From positions 39,367-103,366 of the forward strand of contig JACQZN010000122.1 of assembly GCA_016213845.1 (NCBI GenBank): a stretch of 64,000 nucleotides of DNA. Reading direction: 5' to 3'. Position numbers and translations under genes: made by a program. This document shows, in pieces, positions 1 to 64,000 of the stretch. This DNA comes from Candidatus Wallbacteria bacterium. Lineage in GTDB: Bacteria; Muiribacteriota; UBA6191; JACPRK01. The stretch's first letter is position 1. Each line of letters starts with the position of its first letter. Under the pieces are notes generated by a model. That model worked only from the letters and a program-made list of their open reading frames with translations, had not been told where the DNA came from and searched no databases.

Positions 1-1
1 G

Positions 2-559
2 ATGGAGTTGGTCGGGCAGGTATTGGACCTGTCCCAGCTCCAGGCGGGCCAGGTCAAGCTCTTCCGGCGCCGGGAGGATGTCGGCCACATGATTCAGGAG
101 ATCGCCGAAGACCAGCGGCTGCTCGCCGAGCGCAAGAAGATTTCGCTCGAGTTCCAGACCCACCCGGAGCTGCTCGCCAGCGTCGACAAGAGCAAGCTCA
201 CCGAGGCGGTCGTCAACCTCGTAGCCAACGCTATCAAGTTCACCCCCGAGGGCGGCAAGGTCCGCCTCGAAGCCCTGCCCGGCGCGGAGGGCGAGATTTT
301 CGTGAAGGTGGTCGACACGGGTCCGGGAATCCCGGCCGACCAGATCAAGTTCCTCTTCTCGCCCTGGCAACAGGCCCAAGGCCCGGTCGCCCACGTCAAG
401 GGCTACGGGCTAGGTCTGGCCATCGCGCGCATGCTGGTGGAGGCGCACGGCGGCCGGATCTCGGTCGACAGCCGCCCGGGCTCCGGCAGCACCTTCCAGT
501 TCTGGATACCCTCCGAACGAATCAGCCAGGCCGTCCTGCACCAGCAGATGGCCGCTTGA
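2..559 (+). CDS. Sensor histidine kinase, C-terminal part (HATPase_c), truncated by window start
   Basis: N box 'AVVNLVANAIKFTPEGG', G1 'VDTGPGIP', G2 'GYGLGLAIARMLVEAHGG'. Confidence 0.9.
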   Translation: MELVGQVLDLSQLQAGQVKLFRRREDVGHMIQEIAEDQRLLAERKKISLEFQTHPELLASVDKSKLTEAVVNLVANAIKFTPEGGKVRLEALPGAEGEIFVKVVDTGPGIPADQIKFLFSPWQQAQGPVAHVKGYGLGLAIARMLVEAHGGRISVDSRPGSGSTFQFWIPSERISQAVLHQQMAA

Positions 560-641
560 AAGACCCCTGCTCCCATCTCATTTGGCCCCGGCCCGGCCTT
601 CCCAGACCTGGCGCTAGCATCGGGGAGATGCCAGCCACAGG

Positions 642-668
642 TCCCGGAGAGCCCCCGGGGTCTTTTTC
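642..668 (+). terminator. Possible Rho-independent terminator after the histidine kinase
   Basis: cccgg-agagccc-ccggg stem followed by gtctttttctt. Confidence 0.45.
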
Positions 669-748
669 TTCTCCTCGAAAGCCCCCTCCGGAAAGATCCG
701 GGTCCCGCCGCCCGTTCGCAGCATGGGTAGCTCCGCGCCAGTACTCAG

Positions 749-885
749 GGTCTCGGCAAAGTCGCGAACCCGGAAGCGAAAAACGGGGACCGGCCCCGGA
801 AGCCCGGTTGAAATCTGGCAGTCGTCCGGTCGGCTGGCCGGGCTTCCGCTGCCTGTGCCCGCTTTTCGCCGACTGTGTCCGCCGC
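749..885 (+). repeat. Dispersed nested-hairpin intergenic repeat, copy A
   Basis: Inner inverted repeat cggaagcccgg...ccgggcttccg; homologous to the reverse complement of about 33581-33702. Confidence 0.7.
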
Positions 886-906
886 CCTGGCGGGCATTCC
901 GCGGTT

Positions 907-935
907 GTTGATTGCCGGCATGGGTCCTGCTACAA
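907..935 (+). promoter_or_regulatory. Sigma70-like promoter of the E1 dehydrogenase gene
   Basis: ttgatt-17 nt-tacaat, 15 nt upstream of ATG at 951. Confidence 0.5.
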
Positions 936-950
936 TGGCGGACTTCTATC

Positions 951-3056
951 ATGACCAAGCCGAAACTTCGCCGGGCGGAGCAGCCTGAGCTCGACCGTTC
1001 GCAGCTGCTCGACGTCTACCGCGTCATGCTGCTCTCCAGGCGCATCGACGACAAGGAGATTGCCCTCCGGAAGCGAAATCTCGCCTTCTTCCAGATTTCC
1101 GGCGCCGGCCACGAAGCACTCGGCGCAGCCTGCGGACTGGCATTGAGACCGGGCCACGACTGGTTCTTCCCCTATTACCGGGACCGGGCCCTGATGCTCC
1201 AGGTCGGCCTCACTCCCCTCGACATGCTCATGCAGGCGACCGGGGCCGCGGCCGACCCCTCCAGCGGTGGCCGACAGATGCCGGCCCACTGGGGGTCGCG
1301 CCGTCTGCACGTCGCCAGCACCTCCAGCCCGACCGGCACGCAGTTCCTGCAGTCGGTCGGCGCCGCGGAGGCCGGCCGATACATCCGAGCGCTCGAGATT
1401 GCGGCGGAAGCGGCTGCCGACGAAGTCATCCTCGTCACCACAGGCGACGGCACGACCAGCCAGGGTGAGTTCTGGGAGTCCTTGAACACGGCCTGCCAGA
1501 GAAAGCTGCCAGTCCTCTATCTGGTCGAGGACAACGGCTGGGCCATCAGCGTCCCCGTGCGGGCCCAGACCGCCGGCGGCGACATCTCCCGGCTGGTCTC
1601 CGGCTTCCCCGGCCTGGCCGTGGAGAAAGTCGACGGCTGCGATCCGGTGGCCTGCTACTCGCTGCTGGGTCGCGTCGTCGAACGCATCCGGGCAGGCGCC
1701 GGCCCGTGCCTGGTCCACGCCTCCGTGGTGCGACCGTACTCCCACTCGCTCTCCGACGATCAGACGATGTATCGGACCCGTGCCGACCTGGCTGAGGAAC
1801 GGCGGCGGGACCCGCTGGCCACCTTCCCGGCCTGGCTCCTTCGGCAGAAGCTAGCCAGCGAGGCCGAGCTGACCCGGATCCGCGCCGAGGTCGACGCCAC
1901 GGTCGAGGCCGCCACCGAGGCCGCCATCGCCGCGCCGAAGCCGCCGGTCTCGTCGGCCACACGCCACGTCTTCAGCGAATCCGTCGATCCGACCTCCCCC
2001 GACTTCGAACGCCCGCCGGCCTTCTCGGGCGGCGAGCCGCAGTCGATGGCAGCTCTCATCAACTCCACACTGGCCGCCGAGATGGCTCGCGACAAGCGCA
2101 TCGTGGTCTTCGGCGAAGACGTCGCGGACGCCTCCAACGAAGAATCGCTGAAGGAAGTCAAAGGCAAGGGCGGCGTCTTCAAGGTCACCTACGGGCTCCA
2201 GGCGAAGTTCGGCAGCGATCGGGTCTTCAACAGCCCTCTGGCCGAGGCGAACATCGTGGGCCGGGCCATCGGGATGGCGCTGCGGGGGCTCAAGCCCGTG
2301 GTCGAGATCCAGTTCTTCGACTACATCTGGCCGGCGATGATGCAGCTGCGCGACGAGCTCGGATTCATCCGCTACCGGTCCAATGGCGACTGGGGCTGCC
2401 CCGTCGTGGTGCGGGCCAGCATCGGCGGCTACCTGAAGGGCGGCGGGCCGTACCACAGCCAATCGGGCGAGTCGATCTTCGCCCACTGCCCGGGCCTGCG
2501 GGTCGTCTACCCGTCCAACGCGGCCGACGCGGCCGGTCTCCTCAGGACCGCCATCCGGTGCGACGACCCGGTGATGTTCCTGGAGCACAAGCACCTCTAC
2601 TTCCAGGGCTACAACCGCACCCTCGACCCCGGGACGGACTACATGATCCCGCTGGGCCGAGCCCGGCTGGTCCGCCCGGGAACCGACCTCACGCTGGTAA
2701 CCTGGGGGGCGCTCGTGCAGCGATCGCTCGACGCCGCCGCGGAAGCCGACAAGCAAGGGCTCTCCGTGGAGGTGCTGGACCTGCGGTCGATAGCGCCGTG
2801 GGACCGCGAAGCGGTGGCGAGCTCGGTCGAAAAGACCGGGAAGCTTCTGGTGGCCCACGAGGACTCTCTGACGTGCGGCTTCGGCGCGGAAGTGGCGGCG
2901 TGGGTGGGCGAACACTGCTTCCAGGCGCTCGACGCGCCCGTGCGGCGGCTGGCGGCGCGCGACTGTCCGGTTGCGTACTGCCCGGAGCTCGAGGAAGCAA
3001 TCCTGCCGCAGAGCGGCGACGTACTACGACAGATACGGGAGCTGGCGGCTTACTGA
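951..3056 (+). CDS. Fused alpha+beta 2-oxoacid dehydrogenase E1 component (branched-chain type)
   Basis: TPP-binding alpha half ([15 protein letters not shown]) followed by beta half ([13 protein letters not shown]...[14 protein letters not shown]); start MTKPKLRR. Confidence 0.88.
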
Positions 3057-3085
3057 GCCGGACCCGTCACGGAAGGTGAATCGCA

Positions 3086-4213
3086 TTGGCGCGTGAGAAG
3101 CAGTCTCAGACCTCGGAGGAGCGCATCGATCGGCGGCGACCGGAGAATTGCCGGCCGGACCCGGCAGTGACTCTCGAGGCGGTCCGCAAGCTGCCCAAGA
3201 CCGATCTGCACTGCCACCTGGACGGCAGCATGCGGCTCGAGACGGTACTGGAACTGGCGCAGGACTGCGAGGCCGAGCTGCCGAGCACGGACCTGGCGGA
3301 GCTGGCCAAGCACCTCATCATGGAGGACAACTGCAAGAGCCTGGAGCAGTACATCCGCGCGTTCGACATCACACTTTCGGTTTTGCAGACGCGGGAGGGA
3401 CTGGAGCGGGCGGCCTACGAGCTGGCCTGCGATGCGGCCGACGAGAACGTGAAGTACCTGGAGGTCCGGTACTCGCCCATCCTGCACACGAAGCGCCACC
3501 TGAAGCTGGCCGAGATCGTCGACGCCGTGATCGAGGGGCTGCAGAAGGCCGAGCGCGAAAAGGACATCAAGACGGGCGTCATCATCTGCGGCATCCGTCA
3601 CATCAAGCCGGAATCGTCGCTGAGGCTGGCGGAGCTGGCGGTTGCCTACAAGGACCGCGGGGTGGTCGGCTTCGACCTGGCAGGCGTGGAAGAGAACTTC
3701 CCGGCCAAGGAGCACCAGGAGGCATTCCAGCTGGTGCTGGACAACAACATCAACTGCACCCTCCACGCGGGCGAAGCGTTTGGCCCCGAATCGATTGCGC
3801 AGGCAATCCACCGCTGCGGCGCCCACCGGATCGGCCACGGCACGAATCTGAGGAAGGACGGCGACCTCCTCAACTACGTGAACGATCACCGGATCCCCCT
3901 GGAGATCTGCGTCAGCTCCAACGTCCACACGCGCAGCGTGCGACGGCTGGAGGACCACCCGGTGCGTCTCTACTACGATTACGGCCTGCGCATCACGCTC
4001 AACACCGACAACCGGCTGATGTCCAACACCACGGCCTCGCAGGAGCTCTTCAAGGCCGCCGTTCAGTTCGAGTTCACGATGGAGGACATCAAGAACATCA
4101 TCGTCGCCGGCTTCAAGAGCAGCTTCCTCTCGTACCGGGACAAGGTCCGGCTACTCAAGCGCTTCCTGCCCGAGCTGGGTCGATACCCCGTTTACTCGCG
4201 GCCCCTCCCCTGA
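3086..4213 (+). CDS. add: Adenosine deaminase family protein
   Basis: 'LPKTDLHCHLDGSMR', 'LHAGEAFGPESI', 'RIGHGT', 'LNTDNRLMSNT'; TTG start. Confidence 0.9.
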   Translation: MAREKQSQTSEERIDRRRPENCRPDPAVTLEAVRKLPKTDLHCHLDGSMRLETVLELAQDCEAELPSTDLAELAKHLIMEDNCKSLEQYIRAFDITLSVLQTREGLERAAYELACDAADENVKYLEVRYSPILHTKRHLKLAEIVDAVIEGLQKAEREKDIKTGVIICGIRHIKPESSLRLAELAVAYKDRGVVGFDLAGVEENFPAKEHQEAFQLVLDNNINCTLHAGEAFGPESIAQAIHRCGAHRIGHGTNLRKDGDLLNYVNDHRIPLEICVSSNVHTRSVRRLEDHPVRLYYDYGLRITLNTDNRLMSNTTASQELFKAAVQFEFTMEDIKNIIVAGFKSSFLSYRDKVRLLKRFLPELGRYPVYSRPLP

Positions 4214-4253
4214 GCTTGGCCGGCGGCCGGCGCAACGTACTCCCAAAAATGGT

Positions 4254-6713
4254 TTGCGTCGGGCGGGAAGCTGGGATAGTCTTCGATCGAACACGACAGG
4301 GGCGGCTTTCGAGCAACGAATTGCCCCAACGGTTCAGGGAGACCATCTGGACACTCAAAGCAGCGCCGACGGCCCTGCCTCGGGCCTGCACGTCCTCGTG
4401 ATCGAGGATAGCCAGGTCGATCGACTGGTCCTGCGTTCGCACCTGGAGGCCCACGGCGTCCGTGTCACGCATACCGATTCGGCCATCACGGCGCTGGAGC
4501 TCCTGGAGCTCGGCCACTTCGACGCGGTGGTCTGCGACGTCATCCTGCCGGGCATCTCGGGGCTGGAGCTGCTCAAGAAGCTGCGCAGCCTGATCCCCGG
4601 TCTGCCCGTGCTGATGGTGACGGCCTCCTCGAAGGCCGGTCCCGCCGTGGAAGCGATGCGGATGGGCGCCGCCGACTACCTGGTCAAACCGGTGAGCCAG
4701 GACGCGCTGGTCACAGGCGTGATCACCGCGGTCCGCGGACGGGGCGGGCGACTCGAAGCGCCACCGCCAGATCGAGCTGCCGGGCCGTCCCACGAGGCCC
4801 GCTCGACGGGAAGGGCCATCCTGGAGCAGATTCCGGATGGCATCCTGCTGGCTGACGATCAAGGGCAGGTGTTGTTCGTCAATGGCCCTGGGCGGGAGAT
4901 CCTGGGGCCGCAATCCCAGTCGATTGGCGGCCGCCCGGTCACGATGCTGCAGGACTTCCCGGAGTTCGTCGCGTTCGTGACCCAGGCGGTCATCGGCCTG
5001 GAAACGGCAGACTCGCGCCTGGTGAGGGTCCCCGGGACGAGCGGGGCGGAGAGGACCCTTGCGTGCACGGCGCGGAAGCTGTCGCCCGCGGGAGCGGGTA
5101 CGAGCCCGGTGACGCTGATTCATTTTTTGGACTCGTCGCGCCATGCCCGGCTCGAGGCTGCGATGCTGAAGGCCGACAAGCTGGCCTCGCTCGGCTTGAT
5201 GGCCGGCGCGCTGGCCCACGAGATCAACAACCCACTGTCCGTCGTCCTGGGGACGCTCGGCTTCCTTCTGGAGGACCTGGGAGATACGAATCACGAGGTG
5301 ACCGACCGGCTCCGGATCGTGGAGCGCAATACCTGGAAGTGCGTGGACATCGTGCGCCACTTTCTGAAGCTCTCCAGGTCGGGCACCGGCGAGCTCCACG
5401 CCGTGCTGATCGACCGGTTGCTGGACGACATTCTCGCACTGCTCTCCAAGAATCTGGCCGTGCACGGCATCCGCGTGGAGCGGGAGATCGAGCGGAATTT
5501 GCCGGGCATCATGGGCAGCGAGACGCAGCTGCAGCAGGTGCTCCTGAACCTCGTTCTCAATGCGCGAGATGCGATGGAGAAGGGCGGGACTCTCACGCTG
5601 CGGGCACGCCGCGCAGGGGATCAGGTGATCATCGAGGTTGCCGACACGGGCCCCGGAGTTGCGCCTCAGCTCCGCGATCGCGTGTTCGAGAACTTCTTCA
5701 CCACCAAGGCCCCGGGAAAAGGGACGGGGCTGGGGTTGGCCATCTGCAAGGCACTGGTCGAGGAGCACCGGGGCACGCTGGAGCTGGTCTGCCCGGAGCG
5801 GGGTGGCGCAACTTTCCGGATGAAGTTTCCGGCGGCCGACTCGGGCGAGGTCACATGCGGCGAGATCATGCGCGTTTCCGGTGAGCCGAAGATGCAGACC
5901 TTCGACCTGGACGTGCTGGCGGTCGACGACGAGGAAGGCATTCTCGAGATCTATCGAGTGGCGCTCTCGCGGGCGGGTTGCCGCGCGGCCTTCTACACGA
6001 ACCCGGAGCTGGCGCTCAGGGAGTTCGTGGCCGGCTGCTTCGACCTGGCGATCCTGGACTTGCGGATGCCGCAGATGGACGGTTTCGAGCTCTGCCGGCG
6101 ACTTCTGGCGATCGATTCGGGGCTGCCCGTGATCTTCGTCTCGGGCACGCTGATGACAGAGGACGATTCGCAGATCGAAGCGGCCGGAGCCAAGGGCTAC
6201 GTGAGCAAGCCGTTCCGGGTCGAGGAACTGAACGGCTGGCTGGAGCTGGCAGCGCGGACCCGGCGAGCGCGCCGGGGGATGCCGTACCGCCAGCCGCTGG
6301 TGCCGGATCGGCAATGGCGCGTGCTGATCGTCGACGACGACGAGGACGTGAGCTTCATCCTGCGCAAGGGGCTCGAGACGGCCGGAAAGTTCGAGGTCGT
6401 GCAGGCAGCCGACGGGGTCGAGGGGCTGCAGCGAGCGCTGGACACTCCGCCGGATTTGATCCTCCTGGACATCATGATGCCCGGGCTGGACGGGCTGGAG
6501 GTCTGTCGCAGGCTCCGGGCCGATGCCCGGACGGCCACGGTCCCGGTGGTCATCCACTCGGTGAAGATGCAGATCCACGATGTGCTGAAGGCGATGCAAG
6601 CGGGCGCCAATCACTACCTGATGAAACCGATGGAGATCGGGGCTCTGACGAGGGAGCTGCTGGAGCTCTTGGAGCGGCCGCCGCTGGTATCCACGGGCTC
6701 GCCCCCGAACTGA
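4254..6713 (+). CDS. Hybrid sensor kinase/response regulator, REC-PAS-HisKA-HATPase-REC-REC
   Basis: 'LASLGLMAGALAHEINNPLSVV' H-box; three receiver domains each ending in a KP motif; true start may lie downstream of 4254. Confidence 0.88.
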   Translation: MRRAGSWDSLRSNTTGAAFEQRIAPTVQGDHLDTQSSADGPASGLHVLVIEDSQVDRLVLRSHLEAHGVRVTHTDSAITALELLELGHFDAVVCDVILPGISGLELLKKLRSLIPGLPVLMVTASSKAGPAVEAMRMGAADYLVKPVSQDALVTGVITAVRGRGGRLEAPPPDRAAGPSHEARSTGRAILEQIPDGILLADDQGQVLFVNGPGREILGPQSQSIGGRPVTMLQDFPEFVAFVTQAVIGLETADSRLVRVPGTSGAERTLACTARKLSPAGAGTSPVTLIHFLDSSRHARLEAAMLKADKLASLGLMAGALAHEINNPLSVVLGTLGFLLEDLGDTNHEVTDRLRIVERNTWKCVDIVRHFLKLSRSGTGELHAVLIDRLLDDILALLSKNLAVHGIRVEREIERNLPGIMGSETQLQQVLLNLVLNARDAMEKGGTLTLRARRAGDQVIIEVADTGPGVAPQLRDRVFENFFTTKAPGKGTGLGLAICKALVEEHRGTLELVCPERGGATFRMKFPAADSGEVTCGEIMRVSGEPKMQTFDLDVLAVDDEEGILEIYRVALSRAGCRAAFYTNPELALREFVAGCFDLAILDLRMPQMDGFELCRRLLAIDSGLPVIFVSGTLMTEDDSQIEAAGAKGYVSKPFRVEELNGWLELAARTRRARRGMPYRQPLVPDRQWRVLIVDDDEDVSFILRKGLETAGKFEVVQAADGVEGLQRALDTPPDLILLDIMMPGLDGLEVCRRLRADARTATVPVVIHSVKMQIHDVLKAMQAGANHYLMKPMEIGALTRELLELLERPPLVSTGSPPN

Positions 6714-6923
6714 GAGGCGCGACTGGCTTAGCATCTTGCGCGGCCCGGTGCGGCCGTGTTACGTTCCGGGGGAAGTTTGCCGCGTCGTGAGACACCCCGG
6801 GCGGGCGGCTGGCCGTCAGGCTCGCGGGTCCGTTTGGTGTCGGGGCGAGACTCGCGCCGCGCCAAGCAGATTTCCCCCAAGCTGGAGACGGCTACGGCCG
6901 AGATTGGAGCAGCAAGGCGTTTT

Positions 6924-8156
6924 ATGGCCATCCAGGATCGAATCGTCATCACCGGTGTCGGGTTGACCTCGCCCAACGGCGACAACCTGGAGCAGTACCG
7001 GAAGAACTTGCTGGCGGGCGTGTCCGGAGTGCAGGACTTCGAGACTCGCTACATGGGCAAGCTGATTGCCGGGGTCTGCCACTACGACCCGCTGAAGTAC
7101 CAGAAGAAGAAGGACGTGCGGCGGGGCACGCGGGCCGGTTCGATCGCCATCTACTGCTCCCACGAGGCCATCGCCGATTCGGGCATCGATTTCTCCTCAG
7201 CCGACAAGTCGCGCGTCGGCGTCTTCCTCGGCATCACCGAGCACGGTAACGTCGAGACCGAGAACGAGGTCTACAACATCAGCCTGAAGGGCTACGACAC
7301 GGCCTTCTGGACGCACCACCACAACCCGCGGACCGTCGCCAACAACCCGGCCGGCGAGGTGACGCTGAGCATGGGCATCTCCGGGCCGCACTACACGGTG
7401 GGCGCAGCGTGCGCAGCGGGCAACGCGGGGCTGATCAGCGGAGTGCAGATGCTGCGACTTGGAGAGGTCGACGTCGCGCTGGCCGGGGGCGTCTCGGAGG
7501 CGATCCACACGTTCGGCATCTTCGCCAGCTTCAAGGCCCAGGGGGCGCTGGCGACTCACGAGATCGCGGCGAAGGCGAGCCGGCCCTACGACCTGGACCG
7601 CAACGGCATCGTCGTCAGCGAGGGCGGCTGCGTCTACGTGCTCGAGCGCTACGAGGATGCCCGCAAGCGGGGCGCCAAGATCTACGGCGAGATCGCCGGC
7701 TACGCGATGAATTCGGACGCCTCCGACTTCGTGCTGCCGCTGCCCCAGCGCCAGGTCGAGTGCATGCGGCTGGCGCTGGCGAGGGCAGGCATCACGCCCG
7801 CCGAGGTCGACATCGTGAACACCCACGCCACGGCAACCCGGCTGGGCGACCAGCAGGAAAGCCAGGCGGTCCGCGAGGTGTTCAATGAGACGCCGACAAC
7901 TTACATCAACAACACCAAGAGCTTCATCGGGCACGCCATGGGCGCGGCGGCTGCCCTGGAGCTGGCGGGGAACCTTCCGGCCTTCCAGGACCTGGTGGTA
8001 CACCCCACCATCAACGTGGACCACCTCGATCCCGAGTGCGCCATCCCCAACCTGGTCATGAACGAACCCAGGAAGATTCAAAAGGTCGATTACATCCTCA
8101 ACAACTCCGCCGGGATGCTGGGGATCAACGCAGTCGTTGTGGTGAAGCGAGTTTGA
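6924..8156 (+). CDS. Beta-ketoacyl-ACP synthase (FabF/KAS II-like)
   Basis: Cys-His-His triad: 'TVGAACAAGNAG', 'VNTHATATRLGDQQE', 'NNTKSFIGHAMGAAA'. Confidence 0.93.
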   Translation: MAIQDRIVITGVGLTSPNGDNLEQYRKNLLAGVSGVQDFETRYMGKLIAGVCHYDPLKYQKKKDVRRGTRAGSIAIYCSHEAIADSGIDFSSADKSRVGVFLGITEHGNVETENEVYNISLKGYDTAFWTHHHNPRTVANNPAGEVTLSMGISGPHYTVGAACAAGNAGLISGVQMLRLGEVDVALAGGVSEAIHTFGIFASFKAQGALATHEIAAKASRPYDLDRNGIVVSEGGCVYVLERYEDARKRGAKIYGEIAGYAMNSDASDFVLPLPQRQVECMRLALARAGITPAEVDIVNTHATATRLGDQQESQAVREVFNETPTTYINNTKSFIGHAMGAAAALELAGNLPAFQDLVVHPTINVDHLDPECAIPNLVMNEPRKIQKVDYILNNSAGMLGINAVVVVKRV

Positions 8157-8199
8157 AGGCCCGGCGCGCTCGCCCAGACCGTTTCAAGGAGATCACGGA

Positions 8200-8445
8200 A
8201 TGACCCGACAGGAAATCCGGCAGGCAATCATCGACATCCTGGCTGACATCGCCCCCGACGAGGACACCGCCAGCCTCAAAGACGACGTCAGCCTCCGGGA
8301 CCAGCTCGGCCTGGATTCTATGGACTTCCTCGACATCGTGATGGAGCTGCGCAAGCGCTACAACGTCGAGGTCCCCTCGTCCGACTATCCGCAGCTGGCC
8401 ACGATGACCAGCTGTCTCGACTACCTCTCGCCGAAGATGGCGTGA
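8200..8445 (+). CDS. Acyl carrier protein
   Basis: 81 aa acidic, 'LRDQLGLDSMDFLDIVMELRKRY' with phosphopantetheine Ser in DSM. Confidence 0.92.
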   Translation: MTRQEIRQAIIDILADIAPDEDTASLKDDVSLRDQLGLDSMDFLDIVMELRKRYNVEVPSSDYPQLATMTSCLDYLSPKMA

Positions 8446-8500
8446 CGCCAGGCGCCGGTCCTGGGCGGCCCGTGGGCGGCGGCCTTTGGCCCCGCCCCAG

Positions 8501-9892
8501 ATGCCCGTGCATTACGACGTCCTCATAATCGGAGCCGGGATGTCCGGACTGGGCGCCGGCATCCGCCTGGCCCACTACGGCCGCAAGGTCTGCATCCTCG
8601 ACCGCCACTACCTGTGGGGCGGGTTGAACAGCTTCTACCGGCTGAAGGGCTACCGCTTCGACGTCGGCCTGCACGCCATGACCAACTTCGTGCCGCGCGG
8701 GACGCGAAACGCTCCGCTCACGAAGCTCCTGAGGCAGCTGCGAATCGACTACGACGAGCTCGACCTGCGGCCCCAGCTGATGTCGGCCACGTGGTTTCCC
8801 GGCAAGCGGCTGCGCTTCTCCAACGACTTTGCCCTCTTCGAGTCCGAGGTGGCCGAGCAGTTTCCGGCCCAGGCGGACGCCTTCCGCCGTCTCGTCCGCC
8901 ATGTGATGGAGTACGACGCGCTGAACCTGGCGACCCCCGAGTTCAGCGCGCGCGAGGTGGTCGCGGGTTTTCTCACGGACCCGCTCTTGATCGAGATGCT
9001 CTTCTGTCCGCTTTTCTTCTACGGCAGCGCCGTGGAGAACGACATGGACTTCGGGCAGTTCGTCATCATGTTCAAGAGCATCTACTGCGAGGGTCTGGCG
9101 CGGCCCACCGAGGGCGTGCGCCGCGTGCTGCGGGTGCTGATGGAGAAGTACAAGGGGTTGGGCGGCGAGTTGCGCATGAAGTCGGGCGTCAAGCGGCTCT
9201 CGGTCGCAGGCACCAAGGTCACGGAGGTCGTTCTGGACAGCGGCGAGACGCTGACGGCGGACACGGTCTTCTCGTCGGCCGGGTATCCGGAGACGCTCGA
9301 GCTCCTCAGCGACTACGAGCCCGGCTCGGAGGGCGCGACGCACGGGCAGCTCAGCTTCGTGGAGTCGATCGACGTTTTGACGAAAGAGCCCAGGGACCTC
9401 GGCTACGAGTTCACCATTCAGTTCTTCTCGACGACCGAGAAGTTCCACTACCAGAAGCCCCAGGAGCTGGTGGATGTGCGCAGCGGGGTGATCTGCTGCC
9501 CCAACAACTTCCGCTACGACCGGCCGCTCGACGACAACCTGATGCGCGTGACCAGCCTGGCCAACTACGACCTCTGGGCCGCGCTGCCGCCCGAGGAGTA
9601 CCACGAGGCCAAGACTCGCTGGCACCGCCTGGTGCTCGACGAGGTCGTCAGGATCGTTCCCGATTTCCGGCCCTTCGTGAAGTTCACGGACATTTTCACT
9701 CCGACGACTGTCCGCAAGTTCACGGGCCATGTAAACGGCGCGGTCTACGGATCGCCAGTCAAGTTCAAGACCGGCCGCACGCATCTGGACAACCTGTTCC
9801 TGTGCGGCACCGACCAGGGCATGCTCGGGATCGTGGGGGCGCTGCTCTCCGGGATCTCGATGGCCAACATGCACGTCCTGCAACAAGCGTGA
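8501..9892 (+). CDS. Phytoene desaturase-like FAD-dependent oxidoreductase (1)
   Basis: N-terminal 'YDVLIIGAGMSGLGAGIRLAHYGRKVCILDRH'; C-terminal 'NLFLCGTDQGMLGIVGALLSGI'. Confidence 0.85.
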   Translation: MPVHYDVLIIGAGMSGLGAGIRLAHYGRKVCILDRHYLWGGLNSFYRLKGYRFDVGLHAMTNFVPRGTRNAPLTKLLRQLRIDYDELDLRPQLMSATWFPGKRLRFSNDFALFESEVAEQFPAQADAFRRLVRHVMEYDALNLATPEFSAREVVAGFLTDPLLIEMLFCPLFFYGSAVENDMDFGQFVIMFKSIYCEGLARPTEGVRRVLRVLMEKYKGLGGELRMKSGVKRLSVAGTKVTEVVLDSGETLTADTVFSSAGYPETLELLSDYEPGSEGATHGQLSFVESIDVLTKEPRDLGYEFTIQFFSTTEKFHYQKPQELVDVRSGVICCPNNFRYDRPLDDNLMRVTSLANYDLWAALPPEEYHEAKTRWHRLVLDEVVRIVPDFRPFVKFTDIFTPTTVRKFTGHVNGAVYGSPVKFKTGRTHLDNLFLCGTDQGMLGIVGALLSGISMANMHVLQQA

Positions 9893-9904
9893 GGCCCGCC
9901 CACG

Positions 9905-11344
9905 ATGCCAAAGGATCAACTCCAGGGAATCCAGAGCGAGTACGACGTCATCGTCATCGGCAGCGGCCTCGCAGGGCTCACCTGCGCCAACATCCTGGGC
10001 CGGATGGGCCGGCGAGTGCTGGTGCTGGAGCACCATTACCAGCTCGGCGGCATGGCCACCTGGTTTCGGCGCAAGCGAGGACACATCTTCGACATCAGCC
10101 TCCACGGCTTCCCGTTCGGGATGGTCAAGAGCTGCAAGCGCTACTGGAACGACGACATCGCCAGCCGCATCGAGCCCATCCGGGGCATTCGCTTCGACAA
10201 CCCCCAGTTCAGCTTCGAGACGACCTACGACCGCAAGGACTTCACGCGCATCCTCGTGGAGCGCTTCCAGCAGCCTCTCGAGCGGGTCGAGGCGTTCTTC
10301 GACAAGGCCCGCTCCTTCAACTTCTACGATGACGACGGAACCACGACGGGCCAGTTCCTGGAGCGCTGCTTCCCGGGCAGAAACGACGTGCACAGGCTCC
10401 TGATGGAGCCGATCGCCTACGCCAACGGCTCCACGCTCGACGACCCCGCGCTCACCTTCGGCATCGTCTTCTCCAACTTCATGTCGAAGGGCGTCTACAT
10501 CTTCAAGGGCGGCACCGACCTGATGGTCGGCCTGATGAAGAAGGAGCTGATCCGTAACGGCGTCGACGTCCGGATCTACAGCGACGTCGAGCGGGTGCTG
10601 GTCGAAAGCGGGCGCGTCACGGGTGTCGTCTGCAACGGCCGCCCCATCCGCGCCCGCTCCGTGGTCAGTAACGCCAACCTGCGGGGAACCATCCAGAGGC
10701 TCGTGGGCGAGGAACACTTCGCCTCCGATTTCCTCGAGAAGGCCAGGAAGGTGCGCCTCAGCAGCTCCAGCTGCCAGGTCTACATGGGCCTCAAACCCGG
10801 CGAGTCCTTCGACTACCTGGGCGACCTCTTCTTCACGTCGACGCTCGACCACTTCGACTCCGTGGCGCTCTGCGCCAAGGACGTCACCAGCCGGACGTTC
10901 AGCTGCTACTACCCCGACACCCGCCCTGGCAGCGACCGCTACAGTATCGTCAGCAGCACCAACGCCAACTGGGACGACTGGGCCAGTCTGCCCCCCGAAG
11001 AGTACGAGCGCGAAAAGGCGAAGCTGATCGAGGACACCATCTGTGCGCTGGAACGCTACCTGCCCGACATCCGCGGGAAGCTCGACTGGATCGAGGCCGC
11101 CACGCCCGGCACGTTCTCGCGCTACACCAAGACCGTCCACGGCGCTACGTTTGGCACCAAGTTCGAGGGGCTCTCGGTCAGCAAGGCCATCCCGGAACAG
11201 ATCGCGGGCCTGTGGCACGCCGGCTCCGTCGGCATCATCATGTCGGGCTGGCTCGGGACCATCAACTACGGGGTCATCGTCAGCAACGAGGTCGACTCGT
11301 ACCTCTCCAGATCGAACGCGGTCCGAGCGACCGAGGAGGTTTAG
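9905..11344 (+). CDS. Phytoene desaturase-like FAD-dependent oxidoreductase (2)
   Basis: '[39 protein letters not shown]'; C-terminal '[22 protein letters not shown]'. Confidence 0.85.
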
Positions 11345-11347
11345 CCG

Positions 11348-12088
11348 ATGCCAGATTTCAGCGGACAGACGGCGATCGTGACCGGTGGCACGCGCGGAAT
11401 CGGCAAATCGATCTCCGAGGCGTTCCTGACGGCCGGCGCCCAGGTCGTGGCGACCTACACGTCCAATGACGAGGCAGCCCAGGCGTTTCGCGACGGGCTC
11501 AAGCAGTTCGAGGGCAAGCTGCACCTCCGAAAGTTCGACGTGGCCGACTACTCGGCCTGCGAGCAGTTCTTTCAGTACGTGGACGACGAGCTCGGCGGCT
11601 GCCAGATCGTCGTCAACAACAGCGGCATCCGAAAGGACGCCGTCGTGGGCGCGATGGAACCGGCAGATTGGAACCGCGTGCTCGAGGTGAACCTCACCGG
11701 CACGTTCAACATGTCCAAGTTCGCGGTGCGGTCGATGATGCGGAAGCGCTACGGCCGCATCATCAACATCACCAGCCCCTGCGGCCACTTCGGCTTCCGC
11801 GGTCAGGCCAACTACGCGGCCTCCAAGGCCGGCCAGGTCGGGCTGGCGCGCTCGCTCTCCAAGGAAGTCGCCAGCCGCAACATCACGGTCAACTGCGTCA
11901 GCCCGGGTTTCATCGACACCGAGCTCATCGCAGATCTCCCGGAGGATCTGGTCAAGCAGTACAAGGCGCAGGTCCCTCTGGGCCGCTTCGGCACCGGCAC
12001 CGAGGTTGCCGCCTGCGTGCTTTTCCTGGCATCCAGAGAGTCCAGCTATGTGACCGGCACCACCCTCGAAGTGACCGGGGGACTGTAG
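11348..12088 (+). CDS. 3-oxoacyl-ACP reductase (SDR, FabG-like)
   Basis: 'TGGTRGIGKSI', 'NNSGI', 'INITSPCG...NYAASKAG' (S-Y-K), 'NCVSPGFIDTE'. Confidence 0.92.
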   Translation: MPDFSGQTAIVTGGTRGIGKSISEAFLTAGAQVVATYTSNDEAAQAFRDGLKQFEGKLHLRKFDVADYSACEQFFQYVDDELGGCQIVVNNSGIRKDAVVGAMEPADWNRVLEVNLTGTFNMSKFAVRSMMRKRYGRIINITSPCGHFGFRGQANYAASKAGQVGLARSLSKEVASRNITVNCVSPGFIDTELIADLPEDLVKQYKAQVPLGRFGTGTEVAACVLFLASRESSYVTGTTLEVTGGL

Positions 12089-12104
12089 GAAGATGGAAGA
12101 GAGA

Positions 12105-12293
12105 AGTCAGTAGCCAGTAGCCAGTAGTCAGTAGACAGTAGTCAGTAGCCAGTAGGGGGCACGCGCCTTCGACGCTCCCGACCTTCCCTGGGCCGCAACC
12201 CCTGACTCCTCGAGCCTCACTCCTCGAGCCTCACTCCTCAAGCCTCAAGCCTCACTCCTCAAGCCTCACTCCTCGATTCTCTACTCACTACTC
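12105..12293 (+). repeat. Two-block heptanucleotide array (GYCAGTA x7; CTCRASY-type x about 10)
   Basis: Read directly: gtcagta gccagta gccagta gtcagta gacagta gtcagta gccagta; then ctcactc/ctcgagc/ctcaagc units. Confidence 0.85.
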
Positions 12294-12295
12294 CC

Positions 12296-12895
12296 ATGTC
12301 CTGCTCCTTCTGCGGCAAGGCCTCCGACCAGGTGAACTTCCTCGTTCCGGGCATGAACGGCGCGGCCATCTGCGACAGGTGCGTCGATCTCGCCAGCGGG
12401 GTGCTGTCTCGGGAAGAAGTCGCGCCGCCGCCGAGCGCGGCAGACGCGGACGTGCTCGCGGCAATTCCGCACCGGCCGCCGTTTCTGTTCATCGACCGTA
12501 TCCTCGAGTGCACGGCGGACCGCATCCGGACCGAGAGGACGATTCGAAGCGATGAGCCGCACTTCCGCGGGCACTACCCAGGTCAGCCGCTGATGCCGGG
12601 CGTGCTGCTCTGTGAGGCGGTCGTCCAGAGCGGCGCAATTTTGGTTTCGCGGCGTCTATCGGACCCAGCGCTGGCTAGCGCCGCGGCCTCCGGCTCGGTC
12701 GTCCCCGTGCTGACCCGGCTGCAGGATGCGCGCTTCAAGCGGATGGTGCTGCCGGGAGACCGGGTCGAGATGGAGGCTCAGATCGTCCAGCAGCTCGAGA
12801 ACGTGTACTTCATGAAGGGCCGCGCAAGCGTCGAAGGCCAGAAGGCGCTGTTGCTGGAGTTCGCCGTGACCCTGGCCCCGCGCGCGAGCGGCTGA
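12296..12895 (+). CDS. FabZ-like hotdog dehydratase with N-terminal ClpX-type C4 zinc finger
   Basis: 'CSFCGKASDQVNFLVPGMNGAAICDRCVDLASGVL' (ClpX ZBD-like) then 'IPHRPPFLFIDRI...HFRGHYPGQPLMPGVLLCEAVVQSGA'. Confidence 0.87.
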   Translation: MSCSFCGKASDQVNFLVPGMNGAAICDRCVDLASGVLSREEVAPPPSAADADVLAAIPHRPPFLFIDRILECTADRIRTERTIRSDEPHFRGHYPGQPLMPGVLLCEAVVQSGAILVSRRLSDPALASAAASGSVVPVLTRLQDARFKRMVLPGDRVEMEAQIVQQLENVYFMKGRASVEGQKALLLEFAVTLAPRASG

Positions 12896-13133
12896 GCCGC
12901 AACGAGCCGTTCAGGAGGAGAGGCTCACGCATGCACGGAGCTTTCGAAAGACCTCTTGAGTCCAGAACTCCCTGGCAAGCGCCGCGAGCTGGAAAACCCG
13001 CATCAAATGGGAGTCCAAGGGGACGGGTCTCCTTGGTGGGGGTTCGGGGGCGAAGCCCCTGAGAGGAATGGAGTACATCCAGTCTTTTGTGCGGGGTCTC
13101 AAAGATCCATGAGTGCGTGAGGAGGAGCGACCG

Positions 13134-13940
13134 ATGGGATTCCTCGGATTCGAGGGCAAGACGTACTTGGTCTTCGGAGTGGCCAACAAAAAGAGCGTCG
13201 GCTGGCACGTCGCTCGAGTCGTTCGCGAAGAGGGCGGCACGGTCGTCTTCGGCGTCCGCAGCGAGGCCCGCAGGGAACAGCTCGCAAAGCTCGCGCCGGA
13301 CGCCGAGGTCCACGTGTGCGACGTCGAAAAGCAGGCCGACATCGACCGGGCTGCCTCCGAGATCCGCGCGCGCCATCCCGTCGTCCACGGGCTGGTCCAC
13401 TCGATCGCCTTCGCCAACTACTCGGAGGGCATCCAGCCATTTCACGCTACACCCAGGCGAGACTTCCTCCAGGCCATCGACATCAGCTGCTACTCGCTGC
13501 TCGCACTCTCGAACGCCTTCAAGGATGCGTTGGCTCCGGATGGCTCCGTCGTCACGATCTCGATCTCCACGACCCGGATGGCCGCCGAGAACTACGGTTA
13601 CATGGCGCCGGTGAAGGCCGCTCTGGAATCGAGCCTGGCGTTCCTCGCCAAGTCCTTCAGCGCCTTTTCTCAGGTGCGCTTCAACGCCGTCTCGCCTGGC
13701 CTGCTCAAGACCAGCGCCTCCGCAGGCATCCCGGGCTACGTCCCCAGCTACCTCTTCGCCGAGAAGGTCATTCCTCGGCACAAGGCGGTCCAGACCGAAG
13801 AGGTCGCCAACGCGGTCGCGTTCCTGCTGAGCCAGCGATCCTCCGGCCTCCAGGCCCAGTCGCTGGTGATCGACGCCGGAATGTCGATCAACTACTTCGA
13901 CTCCGAGGTCGTGCGGCTGGCATTGAGGCCAGAGAAGTAG
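13134..13940 (+). CDS. fabI: Enoyl-ACP reductase (FabI-type SDR)
   Basis: '[15 protein letters not shown]', catalytic Y-x6-K '[14 protein letters not shown]', '[13 protein letters not shown]'. Confidence 0.9.
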
Positions 13941-13989
13941 CGAGTAGTGAGTAGCGAGTAGTGAGTAGTGAGTAGCGAGTAGTGAGTAG
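13936..13989 (+). repeat. Heptanucleotide array GTAGYGA x7 starting at the fabI stop codon
   Basis: gtagcga gtagtga gtagcga gtagtga gtagtga gtagcga gtagtga read directly. Confidence 0.88.
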
Positions 13990-14017
13990 AACTCGCGCCC
14001 AGGGTATTCTGAGAAGC

Positions 14018-14887
14018 ATGAAAGCGCGGCGGCTGGGGCAGCTCTTCCTGCTGGGGGTGGCCACGGCATGGGGGGCGGCGGTCGATGCGGCACCTCCGGC
14101 GGGGGAATCGGCTCCGGCGGCTCCGCAGGGGATGACGGCGACGGGGAAGAGCGGGCAGGGGTACTGGTGCTTCCGCAACGACCGGGACAAGAGCCTGCTG
14201 ATCCTGGTTCCGGGCGGCACGTTCAGGATGGGGCGCGACGACGGGCCTGCGAACGAAAAGCCGGCCCACGAGGTGACGCTCTCCCCGTACCTGATCAGCA
14301 AGTACGAAGTGACGTGGGGACAGTACCTCCAGTTTTGCGACCAGACCGGCCGCAAGAAACCCGAACGCACGGAGTGGGCGACGAACAAGCACCCGGTCGC
14401 CAACGTGACGTGGGGAGACGCGCTCTCCTATTGCGAATGGGCCGGTTTGCGGCTGCCTACCGAAGCCGAGTGGGAGTTTGCGGCCCGCGGCTCTGAAAGC
14501 CGTTCCTATCCATGGGGTGAGGACGATCCCGCCGGAAGTGGCTACTGCAAGTACGGGGAACAGCGCTGCTACCTGAAGGAGTCGGACAAGCACCCCCGCT
14601 CCGTCGGATCGTATCCGAAGGGGGCCTCGCCGGTGGGCGCGCTGGATCTGGCGGGCAACGTGGCGGAGTGGTGCCGCGACCGATACGACAGCGGTGCCTA
14701 CGCGGCGCGGCATGGAAGCGGCCCCGTGAAGGACCCGTCCGGGCCAGAAAAGGGCGACTACCGCGTGGTCCGCGGGGGCGCCTGGTGCTACGACCAGGAG
14801 AAGTTGCGCGGCAGCACGCGGTTCCTGTTCGATCCGGATCGGCCCTTCGCCGGGATCGGATTCCGGGCGGCCCGCAGCTACCCGTGA
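14018..14887 (+). CDS. FGE-sulfatase (SUMF1-like) domain secreted protein
   Basis: 'VPGGTFRMG', 'YEVTWGQYLQFC', 'GLRLPTEAEWEFAARG', 'GNVAEWCRDRY', 'VRGGAW...GFRAARS'. Confidence 0.85.
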   Translation: MKARRLGQLFLLGVATAWGAAVDAAPPAGESAPAAPQGMTATGKSGQGYWCFRNDRDKSLLILVPGGTFRMGRDDGPANEKPAHEVTLSPYLISKYEVTWGQYLQFCDQTGRKKPERTEWATNKHPVANVTWGDALSYCEWAGLRLPTEAEWEFAARGSESRSYPWGEDDPAGSGYCKYGEQRCYLKESDKHPRSVGSYPKGASPVGALDLAGNVAEWCRDRYDSGAYAARHGSGPVKDPSGPEKGDYRVVRGGAWCYDQEKLRGSTRFLFDPDRPFAGIGFRAARSYP

Positions 14888-15933
14888 GCTCCGCACCCTC
14901 CGACCCGGCCTCGCGGGAACTGCTTCAGGACCTCACCGGCCTCTCAGTACGGCTGGGGCGTCAGCCGATGCTGGTCCAGGGCGGTGGCGGCAACACGTCG
15001 GTGAAGCACGCAGGCCGGCTCTGGGTGAAGGCCTCGGGGGTGTGGCTCTCCGAGGCGCAGGAGGCGGGGGCCTTCGTTTCCCTCGACCTGGATGCCGTGA
15101 GGGCCGCGTCCGCCCGCGGGGAGCCCGAGCCGGCTGCGGGCCATGTCCTGGGGCCAACGCGGGCGCGTCCCTCGATCGAAACTCCGCTTCACGCGCTCCT
15201 GCCGCACCGGTTCGTCGCCCACGTCCATTCGGTCAACACCCTTGCCTGGGCGTGCCGCGTGGACGCAGAGAGGCAGCTGACAACGCGCCTCGCGGGGCTG
15301 GCCTGGGCATGGGTCCCGTACGTGCGGCCGGGCGTGCCGCTGACGCTGGCCGTGGCCGATCGATTGAGCGCCCGGCCCGATGTGCTGGCGCTCGCCAACC
15401 ACGGCCTGGTGGTCGGCGGCGATTCCGCTGAAAGCTGTGAGCGGCTTCTGGACGAAGTGGAGCGCCGCGTCGCGTGCGCAGCGTCCCCGCCGGCCCGCGC
15501 CGACGCCAGACGCCTCGAGAAGCTGGCGACCTCCGGCGGCTGGCGACTTCCGGCCTACCCCGATTGCCACGCGGCCGCACTCGACGCCCGGGCCTGCCGC
15601 CGTGCGGCATCCGGGGCCCTCTACCCGGACCACGTCGTCTTCCTGGGCGAGAAGCTCCCCGTGCTGTCGCCCGGTGAGGAGCTACCCGCCCTCGACGCGG
15701 CCTACCGCTCCCAGCATGGGAGCTCGCCCGCTGCGGTGCTCGTGGAAGGCGCAGGCGCTCTCGTGGCGCCAGGATCGGGCAGGGGCGTGGACGAGATGCT
15801 CCGATGCCTGTCACTGGTGCTGGCGCGGATTTCCGAGGACGCGCCGCTCGCATTCCTCTCCAAAGAGGCGGTCGGCGAGCTCACCGGCTGGGAAGCGGAG
15901 AAGTTCCGTCAGCAGCGGGACCGACAGCCATGA
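14884..15933 (+). CDS. Class II aldolase/adducin family protein
   Basis: 'LVQGGGGNTSVK', 'ASGVWLSEA', 'HVHSVNTLAW', 'LANHGLVVGGDSAESC'; GTG start. Confidence 0.75.
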   Translation: MSSAPSDPASRELLQDLTGLSVRLGRQPMLVQGGGGNTSVKHAGRLWVKASGVWLSEAQEAGAFVSLDLDAVRAASARGEPEPAAGHVLGPTRARPSIETPLHALLPHRFVAHVHSVNTLAWACRVDAERQLTTRLAGLAWAWVPYVRPGVPLTLAVADRLSARPDVLALANHGLVVGGDSAESCERLLDEVERRVACAASPPARADARRLEKLATSGGWRLPAYPDCHAAALDARACRRAASGALYPDHVVFLGEKLPVLSPGEELPALDAAYRSQHGSSPAAVLVEGAGALVAPGSGRGVDEMLRCLSLVLARISEDAPLAFLSKEAVGELTGWEAEKFRQQRDRQP

Positions 15934-17570
15934 AGATCGTCGTCCCGATGTCGGGCACCGGGGAGCGCTTCAGCCGCGCAGGCCACCCCACGCTCAAGCC
16001 TCTGATCGAGGTCGAGGGCAAGCCGATGGTGGCGCACGTCATCGAGCTCTTCCCGGGCGAAACCGACTTCCTCTTCATCTGCAACCGGGCGCACCTGGCG
16101 GACCGTGCGATCCGGCTTCAGGAGACATTGGAGCGATTCTGTCCGACGGGTCGCGTCGTGGGGATCGACCCGCACAAGCTGGGTCCGGTTCACGCGGTCG
16201 CTCAGGCCGCCAAGCTGCTCGACCCCGGCCAGCCGGTCGTCGTCAACTACTGCGACTTTGCGTGCTACTGGGACTGGAACCACTTCCGGCGATGGGTGTC
16301 GGAAGCAGCCCCAGCCGGCGCCATCCCCGCCTACCGCGGGTTTCACCCGCACTCGCTGGGCCCAGGGACCTACGCCTACTTGCGGGAGCAGGGCGGCCAG
16401 GTCCTGGACATCCAGGAGAAGCAGCCCTTCACGGACTGTCCCATGGAGGAGCCGGCCTCGAGCGGGACCTACTACTTCGCGCGCGGCGAGCTCGTGACCC
16501 GGTACTTCGCCGAGGCCCTCCGGAGCGAGCCGAGCATTCGCGGCGAACACTACGTGAGCCAGGTCTACCGTCCTATGCTGCGGGACGGCCTGCGGGTGGG
16601 CTGCTACGACCTCCAGCACTTCATGCAGTGGGGTACTCCGGAGGATCTCTCGGCCTACAGACGCTGGTCCGACGCCTTCCGGGCTCTGGCAAGGCCTAGG
16701 GTCAGGGCAGCGCACGCAGGGGCCGTGATCGTTCCTGCCGCGGGAGAGGGTGACCGTTTTGCGCGCGCGGGCTACCCAGTGTCCAAGCCGCTCATCGAGG
16801 TCTCCGGCCGGCCGATGATCGCCCAGGCCGTCGCTGACCTCCCGGAAGCTCCGAACACGGTCTTCATCGTGCGTGGCGACACTGCGGCGGGGAGGCATCT
16901 CGAATCGACGCTGCTCCAGGACTTCCCAGGGAGCCGGATCGTTGCGGTTCCGGGTCCGACGGAAGGTCAGGCGGCCACGGCGCTGGCGGCGTTGCCTCAG
17001 GTGGAGGCCGGCTTGCCGCTGACGATCGGCGCGTGCGACATGGGGGCCGTGTACGAACCGGCCGCGCTCGAGGGGTTGCTCGCCGCGGGCGGCGCTGACG
17101 TCATCGTATGGACCGCGCGAAGCCACGAGGGCGCGCTCAGGACCCCAGGGCAGTACGGCTGGGTGGAGCTCGAATCGGGGCGCGTGGTCGCCTGCGCGGT
17201 CAAGCGGGCTCCCGAGCGGCCTTCCGCGAGCGCGGTCATCACCGGGGCCTTCACGTTCCGGCGCGCGGCGGACTTCGGGAGGGTCGCCCGACGGCTGCTC
17301 GAGCGCAACGGCCGCGTCAACGGCGAGCTCTACATCGACAGCTGTCTGGAGGACGCGCTGGCGCTGGGGCTCGACTGCCGGGCGCTGGAGCTGGACCACT
17401 ACCTTGGCTGGGGAACGCCAGACGACCTGAAGACCTTCGAGTACTGGCAGTCCTGCTTTCACAAGTGGGCGGCCCATCCCTACCGCCTCGAGCGCGATGC
17501 GCGAGTTGCCCCCGGCGCCATCGCCCGGCTCGAGCGTCGCTATGCCGCCCGATTGCCGTCTAGACTGTAG
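15930..17570 (+). CDS. Tandem-duplicated nucleotidyltransferase (two fused sugar-phosphate NTP-transferase domains)
   Basis: 'MKIVVPMSGTGERFSRAGHPTLKPLIEVEGKPMVAHV' and again 'GAVIVPAAGEGDRFARAGYPVSKPLIEVSGRPMIAQA'. Confidence 0.82.
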   Translation: MKIVVPMSGTGERFSRAGHPTLKPLIEVEGKPMVAHVIELFPGETDFLFICNRAHLADRAIRLQETLERFCPTGRVVGIDPHKLGPVHAVAQAAKLLDPGQPVVVNYCDFACYWDWNHFRRWVSEAAPAGAIPAYRGFHPHSLGPGTYAYLREQGGQVLDIQEKQPFTDCPMEEPASSGTYYFARGELVTRYFAEALRSEPSIRGEHYVSQVYRPMLRDGLRVGCYDLQHFMQWGTPEDLSAYRRWSDAFRALARPRVRAAHAGAVIVPAAGEGDRFARAGYPVSKPLIEVSGRPMIAQAVADLPEAPNTVFIVRGDTAAGRHLESTLLQDFPGSRIVAVPGPTEGQAATALAALPQVEAGLPLTIGACDMGAVYEPAALEGLLAAGGADVIVWTARSHEGALRTPGQYGWVELESGRVVACAVKRAPERPSASAVITGAFTFRRAADFGRVARRLLERNGRVNGELYIDSCLEDALALGLDCRALELDHYLGWGTPDDLKTFEYWQSCFHKWAAHPYRLERDARVAPGAIARLERRYAARLPSRL

Positions 17571-17572
17571 GC

Positions 17573-18295
17573 GTGACCGCACCGCTTTCGCTCTCGCTGG
17601 TGATCCCGGCGTTCAACGAATCGCCGACGCTGCCGGCGCTGTTCGAGCGCTGTTCGCGCGGGCTGCTATCGCCGGGGGTCGAGCTGATTGTCGTGGATAA
17701 CGGCAGCACGGACGCCACCCCGGAGCTGCTGGAGAGCTTGTTGCCGGCGTACCCGCAGGCGCGCTCCGTAAGGGTGCCGCAAAACCTGGGCTACGGTCAC
17801 GGTATCCTGGCCGGTCTCCAGGCGGCTCGCGGAGACATTCTCGGATGGACGCACGCCGACCTTCAGACGCCGCCCGAGGATGCGCTGCGCGGCTTGCGGT
17901 TGTTCGGGGAGGCCCCGAACCCCGAGTTCCTGTTCGTGAAAGGGCTCAGGCAGGGCCGGCCGCTGGCCGACGCCTTCTTCACGGCGGGGATGGCGCTGTT
18001 CGAAACGGTGATGCTGGGCTCTCGGCTCTGGGACATCAACGCGCAGCCAACGCTCTTCCACCGGTCGTTCTACCGGGCGTGGAATCAACCACCGCACGAC
18101 TTCTCGCTCGATCTCTTCGCGTTCTACGTGGCCCGCGCCCGGGGCCTCACGGTGCGCCGGTTTCCCGTCGAGTTCGGCCAGCGCGCGCACGGTCTGTCGC
18201 GCTGGAACATCGACTGGCGAGCCAAGATGAAGTTCATCGGGAGGACACTCGACTATAGCTTCAAGCTCCGCAGGAGCCTCTCGGAGAGTCCATGA
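17573..18295 (+). CDS. Glycosyltransferase family 2
   Basis: 'LSLVIPAFNESPTLPAL', 'LIVVDNGSTDATPELL', 'GWTHADLQTPPED'. Confidence 0.88.
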   Translation: MTAPLSLSLVIPAFNESPTLPALFERCSRGLLSPGVELIVVDNGSTDATPELLESLLPAYPQARSVRVPQNLGYGHGILAGLQAARGDILGWTHADLQTPPEDALRGLRLFGEAPNPEFLFVKGLRQGRPLADAFFTAGMALFETVMLGSRLWDINAQPTLFHRSFYRAWNQPPHDFSLDLFAFYVARARGLTVRRFPVEFGQRAHGLSRWNIDWRAKMKFIGRTLDYSFKLRRSLSESP

Positions 18296-18879
18296 TCATC
18301 GTCCGCCATCGGATCAATACCCGGGAGGCGCTCGAGGCCGTCCCGCCAGCCCACGGCGTGGAGATCGATCTCCGGAGCACCGGCGGGCAGCTGTGCCTGC
18401 AGCACGATCCGTTCGTGGCCGGAGAGCCGTTCACGGAGTGGCTCGGGAGTTACCATCACCGGCTGCTCATCGTGAACGTGAAGGAGGAAGGGCTGGAAGA
18501 GCGGGCGCTGGCGCTCCTGGCCGGACGGGGTATCGAGGAGTTCTTCTTCCTGGACCAGTCTTTTCCATTCCTGGTGCGCACCGTGAGGGCGGGCGAGCAG
18601 CGGACGGCCGTCCGGGTCAGCGAGTACGAGTCGGTGGAGACCGCGCTGGCTCTGGCGGGGCTGGCCGGCTGGATCTGGGTGGACTGCTTCAGCCGGCTGG
18701 CGCTCGAGGGTCCCCAGGCGGCGGCCCTCAGGGCTGCAGGCTACCGGCTCTGCTTCGTCTCGCCGGAGCTGCAAGGACGCACTGCGGAGTCGGACACGCG
18801 GCTGATGCGCCAGGCGCTCGCATCGCGGGGGATCGAGCCGGACGCGGTCTGCACCAAGCAGCCCCAGCTCTGGGTGTGA
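18292..18879 (+). CDS. GDPD/PI-PLC-like TIM-barrel protein (putative)
   Basis: 'MIIVRHRINTREALEAVPPAHGVEIDLRSTGGQLCLQHDPFV' resembles a glycerophosphodiesterase N-terminus. Confidence 0.55.
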   Translation: MIIVRHRINTREALEAVPPAHGVEIDLRSTGGQLCLQHDPFVAGEPFTEWLGSYHHRLLIVNVKEEGLEERALALLAGRGIEEFFFLDQSFPFLVRTVRAGEQRTAVRVSEYESVETALALAGLAGWIWVDCFSRLALEGPQAAALRAAGYRLCFVSPELQGRTAESDTRLMRQALASRGIEPDAVCTKQPQLWV

Positions 18880-18888
18880 CGCGGCGCG

Positions 18889-20574
18889 TCATGGACGGCG
18901 CGGGCGGTCGGTCGACTTGAACCGATGTGCGGCGCCGGCAAGCAGCAACATCATCCAGCCCAGCATCGAGGCCAGCTCGGGCTGACCCTGACCGGCGACG
19001 GAGATGCTGCAGCCGCCGGAACCGCCGCTGGCGCCGCCTGTCGGCAGCGCGGCGGAGGTATCTGCAGAGGCGGGCCGGACGCCGGTCGCGGGGAAACCCG
19101 CGACGCCGAACGTACCGAGCTGGGAACTCTGGAAGGTGACCGTTCGCGCGCGCCGGTCGACCGTGCCGCCCATCAGGGCCCACTTGCCCGTGCCCGTGTC
19201 GAATCGGAAGGCGCCGAGCGTCCCCTCGTCCAGGCCGGCGGCCTCGGCGTCGGTGTAGGCCAGGGAGATGCGGGCGTTGGCGCGCAGAGAGTCGCCCGCC
19301 GACTTCTCGATGGCACGCACGGCGCGGACGGGCCTGACGCCTGCCGGCATCGTCTTGCCGTCGCGATCGGGGACCTGCAAGGGCAGTGAAATGATGATCT
19401 GGGTGGACTGGGCGAGCGCGCCATCGGGTATCTCCACGGAGCTGCCCGTGGCGTCCCGGATGTTGCGCGTTCCGCCAGTCGACGCGATGTCGTCGGCGTA
19501 GGCCAGGTCGGCGGTGTAGACCTGGAAGACCCCGCTGTCGTCCCGGACGAAGGCGATCTTCATGCCGTCCGGAGAGAGCGTGGGAAAGGTCTCGCTCCGC
19601 ACGGTGTTGAGCGCGGCCACTGCGGACCTGGGGCCGGTTCCGGAAGCAGCGATGGCGACCAGGTCGAAGCGGCCGCCGCCCAGGAGACTCTCGGAGTTCT
19701 CGGAGTTCGGTACGCAGTCCTGAGGCTGCCAGTAGGTCGGCGCGCTGGCCATGACCAGGAGCGAGCCGTCGCCGCCAAAGGAGGGTACGCCGTCATAACT
19801 GGCGCCGTCCGTGAGGCGACGGATCGACGGGTCCGTCAGACTGGTCGGCTTGCTGACGTCGCCGCTCAGCAGCTCGGGGACGCGGTGCAGCATGTAGAGG
19901 CTGGAGGCGCCAGAGCCCTCTTCGACGGCGAAGGCCACGCGGGAGTGATCGGGTGCGATGCGGCGCTCCAGCACCCGCACGCCCGGCCCGAAGTCCGTGA
20001 CTGCCACGGCATTGGCCAGCGGATCGAGGGAGAGCAGACTCCCGTCTGGCCGGATGCCCAAGAGCGAGATCTGTCCCGCGATGCGCGCGGCCAGGTAGTA
20101 CCTCCCCTGGAGCGCAACGTGGCCGGCATTGCCACCCAGGCACGTCAATCGAACTCGGCTGGTAGTGGTGACTCCGGTAGCGGAGGCGGAGGCCGTCTTG
20201 TAGTAGCCATCCGTCGTGAGGAAGCCGACGAAGTGGCCGTTCGGAGACCAGATCGGCAGCGAGTAGGCTGAAGCCCCGTCGGCGTCCCGTGTGATCGCTG
20301 CCGCGTCGGCCTTCTTCTCGAGGTCCTTGACCCAGACGTTGAAGATGCCCGAGCCGGCCTCCTTGCGCTGGAGCCAGGCCAGCTTCTTGCCGTCCGGCGA
20401 CCAGGCCACGGAGACCTGGTCGACTTCGGTGGCCGCGAGACGCGAGGCGCTACGCGCCACCTGGAGGGTCGAAGGGCTTGCCGCGGGCAGCGCGACGGGC
20501 GCCACGGCGAGCGCGATCATCAGGGCCGTGCGGGCGATGCGAGGAAGGTCCGAAGGACGCAAGGGGTCGTTCAT
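18889..20574 (-). CDS. PD40/TolB-like beta-propeller secreted protein with Cys-containing C-terminal anchor
   Basis: 'VAWSPDGKKLAWLQ', 'LSPDGMKIAFVRDDSG'; C-terminus 'GGSGGCSISVAGQ...LGWMMLLLAGAAHRFKSTDRPRRP'. Confidence 0.72.
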   Translation of the reverse strand: MNDPLRPSDLPRIARTALMIALAVAPVALPAASPSTLQVARSASRLAATEVDQVSVAWSPDGKKLAWLQRKEAGSGIFNVWVKDLEKKADAAAITRDADGASAYSLPIWSPNGHFVGFLTTDGYYKTASASATGVTTTSRVRLTCLGGNAGHVALQGRYYLAARIAGQISLLGIRPDGSLLSLDPLANAVAVTDFGPGVRVLERRIAPDHSRVAFAVEEGSGASSLYMLHRVPELLSGDVSKPTSLTDPSIRRLTDGASYDGVPSFGGDGSLLVMASAPTYWQPQDCVPNSENSESLLGGGRFDLVAIAASGTGPRSAVAALNTVRSETFPTLSPDGMKIAFVRDDSGVFQVYTADLAYADDIASTGGTRNIRDATGSSVEIPDGALAQSTQIIISLPLQVPDRDGKTMPAGVRPVRAVRAIEKSAGDSLRANARISLAYTDAEAAGLDEGTLGAFRFDTGTGKWALMGGTVDRRARTVTFQSSQLGTFGVAGFPATGVRPASADTSAALPTGGASGGSGGCSISVAGQGQPELASMLGWMMLLLAGAAHRFKSTDRPRRP

Positions 20575-20706
20575 GGCTGGCCGGAATCCATGACGTGGAA
20601 CAGAGGATTCCGCCTCCGCGTCATGCATCGGCCGCCCCGAGCGGCAAGGATTAAGGCCGACAAAACAGGACGGGAAGCGGCCCTGTTTGGTGCCGCTTCC
20701 CGATGA

Positions 20707-20781
20707 TGGTGGGCATTGCAGGGATCGAACCTGCGACTCCTACCGTGTGAAGGTAGTACTCTCCCGCTGAGTTAAATGCCC
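20707..20781 (-). tRNA. tRNA-Val (CAC), CCA encoded
   Basis: GGGCATT...CTACC TTCACAC GGTAG...GCAGG TTCGATC CCTGC AATGCCC ACCA folds as a cloverleaf. Confidence 0.95.
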
Positions 20782-20858
20782 ACGCGTGCCGCCTCGGCGA
20801 CGGCCGATCCTAGCTCATCTTTGCCCCGATTTCAAGCCGCGCGTGGCACCGAGAAATG

Positions 20859-20904
20859 CAGGGACACACGACCTATTTCCTCGGAAATAGGTCGTGTGTC
20901 CCTG
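20859..20904. repeat. Perfect 22-bp inverted repeat with 2-nt centre
   Basis: cagggacacacgacctatttcc tc ggaaataggtcgtgtgtccctg followed by tttttc. Confidence 0.9.
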
Positions 20905-21088
20905 TTTTTCGGACAGGACCGCGGCGGAGTGGTGCGCAAATGTGTGCTCCTGCGAGTTGACGCGCGGTAAGGGATGGGTTAATCGGACTCTGGATGGAGC
21001 TCCGCAAGTCCGGCGCGGAGCCCGGGGTGACCGCCGCGAGCAGGGACAGCTCGCGGGCCACCGTGCTCGAGCCAAGGAGTCGATCGAT

Positions 21089-21868
21089 ATGAAGCGAGCC
21101 CTACTGGTCGCAGGTACTCTGGCCATCGCCGCGGGACTCCAGGCGGCGCCAACCGAGAATCCGTACCACTGGTATCACGAGGCGGTCTGTTCCACCTCGC
21201 TAGCCGACCAGCCAGGCCTCTTCGAGAAGTCGCTGGCCGACCACCCGAAGCACTTCGCCTCCAAACACGGTATGGCCGTCGTCTACTACCGCAAGAATGA
21301 TCTCGCCAAGGCGATCGAGCTCTTCGAAGCCGAGCTGGCTGACGGCAAGGCCCTCGGCATCGTCCATTACGACCTGGCCTGCTGCTACGCGCTGAAGGGT
21401 GACAAGGCCCTGGCCGTCGACCACCTGCGCAAGGCCGTGAGGCACGGCTTCTCGGACTGGAGGCTCCTGCGGGAAGACGGCGATCTCGATTCGATCCGAG
21501 ACGATCCTCACGTCGCCAAGCTGATGAAGCGCGCAACGGCACGCCGGGCGCAGTCCAAGGCAGCGGCCACGGAGCCCGCCGCCGCGAGCACCGCGGGCGA
21601 GCCCAAGCCGAAGAAATCTCGAAGCCGCAAACCCAAGAAGGCAGCTGCTGAAGAGCCCCCCGCTGCGGCGCCAGCAGCGCCTGAGCCGCCGGCGGCCGCT
21701 AGCGCCCCCGGCCCAGTAGAGTCCAAGGCCGCCGCGCCGGCCCCTGCCGCTCCCGCACCCGCAACGCCCTCGGCCGAGGACTTCGACCCGACCGCCGACC
21801 CCGCGCCGCCGGCCCCGGCCGCGCCGGCTCCTGCAGCCGCTCCCGCTCCCGCCGCACCGGCGAAGTAG
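21089..21868 (+). CDS. Secreted TPR-type protein with Ala/Pro-rich C-terminal tail
   Basis: Signal peptide 'MKRALLVAGTLAIAAGLQAAP'; TPR 'AVVYYRKNDLAKAIELFEAEL...DLACCYALKGDKALAVDHL'. Confidence 0.72.
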   Translation: MKRALLVAGTLAIAAGLQAAPTENPYHWYHEAVCSTSLADQPGLFEKSLADHPKHFASKHGMAVVYYRKNDLAKAIELFEAELADGKALGIVHYDLACCYALKGDKALAVDHLRKAVRHGFSDWRLLREDGDLDSIRDDPHVAKLMKRATARRAQSKAAATEPAAASTAGEPKPKKSRSRKPKKAAAEEPPAAAPAAPEPPAAASAPGPVESKAAAPAPAAPAPATPSAEDFDPTADPAPPAPAAPAPAAAPAPAAPAK

Positions 21869-21914
21869 CAGGCCTGCGCGGCACTGGCGGCTGCTGCACG
21901 TCGCAGATCCAGCC

Positions 21915-22160
21915 TCACTCCTCGCCGACGTACTCGGCGATGGTGCGCTGGAAGCGGCCCAGGTAGATCAGGTCGAAGGTGCCTTCCGAGCCGGGGAAGA
22001 TCTCGGTGACGCGGCGGCGGACTTCGGCCACCAGCTCGAGCGCCTCGTCGCGGGTCATCCGCTTGTTCATGATCCGGAGGATGGCGCTGTCGACGATCCC
22101 GACGACCTCTCGAGCTCTTTCCTCCTCGAGTTGCTCGAGCTCGGCCCGATCCATCGGCAC
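21915..22160 (-). CDS. Small conserved-looking hypothetical protein
   Basis: 81 aa, downstream of the cyclase on the same strand. Confidence 0.55.
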   Translation of the reverse strand: MPMDRAELEQLEEERAREVVGIVDSAILRIMNKRMTRDEALELVAEVRRRVTEIFPGSEGTFDLIYLGRFQRTIAEYVGEE

Positions 22161-22185
22161 GCCTCCCGTCTTCCGCGGCTGTGAC

Positions 22186-23811
22186 CTACTTTTTCGCCCT
22201 TACAACCTTGTATACGACGATCGGTTCGTTCTTGCCCTTGACCTTCACCTGCATCGGGTCGCGCACCTCGATGCGGTCCTGCACGGCGCTGAAGGTCGAT
22301 TCCGTGATGACGATCTCGCGGCCCTGAGCGAGCCCGCAGAGCCGGCTGGCCGTGTTCACGCAGTCGCCGATGACCGTGTAATCCATGCGCTTGGGGGAGC
22401 CGATGCTGCCTGCCACGACCTCGCCCGTGTTGATGCCGACGCCCATCAGCAGCCACATGCCGTGCTTGTCCATCCACTCCTTGCAGAGCCTGTCCATCTG
22501 GACCTGCATCGCCATGGCCGCGCTGACCGCTCGAAACGGGGCATCCTCGGCCTTGAAGGGCGCACCGAAGATGGCCAGGATGCCGTCGCCCAGGTACTTG
22601 TCCAGCGTGCCGCCGTGCTCGAAGATGCAGGCCGTCATCGCCTCCAGGTACTGATTGAGGATGTTCACCACCATCTGGGGCTGCGCTCGCCGGGCCTCGG
22701 AGAACGTCGTGAAGCCGCGGATGTCGCAGAAGAGCACGGTCGCGTTCACGAGCTGGCCGCCGCGGCCGATGTCGCCCTTCTCGGCGACGATCTTCTCGAC
22801 GATGTCGGGGGACAGGTACCGCGAGAGGTTCAGGCGCTGGCGGGTTTCGTCCTCGATCTTGGCGTAGAGGCGCGCATTCTCGATGGCGATGGCGGCCTGG
22901 TCGCCGAACGCGGTCAGCAGCTTCAGGTCTTCCTCCTGGAAGCAGTCGCTCTGGATGCGGTTGTCCACATAGAGCACGCCGATCGTGTGGTCCTTGGAGC
23001 AGAGGGGCACGCACATCGCCGAGCGAATGTTGTACATCTGGATGGAACCGCTCGTGACGAACCTGGGGTCGACCAGCGCGTCCTTGGTGAGAACGGGCTG
23101 GCTACCGGCGAAAACCTCGTCGACGATGCTCTTCGAGATCGTGATGGGGCCGTTCTTGCCCATCATCCCTTCCATCTCGCGGGAGACGGTCGGCACCAGC
23201 TGCTTGGTCTGTTCATCGACCAGCATGATGAAGCCGCGGTCTGCCTTCATCACCTCCAGGGCCAGGTCGATCACGCGGTTGAGGAGCGAGGGGAGATCGA
23301 GCTCGGAGGCGATGATCTTGGAGACCTGGTACAGGATGAGCAGCTTGTGCACGGCCTCGTCGGTCTCGGCGCTGGTCGTGTCCGCGACTGGCGGAAGCGG
23401 TTCCGCCAGCGTGTGGAGCGCCTTGGCGCCGGCCAGGTCGAGCATCGTGAAGAGCCTCGACTTGTCCGCGCCGCCGCCGGCCTGCGACTTCGGGGTCGCC
23501 GGGCGGGACGCCGGCGCCGAGCCGCCCTCGTCCTGGTCCCGGCGGAACTCGAAGATCTGCGAGCCCATCTTGATGAGATCGCCGCTGTTTAGCCGGCACT
23601 GCTCGACCGGCCGGTTGTTGACTTCGACGCCGTTGCTCGACTTGAAGTCCATCAGGGTGTACTCGGAGTTGTAGCCGATGATGAGCGCGTGCTTCCTCGA
23701 GAGCTCCTGGTCGTCGAAGAAGATCGTGCAGCTCGGCTCGCGGCCGATGGAGCAGATTCCGCCGGAGAGCGTGTACTCCCCGGCCCGGTGCTTCAGGTAC
23801 GCCCTGCCCAA
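22186..23811 (-). CDS. FHA-GAF-adenylate/guanylate cyclase catalytic domain protein
   Basis: FHA 'GREPSCTIFFDDQELSRKHALI', GAF, CHD 'ATVLFCDIRGFTTFSE...DKYLGDGILAIFGAP'. Confidence 0.9.
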   Translation of the reverse strand: MGRAYLKHRAGEYTLSGGICSIGREPSCTIFFDDQELSRKHALIIGYNSEYTLMDFKSSNGVEVNNRPVEQCRLNSGDLIKMGSQIFEFRRDQDEGGSAPASRPATPKSQAGGGADKSRLFTMLDLAGAKALHTLAEPLPPVADTTSAETDEAVHKLLILYQVSKIIASELDLPSLLNRVIDLALEVMKADRGFIMLVDEQTKQLVPTVSREMEGMMGKNGPITISKSIVDEVFAGSQPVLTKDALVDPRFVTSGSIQMYNIRSAMCVPLCSKDHTIGVLYVDNRIQSDCFQEEDLKLLTAFGDQAAIAIENARLYAKIEDETRQRLNLSRYLSPDIVEKIVAEKGDIGRGGQLVNATVLFCDIRGFTTFSEARRAQPQMVVNILNQYLEAMTACIFEHGGTLDKYLGDGILAIFGAPFKAEDAPFRAVSAAMAMQVQMDRLCKEWMDKHGMWLLMGVGINTGEVVAGSIGSPKRMDYTVIGDCVNTASRLCGLAQGREIVITESTFSAVQDRIEVRDPMQVKVKGKNEPIVVYKVVRAKK

Positions 23812-23862
23812 GAAGGAGACCTCCTCATCGGCTTGCAGGATACGTCCGGGAAGCCGGCGCGA

Positions 23863-24510
23863 TCAACGGGCATGGGCGGCATTGCGGCGCTCCCTCAGGC
23901 GCCGCCGGACTGCGGCTTCGAGCTCGCTGAGCTCTCCGGGCTGGGCGGGGATGGCCAGGCAGCCGCCGCTCTCCAGGTCGAGAACGTAGCCGCTGTGCAG
24001 GTTCGGAGCCAGATCGCGGATTTCGGCCCATGGGACGAACCGGCTCCAGAGCAGGTACCCCAGGCGCAACCCCTCTCTCTCCAGGCCAATCGTCCGCACC
24101 TGGAACGCATACAGGAAGAGCGGGAAGCTGATGAAGAGCAGGTTGAGGGCACAGAGCCAGCCGCCGTTGACGGTCGCGGGCAGCCAGAGCAGCGGGAAAA
24201 CGACCAATGCCAGGTGAGCCAGGTCCACGTGGCCGGCTGCACCGGCCACGCGAAAGACCGTCGGCGGGGGCTCGGCGTCGCCTTCGATGAAGAGCGTCGC
24301 GGTCTCGCGAAGAGGGCCCTCTGCGCCGCGCGAACGCTCGGAACCGCAGCCGTAGACTGCGCAGACCCCCTGGAATTCCCAGCAGTCGCGGTGGTGCGGA
24401 GTCTCGCAGGCAGCGCAACGGACGACGTCGGCTTCGCCGTCGAGCAGCTCGCCGCAGACGATGCAGACCGGCTCGGCCTCGTCGGTGCGCTCGGGGCGCC
24501 CTGGGCTCAT
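23863..24510 (-). CDS. Prokaryotic RING-like zinc finger membrane protein (1)
   Basis: 'CIVCGELLDGEADVVRCAACETPHHRDCWEFQGVCAVYGC' plus hydrophobic segments. Confidence 0.7.
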   Translation of the reverse strand: MSPGRPERTDEAEPVCIVCGELLDGEADVVRCAACETPHHRDCWEFQGVCAVYGCGSERSRGAEGPLRETATLFIEGDAEPPPTVFRVAGAAGHVDLAHLALVVFPLLWLPATVNGGWLCALNLLFISFPLFLYAFQVRTIGLEREGLRLGYLLWSRFVPWAEIRDLAPNLHSGYVLDLESGGCLAIPAQPGELSELEAAVRRRLRERRNAAHAR

Positions 24511-25142
24511 GCGTCCTCTCCGATGAAGAAGACGTCCTCGGAGACTGCCCGCCGAGAGAGCGCCAGCGTCGTGCGGCGCAGGACCTCGTCGAAACCTGGC
24601 TCGCCAACCGGCATCACCATCACTTCGCCGCCCTTCAGAAGTACGGCGCCGGTCCAGTCGCCCGCGCCCGGGCCGCGCAGGACGTCCTCCCAGCGCACGG
24701 AGCGCCGGACGCCGCCCAGGTACTCGAAGGTCATCCCCGCGCGGTCAACCGTGACGCCGCGCAGCCAGCCCAGGCCGTCGGTGATCAGCCTGACCAGCGG
24801 AAACGCCAGCAGCGCCAGGTAGAGCCCCCCCCAGGGGACCAGGCACGCGGCCGCCGAGACTGACGCGAGCAGCGCCGAAGTCGTGACCGTGGCCACCAAT
24901 GGAGCCAGCTCTCGACGCCAGACATATGGCTGCGCTGGCGCGGGACACACGGGCGGTGCGGCGAGGGTTCGCGGGTAACCGGCCATCGCGCGGCGTCCCT
25001 CGCACGCGTAGACGCCGCACTTGCCGCCGTTGAAGGACCAGCAATCGACGTGGTAGGGCGTGTCACAGGCCATGCAGCTGACCGGAGGCGCGCCTAGCCG
25101 CTCGAGCCTTTCACCGCAAACGCGACACGTGATCCCGCTCAC
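24507..25142 (-). CDS. Prokaryotic RING-like zinc finger membrane protein (2)
   Basis: 'CRVCGERLERLGAPPVSCMACDTPYHVDCWSFNGGKCGVYAC'; SD AGGAGG 7 nt before GTG at 25142; ATGA overlap with next gene. Confidence 0.7.
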   Translation of the reverse strand: MSGITCRVCGERLERLGAPPVSCMACDTPYHVDCWSFNGGKCGVYACEGRRAMAGYPRTLAAPPVCPAPAQPYVWRRELAPLVATVTTSALLASVSAAACLVPWGGLYLALLAFPLVRLITDGLGWLRGVTVDRAGMTFEYLGGVRRSVRWEDVLRGPGAGDWTGAVLLKGGEVMVMPVGEPGFDEVLRRTTLALSRRAVSEDVFFIGEDA

Positions 25143-25295
25143 GTCGGAACCTCCTGCCTTGAATATAGGCCGCAAGTCACAACCTGGCAAGAGCCGGGGG
25201 GGGGCAATTGGGGCGAACCTTTTGGCCTCGGGCGACGTCCAACACTCGGAGGGCCGAAACTCGGACCGCTGTCGACTCTACTGAAGGTGAGGACC

Positions 25296-25487
25296 ATGGT
25301 GAGCGCAACAAAGCACCCCAGGCAAGAGGTGGTGGCACTGCTCGATACTCTGCGTGAACGCTCGGCCCGCGCTTCTCCCCGCGACGATGCTGCCGAGCTT
25401 CCGATTCGCAAGCGGCGCGCCGTGGCCTTCGCCTCGCCCGCGGTGAGCGCCCCCAGGCCTGACGCCCGGCTCAGGGCCCTGCTCTGA
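25296..25487 (+). CDS. Small hypothetical protein
   Basis: ATG preceded by a purine-rich GAAGGTGAGG; no recognised domain. Confidence 0.35.
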   Translation: MVSATKHPRQEVVALLDTLRERSARASPRDDAAELPIRKRRAVAFASPAVSAPRPDARLRALL

Positions 25488-25538
25488 TTGGCCGCCGCCG
25501 GGGCGCGCGCCCAGGGTTTATACTGTGCGCGATCGCGT

Positions 25539-26591
25539 ATGGCGGCAAAGCGACGAGCATCGACGAAGAAGAAACGCGTCTGCATTCTGGGCGCGGCGGG
25601 CTACGGCGGGTCCGAGTTGCTTCGGCTTCTCCTCTTCCACCCGGCGGTCGAAGTCGCCCACATTACCTCCAGGCAGCACCGCGGACAGCCGGTGTGGCGC
25701 GTCCATCCCAACCTCCGCAACGTCTCGGAGCTCGCATTCGAGGACCTCAGCATCGCCGAAGCGTGCGAGGACACCGATCTGGTGTTCTGCGCGCTGCCGC
25801 AGCTGTCGGGGATGAAGGCCATTCGCAAGCTGCCCACCAAGACTCCGGTCATCGACCTGAGCGGGGACTTCCGGCTGCGCGACCCGGACGTCTACCGCAA
25901 GTACCATGGCAAGTCCCATGCCGCGCCCGAGCTGCTGGAGGAGTTCGCCTACGGGCTGCCCGAGTTCGAGCGCGATGCGGTCGCGGACGCACGGATCATC
26001 GGTGTGCCGGGAGGATTCGCGACCGCTGCGCTGCTGGGCTTGCTACCGCTGGCGCGCGACGGACACCTGACCGGCCCCATCGTACTCAATGGGGTAGTCG
26101 GCTCTTCCGAGTTCGGCGCCGAGGCGCGACTGGCGACTCACCATCCCGAGCGAGACGAGGCCTTCCGCGCCTACCGCATGACGGACCATCCGCAGATTCC
26201 GGAGATCCTCCAGCAACTAGCGGCCCACGGCACGACCGCCTCCGAGGTGACCTTCGTGCCGTACGTGGCGCCGATGGTTCGTGGGCTCTTCATGGCCGTC
26301 TATGCGCGCCCGCTGCGACGCGTGACGCGGGATCTGGCCCGCAGGGCCTTCGAGATGGCCTACGTCGACAAACCGTTCATCCGGCTACTCGACGGCTCCC
26401 CGGACTGCAACGTCGTCTGCGGCTCCAACTTCGCCGACATCTCCGTCGACGCCCAAGGCAGCACCATCGTCGTGATGGTTGCCATCGATAACCTCGTCAA
26501 GGGCGCCGCCGGTCAGGCAGTCCAGGCCATGAACCTGCGCCTGGGCCTCGACGAGCGCACCGGCCTCGAGTTCCCCGGCATGCGCCCATGA
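25539..26591 (+). CDS. argC: N-acetyl-gamma-glutamyl-phosphate reductase
   Basis: 'VCILGAAGYGGSELLRLLLFHP', 'DLSGDFRLRD', 'IGVPGGFATAALLGLLPL' (Gly at the usual catalytic Cys region PGCFAT), 'IDNLVKGAAGQAVQAMN'. Confidence 0.85.
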   Translation: MAAKRRASTKKKRVCILGAAGYGGSELLRLLLFHPAVEVAHITSRQHRGQPVWRVHPNLRNVSELAFEDLSIAEACEDTDLVFCALPQLSGMKAIRKLPTKTPVIDLSGDFRLRDPDVYRKYHGKSHAAPELLEEFAYGLPEFERDAVADARIIGVPGGFATAALLGLLPLARDGHLTGPIVLNGVVGSSEFGAEARLATHHPERDEAFRAYRMTDHPQIPEILQQLAAHGTTASEVTFVPYVAPMVRGLFMAVYARPLRRVTRDLARRAFEMAYVDKPFIRLLDGSPDCNVVCGSNFADISVDAQGSTIVVMVAIDNLVKGAAGQAVQAMNLRLGLDERTGLEFPGMRP

Positions 26592-26593
26592 TG

Positions 26594-26752
26594 CAGGCTC
26601 GAGGCTCGAGGATTGAGGGGTGAGGCTTGAGGCTTGAGGGGGCAGGGATCAGGCGTCAGGCGTGAAACCCGAGGGGGGCGAGAATGCGCCGCAGTCGCCT
26701 GCCCCCTACTGACTACTGGCTACTGGCTACTCAATTCTCGATTCTCTTCTAC
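26594..26752 (-). repeat. Two-block heptanucleotide array, opposite-strand counterpart of 12105-12293
   Basis: Reverse complement: gagta gccagta gccagta gtcagta ggggg ... ctcaagc ctcaagc ctcaccc ctcaatc ctcgagc ctcgagc. Confidence 0.8.
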
Positions 26753-29109
26753 CCTCGCGCCTCGGCGGGCTTGCGCGTGGGGTGGACGCGGTAGACCTGA
26801 ATCACCTCGGGGAGCTCCGAGATGTTCTTGAGCAAGCCCTCGAGCTGGGTCTTGTTGTTGATCTCGACGGTGTAGTTGAGGACGCCCTGGTCCTGCTTGT
26901 TGACGCGGGCGTTGGCGGCGTGGATGTTGAGCTTGAGGACCGAGATGGCGTTTGTGACCTTCAGGAGGACGTTGGGGCGGTCGTAGACGCGCACCTCGAT
27001 CTCGACCAGGTAGGTGGTGTCCTTGCGCGTGCCGATCTCCACATCCCACTGCACGTCCACGGCGCGATCGGCCTGCGCCTCTAGGGCGCCGATGTTGGGG
27101 CAGTCCCGGCGGTGGACGCTCACGCCACGGCCACGGGTGATGTAGCCGACGATCGGGTCGCCGATGACGGGGTTACAGCACTTGGAAAGCCGGATCAGCA
27201 TGTCGCCCATGCCGGCCACCAGGACTCCCTTGGTTCCGGCCTTGTTTGCAAGGGGCTTTGGGGGCGGCGGGGGCAGTGGCTCCTCCGCGGCCTGGCGCGC
27301 GAACCAGGGCAGCGCTCCGATGAGCAGCTGAGCGCTCACATCCCCCTGCCCTACGGCGACGAAGAGGCTGATGAGCTCTTTGAAGCCGGCCTTCTTCATC
27401 GCCTCGTCGAACTCGGCGGTCTTCATGAAGCCCGACGGCCCAGGGACGCGGTCTTCGTTGCCCTTGCTTCGCTTCTTGTACTCGTCGGCCAGCGCCTCGC
27501 GGCCGCGAGCGATGAATTCGTCGCGGTTCTCCTTTTTCAGCCAGGCGCGGATCTTGCCCTTGGCGCGCGTGCCCTTCACCACGTCGAGCCAGTCGCGCGA
27601 TGGGCCCTTGCTGTGCTTGCTTGTCAGCACGCGCACGATCTGACCGTTGCGGAGCTGGTAGGTCAGCGGCACCATCTTCCCGTTGACCTCGGCACCCACG
27701 CACTGGTGGCCGACCTCGGTGTGGATGGTGTAGGCGAAGTCGAGCGGAGTCGCGCCCGCGGGCAGCTCCAGCACGCGCCCTTGCGGCGTGAAGACGTACA
27801 CCTGGCTCTGGAAGAGGTCGAGCTTGACGTTTTCGACGAACTCGCCGGTGTCGGTGACTTCCTGGTGCCACTCCAGGATCTGGCGTAACCAGGCCAGCTT
27901 CTCCTGCACGTACTTGGGGTTCTTGACGTGCTCGTCAGCCTTGTAGCTCCAGTGCGCCGCGATGCCCTCTTCGGCGATCTCGTCCATCTCGCGCGTGCGG
28001 ATCTGGACCTCGAAGACCTGCCCATCCGGGTGGATGACGGTGGTGTGGAGCGACTGGTACATGTTCGACTTGGGGACGGCGATGTAGTCCTTGAATCGGT
28101 TGTGGATCGGCTTCCAGGTCTCATGGATCACGCCGAGCGCGGCGTAGCAGTCCTTGATGGAGGCCGTGAGGATGCGGATGCCGATGAGGTCGTAGATCTC
28201 GGCCAGGTCCTTGGAGCGCTTGAGCGTCTTCTTGTAGATGCTGAAGAAGGACTTCGGCCGGCCGGTCACCTGGGCCTCGACGCCCGACTTCCTGAGGACG
28301 GACTCGACGTCGGTCATCAGCTGCTTGACGAAGGCGTCGCGCTCGCTCCTCTTGCGGGCCACCCGGCGGACGAGGTCGAAGTAGATCTTCGGCTCCGTGT
28401 AGCGCAGGCAGAGATCCTCCATCTCCCACTTGATCTTGTAGATGCCCAGGCGGTGGGCGAGCGGGGTGAAGATCTCGGTGGTCTCGCGGGCGATGCGCTT
28501 CTGCTTCTCGGGAGGCAAGTACTTGAGCGTGGAGAGGTTGTGCAGACGGTCGGCCAGCTTGACGAGGATGACTCGCACGTCGCTGGTCATGGCGAGCAGC
28601 ATCTTGCGGAGGTTTTCGGCCTGGAACTGCTCGCGGGTTTCGAAGTTGATGCGGGAAATCTTGGTCACGCCGTCGACCAGGTTGGCGATGGGCTCGCCGA
28701 AGCGCTTGCCCAGCTCCTCGTGGGTAACGCCGCAATCCTCCAGCACATCGTGGAGCAGGCCCGCGCAGATGGTGGCCGTGTCCATCTTCAGGTCCATGAG
28801 GATGGAGGCGACCGCGACGGGATGGTTGATGTAAGGCTCGCCGGAGTCGCGCTTCTGGCTGTCGTGAGCGGTGGTGGCGAACTCGAGGGCATCGGCGATC
28901 AGCTTGCGGTCCAGCCTGGGCGGAAGGCCGTCCAGACGGGAACGGAACTTCTCAGGCGTGACGGCATAGAGCCGGACGGGCTGGTCGGCCAGGGAGAGCG
29001 GCTTGGCCTCGATCCCGTGGTCGTGGTGCGGGCCGGTGCCTTCGACTGCACCAGCCGGAGCGCCCGGCGGCATCGTGTCGGCCGGTCTGTCGCCGCTCTC
29101 CATCGCCAT
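26749..29109 (-). CDS. Bifunctional (p)ppGpp synthetase/hydrolase (RelA/SpoT)
   Basis: HD 'HDVLEDCGVTHEEL', RelA 'YQSLHTTVIHPDGQVFEVQIRT', TGS 'VFTPQGRVLELPAGATPLDFAYTIHTEVGH', ACT C-terminus. Confidence 0.96.
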   Translation of the reverse strand: MAMESGDRPADTMPPGAPAGAVEGTGPHHDHGIEAKPLSLADQPVRLYAVTPEKFRSRLDGLPPRLDRKLIADALEFATTAHDSQKRDSGEPYINHPVAVASILMDLKMDTATICAGLLHDVLEDCGVTHEELGKRFGEPIANLVDGVTKISRINFETREQFQAENLRKMLLAMTSDVRVILVKLADRLHNLSTLKYLPPEKQKRIARETTEIFTPLAHRLGIYKIKWEMEDLCLRYTEPKIYFDLVRRVARKRSERDAFVKQLMTDVESVLRKSGVEAQVTGRPKSFFSIYKKTLKRSKDLAEIYDLIGIRILTASIKDCYAALGVIHETWKPIHNRFKDYIAVPKSNMYQSLHTTVIHPDGQVFEVQIRTREMDEIAEEGIAAHWSYKADEHVKNPKYVQEKLAWLRQILEWHQEVTDTGEFVENVKLDLFQSQVYVFTPQGRVLELPAGATPLDFAYTIHTEVGHQCVGAEVNGKMVPLTYQLRNGQIVRVLTSKHSKGPSRDWLDVVKGTRAKGKIRAWLKKENRDEFIARGREALADEYKKRSKGNEDRVPGPSGFMKTAEFDEAMKKAGFKELISLFVAVGQGDVSAQLLIGALPWFARQAAEEPLPPPPPKPLANKAGTKGVLVAGMGDMLIRLSKCCNPVIGDPIVGYITRGRGVSVHRRDCPNIGALEAQADRAVDVQWDVEIGTRKDTTYLVEIEVRVYDRPNVLLKVTNAISVLKLNIHAANARVNKQDQGVLNYTVEINNKTQLEGLLKNISELPEVIQVYRVHPTRKPAEARG

Positions 29110-29114
29110 GAATC

Positions 29115-29120
29115 ATTATA
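29115..29120 (-). promoter_or_regulatory. -10 element (TATAAT) 5 nt upstream of the rel/spoT start
   Basis: Minus strand TATAATGATTCATGG. Confidence 0.5.
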
Positions 29121-29165
29121 GCGCCAGGCCCCCCGACCGGCCAGGCACAATGGCGCGCGCGCCGG

Positions 29166-30467
29166 TCAGGCCTTCAGGAAGCGGAAGAAGAGGCTGGCGA
29201 CGAATACCAGCGCCAGCACGATCCCCAGGCCCACGGTGGGGTAGTAGAGGTCCGAGCGGTTCTCCTCCCAGACCAGGCTCCGCAGCTTGGCGCGGGCATC
29301 GGAGTTGCCTGGCCGCAACCGCAGGATTCCACCCAGGTACTTCTTGGCGCCGGAGGTGTCGCCGGTGGAGAACGCGCGATCGCTCAGGGTCCGGTAAGAG
29401 GTGACGAGGCTTTCCATTGCCTCCTTGTTCTGGGGATCGTTTCGCAGGACCTCCTCGTAGTGGAAGGCAGCCCGCGCGAAGTCCTGCTGGCGGAAGTTCC
29501 AGAGCCCCAGATTCAGGTTCCGTCGGTACTCGTTGACCACCAGGATCTGCACGCGGCAGTTCTCGCCGTCGGCAACGTAGAGGTTGCCCTCCGGGTCGAC
29601 TGCGATGCCTTGTGGCTCGTTGAACTGTCCCTGGGCACTCCCGCGACCGCCAAAGCTGCCGAGGAACATCCCCTGCTCGTCGAACTTCTGGACGCGGTGG
29701 TTGCGAAGGTCGGAGACGTAGATGTTGTCGCGGATGTCGAAGGTGATGTAGCGCGGATCGTTGAGGTAGCCGGGAAGGCGGCCGTAGGTGCCGAAGATGA
29801 ACTCGGCGTCGCCATCCGCGTTGAACCGGACGATGCGATTGATGCCGCCGTAAACGCCGTAGAGTCGGTCGCGGTAGTCGACACCGACGCCGCGGGGCTG
29901 CACGGGTGCCGGCTGATCGGGCATCCGGAAGGTGAAGGCGCGGACGAAGCGGCCGTCGTTGTCGAGCTCCTGGATGCGACTGTTGTAGTAGTCGGCGACG
30001 AAGATGTGGCCTGAGCTGCCGACGGCGATTCCGCGGGGGCTCCCGAAGAGGCCCGGGGCGCTGCCGGTGCGGCCGAAGACGGCCAGCTCCTTACCGGCGG
30101 GGTCGAACTTTCGCACGCGATTTCCCCGGGTCTCGGCCACGAAGACGTTTCCGCGGGCGTCGACCGAGACGCCGATGGGCCCCTCGAAGCTGCCCTGCGC
30201 GGGGGTGAGCGGTTTGAGGAACTTGCCGAACTGACTGAAACGCTCGACTGTGTCCTTCTTGGCGTCCGCAACGTAGAGGTCGCGCTCGGCGGTGAGCGCG
30301 AGCGCGGCCGGCTGCTTGAACTCCCCCTGTTCCGTGCCTTGCTGGCCGAAGACCAGCTCGCGGGCGATCTCGCGGCTGGACGCGCCGGCCCACGCGGTCG
30401 ACCCCAGGGCCAGCACCGCGCAGAGCCCCAGCAGCGGCCCGGGAAGCAATGACCCCGCCAACCTCAC
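29166..30467 (-). CDS. NHL-repeat six-bladed propeller with TPR region and C-terminal TM
   Basis: Repeats 'GSAQGQFNEPQGIAVDPEGNLYVADGENCRVQ'; C-terminal 'VGLGIVLALVFVASLFFRFLKA'. Confidence 0.83.
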   Translation of the reverse strand: MRLAGSLLPGPLLGLCAVLALGSTAWAGASSREIARELVFGQQGTEQGEFKQPAALALTAERDLYVADAKKDTVERFSQFGKFLKPLTPAQGSFEGPIGVSVDARGNVFVAETRGNRVRKFDPAGKELAVFGRTGSAPGLFGSPRGIAVGSSGHIFVADYYNSRIQELDNDGRFVRAFTFRMPDQPAPVQPRGVGVDYRDRLYGVYGGINRIVRFNADGDAEFIFGTYGRLPGYLNDPRYITFDIRDNIYVSDLRNHRVQKFDEQGMFLGSFGGRGSAQGQFNEPQGIAVDPEGNLYVADGENCRVQILVVNEYRRNLNLGLWNFRQQDFARAAFHYEEVLRNDPQNKEAMESLVTSYRTLSDRAFSTGDTSGAKKYLGGILRLRPGNSDARAKLRSLVWEENRSDLYYPTVGLGIVLALVFVASLFFRFLKA

Positions 30468-31480
30468 CGGAACTCCTCCTCGCTCTTCAGATCGCGGCTC
30501 ATCAAGTCCACCACCGCGGCCCGGGCGTCCTTGCCTTCGAAGAGAACGGAGTGGATCTCCTTGGTTATCGGCATGTCGACACCCAACAGACCAGCGTGCT
30601 CGCGCACGGCGCGGGTCGTCGGCACGCCTTCGGCCACCATCCCCAGCTCCTTCAAGGCGTCGTCCAGCCGGGCGCCGCGGGCGATGGCGAAGCCGACGCG
30701 GTGGTTGCGGGAAAGAGGACTGTTGCAGGTGGCAACCAGGTCACCCATGCCCGACAAGCCGTTGAACGTGAGCGGGCGGGCGCCTCGCCGGACGCCGTAG
30801 CGGGCCATTTCAGCCAGGCCGCGAGTCAGCAGCGCGCCCATGGAGTTGTCGCCGAAGCCGAGCCCGCGGACGATCCCGGCCCCGATGGCGATGATGTTCT
30901 TGAGCGCACCGCCCATCTCGACCCCGATCACGTCGGTGCTGCTGTAAAGCCGGTAGAGCTGCGTCGAGAGCGCCAGCTGCGCCTGGCGGGCGTCGGCCGG
31001 GTCGCGGCTTGCGACCACGGCGCCGGTCGGCTTGCCGGCAGCCATCTCGCGCGCCAGGTTCGGGCCCGAGAGCACGGCTATCCGGGCGCCCGGCCCCAGT
31101 TCCCGGCCCAGCACCTCGGAGACCGAGCAGTGAGAGGCGATCTCGATTCCTTTCGCGGCGCTGACGAAGAGCGTCTGCCGGGAGACCAGGGGGCGCGAGG
31201 CGCGGGCGATCGCGGCGACTGCCTCGGTGGGCACGGCGACCAGGACGAGCTCCGCATCGCACAGGGCGGTTTCGAGCTCGCCGGTGAAGGCGACGTTGGC
31301 AGGCAGGGCGACGTCGGGAAGGTACCGCACGTTGACACGGTGCGTCGCGACCTCCTCGGCCAGGCGGGCGTCGCGGCACCAGACACGCACCTCACAGGCG
31401 CGCGCGGCCGCCGTGAGCGCCAGCACCGTCCCCCAGCTGCCGCCCCCGAGGATGGCAATGCGGCCGGCCGCCTCCGTCAT
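30464..31480 (-). CDS. gpsA: Glycerol-3-phosphate dehydrogenase [NAD(P)+]
   Basis: 'IAILGGGSWGTVLAL', 'VLSGPNLAREMA', 'GGALKNIIAIGAGI', 'LSGMGDLVATC'. Confidence 0.95.
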   Translation of the reverse strand: MTEAAGRIAILGGGSWGTVLALTAAARACEVRVWCRDARLAEEVATHRVNVRYLPDVALPANVAFTGELETALCDAELVLVAVPTEAVAAIARASRPLVSRQTLFVSAAKGIEIASHCSVSEVLGRELGPGARIAVLSGPNLAREMAAGKPTGAVVASRDPADARQAQLALSTQLYRLYSSTDVIGVEMGGALKNIIAIGAGIVRGLGFGDNSMGALLTRGLAEMARYGVRRGARPLTFNGLSGMGDLVATCNSPLSRNHRVGFAIARGARLDDALKELGMVAEGVPTTRAVREHAGLLGVDMPITKEIHSVLFEGKDARAAVVDLMSRDLKSEEEFR

Positions 31481-32151
31481 GACGCGTCCGGGCCCGGGTC
31501 GGTCTGCGCGCCGCGTGAGAGCGGCAGCTTCGATTCCGTCCCGTCGCGAATCCTGGCCAGGTTGGAGCGATGCTTGTAGGCGATGGCGATGGCGATGGCT
31601 ATCGAGAGCAGGAAGACCGGGTCTGCGGGCTGGCGATCGCGCGCCAGCAGAATCGCCGGCAATGCCGCGGCGGCCAGGCAGCTTCCCAGCGAGACGTAGC
31701 GCGTGGCCAGCACCGTGGCAGCGAAGACGAGGAAGGCGCCCCCGAGCGCCGGCGCATCGATAGCCAGGAACACGCCAGCGCCGGTCGCCACGCCCTTGCC
31801 GCCGCCCTTGCCCGCCAGAAACACGGGCGCCATGTGGCCGACGACCGCACAGCACCCCAGCCCCAAGAGCATCAGCCTGTCTCCCCGGGCCAGCGCTCCG
31901 GAGATCGTCCCTGCCGCGAAGACCGCCGCCGCTCCCTTCGCCGCGTCGAAGAAGAGCCCGAACAGCCCCGCCCGCACGCCGCACGCCCGCCCCAGGTTGG
32001 TCGCCCCCACGTTCCCCGACCCGTGCTCCCGGATGTCGACCCCATACCCCCACTTCCCGATCAGCAAGCTGAACGGTATCGCCCCGAGCAGATACGCGGC
32101 AACCGCCGCCAATGCAGTCGACATCTCGAGAATCGCGAAAGCCCGTGGCAT
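31477..32151 (-). CDS. plsY: Glycerol-3-phosphate acyltransferase PlsY
   Basis: 'LLGAIPFSLLIGKW', 'HGSGNVGATNLGRA', 'LAGKGGGKGVATGAGVF'. Confidence 0.94.
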   Translation of the reverse strand: MPRAFAILEMSTALAAVAAYLLGAIPFSLLIGKWGYGVDIREHGSGNVGATNLGRACGVRAGLFGLFFDAAKGAAAVFAAGTISGALARGDRLMLLGLGCCAVVGHMAPVFLAGKGGGKGVATGAGVFLAIDAPALGGAFLVFAATVLATRYVSLGSCLAAAALPAILLARDRQPADPVFLLSIAIAIAIAYKHRSNLARIRDGTESKLPLSRGAQTDPGPDAS

Positions 32152-32191
32152 CTACCTGTACCGGGCTTGTCCCGGACGGGCGAGCGGCCCG

Positions 32192-33508
32192 CTACGCCTC
32201 CTTGAAGACGAACGTCAGAGGAACGCCAGTGAAATCGACGGCCTCCCGGAGGACACGCTCCAGGTGGCGTACGTAGGAGAAGTGGACGAGCTCACGGTCG
32301 TTGACCTTGAAGATGAAGGTGGCGACCTTGTTCTTGAGTTGGGAGACGTAGCGAATTTGGAGTTGCTTGCCCTTTCGAGTCGGAGGCGGATGGACCAGTT
32401 GGGCCTCTCGTACCAAGGCGTTGAGCTTGCCGGTTCCCAGATGGGTCTTTCGCAGCAGCGCGACGCGCTCGATTCCGATGATCAGTTCGTCGATGCCCGA
32501 GCCGGCCACCGACGAGATGTGGACGCGCGGCGCATAGGCGAGGAAGCCGAGCTTCTCGTCGAAGACCCGCTCCCAGTCGACGGCAGCGCCTTCCTTTTGC
32601 TCCATCAGGTCCCACTTGCTGATGGCAACGACGACTGGCTTGGCCGCCTCGTGGATGAGCCCGGCGATGCGCTGGTCCTGCGCCTGGATGCCAGCCGACC
32701 CATCCAGCACCAGCACGCCGATCTCGGCGCTCTCCAGCGCCCGGCGAGCCATCATGCTCGAGATCTTCTCGATGGGCGAGTCGACCTTGGCTCCTCGCCG
32801 GATGCCGGCCGTGTCGATCAGGGTCAGGTTCGACTTGCCTCGCTTGAAGGGAACAGGCACCGGATCTCGAGTGGTACCGGGCTGGTCGTCGACCAGCACC
32901 CGCTCGTCCTCGATCAGCCGGTTGATCAGGGAAGACTTGCCGACATTGGGCCGGCCCACGATGGCGACGCGCACCGGCTCCTCGTCGACCTCGAGCACCG
33001 GATGGTGCGCCTTGAGCTCGCGCGCCACGGCGTCCAGCAGGGCGTCGACGTTCAAGCCGTGCTGGGCCGAGACCCAGATCGCGTCGCCCAGCCCCAGCCG
33101 GGCAAACTCGTGAGCGTGTGCAGCCTTCGACACGTCGTCGATCTTGTTGACGACCAGGATGACCCGCCGCGCCTTGCGCCGGATGAGGTTGGCCGCTTCC
33201 TGGTCCAGACCACTCAGACCCTCGCGCCCGTCCACAACGAAGACGATGGCCTGCGCCTCCGCGACGGCCTTGTCGACCTGCCGGTGAATGTGACGCCGGA
33301 TCTGGGCGCGGTCCCCCGGTTCCAACCCGCCCGTGTCGATCACCTCGAAGGCGAGCCCGCCCCACTCGCAGATGCCGTAGAGCCGGTCCCGGGTTACACC
33401 GGGCTCGTTGTGCACGAGCGCCAGCCGCTTACCTACCAGGCGATTGAACAGGCTCGACTTCCCCACGTTCGGGCGCCCGACGATCGCAACCTTCTGCATC
33501 CCTGCCAT
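32192..33508 (-). CDS. der: Ribosome biogenesis GTPase Der/EngA (two G domains)
   Basis: Two 'VGRPNVGKSS' P-loops and C-terminal KH-like domain. Confidence 0.95.
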   Translation of the reverse strand: MAGMQKVAIVGRPNVGKSSLFNRLVGKRLALVHNEPGVTRDRLYGICEWGGLAFEVIDTGGLEPGDRAQIRRHIHRQVDKAVAEAQAIVFVVDGREGLSGLDQEAANLIRRKARRVILVVNKIDDVSKAAHAHEFARLGLGDAIWVSAQHGLNVDALLDAVARELKAHHPVLEVDEEPVRVAIVGRPNVGKSSLINRLIEDERVLVDDQPGTTRDPVPVPFKRGKSNLTLIDTAGIRRGAKVDSPIEKISSMMARRALESAEIGVLVLDGSAGIQAQDQRIAGLIHEAAKPVVVAISKWDLMEQKEGAAVDWERVFDEKLGFLAYAPRVHISSVAGSGIDELIIGIERVALLRKTHLGTGKLNALVREAQLVHPPPTRKGKQLQIRYVSQLKNKVATFIFKVNDRELVHFSYVRHLERVLREAVDFTGVPLTFVFKEA

Positions 33509-33580
33509 CCGCCCCAGCGTATCAAGTAACCCGTCCCAGGGACAGAGGAAAGCGGGAACGACCCAGGTCAACGGCAAAGT

Positions 33581-33702
33581 CGTCGGAAAACAGGTACGGG
33601 CACCGGAAGCCCGGCCGGCCGACCGGACGACGCCAGGTTTCGAGCGGGCTTCCGGAGCCAGTCCCCGCTTTCCGCCTCAGGGCTCGAGACTTTGCCGGGA
33701 CC
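33581..33702 (-). repeat. Dispersed nested-hairpin intergenic repeat, copy B
   Basis: Reverse complement 'ggggactggctccggaagcccgctcgaaacctggcgtcgtccggtcggccggccgggcttccggtgcccg' matches copy A. Confidence 0.7.
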
Positions 33703-33749
33703 CTGGGGGATGACCCCGCCGAACCCGAAACGGTCGGGCGGGTTGTACC

Positions 33750-36700
33750 TCAGCGGGCGACCCGGAAACCGTAGCTGGCGTAACGGCTTTCGGGGAAATC
33801 GTAGCCGCGGTAGTTCGCGCGCAAATAGCCGCGGTCGTTGTACCAACTGCCGCCGCGCAGGCTGCGATAGGTGCCGGATCCGGGACCGGTGGGGTCGCGC
33901 GACGGACTGGCCGTGTAGTAGGTCTCGCCGTGGAAGTCGCCCGTCCACTCCCAGGCGTTTCCCAGGAGATCGTCGATGCCGAACGGAGAAGTGCCGCTGG
34001 CCCGGGGACTGACGGCGGCCGGCCCGAAGCTGCCGACCGGCGCCGTGTAGAGGAACCCGTCACCGTTCTCCTCGGAGCAGCAGGTATCCAGGTTTCCGGA
34101 ACCGGCCCGCCGGAGGCCGCCGGCGTCGAGCGCGGAGGCGCCCCAGGGATAGAACCGGCCATCAGTCCCCCGCGCGGCGAACTCCCACTCTGCCTCGGTG
34201 GGCAGTCGCAGGCCGGCCCAGGCGCAGTACGCATAGGCGTCGTACCAGTCGATGCCGACGACGGGGCCTTGGGCGTCGGGGCTGTACGTCGTGACGACCG
34301 AGCCGTCCCAGTTGAACGGCGAGTGGTCCTTGCCACCCGGTTCGGAGGCGTGATGGCCCTGGTGGAGCGTCGGGCCTGCGGGATCGGACGTGGCCGCCAG
34401 GAAGGCCTTGTACTGCGCGTTGGTGACCTCGTACTTTCCGACGAAGTACCTCGAAAGCGTCACGGCGTGGAGCGGGGCCTCGTTCGTCAGGGCCAGCGAG
34501 GCGTCGACCGAAGCGGTGGTCGATCCCATCTGGAAGGCTCCGGACGGGATCTCCACGACGACCGAGCCGTCCTTGTCGTTTTTCAACTCGCGGAACCCGG
34601 AGGCATTGACGGAGAGGAAAGTCATCGTCGCGGGCGCGACGTTGAGGGTGAAGGAGCGCTCGTCGGTACCCGATGCCCCCCGGGCGCGCGCGACGAAGGT
34701 GGCGGCGCCAGCTTGCGAGGGAGAACCCGAAAGTGTCCCTCCCTGAGAAAGCGAAAGACCTGCGGGCAGCTGGCCCGCGGCCACCGACCACGTCACTGGC
34801 TGGCTGGCCTGCACCGCCAGCGTGGCGGTGTAGGACTGCCCCACCTTCCCGTCGGCCAGCGACCGCGTCTGGATGGCCGGGTCGAGCTGGCGCGCGACGC
34901 GGAAGCCATAGGTGACGAAGCGGCTGTCCGGCAGGTCGAAGCCACGGTAGGTGGCACGCAGGTAGCCCGAAGAGCTGTACCAGCTGGCGCCCCTGAGCGA
35001 GCGAAGTCCGCCCGTATCCGGCCCGGCCGGGTTGCGGGGGGGGCTCGAGGCGTAGAACCGATCGTCGTACCGATCCGCGGCCCACTCCCAGGCGTTTCCG
35101 ATCAGGTGCGAAAGCCCGAAAGGCGATACGCCGCTGGCCTGGGAGCCCGAGGCCGAGCGGCCGAAAGTGCCCCCCGGCGCTGCATAGAGGTACCCGTCCG
35201 CGCCGTCCTCGGAGCAGCAGGTCTCCAGGTTCCCGGCGCTGGCGCGGTGAGCGCCCCCGGAGACGAGCGGCGCCGAGCCCCAGGGCTGGAGCCGGCCGTC
35301 GGTGCCGCGCGCGGCCAGCTCGAGCTCGGCTTCCGTCGGCAGGCGCAGGCCGCTCCAGGCGCAGTAGGCGTAGGCGTCGTACCAGTCGACGCCGACGACT
35401 GGCGAGTCGGAGGTCGTGCTCCACGGAGTGGAGCCGGCGCCAGTCCAGTCGATCGGTACGTGGCTCTTGTAGGCAGGCTCGTCGGGGTGGTGGCCTTCGT
35501 GGCGCGCCGGGCCGGCGGCGGCGGTGGCGGCAGCCAGGAAGGCGGCGTACTGGGCGTTGGTGACCTCCTGGCGGCCGAGGAGCACGGGCGAAAGGCTGAC
35601 GGTGTGCACCGGGTTCTCCGAGGAGAGGGCGAGCAACGCCGCAACCGATTCGGAAGTGGAGCCCATCTGATACGTGGAGGCCGGCAGCAGCACCAGCTCG
35701 GAGCCATCGGCGTCGTGGGTGAGCTCGGCGAAGCCCTCGGCATTGGTGCGGGCGAACGTGACGCCGGCGCCGTCGACCCGCAGGGCGTAGGCGCGCTCGT
35801 CGAAGCCGTTCGCGCTCGCGGCGCGCAGGGCGAAGCGGTGGTAGCCGGCCGCGGCCGGCGTCCCGGAGAGCGTACCTTGCGCGTTGAGCGTCAACCCGGC
35901 CGGCAAGGAACCGGCGACGAGGGACCAGCCAGCGGAGACGCTGCCGGCAGCGGTGAAGACGTGGCTGAACGGTTCTCCCACCCTGGCCGCCGCGACGGCC
36001 GAGACGTCGATGCGGGGCTCCATCGGTCGAGCGGCGCGGAATCCGTAGACCGCAAACTTGCTCGACGGGTAGTCGAATCCGCGATAGGCGGCCCTCAGGA
36101 GCTCACGCGAGCTGGACCATGCGCCGCCCCTGAGCACGCGAAGCCCCGTGTCATTCGGACCCGTCGGGTCTTTCGAGGGCGAGACCGCGTAGTAGGTCGC
36201 CGAGTAGGAGTCGAGCGCCCACTCCCAGGCGTTTCCGGCGACATCCGCCAGACCGAACGGCGAGCGGCCGTCGGCGCGCGGCGCGGCGGCCTCGGCGCCA
36301 AAGCTGCCGGCCGGGGCAGCGTAGAGGAACCCGTCGGAGGCATCCGCCGAGCAGCAGGCGGTGAGCGCTCCTGACGACGCCCGGACGAGACCGCCCGCGT
36401 CGACGGCGCCCAAGCCCCAGGCGCCGGTGCGCGCGTCGGTCGCCCGGGCGGAGTACTCCAGCTCCGCCTCCGAGGGAAGTCGCAGGCCGGCCCAGGCGCA
36501 GTAGGCATAGGCGTCGTACCAGTCGACGCCGACGACCGGCCCGTCCGGAGAAGTGCTCCAGGGAGTGGAGCCGGCGCCAGTCCAGTCGATCGGCGTGTGG
36601 TCCTTGGCGGGCGCCTCGTCGGGGTGATGGCCCTCATGCCGCACGGCGCCGCGCGCGTCGCCCGTCGCAGCGAGGAAGGCGGCGTACTGACGGTTGGTCA

Positions 36701-39700
36701 CCTCGAATCTCCCGATGTAAACGGGCGAGACGGTGACCGCGTGCGCTGGCGATTCGTTGGCGACGGCTTCGGCCGCGTCGACCTGGGCCGTCGTGGAGCC
36801 CATCGTGACGGTGGCTCGAGGCAACGCGACGAGCCTCGACCCGTCCACGTCGTTCGTCACCTCTCTGAAACCGGCCTGGTCGAAGCGGCCGGAGCCCGCG
36901 CCGGGCGGGTCGACCGCAAGGACGAACGAACGCTCGTCGAACCCCGCGGAGCTGCGCGCTCTCAGAGTGAATCGCACCACCGAGGATATTGAAGGAGTCC
37001 CTGCGATGCGGCCGGAAGGGTCGAGGGCGAGTCCTGGCGGGAGACTGCCGGCCTCCAGCGACCAGGCCACGGCGGCTGTGCCCGCCGCCGCGAGGGTGGC
37101 CTGGTAGGCGATGGACTCCCTGGCGGCCGGCAGCGAGGTCGTGAGGATGGCTGGCTCGTGGCTCCGGGCGACGCGCAATCCGTAGCTGCCGAAGCGGCTG
37201 CCGGGGGAGTCGAGCCCGCGGTAGGTGGCGCGCTGGAAGCCCGAGCTGTTGTACCAGCTTCCGCCGCGCTGCACGCGGTAGAGCCCGGAGGCCGGCCCCG
37301 CGGGGTCCCGAGCCGCGCTGGCGGCGTAGTGGTCGTCCTCGTACCAGTCGAGCCCCCACTCCCAGGCGTTTCCGACGAGGTCCAGGACGCCGAACGGAGA
37401 CTCTCCGTTGGCGCGCGGCGCGCGGGCGCCCGGGCCATAGCTTCCGACCGGGGCGGCGTACAGGTGCCCGTCGGCTGCGTCGCCGAAACAGCAGATGTCG
37501 AGGTTGCCGGAGTTGGCCTTGTAGGCCCCGCCGACGGCGATGGCCTGGGTGCCCCAGGGATAGACGCGACCGTCGCTCCCGCGACTGGCGAACTCGAGCT
37601 CGGCTTCGGTGGGCAGCCGGACGCCCGCCCAGGCGCAGTAGGCGTAGGCGTCGTACCAGTCGACTCCGACGACGGGCGAATCCGCCGAGGTGCTCCAGGG
37701 CGTCGCCGTGGCGCCGTCCCAGTCCTCGGGCGTGTGGTCCTTCGCCGGCGGCTCATCGGGGTGATGGCCGAAGTGAGTCGCCGGACCCGTCGGCTCTTTC
37801 GTGTCGGCCAGGAACCGGGCGTACTGGGCGTTGGTCACCTCGTACTTTCCGATGTAGAAGCGCGAGAGTCCGACCGGGTGCTGGGGAGCCTCGTCGGTGA
37901 GCGCCAGCCCCGCGGCCACCGAGGCGGTACTGCTGCCCATCTGGAAGGCGGCCGCCGGGATGGCGACGAGCCGCGAGGAATCGCGCAGGTTCTCGAGCTC
38001 CAGGTACGGCGCCCCCGAGGCAGCCAGTCCGCGCGTGCCGGAGGGCGGGTCGACGATCGAGATCGTGTAGGCGCGCTCGACGCTGCCGCCGGGATTGGAG
38101 ACGCGCACCGTGGCGACGAAAGCGCCTGTGGCGGTCGGCGTGCCGGCGACCGAGCCCTCGGCAGCGAGCGTCAGGCCCGGCGGGAGTGCGCCGGACAACA
38201 GGCTCCACGTGAAGGGCGGCGTCCCGGTGACGGCCAGAGTCGCCGCGTAGGAGACGCCGGGCGCGCCCTCGGGGAGGCGCGTGCCGAGCAGCGTCGGGGC
38301 GGCGGGCTGGCCGAGGATGAGCTGGCTAGCGCGCGTGGCGTAGACGGCGACGCCGCCGCCGCGGGAGAGCCAGACCTGGCTCGAGAGGTCGGAGACGCCG
38401 AGCAGGTGCGACAGGAACCGCGATCCCGCCAGCCGCATCACGACAAGACCTTCTCCGCCTTGGGCCTGGATCGACTGGAGCAGCGCGTCAGCGCCGACGG
38501 TCGCGTCGAGCGTCGAGCCGATCAGGTTGAACCCCTCGGAGAGCTGCACTGCGCTGCCGGCGACGCTTCCGCCCGTGAGGACCGTGCCGGGTGCCGGGGA
38601 GCTCAGCTGAGCCGCGTACGCTTCGCCGAAGCCCACGCGGAAATCGGTGCCTCCCGGAGCGGGCGAGGCGACGTACTCCTGAAACGCGGCGCCGTCGAAC
38701 CGCGCCAACCGGGTCACCTGGGCGCCGGCTGCCACCAGTGCCCTGACGAGATCCGAGGCTCGTTCGAACGCGGGGCTCGAGTCGGCCGCCAGGCTGATCA
38801 GGGACCAGCCAGCGGGCAGGTCGTACGCCGCGCCCGTAGCCGGCGCTCCGTCGCCGCTGGCCGGGGCGCCCTTGGCAAAGCTCGAGACATCCACGGAGCC
38901 AGCGCTGGCAAACACGAGGTAGGCGCGTCCGCCTTCGAGGAGGAAGGCGGACGCATCGCCCGCGGCGATGTACGGCTCGGGGCGAGTCACTCCAAGGGGG
39001 CCGGGCGCCCACCGGACGGCGAAGCGGCCACCGGTGTTTTGCAAGAGATCGGCCGCGTCGCGGGTCCGGTTGACGCTGGCCGCCAGCCCCAGGAGGTTCA
39101 AGCCGGGGACCAGGGAACGCACCAGGCGGCCCGACGGCCATGCAGGCCCCACGAAGCTGAGCTGCCCCGGAGCAGACGGCCGCCGGCTGACGAGATAACC
39201 CGCGGCCGGCTCGAGCTCTGGGGCGTCCGACGAAAGCCCTCGCAGCCAGACCTTGAAGCGTCCCTTGCCGTCGCCGCCGGCCTCGGTCCAGGCGACGAAG
39301 GGGCTGCCGGTGTCGCGAGCCAGGTCCGAGACGGAGTAGCCCGCAGAGCCACCGGCCTGCACGGGGAGCGACACGGCATTGAGGCCAAGGTGCAGGGTGA
39401 GCGTAGCGCCCGAGATCGAAGCGGGATCGACCCTCACGGCCACGACGGAGGGCGGGCTGCGCAGACCGTCGTCGGCGAAGAGATGAAAGGCGTAGAGCCG
39501 CTCTCCAGGCAGATCGGGAACCGCGAAGGTGGTGACGGCCGTCGCGGGATTCGACAGTGCCGCCGACGGGCCGGCGACCTGCACCCATCGGTACGAGACT
39601 GCCCCCCCCGAGGAGCTCGAGGCGCTCCCGACGAGGCGGACCACGGTTCCCGCAGCCAGGATGGGGGTGCTTGCGGAGGCCGTGCCGGGGAGCTCGACGG

Positions 39701-42530
39701 CGGCGACGGCCGAGGGCACCCGGGCGGCAGTGGAGTCCACGACGACTCGGATGCTCCTTTCGGTCTCGAACCCGGAGGGCTGCCGGCGCAGCCGGCACCG
39801 GAACCGGTAGACTCCCGCGATCGTCGGAGTGAAGTCAGCATAGGAATCGTTCCTATCCGAATCTTCGAGACCGCCGCGCTGGGTGAAGGGGACGTAGGGC
39901 CCGGACAGCTGGGTCCAGTAGAAGGAGCTCCTCTCGGCAGCGGGGCGCGACGGGCCGGCGACGGCGCTGAGCGTGACCCGCTGGCCTGCCTGGGCGCGCA
40001 GGTCCGTGCCGGAGGCAAGGTCCTCGGCCTCCCCGAGATCGTCGCCTCGGCGTGCCCCGGAAACCGCCGTGAGGGCAAAGTCGGTCAGGGTCTCTCCGGC
40101 GGCACGCACCCGCACCCGCACGCTGACAGGCCGGCTTTCGATCCCGTCGCCATCGGCCACCGTCAGCTCGACGCGATAGAGCCCTGCGGCAGAAGGCGAG
40201 AAGGTGACCGTCGGCGATTGCGAGGTGGCAAGGATGGGCGGCCCCTCCACCTGGCTCCACGTGTAGGAGAGCGGCCGGCTCGTTCGGCGATCCAGCGAAG
40301 AACTCCCGTCCAGGATCAGCGGCTGCCCTCCGACGAGGTCGAGCACCCGGGTCGTGGCATCGCCGCTGACCAGCGACGTTGGCGACCGGGCCTCGATCGA
40401 AGCTTCCGGCGGCGACCCGGCCCGCACGGTGACCAGGGACGCGAGAGCGTCGAGGCTGCCGTCGCTGACGGCGAGAGCGAAACCGTACTGGCCAAGCTGG
40501 CCGGCCAGGAAGGTCGCGATGGGCGACTGAGACTGCGAGAGCGTGACGTCCGGGCCCGCAGTCTGGCTCCATCGATAGGCCAGACCGCCCGACGGTCCTG
40601 CCGCCGTGGTGCTCCGGCGGCCGTCCAATGCGATCGGCTCGGTCCCGATCGCAGCCTGCCCCTGGGGCACGCCGGCGTCCGCCGACGGCCTCAACGCTCG
40701 GACCGAGCTGGTCAGGTTCGAGGCTTTCACCGAGAGCACTGCCACGGCGTCCCTGGGGGGAGCGCCACGCTGGCGCAGCGGGAAGTCAAGCACGGCGAGC
40801 TCGGCCCCGATGGCGGAGGGCGGGTTCGCAAGCTCTCCCTCGCGAGGTCGCAGCACCAGCTCCATGTGCGCGGGCGCCGCGGCGGCGGTCGTCAGCGCGA
40901 ACGCTCCGATCCCGGCGCCTGCGGTCACCGACGGCGGCCGCATCGTTCGTGCGTCATAGGCGATGAGCAGCCGAAGCTCGCTCAGAGGGATGGTAGTCGA
41001 GCCGGTTCGCACGCTGGCGCGCAGCGAGCCCTGGGTCGCGGTCGTGACCAGAAAGGCCGGCGGCGTGCGCGCCAGCAGCTCGGTCCGGACGCCCATCCGC
41101 ACGCGGTAGGCGCCAACGTCGGCCGCGTCGGCGCCGGTCAGGCGCGCGAAGTAGGTCCCGCTCGCCTTCGGCCTGAACTCCCCCAGGGTCAGATCGGCCC
41201 CGCCGGTGACGTTCCCAAGGACCAGCGGGCTCGCGCCGTCGATCGCAACGATCGCCGCCCGGGCTCCGGGGAGCCCCTCCGAACGGACGGAGAGCTGGTA
41301 GACACGTCCCGGCTCCGCGTGGAACCGGAACCAGTCCTGCTCCGAGGCGATGGCCAGCACCCCGGCCAGTTCCGCGCCGACACCGGGGGTAGCGGCTTCG
41401 ACCAGCGTGTCGGCGGCGGCGGTCTGTGCCGGTCCGCTGGCATGGTCGTTCGGCGCCGTGTCCGGATCTGCGACCAGGATGGTGACCGCATCGGTGGAAC
41501 GCCCCCCCCGGCCATCGGAAGCGGCCAGCTGAAAGCGGTAGCTCCCCGGAGCGGGGGGCGTGAAGGACGGCGTCAATGTCGCGGGCGCTGTCAGCGTCAC
41601 GGTCGCCGGGTTGCCGGGCAGCTCCGTCCAGGAGAGCGTCAGCAAGTCGGAATCCGGATCGCTTGCGGCGCCGCGGAGAAGCACGGGCCTGCCGGTCAGA
41701 CCCGGGACATCGGGTCCTGCATCGGCCAGCGGCGGCCGGTTTGCTCCGGGAAGCACGATGGTAGACAGGCGCTTGACGAAACGGTTGGCCAGGAGCGTGA
41801 CGCGGACCGTCGTCACGGGCGCGCTCGCCTCGCCGCTGGCGGTGAGCACCAGCTCCTGTGAGCCCTCGAAGACCCAGTGCTGCGTCAGGTCTTCCGAGAG
41901 GAGCTGGGCGAGATCGAGCAGCCGCGCCACGCCGTCGATGACCGGGGCCGAACCCTCCTGCGAGCGGGCGCCGCCACTCTCCAGATGGTAGGTGACGAGC
42001 GCCGCGCCGGAGGCGTCGGTCGAGGGCGTCAGGACGCCCACGCTTGCTGGCTCGGGAAAGACAAGGCGCGGGGCGAGGAGCTCGGAAGTGCGAAACGTGA
42101 AGTGGCGCCCGGAGTCGTCGTACCGGACGCCGCCCGAAACGACGTCGAAAAAGTAGGTGCGGCCCGGCGCCAGTCCGGAGCGCTCGAGCGACACCCGGTT
42201 GTCGAAGTGCGCCGGGTTGCCCAGCGTCACATGGTGCGCCAGCGCCGGGCTGGCGTCATCGGCGGCGCTGCGGAACGTGCCGGTGCGAGCCTCGAGGTCG
42301 GCGATGCTCTCGGCCAGCTCAACGGTCCCGGTCTCGACGTCCGGCGAGACCCAGAGCACGGACGCATTGTCCGAGCTGACGTTGGTGACCGACAAGCGAG
42401 CCGGGACGCCGCCAGCTTGGAGGCGGCCGACGCACGCGAACAGGAGCACGGCCGCGGCGAGCCCCTGGCCTCCCGAGGTCGAGATGAGCCAGTCGCGAAG
42501 GCCGCTGCCCCCATCGGTCCTGTGACGCAA
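33750..42530 (-). CDS. Giant secreted multidomain protein: PKD/cadherin-like N-terminal part, then four Ig-like/FGE-like repeats
   Basis: ORF to 42983; likely start near a TTG at 42530 before signal-like 'GLAAAVLLFACVGRLQAGG'; four 'YEVTNAQY...GxRLPTEAE...GNAWEW...RGGSW' domains. Confidence 0.85.
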   Translation of the reverse strand: MRHRTDGGSGLRDWLISTSGGQGLAAAVLLFACVGRLQAGGVPARLSVTNVSSDNASVLWVSPDVETGTVELAESIADLEARTGTFRSAADDASPALAHHVTLGNPAHFDNRVSLERSGLAPGRTYFFDVVSGGVRYDDSGRHFTFRTSELLAPRLVFPEPASVGVLTPSTDASGAALVTYHLESGGARSQEGSAPVIDGVARLLDLAQLLSEDLTQHWVFEGSQELVLTASGEASAPVTTVRVTLLANRFVKRLSTIVLPGANRPPLADAGPDVPGLTGRPVLLRGAASDPDSDLLTLSWTELPGNPATVTLTAPATLTPSFTPPAPGSYRFQLAASDGRGGRSTDAVTILVADPDTAPNDHASGPAQTAAADTLVEAATPGVGAELAGVLAIASEQDWFRFHAEPGRVYQLSVRSEGLPGARAAIVAIDGASPLVLGNVTGGADLTLGEFRPKASGTYFARLTGADAADVGAYRVRMGVRTELLARTPPAFLVTTATQGSLRASVRTGSTTIPLSELRLLIAYDARTMRPPSVTAGAGIGAFALTTAAAAPAHMELVLRPREGELANPPSAIGAELAVLDFPLRQRGAPPRDAVAVLSVKASNLTSSVRALRPSADAGVPQGQAAIGTEPIALDGRRSTTAAGPSGGLAYRWSQTAGPDVTLSQSQSPIATFLAGQLGQYGFALAVSDGSLDALASLVTVRAGSPPEASIEARSPTSLVSGDATTRVLDLVGGQPLILDGSSSLDRRTSRPLSYTWSQVEGPPILATSQSPTVTFSPSAAGLYRVELTVADGDGIESRPVSVRVRVRAAGETLTDFALTAVSGARRGDDLGEAEDLASGTDLRAQAGQRVTLSAVAGPSRPAAERSSFYWTQLSGPYVPFTQRGGLEDSDRNDSYADFTPTIAGVYRFRCRLRRQPSGFETERSIRVVVDSTAARVPSAVAAVELPGTASASTPILAAGTVVRLVGSASSSSGGAVSYRWVQVAGPSAALSNPATAVTTFAVPDLPGERLYAFHLFADDGLRSPPSVVAVRVDPASISGATLTLHLGLNAVSLPVQAGGSAGYSVSDLARDTGSPFVAWTEAGGDGKGRFKVWLRGLSSDAPELEPAAGYLVSRRPSAPGQLSFVGPAWPSGRLVRSLVPGLNLLGLAASVNRTRDAADLLQNTGGRFAVRWAPGPLGVTRPEPYIAAGDASAFLLEGGRAYLVFASAGSVDVSSFAKGAPASGDGAPATGAAYDLPAGWSLISLAADSSPAFERASDLVRALVAAGAQVTRLARFDGAAFQEYVASPAPGGTDFRVGFGEAYAAQLSSPAPGTVLTGGSVAGSAVQLSEGFNLIGSTLDATVGADALLQSIQAQGGEGLVVMRLAGSRFLSHLLGVSDLSSQVWLSRGGGVAVYATRASQLILGQPAAPTLLGTRLPEGAPGVSYAATLAVTGTPPFTWSLLSGALPPGLTLAAEGSVAGTPTATGAFVATVRVSNPGGSVERAYTISIVDPPSGTRGLAASGAPYLELENLRDSSRLVAIPAAAFQMGSSTASVAAGLALTDEAPQHPVGLSRFYIGKYEVTNAQYARFLADTKEPTGPATHFGHHPDEPPAKDHTPEDWDGATATPWSTSADSPVVGVDWYDAYAYCAWAGVRLPTEAELEFASRGSDGRVYPWGTQAIAVGGAYKANSGNLDICCFGDAADGHLYAAPVGSYGPGARAPRANGESPFGVLDLVGNAWEWGLDWYEDDHYAASAARDPAGPASGLYRVQRGGSWYNSSGFQRATYRGLDSPGSRFGSYGLRVARSHEPAILTTSLPAARESIAYQATLAAAGTAAVAWSLEAGSLPPGLALDPSGRIAGTPSISSVVRFTLRARSSAGFDERSFVLAVDPPGAGSGRFDQAGFREVTNDVDGSRLVALPRATVTMGSTTAQVDAAEAVANESPAHAVTVSPVYIGRFEVTNRQYAAFLAATGDARGAVRHEGHHPDEAPAKDHTPIDWTGAGSTPWSTSPDGPVVGVDWYDAYAYCAWAGLRLPSEAELEYSARATDARTGAWGLGAVDAGGLVRASSGALTACCSADASDGFLYAAPAGSFGAEAAAPRADGRSPFGLADVAGNAWEWALDSYSATYYAVSPSKDPTGPNDTGLRVLRGGAWSSSRELLRAAYRGFDYPSSKFAVYGFRAARPMEPRIDVSAVAAARVGEPFSHVFTAAGSVSAGWSLVAGSLPAGLTLNAQGTLSGTPAAAGYHRFALRAASANGFDERAYALRVDGAGVTFARTNAEGFAELTHDADGSELVLLPASTYQMGSTSESVAALLALSSENPVHTVSLSPVLLGRQEVTNAQYAAFLAAATAAAGPARHEGHHPDEPAYKSHVPIDWTGAGSTPWSTTSDSPVVGVDWYDAYAYCAWSGLRLPTEAELELAARGTDGRLQPWGSAPLVSGGAHRASAGNLETCCSEDGADGYLYAAPGGTFGRSASGSQASGVSPFGLSHLIGNAWEWAADRYDDRFYASSPPRNPAGPDTGGLRSLRGASWYSSSGYLRATYRGFDLPDSRFVTYGFRVARQLDPAIQTRSLADGKVGQSYTATLAVQASQPVTWSVAAGQLPAGLSLSQGGTLSGSPSQAGAATFVARARGASGTDERSFTLNVAPATMTFLSVNASGFRELKNDKDGSVVVEIPSGAFQMGSTTASVDASLALTNEAPLHAVTLSRYFVGKYEVTNAQYKAFLAATSDPAGPTLHQGHHASEPGGKDHSPFNWDGSVVTTYSPDAQGPVVGIDWYDAYAYCAWAGLRLPTEAEWEFAARGTDGRFYPWGASALDAGGLRRAGSGNLDTCCSEENGDGFLYTAPVGSFGPAAVSPRASGTSPFGIDDLLGNAWEWTGDFHGETYYTASPSRDPTGPGSGTYRSLRGGSWYNDRGYLRANYRGYDFPESRYASYGFRVAR

Positions 42531-42861
42531 GTCCCATGTGCACAGACCCGTACAACTTTTCGGGAAGACTCGCCCGACGCGGGCCACAGTCGCCATCGAG
42601 GGCGAAACCCACCGGCGACAGAGATCGACGACAGCGTTGAACCCTATGGCGGAGATGAAGTCGCGCACGACAGGCCTGCAGGCGGAGCAACTTCCATTCC
42701 ATCGCCCCCCCCCGAAGCGCTTCCGATGGCGGCAGTGTACACTTCGCGTCGACGTCGAGCTCGAGGATCGATTCTTGCAGCCGGCGGCCCGCGCGGAGCA
42801 CCGCCGGCTGGAGGGGAGGCCGCCGGGACGCTCCTGGGTTCGGAAGAGATGAGGAGGACGA

Positions 42862-43098
42862 GTGACGAAACTTTCGCGTCTGGCAGTCAATGAGGAGGGC
42901 TTCGCCTTCGATCCCGTGACGGGCGATAGCTTCGTCTTGAACGAGACGGGGCTAGCGATCCTGAAGGGGCTCTCCAACGGCAAGACCGTCGGCCAGATCG
43001 CCGAGGAGCTTTCGCAGTCGCACGAAGTGGAGGCGCTGGACGCCGAGCACGACGTGGCGGACCTCGTGGAGCGGCTCCGGGACTTCGGCCTGCTGTGA
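42862..43098 (+). CDS. PqqD-like/RRE-fold small protein
   Basis: 78 aa 'LAVNEEGFAFDPVTGDSFVLNETGLAILKGLSNGKTVGQIAEEL'. Confidence 0.75.
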   Translation: MTKLSRLAVNEEGFAFDPVTGDSFVLNETGLAILKGLSNGKTVGQIAEELSQSHEVEALDAEHDVADLVERLRDFGLL

Positions 43099-44147
43099 GC
43101 AAGCCGGACAAGCCGATCGTGGTCGGCGTCTCGGGGATCAACGCAGTCGACAACCCGGGTCCCGGCGCCGGCGTGGCCCGGAGTCTCCGGGAGGCCGATG
43201 GGCTATCCGCACGCGTCGTGGGGCTGGCCTACGACGCGATGGAGCCGGGCATCTACATGGACTGGCTCTTCGACCGATCGTTCATCCTCCCCTACCCTTC
43301 CGGCGGCGGCGAGGCCCTGGTCGAGCGGCTCCTGTATTTGAAAAGCACTCACGGGCTCGATTGTGTCATCCCGAACCTGGACGCCGAGCTCCCGGTCTAC
43401 ATCCGGTACTCGCAGGCACTAGAGGCCGCCGGAATCCGCACCTTCTTGCCGACGCGCGAGCAGTTCCAGGTTCGCAGCAAGGCGAACCTCCCCGACGTCG
43501 CCACCGCCATTGGCATCCGGGCGCCGCGCACCGAGGTCGTGACCGCCCCGGAGCTGTTGCACGCGGCAGTGGAGCGGCTGGGGCTGCCCCTCATGGTCAA
43601 GGGCCTTTTCTACAAGGCCAAGCGCGCCGTCACGCACCACGAGGCAGCTACCTATGCGCACGAGCTGGCCGTCGAGTGGGGATATCCGATCCTGCTGCAG
43701 GAGATCGTGACGGGCGAGGAGCTCAACGTGGTCGGCGTCGGCGACGGTGAGGGCGGCAGCCTGGGAATGGTCGGCATCAAGAAGAGCTGGATCACGACCC
43801 AGGGAAAGATCTGGACGGGCCTCACGGTGCACCACCAGCCGATGCTCGAGGCCGCCGGCCGGTTCGTGAAGGAGTACCGCTGGCGGGGGCCCTACGAGCT
43901 GGAGTGCATCGTCGCAGCCTCGGGCGAGGTCTTCCTCATCGAGGTCAACCCGCGCTTTCCGGCCTGGTCCTACTTCGCGACCGGTGTGGGTCAGAACCTT
44001 GCCGCGCTCCTGGTGAAGCGCATGCTGGGGCTGCCGGTGGAACCGGCGCGGGGGTATCCGGCCGGGCGGCTCTTCGTCCGGTACACCTACGAGCTGGTCA
44101 CCGACCTGGAGACCTTCCAGCGAATCGTGACCCGAGGAGAGACCTGA
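43095..44147 (+). CDS. ATP-grasp domain protein (carboxylate-amine ligase/CPS-like)
   Basis: 'PLMVKGLFYKAKRAV', 'LLQEIVTGEELNVVGVGD', 'FLIEVNPRFPAWSYFATGVGQN'; GTG start overlaps PqqD stop. Confidence 0.82.
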   Translation: MSKPDKPIVVGVSGINAVDNPGPGAGVARSLREADGLSARVVGLAYDAMEPGIYMDWLFDRSFILPYPSGGGEALVERLLYLKSTHGLDCVIPNLDAELPVYIRYSQALEAAGIRTFLPTREQFQVRSKANLPDVATAIGIRAPRTEVVTAPELLHAAVERLGLPLMVKGLFYKAKRAVTHHEAATYAHELAVEWGYPILLQEIVTGEELNVVGVGDGEGGSLGMVGIKKSWITTQGKIWTGLTVHHQPMLEAAGRFVKEYRWRGPYELECIVAASGEVFLIEVNPRFPAWSYFATGVGQNLAALLVKRMLGLPVEPARGYPAGRLFVRYTYELVTDLETFQRIVTRGET

Positions 44148-45535
44148 TGCGAAGACCCTACGTGAAGCCGCTGGTCCGCAAGCTGCAGAGCGGCTTCATG
44201 AACAAGTTCGGACAGAGCCCGCTGTACGCCCGGAGGGTCTGCACGGAGATCGACGGCGTGCCCATCTCCGAGCTGGTCGAGCGCTTCGGCTCGCCGCTGT
44301 TCGTGTACTCGGAGCGGCGCGTCCGGGAACAGTGGCGAGCCGCGCACGCGGCCTTCTCCACGCGCTATCCGAACGTGCGGTTCGGCTGGTCCTACAAGAC
44401 CAACTACCTCTCCGCCATCTGCGCGCTCATGCACCAGGAAGGTGCGATGGCCGAGCTGGTCTCGCGCATGGAGTACGAGAAGGCCTGCGCCCTGGGCGTG
44501 CCGGGCGACCAGATGGTGCTCAACGGGCCGTACAAGCCCGTGGAGACTCTGGAGGCCGTGCTGGCGGGCGGGGGAATGGTCAATGTCGACCACATGGACG
44601 AGATCCAGGACCTCGAGCGTGTCGCAGAGAAGCTGGGCCGGCAGGTCAACGTGGGGCTGCGGCTCAACATGGACACGGGCATCTACCCGCAGTGGTCGCG
44701 TTTCGGGCTCAACCTGGAGCGGGGCCAGGCGATGGAAGCGGCCAAGCGGATCGCCCGCACGGGTAAGCTCAAACTGAACGGCCTCCATTGCCACATCGGG
44801 ACCTTCATCCTCGACCCGAAGGCCTACGGGCGACAGGTCGAGAAGATGGTCCTCTTCGCCAAGGAGCTCGAGGCCGCCTTCGGAAACGAGATCGAGTACC
44901 TGGACGTCGGCGGCGGCTTCCCCTCGCGCATTCAATTGAAGGGGACGTACCTGTCGCCCGACGTCGGCATCCCCAGCCTCGACGAGTACGCCGAGCAGAT
45001 CACGTCGGCGCTCTGGCGGACCCTGCCCCCGGGCAAGTTTCCGGCGCTGATCCTGGAGACGGGGCGGGCGCTGATCGACGAGGCCGGCGCCTTGATCACG
45101 ACGGTCTGGGCGACCAAGCGGCTGGCCGACGGTACGCGCGCCTACATCGTCGACGCCGGGGTCAACCTTCTCTTCACGGCGTTCTGGTACAAGTTCCAGG
45201 TGGCCCTGGACCGGCAGGTACCCGGCCCCAACGAGCCATGCGTCGTCTACGGGCCTCTCTGCATGAACATCGACGCCATCGACGAGGGGTCGCTGCTGCC
45301 GCCCTTGTCCCGGGGCACAAGGCTCATCTTCTCGCCGGTCGGCGCCTACAACAACACGCAGTGGCTCCAGTTCATCGAGTACCGCCCCAACGTCGTCCTG
45401 ATCGGGACTGACGGGCAGGTCGAAGTCATCCGGGAGAAAGAGACGCTGGAGGATCTGGAGCGGCGGGAGAAACTCCCGGAGCGCCTCAAGAACCCGGCGG
45501 CCAGGCCCCGCCCGGAGAAGCGCAAGGAATCGTGA
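44147..45535 (+). CDS. PLP-dependent diaminopimelate decarboxylase-like enzyme (fold type III)
   Basis: 'GSPLFVYSERRVREQWRAAHAAF...FGWSYKTNYL', 'GLHCHIGTF', 'YLDVGGGFPSR', 'PALILETGRALIDEAG'. Confidence 0.85.
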   Translation: MRRPYVKPLVRKLQSGFMNKFGQSPLYARRVCTEIDGVPISELVERFGSPLFVYSERRVREQWRAAHAAFSTRYPNVRFGWSYKTNYLSAICALMHQEGAMAELVSRMEYEKACALGVPGDQMVLNGPYKPVETLEAVLAGGGMVNVDHMDEIQDLERVAEKLGRQVNVGLRLNMDTGIYPQWSRFGLNLERGQAMEAAKRIARTGKLKLNGLHCHIGTFILDPKAYGRQVEKMVLFAKELEAAFGNEIEYLDVGGGFPSRIQLKGTYLSPDVGIPSLDEYAEQITSALWRTLPPGKFPALILETGRALIDEAGALITTVWATKRLADGTRAYIVDAGVNLLFTAFWYKFQVALDRQVPGPNEPCVVYGPLCMNIDAIDEGSLLPPLSRGTRLIFSPVGAYNNTQWLQFIEYRPNVVLIGTDGQVEVIREKETLEDLERREKLPERLKNPAARPRPEKRKES

Positions 45536-45557
45536 GAGCCGGCGCATCTACTGACTC

Positions 45558-47624
45558 GTGAAGCAGCACGTCCAGGCATTCTTCGGCAGCTACGCCGAAA
45601 TTCTCTTCCTCCAGGGCACGGCGGCAGGGGCGGCCATCTTCGCGGTACTCCTCTTGGCGCCGAAGACCGCGGGCTGCGGCGTGCTGTCCGTGCTCTCCGC
45701 GTACGCGTTTGCGCAGTTCATCGGCCTGGGACCGGAGTTCCTCAGGACCGGCTACTACACGTACAACCCGCTGCTCGTGGGGCTCTCCATCGGTCACCTT
45801 TTCGAACCGACGCCGCTTGTCGGTTTTCTGGTCGTGTCGGCCGGCGTGCTCACCCTGGTCTTGACGGTGTCGCTGGCCAACCTCTTTTCGACCTACCTGC
45901 GGTTGCCGATCCTCAGCCTGCCCTTCGTCGTCGCCAGCTCCATCGCGTATCTGGCCTCGCTGCGATACTCCGGCCTGCTCTTCGGCACGCACGGGGGCAA
46001 CGCCTGGGCGCCCGACGTCGCGGTCCCGGCCTGGATGGCGGGGTTCTTCAAGTCCTTCGGCGCCATTCTCTTCGCACCGACCGTGCCGGTCGGTCTTGCG
46101 CTGGCCCTGCTGGTCGGCTGGCGCTCGCGCATTCTGCTGATGCTGGCGCTGGCGGGCTACGGGACGGGCGCCACGCTCCGCGGGCTCATGCTCGGCTCCG
46201 CCGCCCAGGCCTACGCCGATCCGACCAGCTTCAACTTCATCCTGATCGCGATGGCGGTCGGCGGCGTCTTCCTGATCCCCTCCCCCAGGAGCTTCGCCGT
46301 GGCCCTGGGAGCCGTCGCCGTCTCGACCCTCTTCCTCGACGCGACCACCGTCTTCTGGTCCTACTACGGTATTCCCGTCTTCACGCTGCCGTTCAACGCC
46401 ATCTCACTGGCAACGATCTACGTGCTCGGCCTCAGCGCCAGCCCGCTCGTCGCCCGATACATCAAGGAGACCCCCGAGGAGACTCTCGATCACCACCTCT
46501 CGACGTTGCTCAGGTTCTCCGGGTCCCTGCGGACCCTCACGCTCCCGTTCGCCGGAAAGTGGACGGTCTGGCAAGGTTTCGCCGGCCGCTGGACCCACAA
46601 GGGCTCCTGGTCCCACGCCTACGACTTCGTCGTCACCGACGACACGGGAGCCACGTTCCGCAACGAGGGACTCGAGCTCGAGGATTACTTCGCCTACCGC
46701 AAGCCCGTCCTCTCCCCGGTTCGAGGGAGGGTCGTCCGGGTGATCGACGACCTGCCCGACAACCCGCTCGGCACGGTCGACCGCGCGCAGAGCTGGGGCA
46801 ACGCGGTCGTCATTCGCGACGAGCGCGGGTTCGCCGTGGAGCTCTCCCACCTGGCGCCGAAGTCGGTCATCGTGCGCGTCGGCGACTGGGTGGAGCGAGG
46901 GGCGCTGCTCGGACTTTGCGGCAATTCGGGCCACTCCCCGCAGCCCCACATCCACGTGCAGGTGCAGGCGACCGACGATGTCGGGGCCGCGACGCTGCCG
47001 TTTTCATTCGTCTTCTACCGCCAGCAGTCGACCTACCACGCCGACGACCTGCCGGCCGAAGGCGCCGCCGTGGAGCCGCTCTTGCCCGACAGGACGCTGG
47101 ATGCCGTGACCGGGCTGGCGATCGACTCCCGGCACCGCTTCGAGGTGACCAAGCACGGCGCGCCGCAGGGCACGGTGGACCTGGAGGTGCGGATGGCAAT
47201 CGACGGCACCTCCTACTTCGAATCGGACCGCGGCAGGCTCTACTTTTCGCGCTCGGAGGGCACGTTCTACTTCCTGGGCATGGACGGCTCCGACGAGCGG
47301 CTGGCGCTGATGTTTCTGGCGCTGCCGAGGATGCCGCTGGCCTACGCGGAGGGGCTGGGCTGGAGCGACCACGTGCCGCTGGCAGTCGCGGCGACGGGCT
47401 GGCCGGTGGCGGCGGCCCGATTCCTGAGCGCCTTCCACGCGCCTGCTGCCCGGGTGGAGGTCGAGCTCGCCTTCGCGGGGCGAAACGTCGTCGCATCGCG
47501 CGCGCGCTCCAAGCTCCTGGGGCTGGATCGCGAGGCGAGGGTGGAGCTGGACCGGCGGTGCGGGTTCGCGCGGGTCGAAGGCAACGGCCTCGTGATGAGG
47601 AGGATCTCCAATGAGACTCACTGA
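45558..47624 (+). CDS. Urea-transporter-family membrane domain fused to M23 peptidase-like domain
   Basis: 'GYYTYNPLLVGLSIG', 'GIPVFTLPFNAISLATIYVLGL' then 'KGSWSHAYDFVV...ELSHLAPKSVIVRVGDWVERGALLGLCGNSGHSPQPHIHVQVQ'. Confidence 0.82.
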   Translation: MKQHVQAFFGSYAEILFLQGTAAGAAIFAVLLLAPKTAGCGVLSVLSAYAFAQFIGLGPEFLRTGYYTYNPLLVGLSIGHLFEPTPLVGFLVVSAGVLTLVLTVSLANLFSTYLRLPILSLPFVVASSIAYLASLRYSGLLFGTHGGNAWAPDVAVPAWMAGFFKSFGAILFAPTVPVGLALALLVGWRSRILLMLALAGYGTGATLRGLMLGSAAQAYADPTSFNFILIAMAVGGVFLIPSPRSFAVALGAVAVSTLFLDATTVFWSYYGIPVFTLPFNAISLATIYVLGLSASPLVARYIKETPEETLDHHLSTLLRFSGSLRTLTLPFAGKWTVWQGFAGRWTHKGSWSHAYDFVVTDDTGATFRNEGLELEDYFAYRKPVLSPVRGRVVRVIDDLPDNPLGTVDRAQSWGNAVVIRDERGFAVELSHLAPKSVIVRVGDWVERGALLGLCGNSGHSPQPHIHVQVQATDDVGAATLPFSFVFYRQQSTYHADDLPAEGAAVEPLLPDRTLDAVTGLAIDSRHRFEVTKHGAPQGTVDLEVRMAIDGTSYFESDRGRLYFSRSEGTFYFLGMDGSDERLALMFLALPRMPLAYAEGLGWSDHVPLAVAATGWPVAAARFLSAFHAPAARVEVELAFAGRNVVASRARSKLLGLDREARVELDRRCGFARVEGNGLVMRRISNETH

Positions 47625-48468
47625 CGCAGTTGCGGGCATGCTGCTGGCAGCGATGGCCGCGGCGCCGGTTGCCGCAGTCGAGACCCGAGTGGATGCGGTG
47701 GCGTTCGCGGGCCGGCTCGACTACAGCCACTCGTCGCTGAAGGATTCGTCGAGCTATCGCGGTCTGTACGCGTACGTCGGGCGCGGGCTGGATCACCAGT
47801 ACGAGCTCTCGCTGCAGCAGATCGACGTGGAGTTCCTGGGCGGCGCGATTTTCCGCCAGCGGGACTTGACGTCGGTCTACACGAACTACACGCAGCCTGG
47901 GTGGCGGTTGAGGGGCGGGTTCCATGCCATCGACAGCGATCGGGCGCTGTCGGGGGACGGGCTGGTGCTCTTCCTGGGTGCGCACGGACTTCAGAGCGGG
48001 CCGTGGGACCTGGGGCTGGACGTTTACCGTTCGAGTTACTCCGAGCTGGCGCCCGACCTGACGGTCTGGCAGATCTCGCCGCAATTGGCGTTCGGCGCCT
48101 GGTCGTCGGCAGCGCACGGGTTGCGCAGCGAATTGCGCGCCCACCTCATCTTTGCCAGCGACGACATCGGGCTCGGCCGCCGCGAGTTCCGTTCGGCCGA
48201 GGAGCGGCTCATCTACACCTGGCGCCGCTGGACCTTGACAGCCTCGGGCTGGGCGGGCAATCAGGGACTGGCCGTGCGCGACGACGGCTTCACGGTCTTC
48301 AACCTGCCGGAGCGCCACGAAGGCGGGTACAGCTTCGAGTCGCGCTACCGGCTTGGAGGAGACACGACGGCCACCGTCCGGACCGCGCAGGAGATCTATC
48401 GTGAAGCCGGCGCCACGAACCGATCGTCGGCGCAGAGCTGGACGGCCTCGGTAGGCCACACGTTCTGA
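47611..48468 (+). CDS. Outer-membrane beta-barrel-like protein
   Basis: Signal peptide, alternating amphipathic strands, terminal Phe '...TASVGHTF'. Confidence 0.65.
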   Translation: MRLTDAVAGMLLAAMAAAPVAAVETRVDAVAFAGRLDYSHSSLKDSSSYRGLYAYVGRGLDHQYELSLQQIDVEFLGGAIFRQRDLTSVYTNYTQPGWRLRGGFHAIDSDRALSGDGLVLFLGAHGLQSGPWDLGLDVYRSSYSELAPDLTVWQISPQLAFGAWSSAAHGLRSELRAHLIFASDDIGLGRREFRSAEERLIYTWRRWTLTASGWAGNQGLAVRDDGFTVFNLPERHEGGYSFESRYRLGGDTTATVRTAQEIYREAGATNRSSAQSWTASVGHTF

Positions 48469-48492
48469 ACCCTGGGCGGGCGGAGGCACTCA

Positions 48493-49203
48493 ATGCGAGA
48501 TCAAGCAATCCAGACACCGAAAGGGAGCTTCGAAACCCGCGGTCGGAGGGCCGCCAGGGTGGGCGGCGCCCTCGTGCTGGCGCTGGCGCTGGCAGCCGGG
48601 CTGGGGTCGGCCGCGCTGGCGGGAAGCGGGGGCAAGGGCAAGGGAGAGCTTGCGGAGACCGACATCCGGGACAGCTACCATCGCTCCTACCGCTACGAGA
48701 AGACTCAGGACTACGACGAAGCCATCAAGACGCTCTTGCCAGTCTCGCAAGCCTACCCGGAGGGCTACACGGTCAACCTGCGGCTCGGCTGGCTCTACTA
48801 CCTGGCCGGAAAGTTCACGAACGCTCAGAAGCACTACGAGACCGCGATGAAGGTCGCTCCGTACTCGCTCGACGCGAAGCTGGGCTACACCCTACCCCTG
48901 ATGGCTCGGGAGCTGTACAAGGACGTGGAGGTCTTCACCAGGCAGGTGCTGGCGATCGATCCGGCCAACTACACGGGCAACCTGCGACTGGCGTTCGCAC
49001 TTCGGATGCAGTCGAAGCTGGATCAGGCCGAGCAGGTGCTGGTGGCGATGCTGCAGCTCTATCCGACCGACGTGAAGTACCTGACGGAGCTCGGGCTGGT
49101 GCATGTAGCGCGCGGCTCGCGGGACGCGGCCAGAGGCGTGTTCCGCGAAGTGCTGGTGCTCGATCCGGAGAACCCAGTGGCGCGTCACCAGCTGGCGCAG
49201 TAG
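48493..49203 (+). CDS. TPR repeat protein
   Basis: 'AIKTLLPVSQAYPEGYTVNLRLGWLYYLAGKFTNAQKHYETAMKVAP' etc. Confidence 0.82.
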   Translation: MRDQAIQTPKGSFETRGRRAARVGGALVLALALAAGLGSAALAGSGGKGKGELAETDIRDSYHRSYRYEKTQDYDEAIKTLLPVSQAYPEGYTVNLRLGWLYYLAGKFTNAQKHYETAMKVAPYSLDAKLGYTLPLMARELYKDVEVFTRQVLAIDPANYTGNLRLAFALRMQSKLDQAEQVLVAMLQLYPTDVKYLTELGLVHVARGSRDAARGVFREVLVLDPENPVARHQLAQ

Positions 49204-49219
49204 GCCCGCAGCCGGGGGG

Positions 49220-49705
49220 TCAGGCAGCGCCCGTGGGGACTCTGGGCTCCGAGGGGAGCTTGGCGGCGACCTGGCGCCAGTCGGGCCAGTCACGGCCGGT
49301 ACGACCGACATGACGGAAGAGCACCTGGCCGCCGGGGGAGATGAGGATCGCGGCGGGAAACGGGCAGCCGAATCGGCGCTCGATCGGCAGGGCGAACGCG
49401 CCGGCGATGGCGAGGTCGTCGTCGGCGACGATGCGAAACTTGAGTTTCAGGCGCCGGCGGAGCTCGATCATCTTTTCAGTCGGTTCGACGCTCACCAGCA
49501 CGACCTGGCAACCCTGGCGCGTGAAGAGCGGCTCCTCCTCGCGCAAGGCCGCGAGCGCCCTGCGGCTCAGGAAGCACCAGCTCCCGCGATAGAAGACGAG
49601 CAGCTCCGGCCCGGCGGAGAGGTCGGCGGCCAGCTCCCAGCCCTCGCCGTCGCAGTCGACGCCGCGAACCGAGGCCAGGTGGGAATCGGACCGGGCATGG
49701 GTCAT
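49220..49705 (-). CDS. Peroxiredoxin-like (AhpC/TSA) protein
   Basis: 'LLVFYRGSWCFLSRRALAALREEE...VVLVSVEPTEKMIELRRRLKLKFRIVADDDLAIAGAFAL'. Confidence 0.72.
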   Translation of the reverse strand: MTHARSDSHLASVRGVDCDGEGWELAADLSAGPELLVFYRGSWCFLSRRALAALREEEPLFTRQGCQVVLVSVEPTEKMIELRRRLKLKFRIVADDDLAIAGAFALPIERRFGCPFPAAILISPGGQVLFRHVGRTGRDWPDWRQVAAKLPSEPRVPTGAA

Positions 49706-49715
49706 CGCGCGCTCC

Positions 49716-51119
49716 TCAGCTCCCGTAGATCGCAACCTCGGCCGTCGACGTCTGGGTGTCGAAGACATGCTTGCGCGGGTAGCCCCACAGCTCCCGGAGC
49801 AGCTCCTCGGCGCTGTCGGGGATGGGAACGACCTCGGCGCCGAGCTCATCGGCCAGCGCCTCGGGGGTGACGTCGTCCAGGAAGCAGGCACCGTCGGAGC
49901 GCAGGGAGTGCGCCGGGATGATGAGCCTGTCGGCGTCGAGCTTGCCCCGGAAGGCGGCGAGATAGTCGGTGGCCGAGAGAAGCCCGGCGACCGTGATGGT
50001 GTTCCCGTAGAAGAGGTTCTCGACGTCGACGATCCGGACGTCCAGGTCTGGCCTCTGCCGGAGAGCGGGTTCCACGACCTCCGCGAACATGGGGCGCGCA
50101 GCCCGGCCGGTAGCGATGACGGTGCGAACGGGCGGCTTCTGGAGACGTCTTCGCGCGTAGCGAGGGAAGGCTCGCCGGAAGTCGACCGTGAACTTGCGGA
50201 TCATTCCGACGCCGTCCTCGCGCAGGACGTAGCCGTCGTAGTAGCTCATCGGTGGCACGGGAAGGCCGGCCGCCAGGTAGAACTCGTCGGCGAGATAGGC
50301 GATGCGGCGGCCATACTTGCGTTTCATTTGACGGCCGATGCGCTCGCCGTGCTCGATCATCGCCAGGGCGGATTCGCCGGTGTAGGACGGCAGCTCGACG
50401 AGCTTGGCGCGGTGGGTGGTGAGGCCTACGGGCACGATGGCCAGCCCGCGGAAGTGCGGATAGAGAGGCAGAAGGTCCGCGAGCGTCCGATCCAGCTCGG
50501 GGCCGTCATTCCATCCGGGGATGCTGACGATCTGGCCGTAGAACTCGATGCCTCCGCCGACCAGGCGCTGGAGCATTTCGAGGATAGGGCGCGGCTCCTT
50601 GGTACCGAGGAGCCGGGTCCGGAGCGCGGGCTCGGTGGCGTGGATGGAGACGTAGAGCGGGCTCAGGCGCATCCGGAAGATCTTGCCCCAGTCCTCGTCG
50701 GAGAGGTTCGAGAGCGTCATGTAGTTGCCGTGGAGGAAGGAGTAGCGATAGTCCTCGTCCTTGATGTAGACGGTTCGCCGCATCCGCCGCGGGTTCTGGT
50801 AGACGAAGCAGAACGGGCAGTTGTTCTTGCATGTGCGGATGCCGTCGAAGAGATCGTCGGCGAACTCGATGCCGAGGACGTCCTCGGGGTCCTTCTCGAG
50901 CGAGACGGCCACGAGCGTGCCGTCCGGTTTGCGGAAGTCGAGGGCGCACTCCTCGGTGGATTCCTCGAAGCGGAAATCGAGGACGTCGGTGACGCTGACG
51001 CCGTTGATGGCGACGATCTCGTCACCGGGCTCGACGCCGGCCATCTCGGCAAGGCTGCCCGGGGCGACTTCGCGGACCCTTCCGCCTGGCCTGGGACCCG
51101 TTCGTGACGCGACGCGCAT
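49716..51119 (-). CDS. DUF512-type PDZ/radical SAM protein
   Basis: PDZ 'VAPGSLAEMAGVEPGDEIVAINGVSV'; radical SAM-type cysteines 'CKNNCPFCFVYQNPRRMRRTVYIKDEDYRYSFLHGNY'. Confidence 0.85.
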   Translation of the reverse strand: MRVASRTGPRPGGRVREVAPGSLAEMAGVEPGDEIVAINGVSVTDVLDFRFEESTEECALDFRKPDGTLVAVSLEKDPEDVLGIEFADDLFDGIRTCKNNCPFCFVYQNPRRMRRTVYIKDEDYRYSFLHGNYMTLSNLSDEDWGKIFRMRLSPLYVSIHATEPALRTRLLGTKEPRPILEMLQRLVGGGIEFYGQIVSIPGWNDGPELDRTLADLLPLYPHFRGLAIVPVGLTTHRAKLVELPSYTGESALAMIEHGERIGRQMKRKYGRRIAYLADEFYLAAGLPVPPMSYYDGYVLREDGVGMIRKFTVDFRRAFPRYARRRLQKPPVRTVIATGRAARPMFAEVVEPALRQRPDLDVRIVDVENLFYGNTITVAGLLSATDYLAAFRGKLDADRLIIPAHSLRSDGACFLDDVTPEALADELGAEVVPIPDSAEELLRELWGYPRKHVFDTQTSTAEVAIYGS

Positions 51120-51128
51120 GACGCGGCG

Positions 51129-51136
51129 ATTATACT
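51129..51136. promoter_or_regulatory. Overlapping divergent -10 elements (attatact)
   Basis: tatact on + and TATAAT on -, each 9 nt from its start codon. Confidence 0.5.
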
Positions 51137-51145
51137 GCAGGCATC

Positions 51146-51484
51146 GTGAGCGAGCGCGAAGAGAGGGCCTGGAAGTGGACGCTGGGCTTACTCGCGCTGG
51201 TGATCGTGGCGACGGGCGGATGGCGGGCGTCGATCTCCGCGCCTGGGCGGGAGGACGTGCTGGAGGTCCTGGTCGAGGCCGGAGCCAGCGGGCGGGAAGT
51301 ACGAGAGGTTGCGCGGGCCCGGGGATACTCGGGGCCGGGATGGGCGAAGGCGATCGAACGGGAGCTGGGCGACCCGGAGCTGGAGCGGGAGCTGGCGACG
51401 CGGCTTGCGCGCGCGCTCGGAGGAACCGGGGCCGAGTCCGGGGTCCAATCGCAGCACACGACGGGGCCGAATGCCGATAACTGA
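51146..51484 (+). CDS. Small membrane-anchored hypothetical protein
   Basis: 'WKWTLGLLALVIVATGGWRAS' TM; GTG start. Confidence 0.55.
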   Translation: MSEREERAWKWTLGLLALVIVATGGWRASISAPGREDVLEVLVEAGASGREVREVARARGYSGPGWAKAIERELGDPELERELATRLARALGGTGAESGVQSQHTTGPNADN

Positions 51485-51543
51485 AGTAACTTGGTATGTA
51501 CGACCGCGACCCTCGGCGGCAGACTGCATGGCGGCCCATCGAG

Positions 51544-51573
51544 TTGACCGAACCTCTCGATTCGTGCTACAAT
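51544..51573 (+). promoter_or_regulatory. Sigma70-like promoter of carD
   Basis: ttgacc-18 nt-tacaat. Confidence 0.55.
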
Positions 51574-51635
51574 GCGGGAACTTTCTGCCCGTGGCCGCAT
51601 GGCTCAGGGGCGCGGGCAAGTGCAAGGAGTCTTCG

Positions 51636-52133
51636 ATGGCATTCCGTGTCGGCGAAAAGGTCGTCCATCCAGCCCACGGGGTGGGCGTCGTTCGCGAGAT
51701 CACGATCCAGCGCGTCCTGGGCCATGAGACGCAGTACTACGTGATCGAGACGCCGCTCAACGAGCTGGACCGGGTGATGGTTCCGGTAGCCAATGCAGAC
51801 ACCTTGGGCCTGCGAAAGGTCGCCAGCGAGGAGATCATCGACCAGATGCTCAAGATCTTGCGCGACCGTCACGGCAACTACTTCGAAATCCTCGAGGATG
51901 AGAGCTTCCACCGGCGCCACAAGGAGTACCTGGACAAGGTGCAGAGTGGAAACATCCTCGAGGTCGCCAAGGTCTACAAGACGCTCTACGAGCGCTCGCG
52001 AGAGCGGGACCTGGGCCTCAAGGAGAAGTTCCTGATGGAGCGGGCCGAGAAGATGATCATGGGCGAGCTCTCGTACGCCCGGAACATCTCCTTCGAAAAG
52101 GCGCAGGAAGTCATCGAGAACGGTCGGGCCTGA
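51636..52133 (+). CDS. carD: CarD family transcriptional regulator
   Basis: 'FRVGEKVVHPAHGVGVVREITIQRVLGHETQYYVIE'. Confidence 0.93.
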   Translation: MAFRVGEKVVHPAHGVGVVREITIQRVLGHETQYYVIETPLNELDRVMVPVANADTLGLRKVASEEIIDQMLKILRDRHGNYFEILEDESFHRRHKEYLDKVQSGNILEVAKVYKTLYERSRERDLGLKEKFLMERAEKMIMGELSYARNISFEKAQEVIENGRA

Positions 52134-52180
52134 GCCCGCCCTCCCGAGGCTCGACGGCGCGGTCCCCGGCTGCTGCCCGG

Positions 52181-52819
52181 TTGCGGTCCGCGCGAGTCTT
52201 TCGCGCTCTCACTCCGCCCGTGCTTTCCCTCCAATTCTGGTATCCCGACCACAACCTGCGCGACCTGTGCGAGCGGGTCAGGCTAATCGCGCCCGGGCTG
52301 GGACTGGAGCTGGCGGGCGACCCGGCGGACAAGGTCGACATGGGGATGGTCGGGAGCTGGGAGCTGGCGCGGTTGGCGGCGCGTCCCGTGTTCCTGGGGC
52401 TTACCGAGGGCGACCACCACTACGGAGTGGTGACGATCTTCCACGATGCGGAGACCCCCGAGCTGACCGGCGAGTTCGAGCGGCTGCTGGCAGCCGTCTG
52501 GAAGGGCGCGGGGCCGCCCTATCCCACCGAAGCATCGATAGTGAAAGGGATGGACGACGTGCAGGGGCCGATGCTCTGCCTGTTTCCAATCACGAGCCGC
52601 CTCATGGTCCTGATCCTGCGCCAGGTGGGCGAGCCGGGGGACGAGACGTTTGCGCCGCAGATCCGGGTCGGCGGCCCGGCGCTGGTCAAGAAGACGGGCC
52701 TGGGCGTCATCGCGGCGATGGCACGCAAGCACGCCACGGCTGTCCTCGAGCGCGACGGCACGGTCTGGCTGGACTTCGGGTGGAGCCACTTCCGGCCCGG
52801 GTGGCAGATCGGCGGCTGA
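52181..52819 (+). CDS. Hypothetical protein
   Basis: ORF in operon-like position; alternative GTG start near 52220. Confidence 0.5.
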   Translation: MRSARVFRALTPPVLSLQFWYPDHNLRDLCERVRLIAPGLGLELAGDPADKVDMGMVGSWELARLAARPVFLGLTEGDHHYGVVTIFHDAETPELTGEFERLLAAVWKGAGPPYPTEASIVKGMDDVQGPMLCLFPITSRLMVLILRQVGEPGDETFAPQIRVGGPALVKKTGLGVIAAMARKHATAVLERDGTVWLDFGWSHFRPGWQIGG

Positions 52820-52874
52820 AGGGGCGGCCGGCTCGCCGCTGCCGTGGGGAGAGACGGGTGGTATATTGCGGGCG

Positions 52875-54005
<1,131 letters not shown>

Positions 54006-54076
54006 CAACACCGGCTGCTCGGCAGCCGGCCGATCGACTTGCGACCGGCCCCGCGGTGGGGGTAGGATCGGGTAGC

Positions 54077-54170
54077 TGGAGGCGGTGGGATTCGAACCCA
54101 CGAAAGACCACGCGAGGTAGCCTTTGCCCGGGTGACAACCGGGTGCATTAGACCGCTCTGCCACGCCTCC
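54077..54170 (-). tRNA. Class II (serine-type body) tRNA with GUC anticodon, copy 1
   Basis: GGAGGCG TG GCAGAGCGGTCTAATGC A CCCGG TTGTCAC CCGGG C-AAAG-GCT-ACC-TCGCGT-GGT-CTTT-C GTGGG TTCGAAT CCCAC CGCCTCC A. Confidence 0.88.
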
Positions 54171-54174
54171 GGTG

Positions 54175-54208
54175 TCCCGGAGGGTTCCTTGGGCCCTCCG
54201 GGGTTTCT
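54175..54208 (+). terminator. Terminator-like hairpin next to tRNA copy 1
   Basis: cccggaggg-ttccttggg-ccctccggg + gtttcttctt. Confidence 0.6.
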
Positions 54209-54276
54209 TCTTGCTGAAGAGACTCCGTCCGGATGCGCTTGCGACCGGCCAGGCGGTGGGGGTAGGATCGGGTAGC

Positions 54277-54370
54277 TGGAGGCGGTGGGATTCGAACCCA
54301 CGAAAGACCACTCTGGGTAGCCTTTGCCCGGGTGACAACCGGGTGCATTAGACCTCTCTGCCACGCCTCC
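54277..54370 (-). tRNA. Class II (serine-type body) tRNA with GUC anticodon, copy 2
   Basis: Same cloverleaf; differs in D-loop (AGAGG) and V-arm tip (ACC CAGAGT GGT). Confidence 0.88.
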
Positions 54371-54374
54371 GGCA

Positions 54375-54408
54375 TCCCGGAGGGTTCCTTTGGCCCCTCC
54401 GGGGTTTC
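54375..54408 (+). terminator. Terminator-like hairpin next to tRNA copy 2
   Basis: cccggaggg...ccctccggg + gtttctttc. Confidence 0.6.
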
Positions 54409-54536
54409 TTTCGTCCGTCGATCCTGCGCCTGGGTTGGGCTCGCCGCGCCTCGGATGAGGGCGGCTTACCGGACGGCTGCGAATCTAGCCGACGAGTTGC
54501 TGAAACGGAGCTGAAATCGGCTGAAATCTCCGGGCG

Positions 54537-56147
54537 CTACCGCGAGGTTGGCGTCCGGGCGGGGCTCGAGACGGGGCGCGAGGCAGGCGCGCCGGACGTG
54601 GCCGTAACGGCGGAGGGTGCAGCGCGGAGGCCCTTGAGCGCCAGCGCTCGGGCGGCGGCCAGCGCCGCTTCGAGCCGCTCGTCCACGGTGGCCAGCCAGG
54701 CTCGCTCGGAATCGGCCAACGAGATTGCAAAACAGGACTCGAAGGAGCTTTCCAGTTTTGAGCCCTCGCCGATGGCGTCCAGCAGCTTGGCGATGGCGTT
54801 CACACCGGAACGCTCCAGCAGGTAGGCGACGAAGTCGTGGGACTGGGCGTAGGCCAGCGATACCTTCTCCGACGGAAGAGACGAGAAGCTGTTCTCCAGC
54901 TCCGAGAGTGGCATGAAGAGCCCCTTCGCCCGGCCGCGCATCAAGCGCGTATGCCAGAACGAGCGGTCCAGGGCTCGCTCCTGGTGCATCGCGAACCCCT
55001 CCTGCAACCAGGCGGGCACGTGCTTGTTGAGCGACTTGAGCGCCACCAGGTAGTGGCAGTACTCGTGGCGGACCGTGTCCTCGTAGTCCTTGTCGTTCCA
55101 CTTCGGATTGACGCGCAGGTCGACGCGGTTGGCCTGCTGGATGCCCCCTGCCCAGGCGATTCGCACGGCCCGATCGAACTGGCGGTTCGTATAGACCGTG
55201 ATGGTCACCTTGTTCACGTCGCCGGTCGAGAGACCGAGCATGCGGGTCAGCTCCTCGTGCGCCTCGTCGAAGTAGGCCAGCAGTCGGCCGGCGAGCGAGG
55301 CGTGGGAGCGGTCGTTGAAATCTATGTTGAAGTGCCGGCTCTCCTCTCGCGAGAACCCGCGCTTGACGGCGACCGCCGCCTTCAACTGCTGGTAGGCGCG
55401 CTCGGCATCCTCGGGCAGACCTCCGAGCCTCCGCGCGCGCTCCCAGGCGTCGAGCGCCTTCGCGGACTCGCCCTCGAGCTGGTGAGTGCGGCCCAGGAGC
55501 AGGAGCATCTCCTTGTCCTCGGGGGACCCGGAGAGGACGTCCTCGATCTCCCGGACGGCCAGTCCGAGAGAGCCTCGGTCACGCGACTGGCCGTCCTTGA
55601 TGTAGGCGGTGATCAGGTTGCGGCTGATGCTCTGCTTGAGCGGCGCGTTGCCGGCCAGCTCCTTGGCGCGTTCCCAAGAAGCGGCGGCGTTGTAGTAGTC
55701 GCCGGCCTCGAAGTACATCGTGCCGATGTTCGACTCGAGTACGGCCGAGCCGTCCTCGGAGTGCTCGATGGCGCTTCGGGCTGAATCGACAGCGCGCGTG
55801 AGCTCGCGACGGGAGTGGAGCTCGATCGCCATGTCGTTGTAGGCGCTGACGAGCGCACGCTTCACGGCCTGCGTCTCCCGCGGGCTCGTCGCCTGAGCCA
55901 GCGCGTCCTTCAGCAAGTCGGCGGCGCGCTCGTAGTGGTCGACGGCGTCGCCGTCCTCCTGCATGCCGCCCTTGGCGCGCGCGGCCGTCCTCAGCTCCTC
56001 CTTGGCTTGCTGGAAGAGCTTGGCGCCGTCGCCCGAGAAGGCGAGCACCGTCGCGGGGACGAGCAGCGCCGCGGCCAGCGCTAGCCATGGGCCTGCACGC
56101 CGGAGGTTCGGGCGGTCGAAGGGCCGCCGGCTGTCCGGAGCCGTCAC
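54537..56147 (-). CDS. TPR protein with gluzincin (Peptidase MA-like) domain
   Basis: TPRs plus 'YEDTVRHEYCHYLVALKSLNKHVPAWLQEGFAMHQE' (HExxH). Confidence 0.83.
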   Translation of the reverse strand: MTAPDSRRPFDRPNLRRAGPWLALAAALLVPATVLAFSGDGAKLFQQAKEELRTAARAKGGMQEDGDAVDHYERAADLLKDALAQATSPRETQAVKRALVSAYNDMAIELHSRRELTRAVDSARSAIEHSEDGSAVLESNIGTMYFEAGDYYNAAASWERAKELAGNAPLKQSISRNLITAYIKDGQSRDRGSLGLAVREIEDVLSGSPEDKEMLLLLGRTHQLEGESAKALDAWERARRLGGLPEDAERAYQQLKAAVAVKRGFSREESRHFNIDFNDRSHASLAGRLLAYFDEAHEELTRMLGLSTGDVNKVTITVYTNRQFDRAVRIAWAGGIQQANRVDLRVNPKWNDKDYEDTVRHEYCHYLVALKSLNKHVPAWLQEGFAMHQERALDRSFWHTRLMRGRAKGLFMPLSELENSFSSLPSEKVSLAYAQSHDFVAYLLERSGVNAIAKLLDAIGEGSKLESSFESCFAISLADSERAWLATVDERLEAALAAARALALKGLRAAPSAVTATSGAPASRPVSSPARTPTSR

Positions 56148-56187
56148 GAAACCAGTATAGTCCGGCGAGCCGTTGGATTCCGCCCGG

Positions 56188-56856
56188 TCACTTCTGGGGT
56201 TGGAGGACCTTGGCGACCTTGTCGTGCTTGGCTGCGACGGCCAGATCGAAGGCAGTCTTGCCCTCTTTGTCCTTCGCTAGCGGGTCGGCTCCCTTCTCGA
56301 TGAGGAACTTCGCAGTGGCCTCGTCATCGGTCATGGCGCCCACCACATGGAGCGGGGTCCTCCCGTTTGGCCCGGCCTGTTTGACCTTGGCCCCCCGGGA
56401 GATCAGCAGCTTTGTCAGCTCCAGTTTCTGCATGAGCACGGAGTGGAAGAGGGCCGGGAAGTCGTCGGGCGCCGCGAGTTGATTGGGGTCGGCTCCGCTA
56501 TCGAGCAGCAACGAGACCATCTCCTGGCCGCAGTTGATGACCGCGGCCGTCAGGGGCAGCTCTTCGTTCAGAGGCTCCTTCACGTTCGCCCCGGCCGCCA
56601 GCAGCTCCGAGGCGACGTCCACTCTCTGGAGCCGAATCGCCAGCAACAGGGGCGAGCCGGCATACATCTGCTTGAAACCCGCGACGATCGTTCCGAGGTT
56701 CGGATCGGACAGCAGCTTCTGGACGACCTCGTCGAGATGGGCGATGGCGGTCTTCATGGCTTCGGCTTGATCGGCTCCTTTCGCGGGGCCGGGCCCCAGC
56801 AGGCCAGTCAGGATTGCAACTGTCATGGCGGCAACCCTCAGCGGCAGGAAGTTCAT
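56188..56856 (-). CDS. Ankyrin repeat secreted protein
   Basis: 'GRTPLHVVGAMTDDEATAKFLIEKGADPLAKDKEGKTAFDLAVAAKHDKVAKVL'. Confidence 0.85.
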   Translation of the reverse strand: MNFLPLRVAAMTVAILTGLLGPGPAKGADQAEAMKTAIAHLDEVVQKLLSDPNLGTIVAGFKQMYAGSPLLLAIRLQRVDVASELLAAGANVKEPLNEELPLTAAVINCGQEMVSLLLDSGADPNQLAAPDDFPALFHSVLMQKLELTKLLISRGAKVKQAGPNGRTPLHVVGAMTDDEATAKFLIEKGADPLAKDKEGKTAFDLAVAAKHDKVAKVLQPQK

Positions 56857-57018
56857 GGTTGGCGTCCTTTCGGCCAGCTGGCCGGTAACCGCGATGACGA
56901 GGGAGCTCCGAGAGTATACGCCAGAGGCCTCCCATTCGAGTTCCGGGAGCGGCCGTCCTGCAGCAGGCCGCCGGCCGAAACGTCAGAAGCCGTGCGCGGG
57001 ACTGACTTCGCTTGTAAC

Positions 57019-57837
57019 ATGGCGGGGATGCTGACAATGACTACATGCAAGGGTCCAGGACGCCTCGGAATGCTCCTCTTCGCGCTACTCGCACTTGGCG
57101 CGCAGCTGCTCGGAGCCTGGCCCAGGGTGCAGGCTGCGGATACGAGTCGGCCCAAGCCGTGGGTCTTCTTCGACCTGGGAGAGAACAGTCTCGTGTCGAC
57201 ACCGAAAGACCCGGCCAGCGGCGACATCGTCTCGCTCGCGTGGATTCGCTACCTGGCCAATGACGGGAAGGTGACCGACGCGCACGCCTACCTGACCCGC
57301 CTGCGCGCGAGCGGCTACTCGATTGGGCTGGTCATGAACCTCCCCGCTGACTGGGGAGATCCGCAGCTCGAGAAAGCCAATGCGTGGCTCTCGGAATCGA
57401 ACCCGGCGCGCAAGGAAGAGCTGGCCGCCTCCCTCACCGCGGCCAAGCTCGAGCTGGTTCGGGACTACTTCGAGGGACGCGGCCCGGGCGACGAACCTCG
57501 CCGAAAGCCCCGCTGGAACGACCCCCAGTACCCGTCGGTGGATTTTTCGCTCTTCCCCAGCGGGTCGATCTTCGTGCCGTTCTTTCAGCGTAACCGCAAG
57601 CCGATGGACGGCCCCGCCCGCTCATCCGATCAGCTCTTCCTCTACAGGCAGGCGGTGGCCCTGGCCGCGCGCCACGGCGCGAAGGCCCTCTACCAGGCGA
57701 CGGACGCCCGGGACATCGCTGGCGCGAGGGAGGCAGGCATGCTCGTGCGGCAGCTACCCTATGACCCCGATCGGCGCGTGCAGCAGAAGGGCTACTACCT
57801 GGACGAAGCCGCGATCGAGCGGATGACCCGGCCCTGA
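57019..57837 (+). CDS. Secreted hypothetical protein
   Basis: Signal peptide 'GMLLFALLALGAQLLGAWPRVQA'; 'WVFFDLGENSLVSTP...AHAYLTRLRASGYSIGLVMNLP' HAD-like flavour. Confidence 0.55.
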   Translation: MAGMLTMTTCKGPGRLGMLLFALLALGAQLLGAWPRVQAADTSRPKPWVFFDLGENSLVSTPKDPASGDIVSLAWIRYLANDGKVTDAHAYLTRLRASGYSIGLVMNLPADWGDPQLEKANAWLSESNPARKEELAASLTAAKLELVRDYFEGRGPGDEPRRKPRWNDPQYPSVDFSLFPSGSIFVPFFQRNRKPMDGPARSSDQLFLYRQAVALAARHGAKALYQATDARDIAGAREAGMLVRQLPYDPDRRVQQKGYYLDEAAIERMTRP

Positions 57838-57851
57838 TCGATGCTTCTGCC

Positions 57852-58691
57852 ATGAGCAGCCCGGCCTTGGTAGACGTCGACTGCGCCGTGTGCGGCCAGG
57901 GGCCCGGGGTGACGGCGCTGCTCAAGGCTGTCCGTGGACCCGAAGAGCCCGGGCGAATCGCGCGCTGCGGGGGGTGCGGACACATGTTCGTTTCGCCCCG
58001 GCATGACGACGTGTGGATCGCCCAAAGCTACGCAGATTCAGGGCTGGCTGCGGAGTACCTGGTGCGGCTCTACCTTCCCCACGAGGTGGGTCGGCGCCGG
58101 GTGATGGAGGGGTTCCTGGACGAGATCGAGCGCCATACACCTGGCAGAGGGCGGTTGCTGGACGTGGGCGCTGCGACGGGCCTCCTTGCCAGCCTTGCGA
58201 CCGATCGTGGCTGGCAGGCGACGGGCGTGGAGCCCTCGGAGCCGGCGAGGCGGTTCGGGTTCGAGCGCTACGGCGTGCGGCTGCTGCCCGGCTTCTTCGA
58301 GCAGCTCCCGTGGACGCCGGGCGCCTACGACTGCGTGACGATGCTGGACGTCCTGGAGCACGTCGTCCGGCCGGTCGAATGTCTGCGGGCGGCGGTGGAG
58401 TCGCTGGCGCCGGGGGGCCTGGTGGCTATTCTGACTCCAAATTGGGACTCCCTCTCGCGCCGACTGCTGGGGGGACGCTGGGACGCCGTGGTGCCGTCGG
58501 GGCACTTGCACTACTTTCGTCCATGTCTGCTGGCGCGTCTGCTCGAGACGCTGGGGCTCGAGCTCCTCGAGGCCACGACGCGCGGCCTTCCCGGACTGGG
58601 AGGCCGGCCGAGGTGGCGCCGCCCCCTGGAGCGCCTGGGGCTCGGCGAGGCGATCTGGGTGCTGGGGCGAAAGATGGCCCGGGCGTCGTGA
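57852..58691 (+). CDS. Class I SAM-dependent methyltransferase with N-terminal Zn-ribbon-like cysteines
   Basis: 'CAVCGQGPG...CGGCGHMF'; 'GRLLDVGAATGLLASLA', 'YDCVTMLDVLEHV'. Confidence 0.87.
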   Translation: MSSPALVDVDCAVCGQGPGVTALLKAVRGPEEPGRIARCGGCGHMFVSPRHDDVWIAQSYADSGLAAEYLVRLYLPHEVGRRRVMEGFLDEIERHTPGRGRLLDVGAATGLLASLATDRGWQATGVEPSEPARRFGFERYGVRLLPGFFEQLPWTPGAYDCVTMLDVLEHVVRPVECLRAAVESLAPGGLVAILTPNWDSLSRRLLGGRWDAVVPSGHLHYFRPCLLARLLETLGLELLEATTRGLPGLGGRPRWRRPLERLGLGEAIWVLGRKMARAS

Positions 58692-60076
58692 CGCGCCTCC
58701 TGATCCTTTGCCCGGATCGCGTCGGTCCGCTGATGGCGGGCACGGCGATGCGCCACATGGAGCTGGCGCGCGCGCTGGCGCTGGAACACGAGGTGGTCCT
58801 GGCCGTGGCGGGCCGGCCAGAAGCGGACACAGCGCCCGGATTGCAACTGACCTCGCTGGATGATCCGGGGCTGGAAGGGTTGGCTCGACGCGCCGGGGCC
58901 GTGCTGGTGCAGGGGTACGCCTTCCGGAAGCTGGCGTGGCTGCGCGAGCTGACGGTGCCGATCGTCGGGGACCTCTACGATCCGGCACCGCTGGCCAATC
59001 TGGAGATCGGTGTGACGGGGGCCGCCGCGAGAAGCCGCCAGGAAAGGCACGAGCTCTGCCTGGGATTCGCCATCGAGTTGCTCCTGCACGCGGACTTCTT
59101 CCTGGCGGCGCACGAGCGCGCGCGGGACTTCTGGCTGGGAATGCTGGCGGCGCTCGGACGGGTCGATCCGAAAGGCCACGCGCTGGGCCCCTCGTTCCGC
59201 GGCTTGATCGACACGCTCCCGACGGGCGTGCCCAGCGCGCCGCCCCCTGACCTCGCTCCGGCGCCCGCGCACCCTGCCTATGCGAATGGACGCAGGCCGT
59301 TCATCTGGAGCGGCGGCATCTGGGACTGGATGGATGCGGAAACTCTTTTGAGAGCTTTTGCTCCTTTGGCCGCCTCCCGGCCGGACGCGGCGCTGGTCTT
59401 CCTGGGCACTCGCCATCCCAACCCGGAGGTGCCGCCGATGGGCGCCGCCGCGCGCGCTCGTGAGCTGGCGGCCGGCCTGGGCCTGCTCGAAGGCCAGGTC
59501 TACTTCGAGGAGTGGACGCCGCTGGCCCAGCGCCACGCCTGGCTTGCCAACGCGACTGCCGGCGTCAGCCTCCACGGAGCGCACCTGGAGGCCAGGTTTG
59601 CCTGGAGAACGAGGTTGCTCGACCATCTCTGGCTGGGCACGCCGTCGGTGGTCAGCACAGGCGACGCGCTCGGAGACGAGATGGTGGCTGCGGGAGCGGC
59701 CTTGGGCGTGGCACCCGGCGACGCGGCGGCAGTGCGGGTTGCGCTGTCGGCGCTGCTCGACGATTGCGAGCTCCGACGTCGGCAATCCGCCGCCGCACGG
59801 ACGCTGGCAGGTCGTTACGCCTGGCCCGATCTCGTGGCGCCGCTGGCCCGATTCCTGACCGACCCGTACACCACGCGAAACCGCGGCTCGCCCCTTCGCT
59901 ACGTCGACTATCTCAAGGAGTTCCTGCCCCACTCGCCGTTTCACTCGGCTCGACTGGCACGCGCCCGAAATGTGCTGGCGACCGAGGGTAGCAGGGGACT
60001 GGCGCGCCGGGCGCTGTCCCGCGCTGCGCGAGCGGTGGGGCTATCGGCTTCTGCGCGTCACCGCGGGGAGGACTGA
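58688..60076 (+). CDS. Glycosyltransferase (GT4/GT-B-like)
   Basis: 'LLILCPDRVGPLMAGTAMRHMELARAL', 'FIWSGGIWDWMDAETLLRAF', 'TRLLDHLWLGTPSVVSTGDALGDEM'; GTG start. Confidence 0.8.
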   Translation: MTRLLILCPDRVGPLMAGTAMRHMELARALALEHEVVLAVAGRPEADTAPGLQLTSLDDPGLEGLARRAGAVLVQGYAFRKLAWLRELTVPIVGDLYDPAPLANLEIGVTGAAARSRQERHELCLGFAIELLLHADFFLAAHERARDFWLGMLAALGRVDPKGHALGPSFRGLIDTLPTGVPSAPPPDLAPAPAHPAYANGRRPFIWSGGIWDWMDAETLLRAFAPLAASRPDAALVFLGTRHPNPEVPPMGAAARARELAAGLGLLEGQVYFEEWTPLAQRHAWLANATAGVSLHGAHLEARFAWRTRLLDHLWLGTPSVVSTGDALGDEMVAAGAALGVAPGDAAAVRVALSALLDDCELRRRQSAAARTLAGRYAWPDLVAPLARFLTDPYTTRNRGSPLRYVDYLKEFLPHSPFHSARLARARNVLATEGSRGLARRALSRAARAVGLSASARHRGED

Positions 60077-60078
60077 AC

Positions 60079-61326
60079 GTGTCCGGCGACGCGGCCATCG
60101 AGCTCAAGGGCGTCACCCAGCGCTTCCCCGCCCGCGCTGGCGGAGGTCTCATCCGGAGCCTGCGGGAGCGGCTCTTCCCGTCCGAGAGGTTGGAAGGCCG
60201 CCCGGCGATTGCCGATGTCACGCTCTCGGTGGGCCGCGGAGAGGCCCTGGGAGTCATCGGGTCGAACGGCTCGGGTAAGAGCACGCTCCTTCGAGTGATG
60301 GCGGGCATCCTTGCGCCGACCCGCGGCACGGCGAAAGTGACCGGACGCGTCGCCCTGATGTCGGACCTGGGGGCGGGACTGGAGCTCGACTTCACGGGCC
60401 GCGAAAACGTTGCCTGGGGCGGGTGCGTCCGCGGCCTGTCGCGCCAGGCCGCCGAGCAGCTGGTAGCCGCCGTCGAGGAGCTTTCCGGCCTCGCGGCCTG
60501 GATGGATACCCCGGTGCGTTTCTACTCCGCGGGCATGCAGCTGCGGCTGGCCTTTTCGATAGCCCTGACGGCCGGATGCGACGTCCTGCTCGTGGACGAG
60601 GTGCTCTCGGTCGGTGACGCCGTCTTCCAGGCGCGGTGCCGCGAGCGGCTGGCCCGGCTGCGCCGCTCGGGCGTCACGCTCGTTCTGGTGAGCCACGGCC
60701 TCTACGACGTGCACCGCTACTGCGACCGGGCTCTCTGGCTCCAGGACGGCGCCGTCCGCATGCTGGGCGACCCGCACGGTGTGGCCAGCGCCTACCAGCT
60801 CGAGGTGAGCCGCCAGCTCGAGGCCGCCGCAGGGCGTGCCGAGGGCAGCCTGGCACCCGGCCGCGCGGCCTGGTCCGTGGCGGCCGTGCGTCTCGAGCTG
60901 CCGGCCAGCGCCACACGCGGAACCCTTTCGGCCGGCGATCCGATGGTGATCGAGGTCGAGCTCTCGGGCGCGAGCGCCGGTCCAGGCGCCGCCGTCGGTA
61001 TCGGCATCTTCAGGGACGACGGGCTCTTCTGCTTCGGCGCCAACAGCGCTGAGGACGGCTTCGTGCTTCCGGACGACGCCAGCGCCACGCAGACAGTCCG
61101 GCTCGAGCTCCAGCGACTGTCGCTAGCGCCAGGCAACTACTTCGTCAACGTATCCACCGCCGCTTCGAGCGGCCAGGTCACCGACTTCAAGCTCGGAGCC
61201 GCCAGCTTCCGCGTCGACGGCCCCCCCGGCGACCGGGGAGTCTGCTCCCCGCCCGCCCGCTGGAGCGCGGTCCAAATCGGGTCAACTCGACTTGCCCCGA
61301 TTCTTAATCGGGGCAAGTCGAGTTGA
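60079..61326 (+). CDS. ABC transporter ATP-binding protein, polysaccharide export type (Wzt-like) with C-terminal domain
   Basis: 'VIGSNGSGKSTLLRVMAGI', 'YSAGMQLRLAFSIAL', 'VLLVDEVLSVGD'. Confidence 0.92.
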   Translation: MSGDAAIELKGVTQRFPARAGGGLIRSLRERLFPSERLEGRPAIADVTLSVGRGEALGVIGSNGSGKSTLLRVMAGILAPTRGTAKVTGRVALMSDLGAGLELDFTGRENVAWGGCVRGLSRQAAEQLVAAVEELSGLAAWMDTPVRFYSAGMQLRLAFSIALTAGCDVLLVDEVLSVGDAVFQARCRERLARLRRSGVTLVLVSHGLYDVHRYCDRALWLQDGAVRMLGDPHGVASAYQLEVSRQLEAAAGRAEGSLAPGRAAWSVAAVRLELPASATRGTLSAGDPMVIEVELSGASAGPGAAVGIGIFRDDGLFCFGANSAEDGFVLPDDASATQTVRLELQRLSLAPGNYFVNVSTAASSGQVTDFKLGAASFRVDGPPGDRGVCSPPARWSAVQIGSTRLAPILNRGKSS

Positions 61327-61333
61327 CCCGATT
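61275..61333. repeat. Perfect 28-bp inverted repeat with 3-nt loop
   Basis: aatcgggtcaactcgacttgccccgatt ctt aatcggggcaagtcgagttgacccgatt. Confidence 0.93.
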
Positions 61334-61337
61334 CTCG

Positions 61338-62153
61338 TCAGAGCTCCTCGACGAAGCGGCCCTCGAGGGCGGAGAAGACCGTCCAGCCCAGGGCGAGAAG
61401 CGCGGAGCTGAAGAGGGCGGCGGGCGCCAGGGAGGCCAGGTCGGGCCAGGCGCCGAGGTAGAGCGCGTCCTGGAAAGCGACGACGATGGGGGCCATCGGG
61501 TTGGCAGCCAGGACCCAGCGGTAGGCGTCCGGGACGGCGGAGGCCGGGTAGGCGATGGGTGTGAGAAAGAACCAGAGGCGCAGTACGGCGGTGGCGGCCT
61601 GGCCCACATCCCGCACGAAGACGTTGAGGGCGCCGAAGAGCAGCACCAGCCCGAATGCGAACGAGGCGAGCAGCAGTCCAAGCAAGGGCACTGCCAGCAG
61701 CGCGGCCGGAAGTCGGCCGTGGTGCCAGGCGGCCAGCGGCAACACCAGCGCCAGCGTCGCGGCGAAGTGGACACCATGGCTGGCGACGACACTGGCGGGC
61801 AGGAGGGCCCGCGGGAAGCTCGCCGTCCGGATCAGTCCCGCGTTGCCGAGGAAGCAACCAAGCCCCGAGCCGACGGCGCCGGAGAACCAGAGCCAGGGCA
61901 GGAGCCCCGAGAGCAGAAAGACCGGATATCCCGGCGCCGAGGCCCTCAGGATGCCCGCGAAGAGCAGCGAGTAGACGGCGACGAGCGCCGCAGGCTGCAG
62001 GAGGCTCCAGGACGCGCCCAGCAGGGAGCCCTTGTAGCGGAGCGCCAGGTCGCGGCGCACCAGCGCTGCCAGCAGGTGGCGGCGGCGGCCCGGAGATCGG
62101 GCCGATGCGGAGCTGGATGCGGCAGGCGAAAGCATCCCACTAGGCATCGGCAA
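61338..62153 (-). CDS. ABC-2 type polysaccharide export permease (Wzm-like)
   Basis: 'RRDLALRYKGSLLGASWSLLQPAALVAVYSLLFAGIL', 'NVFVRDVGQAATAVLRLWFFLTPIAYPASAVP'. Confidence 0.88.
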   Translation of the reverse strand: MPMPSGMLSPAASSSASARSPGRRRHLLAALVRRDLALRYKGSLLGASWSLLQPAALVAVYSLLFAGILRASAPGYPVFLLSGLLPWLWFSGAVGSGLGCFLGNAGLIRTASFPRALLPASVVASHGVHFAATLALVLPLAAWHHGRLPAALLAVPLLGLLLASFAFGLVLLFGALNVFVRDVGQAATAVLRLWFFLTPIAYPASAVPDAYRWVLAANPMAPIVVAFQDALYLGAWPDLASLAPAALFSSALLALGWTVFSALEGRFVEEL

Positions 62154-62156
62154 CCG

Positions 62157-63995
62157 TCAGAGCCTGATCCAGAAGTCGGAGCGTTCGCGGCACAGATGCG
62201 GGCTGTAGAACGGGTCGTCCTCGATCCAGTCCTTCCAGCGAACGCGCATCGTCGTGACCTCGGCTGGGTCGAGGTCGTGGCCGCGCGTGGCCGACTCCCG
62301 GTGGGTCAGAACGGCCTCCGGGCAGTAGACGACGAGCTTGCCGGCCTTGCGGAGTCGCAGACAGTAGTCGACGTCATTGAACGCGACGGGCAGGGCGTCC
62401 TCGTCGAAGCCGCCGACCGAGCGGAAGAGCTCCGCGGGCGTCAGCAGACAGGCCGCCGTGACGGCGCTGTAGTTGCGCGTGACGTGCGGAGCGCCAAAAT
62501 AGCCGGGCCATTCGGACGGCACGTGTCCGAATGCGTTTGCTGCGACTCCGCCGACACCCAGGATGACACCGGCGTGTTGCAAGCGGCCGTCGGGATAGAG
62601 GAGCTTTGCCCCGACGGCGCCGACGGCGGGGTCCTTCGCGAGCGCGACCATCTCGCGCAGCCAATCGGGTGAGAGGACCGCGGCGTCGTTGTTCATGAAG
62701 AGCAGCTGCTGGCCCCGGGCGGCGCGCGCGGCCATGTTGTTCATTGCCGAGAAATTGAATCGGCCGGAGTAGCGGAGGACGCGGACGCGGGAATCGGCCT
62801 CGAGCTCGGACAGATATCGAAGAGTGGAAGGCTCCGTCGAGTCGTGGTCGATGACGAGCACCTCGAGGGCCGGGTAGTCGGTGATGGTCAGCAGCGAGTC
62901 GACGCAGGGCCGCAGCAGCTCCAGACGATCCCGAGTGGGGATGAGGACGCTGACCAGCGGCAGCTGACCCAGCTCCCGCACCCACCTGTAGGTGCCGGGG
63001 AGCGTTCCCCGCAGCGCCGTTCCGGCGACGCGCCGCCGCTCCATGGCCGAGTCGAGCGCCCGGACGGCGCTGTCGACGGCGTACTGCTTGGCGCAGGGGT
63101 CGAGCGCCGCCGACCCGGGGGTCTGGCGCCAGTGGTAGAGGATGCGCGGGATGTGGACGACCCGATCGGCGTCTTCCGTCACGCGCAGGGCCAGGTCGTA
63201 GTCCTGACTTCCGTCGAATCCGGAGCGGAATCCGCCAGCTTGGTGCACGCGCTCTCGGCGGTAGACCGAGAGGTGCGACGTGTACATCTGCGACTGGAGC
63301 AGGTGAGGCGACCAGTCCGGCTTGAAGTACGGGTCGACCCGGCGGCCGTCCTCTGTGAGCTTGTCTTCGTCGGAATAGACGAGGTCGGCCTGCTCGGCCT
63401 GGAGCTGCTCGACGACGCGGTAGAGGGCTTCGGGAGAGAGCTCATCGTCCTGGTCGAGCAAGCCGACGTAGCTGCCCGTGGCGATGGAGAGCGCGGCCGA
63501 AGTGGCACCCGCGATGCCGAGGTGCCGCTCCGAAGAGGTGATGCAGATGCGACTGTCCAGCTGGGCCCAGTGTCCAAGCGATCGGGCAACCCAGGGTGCC
63601 TGCGGCCCGTCGAGGGCCAGACAAAGCTCCCAGTTGTCGTAAATCTGTGCACGAACGGACTGGACCGCCCGCGCAAGCCAGCGTGCGTCGGGCTGGTAGA
63701 CAGGCACCAGGAGGCTGACGACAGGCCGCCGCCGCAGCTTGCCGGCAGCGTGGGCCAGCGCGCGCAGCTCGAGCGGCCCAGGCTCGTTGGCCTGCCGCCA
63801 GACGTCATACGGAGCCGGCGCAGGAGCCACTTTGCGGCGCACGAACGCCAGCGAGCGCTTCGCAAGCCCGACGGCACCCGCCGTCCGCCACGTGTTGGCG
63901 GCCCGATCCAGCAGCGATCCCGTATCGGGCGGCGCCGGTGGCGGCACCGGAGCCCAGCAGGTTATGGCCTGCGTCCAGTTGGAAAACGCGTACAT
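62157..63995 (-). CDS. Two-domain family 2 glycosyltransferase; 5' end near or beyond window edge
   Basis: 'VVSLLVPVYQPDARWLARAVQSV' and 'LVSVLIPTRDRLELLRPCVDSLL...FNFSAMNNMAARAARGQQLLFMNND'. Confidence 0.87.
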   Translation of the reverse strand: MYAFSNWTQAITCWAPVPPPAPPDTGSLLDRAANTWRTAGAVGLAKRSLAFVRRKVAPAPAPYDVWRQANEPGPLELRALAHAAGKLRRRPVVSLLVPVYQPDARWLARAVQSVRAQIYDNWELCLALDGPQAPWVARSLGHWAQLDSRICITSSERHLGIAGATSAALSIATGSYVGLLDQDDELSPEALYRVVEQLQAEQADLVYSDEDKLTEDGRRVDPYFKPDWSPHLLQSQMYTSHLSVYRRERVHQAGGFRSGFDGSQDYDLALRVTEDADRVVHIPRILYHWRQTPGSAALDPCAKQYAVDSAVRALDSAMERRRVAGTALRGTLPGTYRWVRELGQLPLVSVLIPTRDRLELLRPCVDSLLTITDYPALEVLVIDHDSTEPSTLRYLSELEADSRVRVLRYSGRFNFSAMNNMAARAARGQQLLFMNNDAAVLSPDWLREMVALAKDPAVGAVGAKLLYPDGRLQHAGVILGVGGVAANAFGHVPSEWPGYFGAPHVTRNYSAVTAACLLTPAELFRSVGGFDEDALPVAFNDVDYCLRLRKAGKLVVYCPEAVLTHRESATRGHDLDPAEVTTMRVRWKDWIEDDPFYSPHLCRERSDFWIRL

Positions 63996-64000
63996 GCCCC

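Follow-up and report, generated by a model that had tools for sequence, protein, structure and literature searches.

Could a tRNA that combines a serine-type body with an aspartate anticodon be a working gene, and if so, which amino acid would it carry and to which codons? The question is raised by two tRNA genes that lie side by side in the window, the 64,000-nucleotide stretch of a Candidatus Wallbacteria genome analyzed here. A sequence-only reading had described them as two class II tRNAs with a GUC (Asp) anticodon, which, if serylated and used on ribosomes, would put serine at aspartate codons. We find that the two genes are members of a tRNA family that is real, conserved and unusual, and that may be of the dual-identity kind. 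Few such families exist in bacteria; this one, from an uncultured lineage, would be their serine counterpart and has an ordinary 7/5 cloverleaf.

A tRNA family with one body and three anticodons

ARAGORN called both genes as 94-nt tRNAs with the anticodon gtc, at exactly the coordinates of the sequence-only reading (Table 1), and their scores against Rfam RF00005 were 58.6 and 58.3 bits (threshold 29). In the minimum-free-energy fold, copy 1 shows a 7-bp acceptor stem, a 5-bp anticodon stem with the loop UUGUCAC (hence GUC, in both copies), a V-arm whose 9 bp close a 5-nt loop, and a 5-bp T stem. These parts of the cloverleaf proposed earlier were thus recovered by folding; the D arm is absent from the single-sequence fold, and its 3-bp stem is backed by comparison across the family only. 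The two genes form a 169-nt direct tandem repeat with 200-nt spacing. Neither encodes CCA, as had been noted, although the contrast drawn with the tRNA-Val of the window is weaker than it seemed because 7 of the 47 ordinary tRNAs compared from the same genome also lack it.

Table 1. Features of the tandem tRNA locus (window coordinates).
Feature	Position	Strand
GC-rich inverted repeat CCGGCTGC..GCAGCCGG downstream of copy 1	54005..54040	.
Tandem duplication unit 1: hairpin, tRNA and 3' flank	54038..54206	.
Class II tRNA copy 1, serine-type body, GUC, promoter-distal, A73, CCA not encoded	54077..54170	-
GC-rich leader hairpin CCCGGAGGG..CCCTCCGGG, 5 nt upstream of copy 1	54176..54202	-
Tandem duplication unit 2, 92% identical to unit 1	54238..54406	.
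Class II tRNA copy 2, serine-type body, GUC, promoter-proximal, A73, CCA not encoded	54277..54370	-
GC-rich leader hairpin, 5 nt upstream of copy 2	54376..54403	-
Promoter-like element TTTCAG-N4-TTTCAG-N5-TTTCAG-N12-TAGATT, 5' end 156 nt upstream of copy 2	54482..54526	-

The inverted repeat downstream of copy 1 was not flagged by the terminator scan; it is possibly a bidirectional transcription end between the tRNAs and a convergent DUF362 gene. Read on the plus strand, the leader hairpins end in T-rich tracts (54174-54204 and 54392-54406) and resemble intrinsic terminators facing that same gene. Elsewhere in the window, an ORF on the plus strand (45558-47624) fuses a urea transporter domain to an M23 peptidase domain.

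The genome that contains the window (G000; 6.23 Mb, 84% complete, 135 contigs) holds a third member of the family, on contig C52, in which this body carries the anticodon GUG. Two congeneric genomes, both named "Candidatus Wallbacteria bacterium" at NCBI and derived from different groundwater assemblies, hold others: a GUC member and a GUG copy truncated at the edge of its contig in G001, and a GUC member, a GAU member and a contig-end fragment whose anticodon is lost in G002. Across three independent MAGs, one serine-type body is common to GUC (Asp), GUG (His) and GAU (Ile) anticodons. The search of related genomes for the same body plus anticodon, which the sequence-only reading had proposed, thus turned up GUC members in both relatives. 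The picture of an isolated pair was incomplete, as the GUG and GAU members, a promoter element, a leader hairpin and the base A73 were found in addition. In G002, the GAU tRNA is flanked by sbcCD and a 6-phosphogluconate dehydrogenase gene, the tRNA and its box being divergent to the sbcCD pair (C14:14000-23239), and the contig-end fragment on C82 adjoins what by eye is a likely AbrB/VapC-type toxin-antitoxin pair.

How far does the family extend? A covariance model built from six members gave 105-117 bits for full-length members and 79-91 bits for the truncated one, compared with at most 72 bits for ordinary tRNAs in 40 genomes of the phylum. The best-scoring loci inspected outside the genus were ordinary tRNA-Ser genes, plus one tRNA-Tyr. 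Judged by this gap and these loci, the family is confined to its own genus among the genomes compared. A V-arm pattern searched in 85,000 species genomes found no further family member outside the genus; its matches there were one chance match without a tRNA and an ordinary tRNA-Ser(CGA) in MAG AUK107, which is also the nearest tRNA among those compared (69-77% identical). An origin from phages or plasmids was considered and rejected: viral contigs held no match to the V-arm pattern, and the phage and plasmid BLAST matches inspected were ordinary tRNA-Ser(GCU/UGA) genes. One tRNA-Ser(GCU), from Stenotrophomonas phage cm3, has a 5' half very similar to that of the GUC tRNAs and the same CCCGG/CCGGG anticodon stem.

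The sequences carry the marks of selection. Every one of the 29 helix pairs is intact across the six family sequences (100% of cells), and five show compensatory double changes (acceptor stem, two; anticodon stem, two; V-arm, one); slid control alignments gave at most one double-changed pair. At the GUC locus, the tRNA (copy 1) is 99% identical between G000 and G001 and the leader is 73% identical. The GUG locus offers no such contrast because it is 96-99% identical throughout. Sequencing error and decay are ruled out, since body and anticodon recur together in independent MAGs, with compensatory changes.

Body type and amino acid identity

Under isotype HMMs, the family reached 39-44 bits with the Ser model, 4-15 with the Tyr model and no more than 5 with the Leu model; the test is rough, as the Leu model was built from 5 sequences and the Tyr model from 2. 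This agrees with the expectation of a Ser isotype with an Asp anticodon. Like ordinary bacterial tRNA-Ser, the family has the long V-arm of that type together with G1-C72 and G2-C71, a Ser-like D-loop layout and G15-C48. It departs from ordinary tRNA-Ser in its 9-bp V-arm stem, its promoter element, its anticodons (GUC, GUG and GAU in place of NGA or GCU) and, in most members, its discriminator base, which is A73 in the GUC and GAU members; only the GUG member has the G73 present in 69 of 69 tRNA-Ser compared. Nor are the GUC members canonical tRNA-Asp (class I, G73), with which they share the anticodon while carrying a V-arm and A73.

Serine identity lies mainly in the V-arm and not in the anticodon, and the G73 of E. 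coli tRNA-Ser matters in vivo and shuts out LeuRS and TyrRS (PMC9976931). Serine is therefore, as judged from the sequence features, the likeliest but not the sole candidate amino acid; A73 weakens the simple inference of charging by SerRS.

The own-genome inventory, in which ARAGORN was run on all tRNA loci and the genome was searched by pattern and family, includes ordinary class I tRNA-Asp(GUC) and tRNA-His(GUG), so the normal tRNA-Asp whose presence had been in question does exist. Four housekeeping tRNA-Ser genes (CGA, GCU, GGA and UGA) are also present. A tandem of divergent tRNAs (Gln-CUG, Asn-GUU and Ser-GGA, at C36:43297-43552), unlike the housekeeping copies, resembles a mobile or phage-type tRNA array. 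SerRS is represented by one clear gene, unlinked to the family tRNAs, and by a second, sub-threshold match that is not convincing. No dedicated SerRS paralogue was found in this genome by a search that depended on the N-terminal domain and that a paralogue without this domain would escape. The neighboring genes inspected (window, GUG, GAU and G002 GUC loci) included no synthetase, and no SelB-type factor or other tRNA-using enzyme was recognized among them; of the three genomes, only G002 has a full SelB.

The anticodon loop looks fit for decoding in most members. G34 is present in every member and U33 in all GUC and GUG members, and the loop TTGTCAC is close to the CTGTCAC of the genome's own tRNA-Asp. 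The GAU member, on the other hand, has C33 in place of U33, which should weaken decoding.

A promoter-like element shared with other genes

A GC-rich hairpin lies 2-6 nt before the tRNA at every family locus with available upstream sequence. Farther upstream, all six of these loci (the tandem pair counted as one) carry an element with the consensus TTTCAG-N4-TTTCAG-N5-TTTCAG-N12-TAnnnT, which starts about 95-156 nt before the tRNAs. With up to three mismatches, it matches 11, 8 and 14 times in the three genus genomes and never in a fourth genome, from the same order; when reversed, the pattern matched nowhere in the four. No ordinary tRNA of the own genome lies behind the element, according to a comparison of coordinates. 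The copy in the window is presumed to be the promoter of both tRNA genes. The TTTCAG repeats are 10-11 bp apart and directly upstream of a -10-like hexamer, and they look like a candidate response-regulator or activator site.

Which other genes are preceded by the element? In the own genome, it stands before a ComEA-like helix-hairpin-helix gene with recJ behind it, before an ssb pair, before recQ, before a pseudopilin-like pair (recognized by its N-terminal pattern; no family match), and before an Eco57I/type IIG-like methylase (restriction-methylation) gene. It also precedes a coiled-coil repeat gene, a gene for a secreted protein, a 61-aa ORF and a nucleotidyltransferase-like gene whose match falls below the Pfam cut-off, and a Y1 transposase gene is preceded by a close variant. 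The element was not found before comEC (present in all three genomes) or dprA (present in G000 and G002). Because these two genes are present without it, the set appears DNA-uptake/recombination-flavored and is not proven competence. In the coiled-coil protein (own contig C19; G002 contigs C404 and C453), an EDRH-type repeat varies in number and sequence, and the C19 gene is followed by a second gene without a family match.

This discrete regulatory signature would tie expression of the family to DNA uptake and repair genes, and the apparent link between tRNA and regulon may be the most novel part of the system. That the element is shared with such genes suggests that the "wrong" amino acid may be inserted deliberately and conditionally.

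Known systems and the possible function of the family

Three known groups of tRNAs invite comparison. The tRNA-ProX genes (tRNA-ProA/N/T) of Streptomyces and Kitasatospora carry several foreign anticodons on a Pro body (PMC11415595, PMC10365949); they mistranslate when expressed in E. coli, and when they are expressed in their hosts is not known (PMC11415595). The Wallbacteria family and tRNA-ProX are both bacterial families in which one isoacceptor body bears several foreign sense anticodons, with departures from U33. However, tRNA-ProX combines a class I Pro body with A34, Ala/Asn/Thr anticodons and a partner, ProRSx, encoded nearby, whereas the Wallbacteria family, in another lineage, combines a class II Ser body with G34, a partner synthetase not found at the examined loci, and a conserved promoter element that hints at when the genes are on. 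The allo-tRNAs of Acidobacteria, Clostridia and Proteobacteria likewise combine a serine-type class II body with a non-Ser anticodon, GUC being among the commonest, and two of them put Ser at Leu codons in E. coli (PMC7609411). Their 12-bp branch (8/4 or 9/3) contrasts with the 7-bp acceptor and 5-bp T stem of all members of our family, which also has its own promoter set; this 7/5 branch rules out membership. The family is thus a serine counterpart of tRNA-ProX and similar in kind to allo-tRNAs, and it is a member of neither. The nematode nev-tRNAs, V-arm tRNAs with Gly or Ile anticodons that are charged according to their body, also exist alongside normal tRNAs but are eukaryotic and have Leu identity; they can be mature and chargeable, yet mistranslation was not detected in vivo (PMC4300185). 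A tRNA-Sec-like system (8/5 or 9/4, usually UCA, with SelB) was rejected in view of the 7/5 branch, the sense anticodons and a SelB confined to G002.

How might the tRNAs act? A dedicated, regulated promoter, shared with a small set of DNA uptake and recombination genes, would drive a precursor made of leader, hairpin and tRNA, whose two ends would be processed and to which CCA would be added post-transcriptionally. SerRS would recognize the long V-arm and G1-C72/G2-C71, ignore the anticodon and load serine, probably less efficiently on A73 members than on normal G73 tRNA-Ser. EF-Tu would then bring Ser to Asp (GAC/GAU), His (CAC/CAU) or Ile (AUC/AUU) codons, where competition by the ordinary tRNAs would keep missense translation low-level and condition-dependent. 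We tentatively favor this account, a functional dual-identity family that is promoter-regulated, serylated and used for low-level conditional missense at Asp, His and Ile codons, at close to an even chance. Its further extension, in which Ser replaces a fraction of Asp, His and Ile when the TTTCAG regulon is on and so diversifies the proteome during DNA uptake and recombination, is conceivable but doubtful. The missense reading is weakened by A73, by C33 in the GAU member, by the nev-tRNA precedent and by the lack of a linked synthetase or SelB-type factor; a steady Asp-to-Ser substitution would be costly, which also counts against it. If the tRNAs do decode, mistranslation would belong to a defined physiological state and not be an accident; if they do not, a conserved tRNA class serves something else.

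The latter case, in which functional tRNAs co-expressed with the DNA uptake and repair genes act as off-ribosome aminoacyl donors or regulatory RNAs, is rather unlikely. It would account for anticodons that vary on a strictly conserved body and V-arm, for C33, for the conserved leader hairpin and for an element common to non-translational genes. But the anticodon loop is a clean 7-nt loop on a co-varying stem, with the G34, U33 and tRNA-Asp-like sequence described above, and a pure donor should not select a decoding-competent loop; a tRNA-using enzyme was also not recognized among the flanking genes examined.

Could the tRNAs instead be charged with something other than serine? TyrRS or LeuRS would then cause Tyr or Leu misreading, and AspRS, HisRS or IleRS would make them odd-shaped extra Asp, His or Ile tRNAs. 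A73 in the GUC and GAU members points this way, as G73 is the LeuRS/TyrRS anti-determinant in E. coli tRNA-Ser (PMC9976931), and the case for TyrRS combines A73 with G34-U35 and a class II body; C38 and GUC, moreover, match the anticodon loop of the own tRNA-Asp. Against it, the discriminators make AspRS and HisRS improbable charging enzymes: G73 in the own tRNA-Asp and C73 in the own tRNA-His, compared with A73 and G73 in the family. In addition, the base preceding the GUG member is T, not G. The family keeps G15-C48, whereas E. coli LeuRS prefers A15-U48 (PMC9976931), and the HMM scores favor Ser. On balance, we consider non-serine charging unlikely.

Some anticodon nucleases target the G34-U35 class of tRNAs, which includes GUC and GUG. 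Decoys or spares against such toxins or against phage, co-produced with the DNA-processing genes, would fit these two anticodons and the type IIG-like restriction-methylation gene behind the same element; GAU, however, falls outside that class, and the serine-type body would be left unexplained, so we regard this role as very improbable. Finally, tandem duplication, the missing CCA and restriction to one genus are what decaying or hitch-hiking functionless tRNA-Ser copies (pseudogenes or mobile repeats) might show, but that idea is largely refuted by the covariation and scarcely credible given the complete pairing, a GUC-locus tRNA far more conserved than its adjacent leader, and an element retained wherever the upstream sequence is available.
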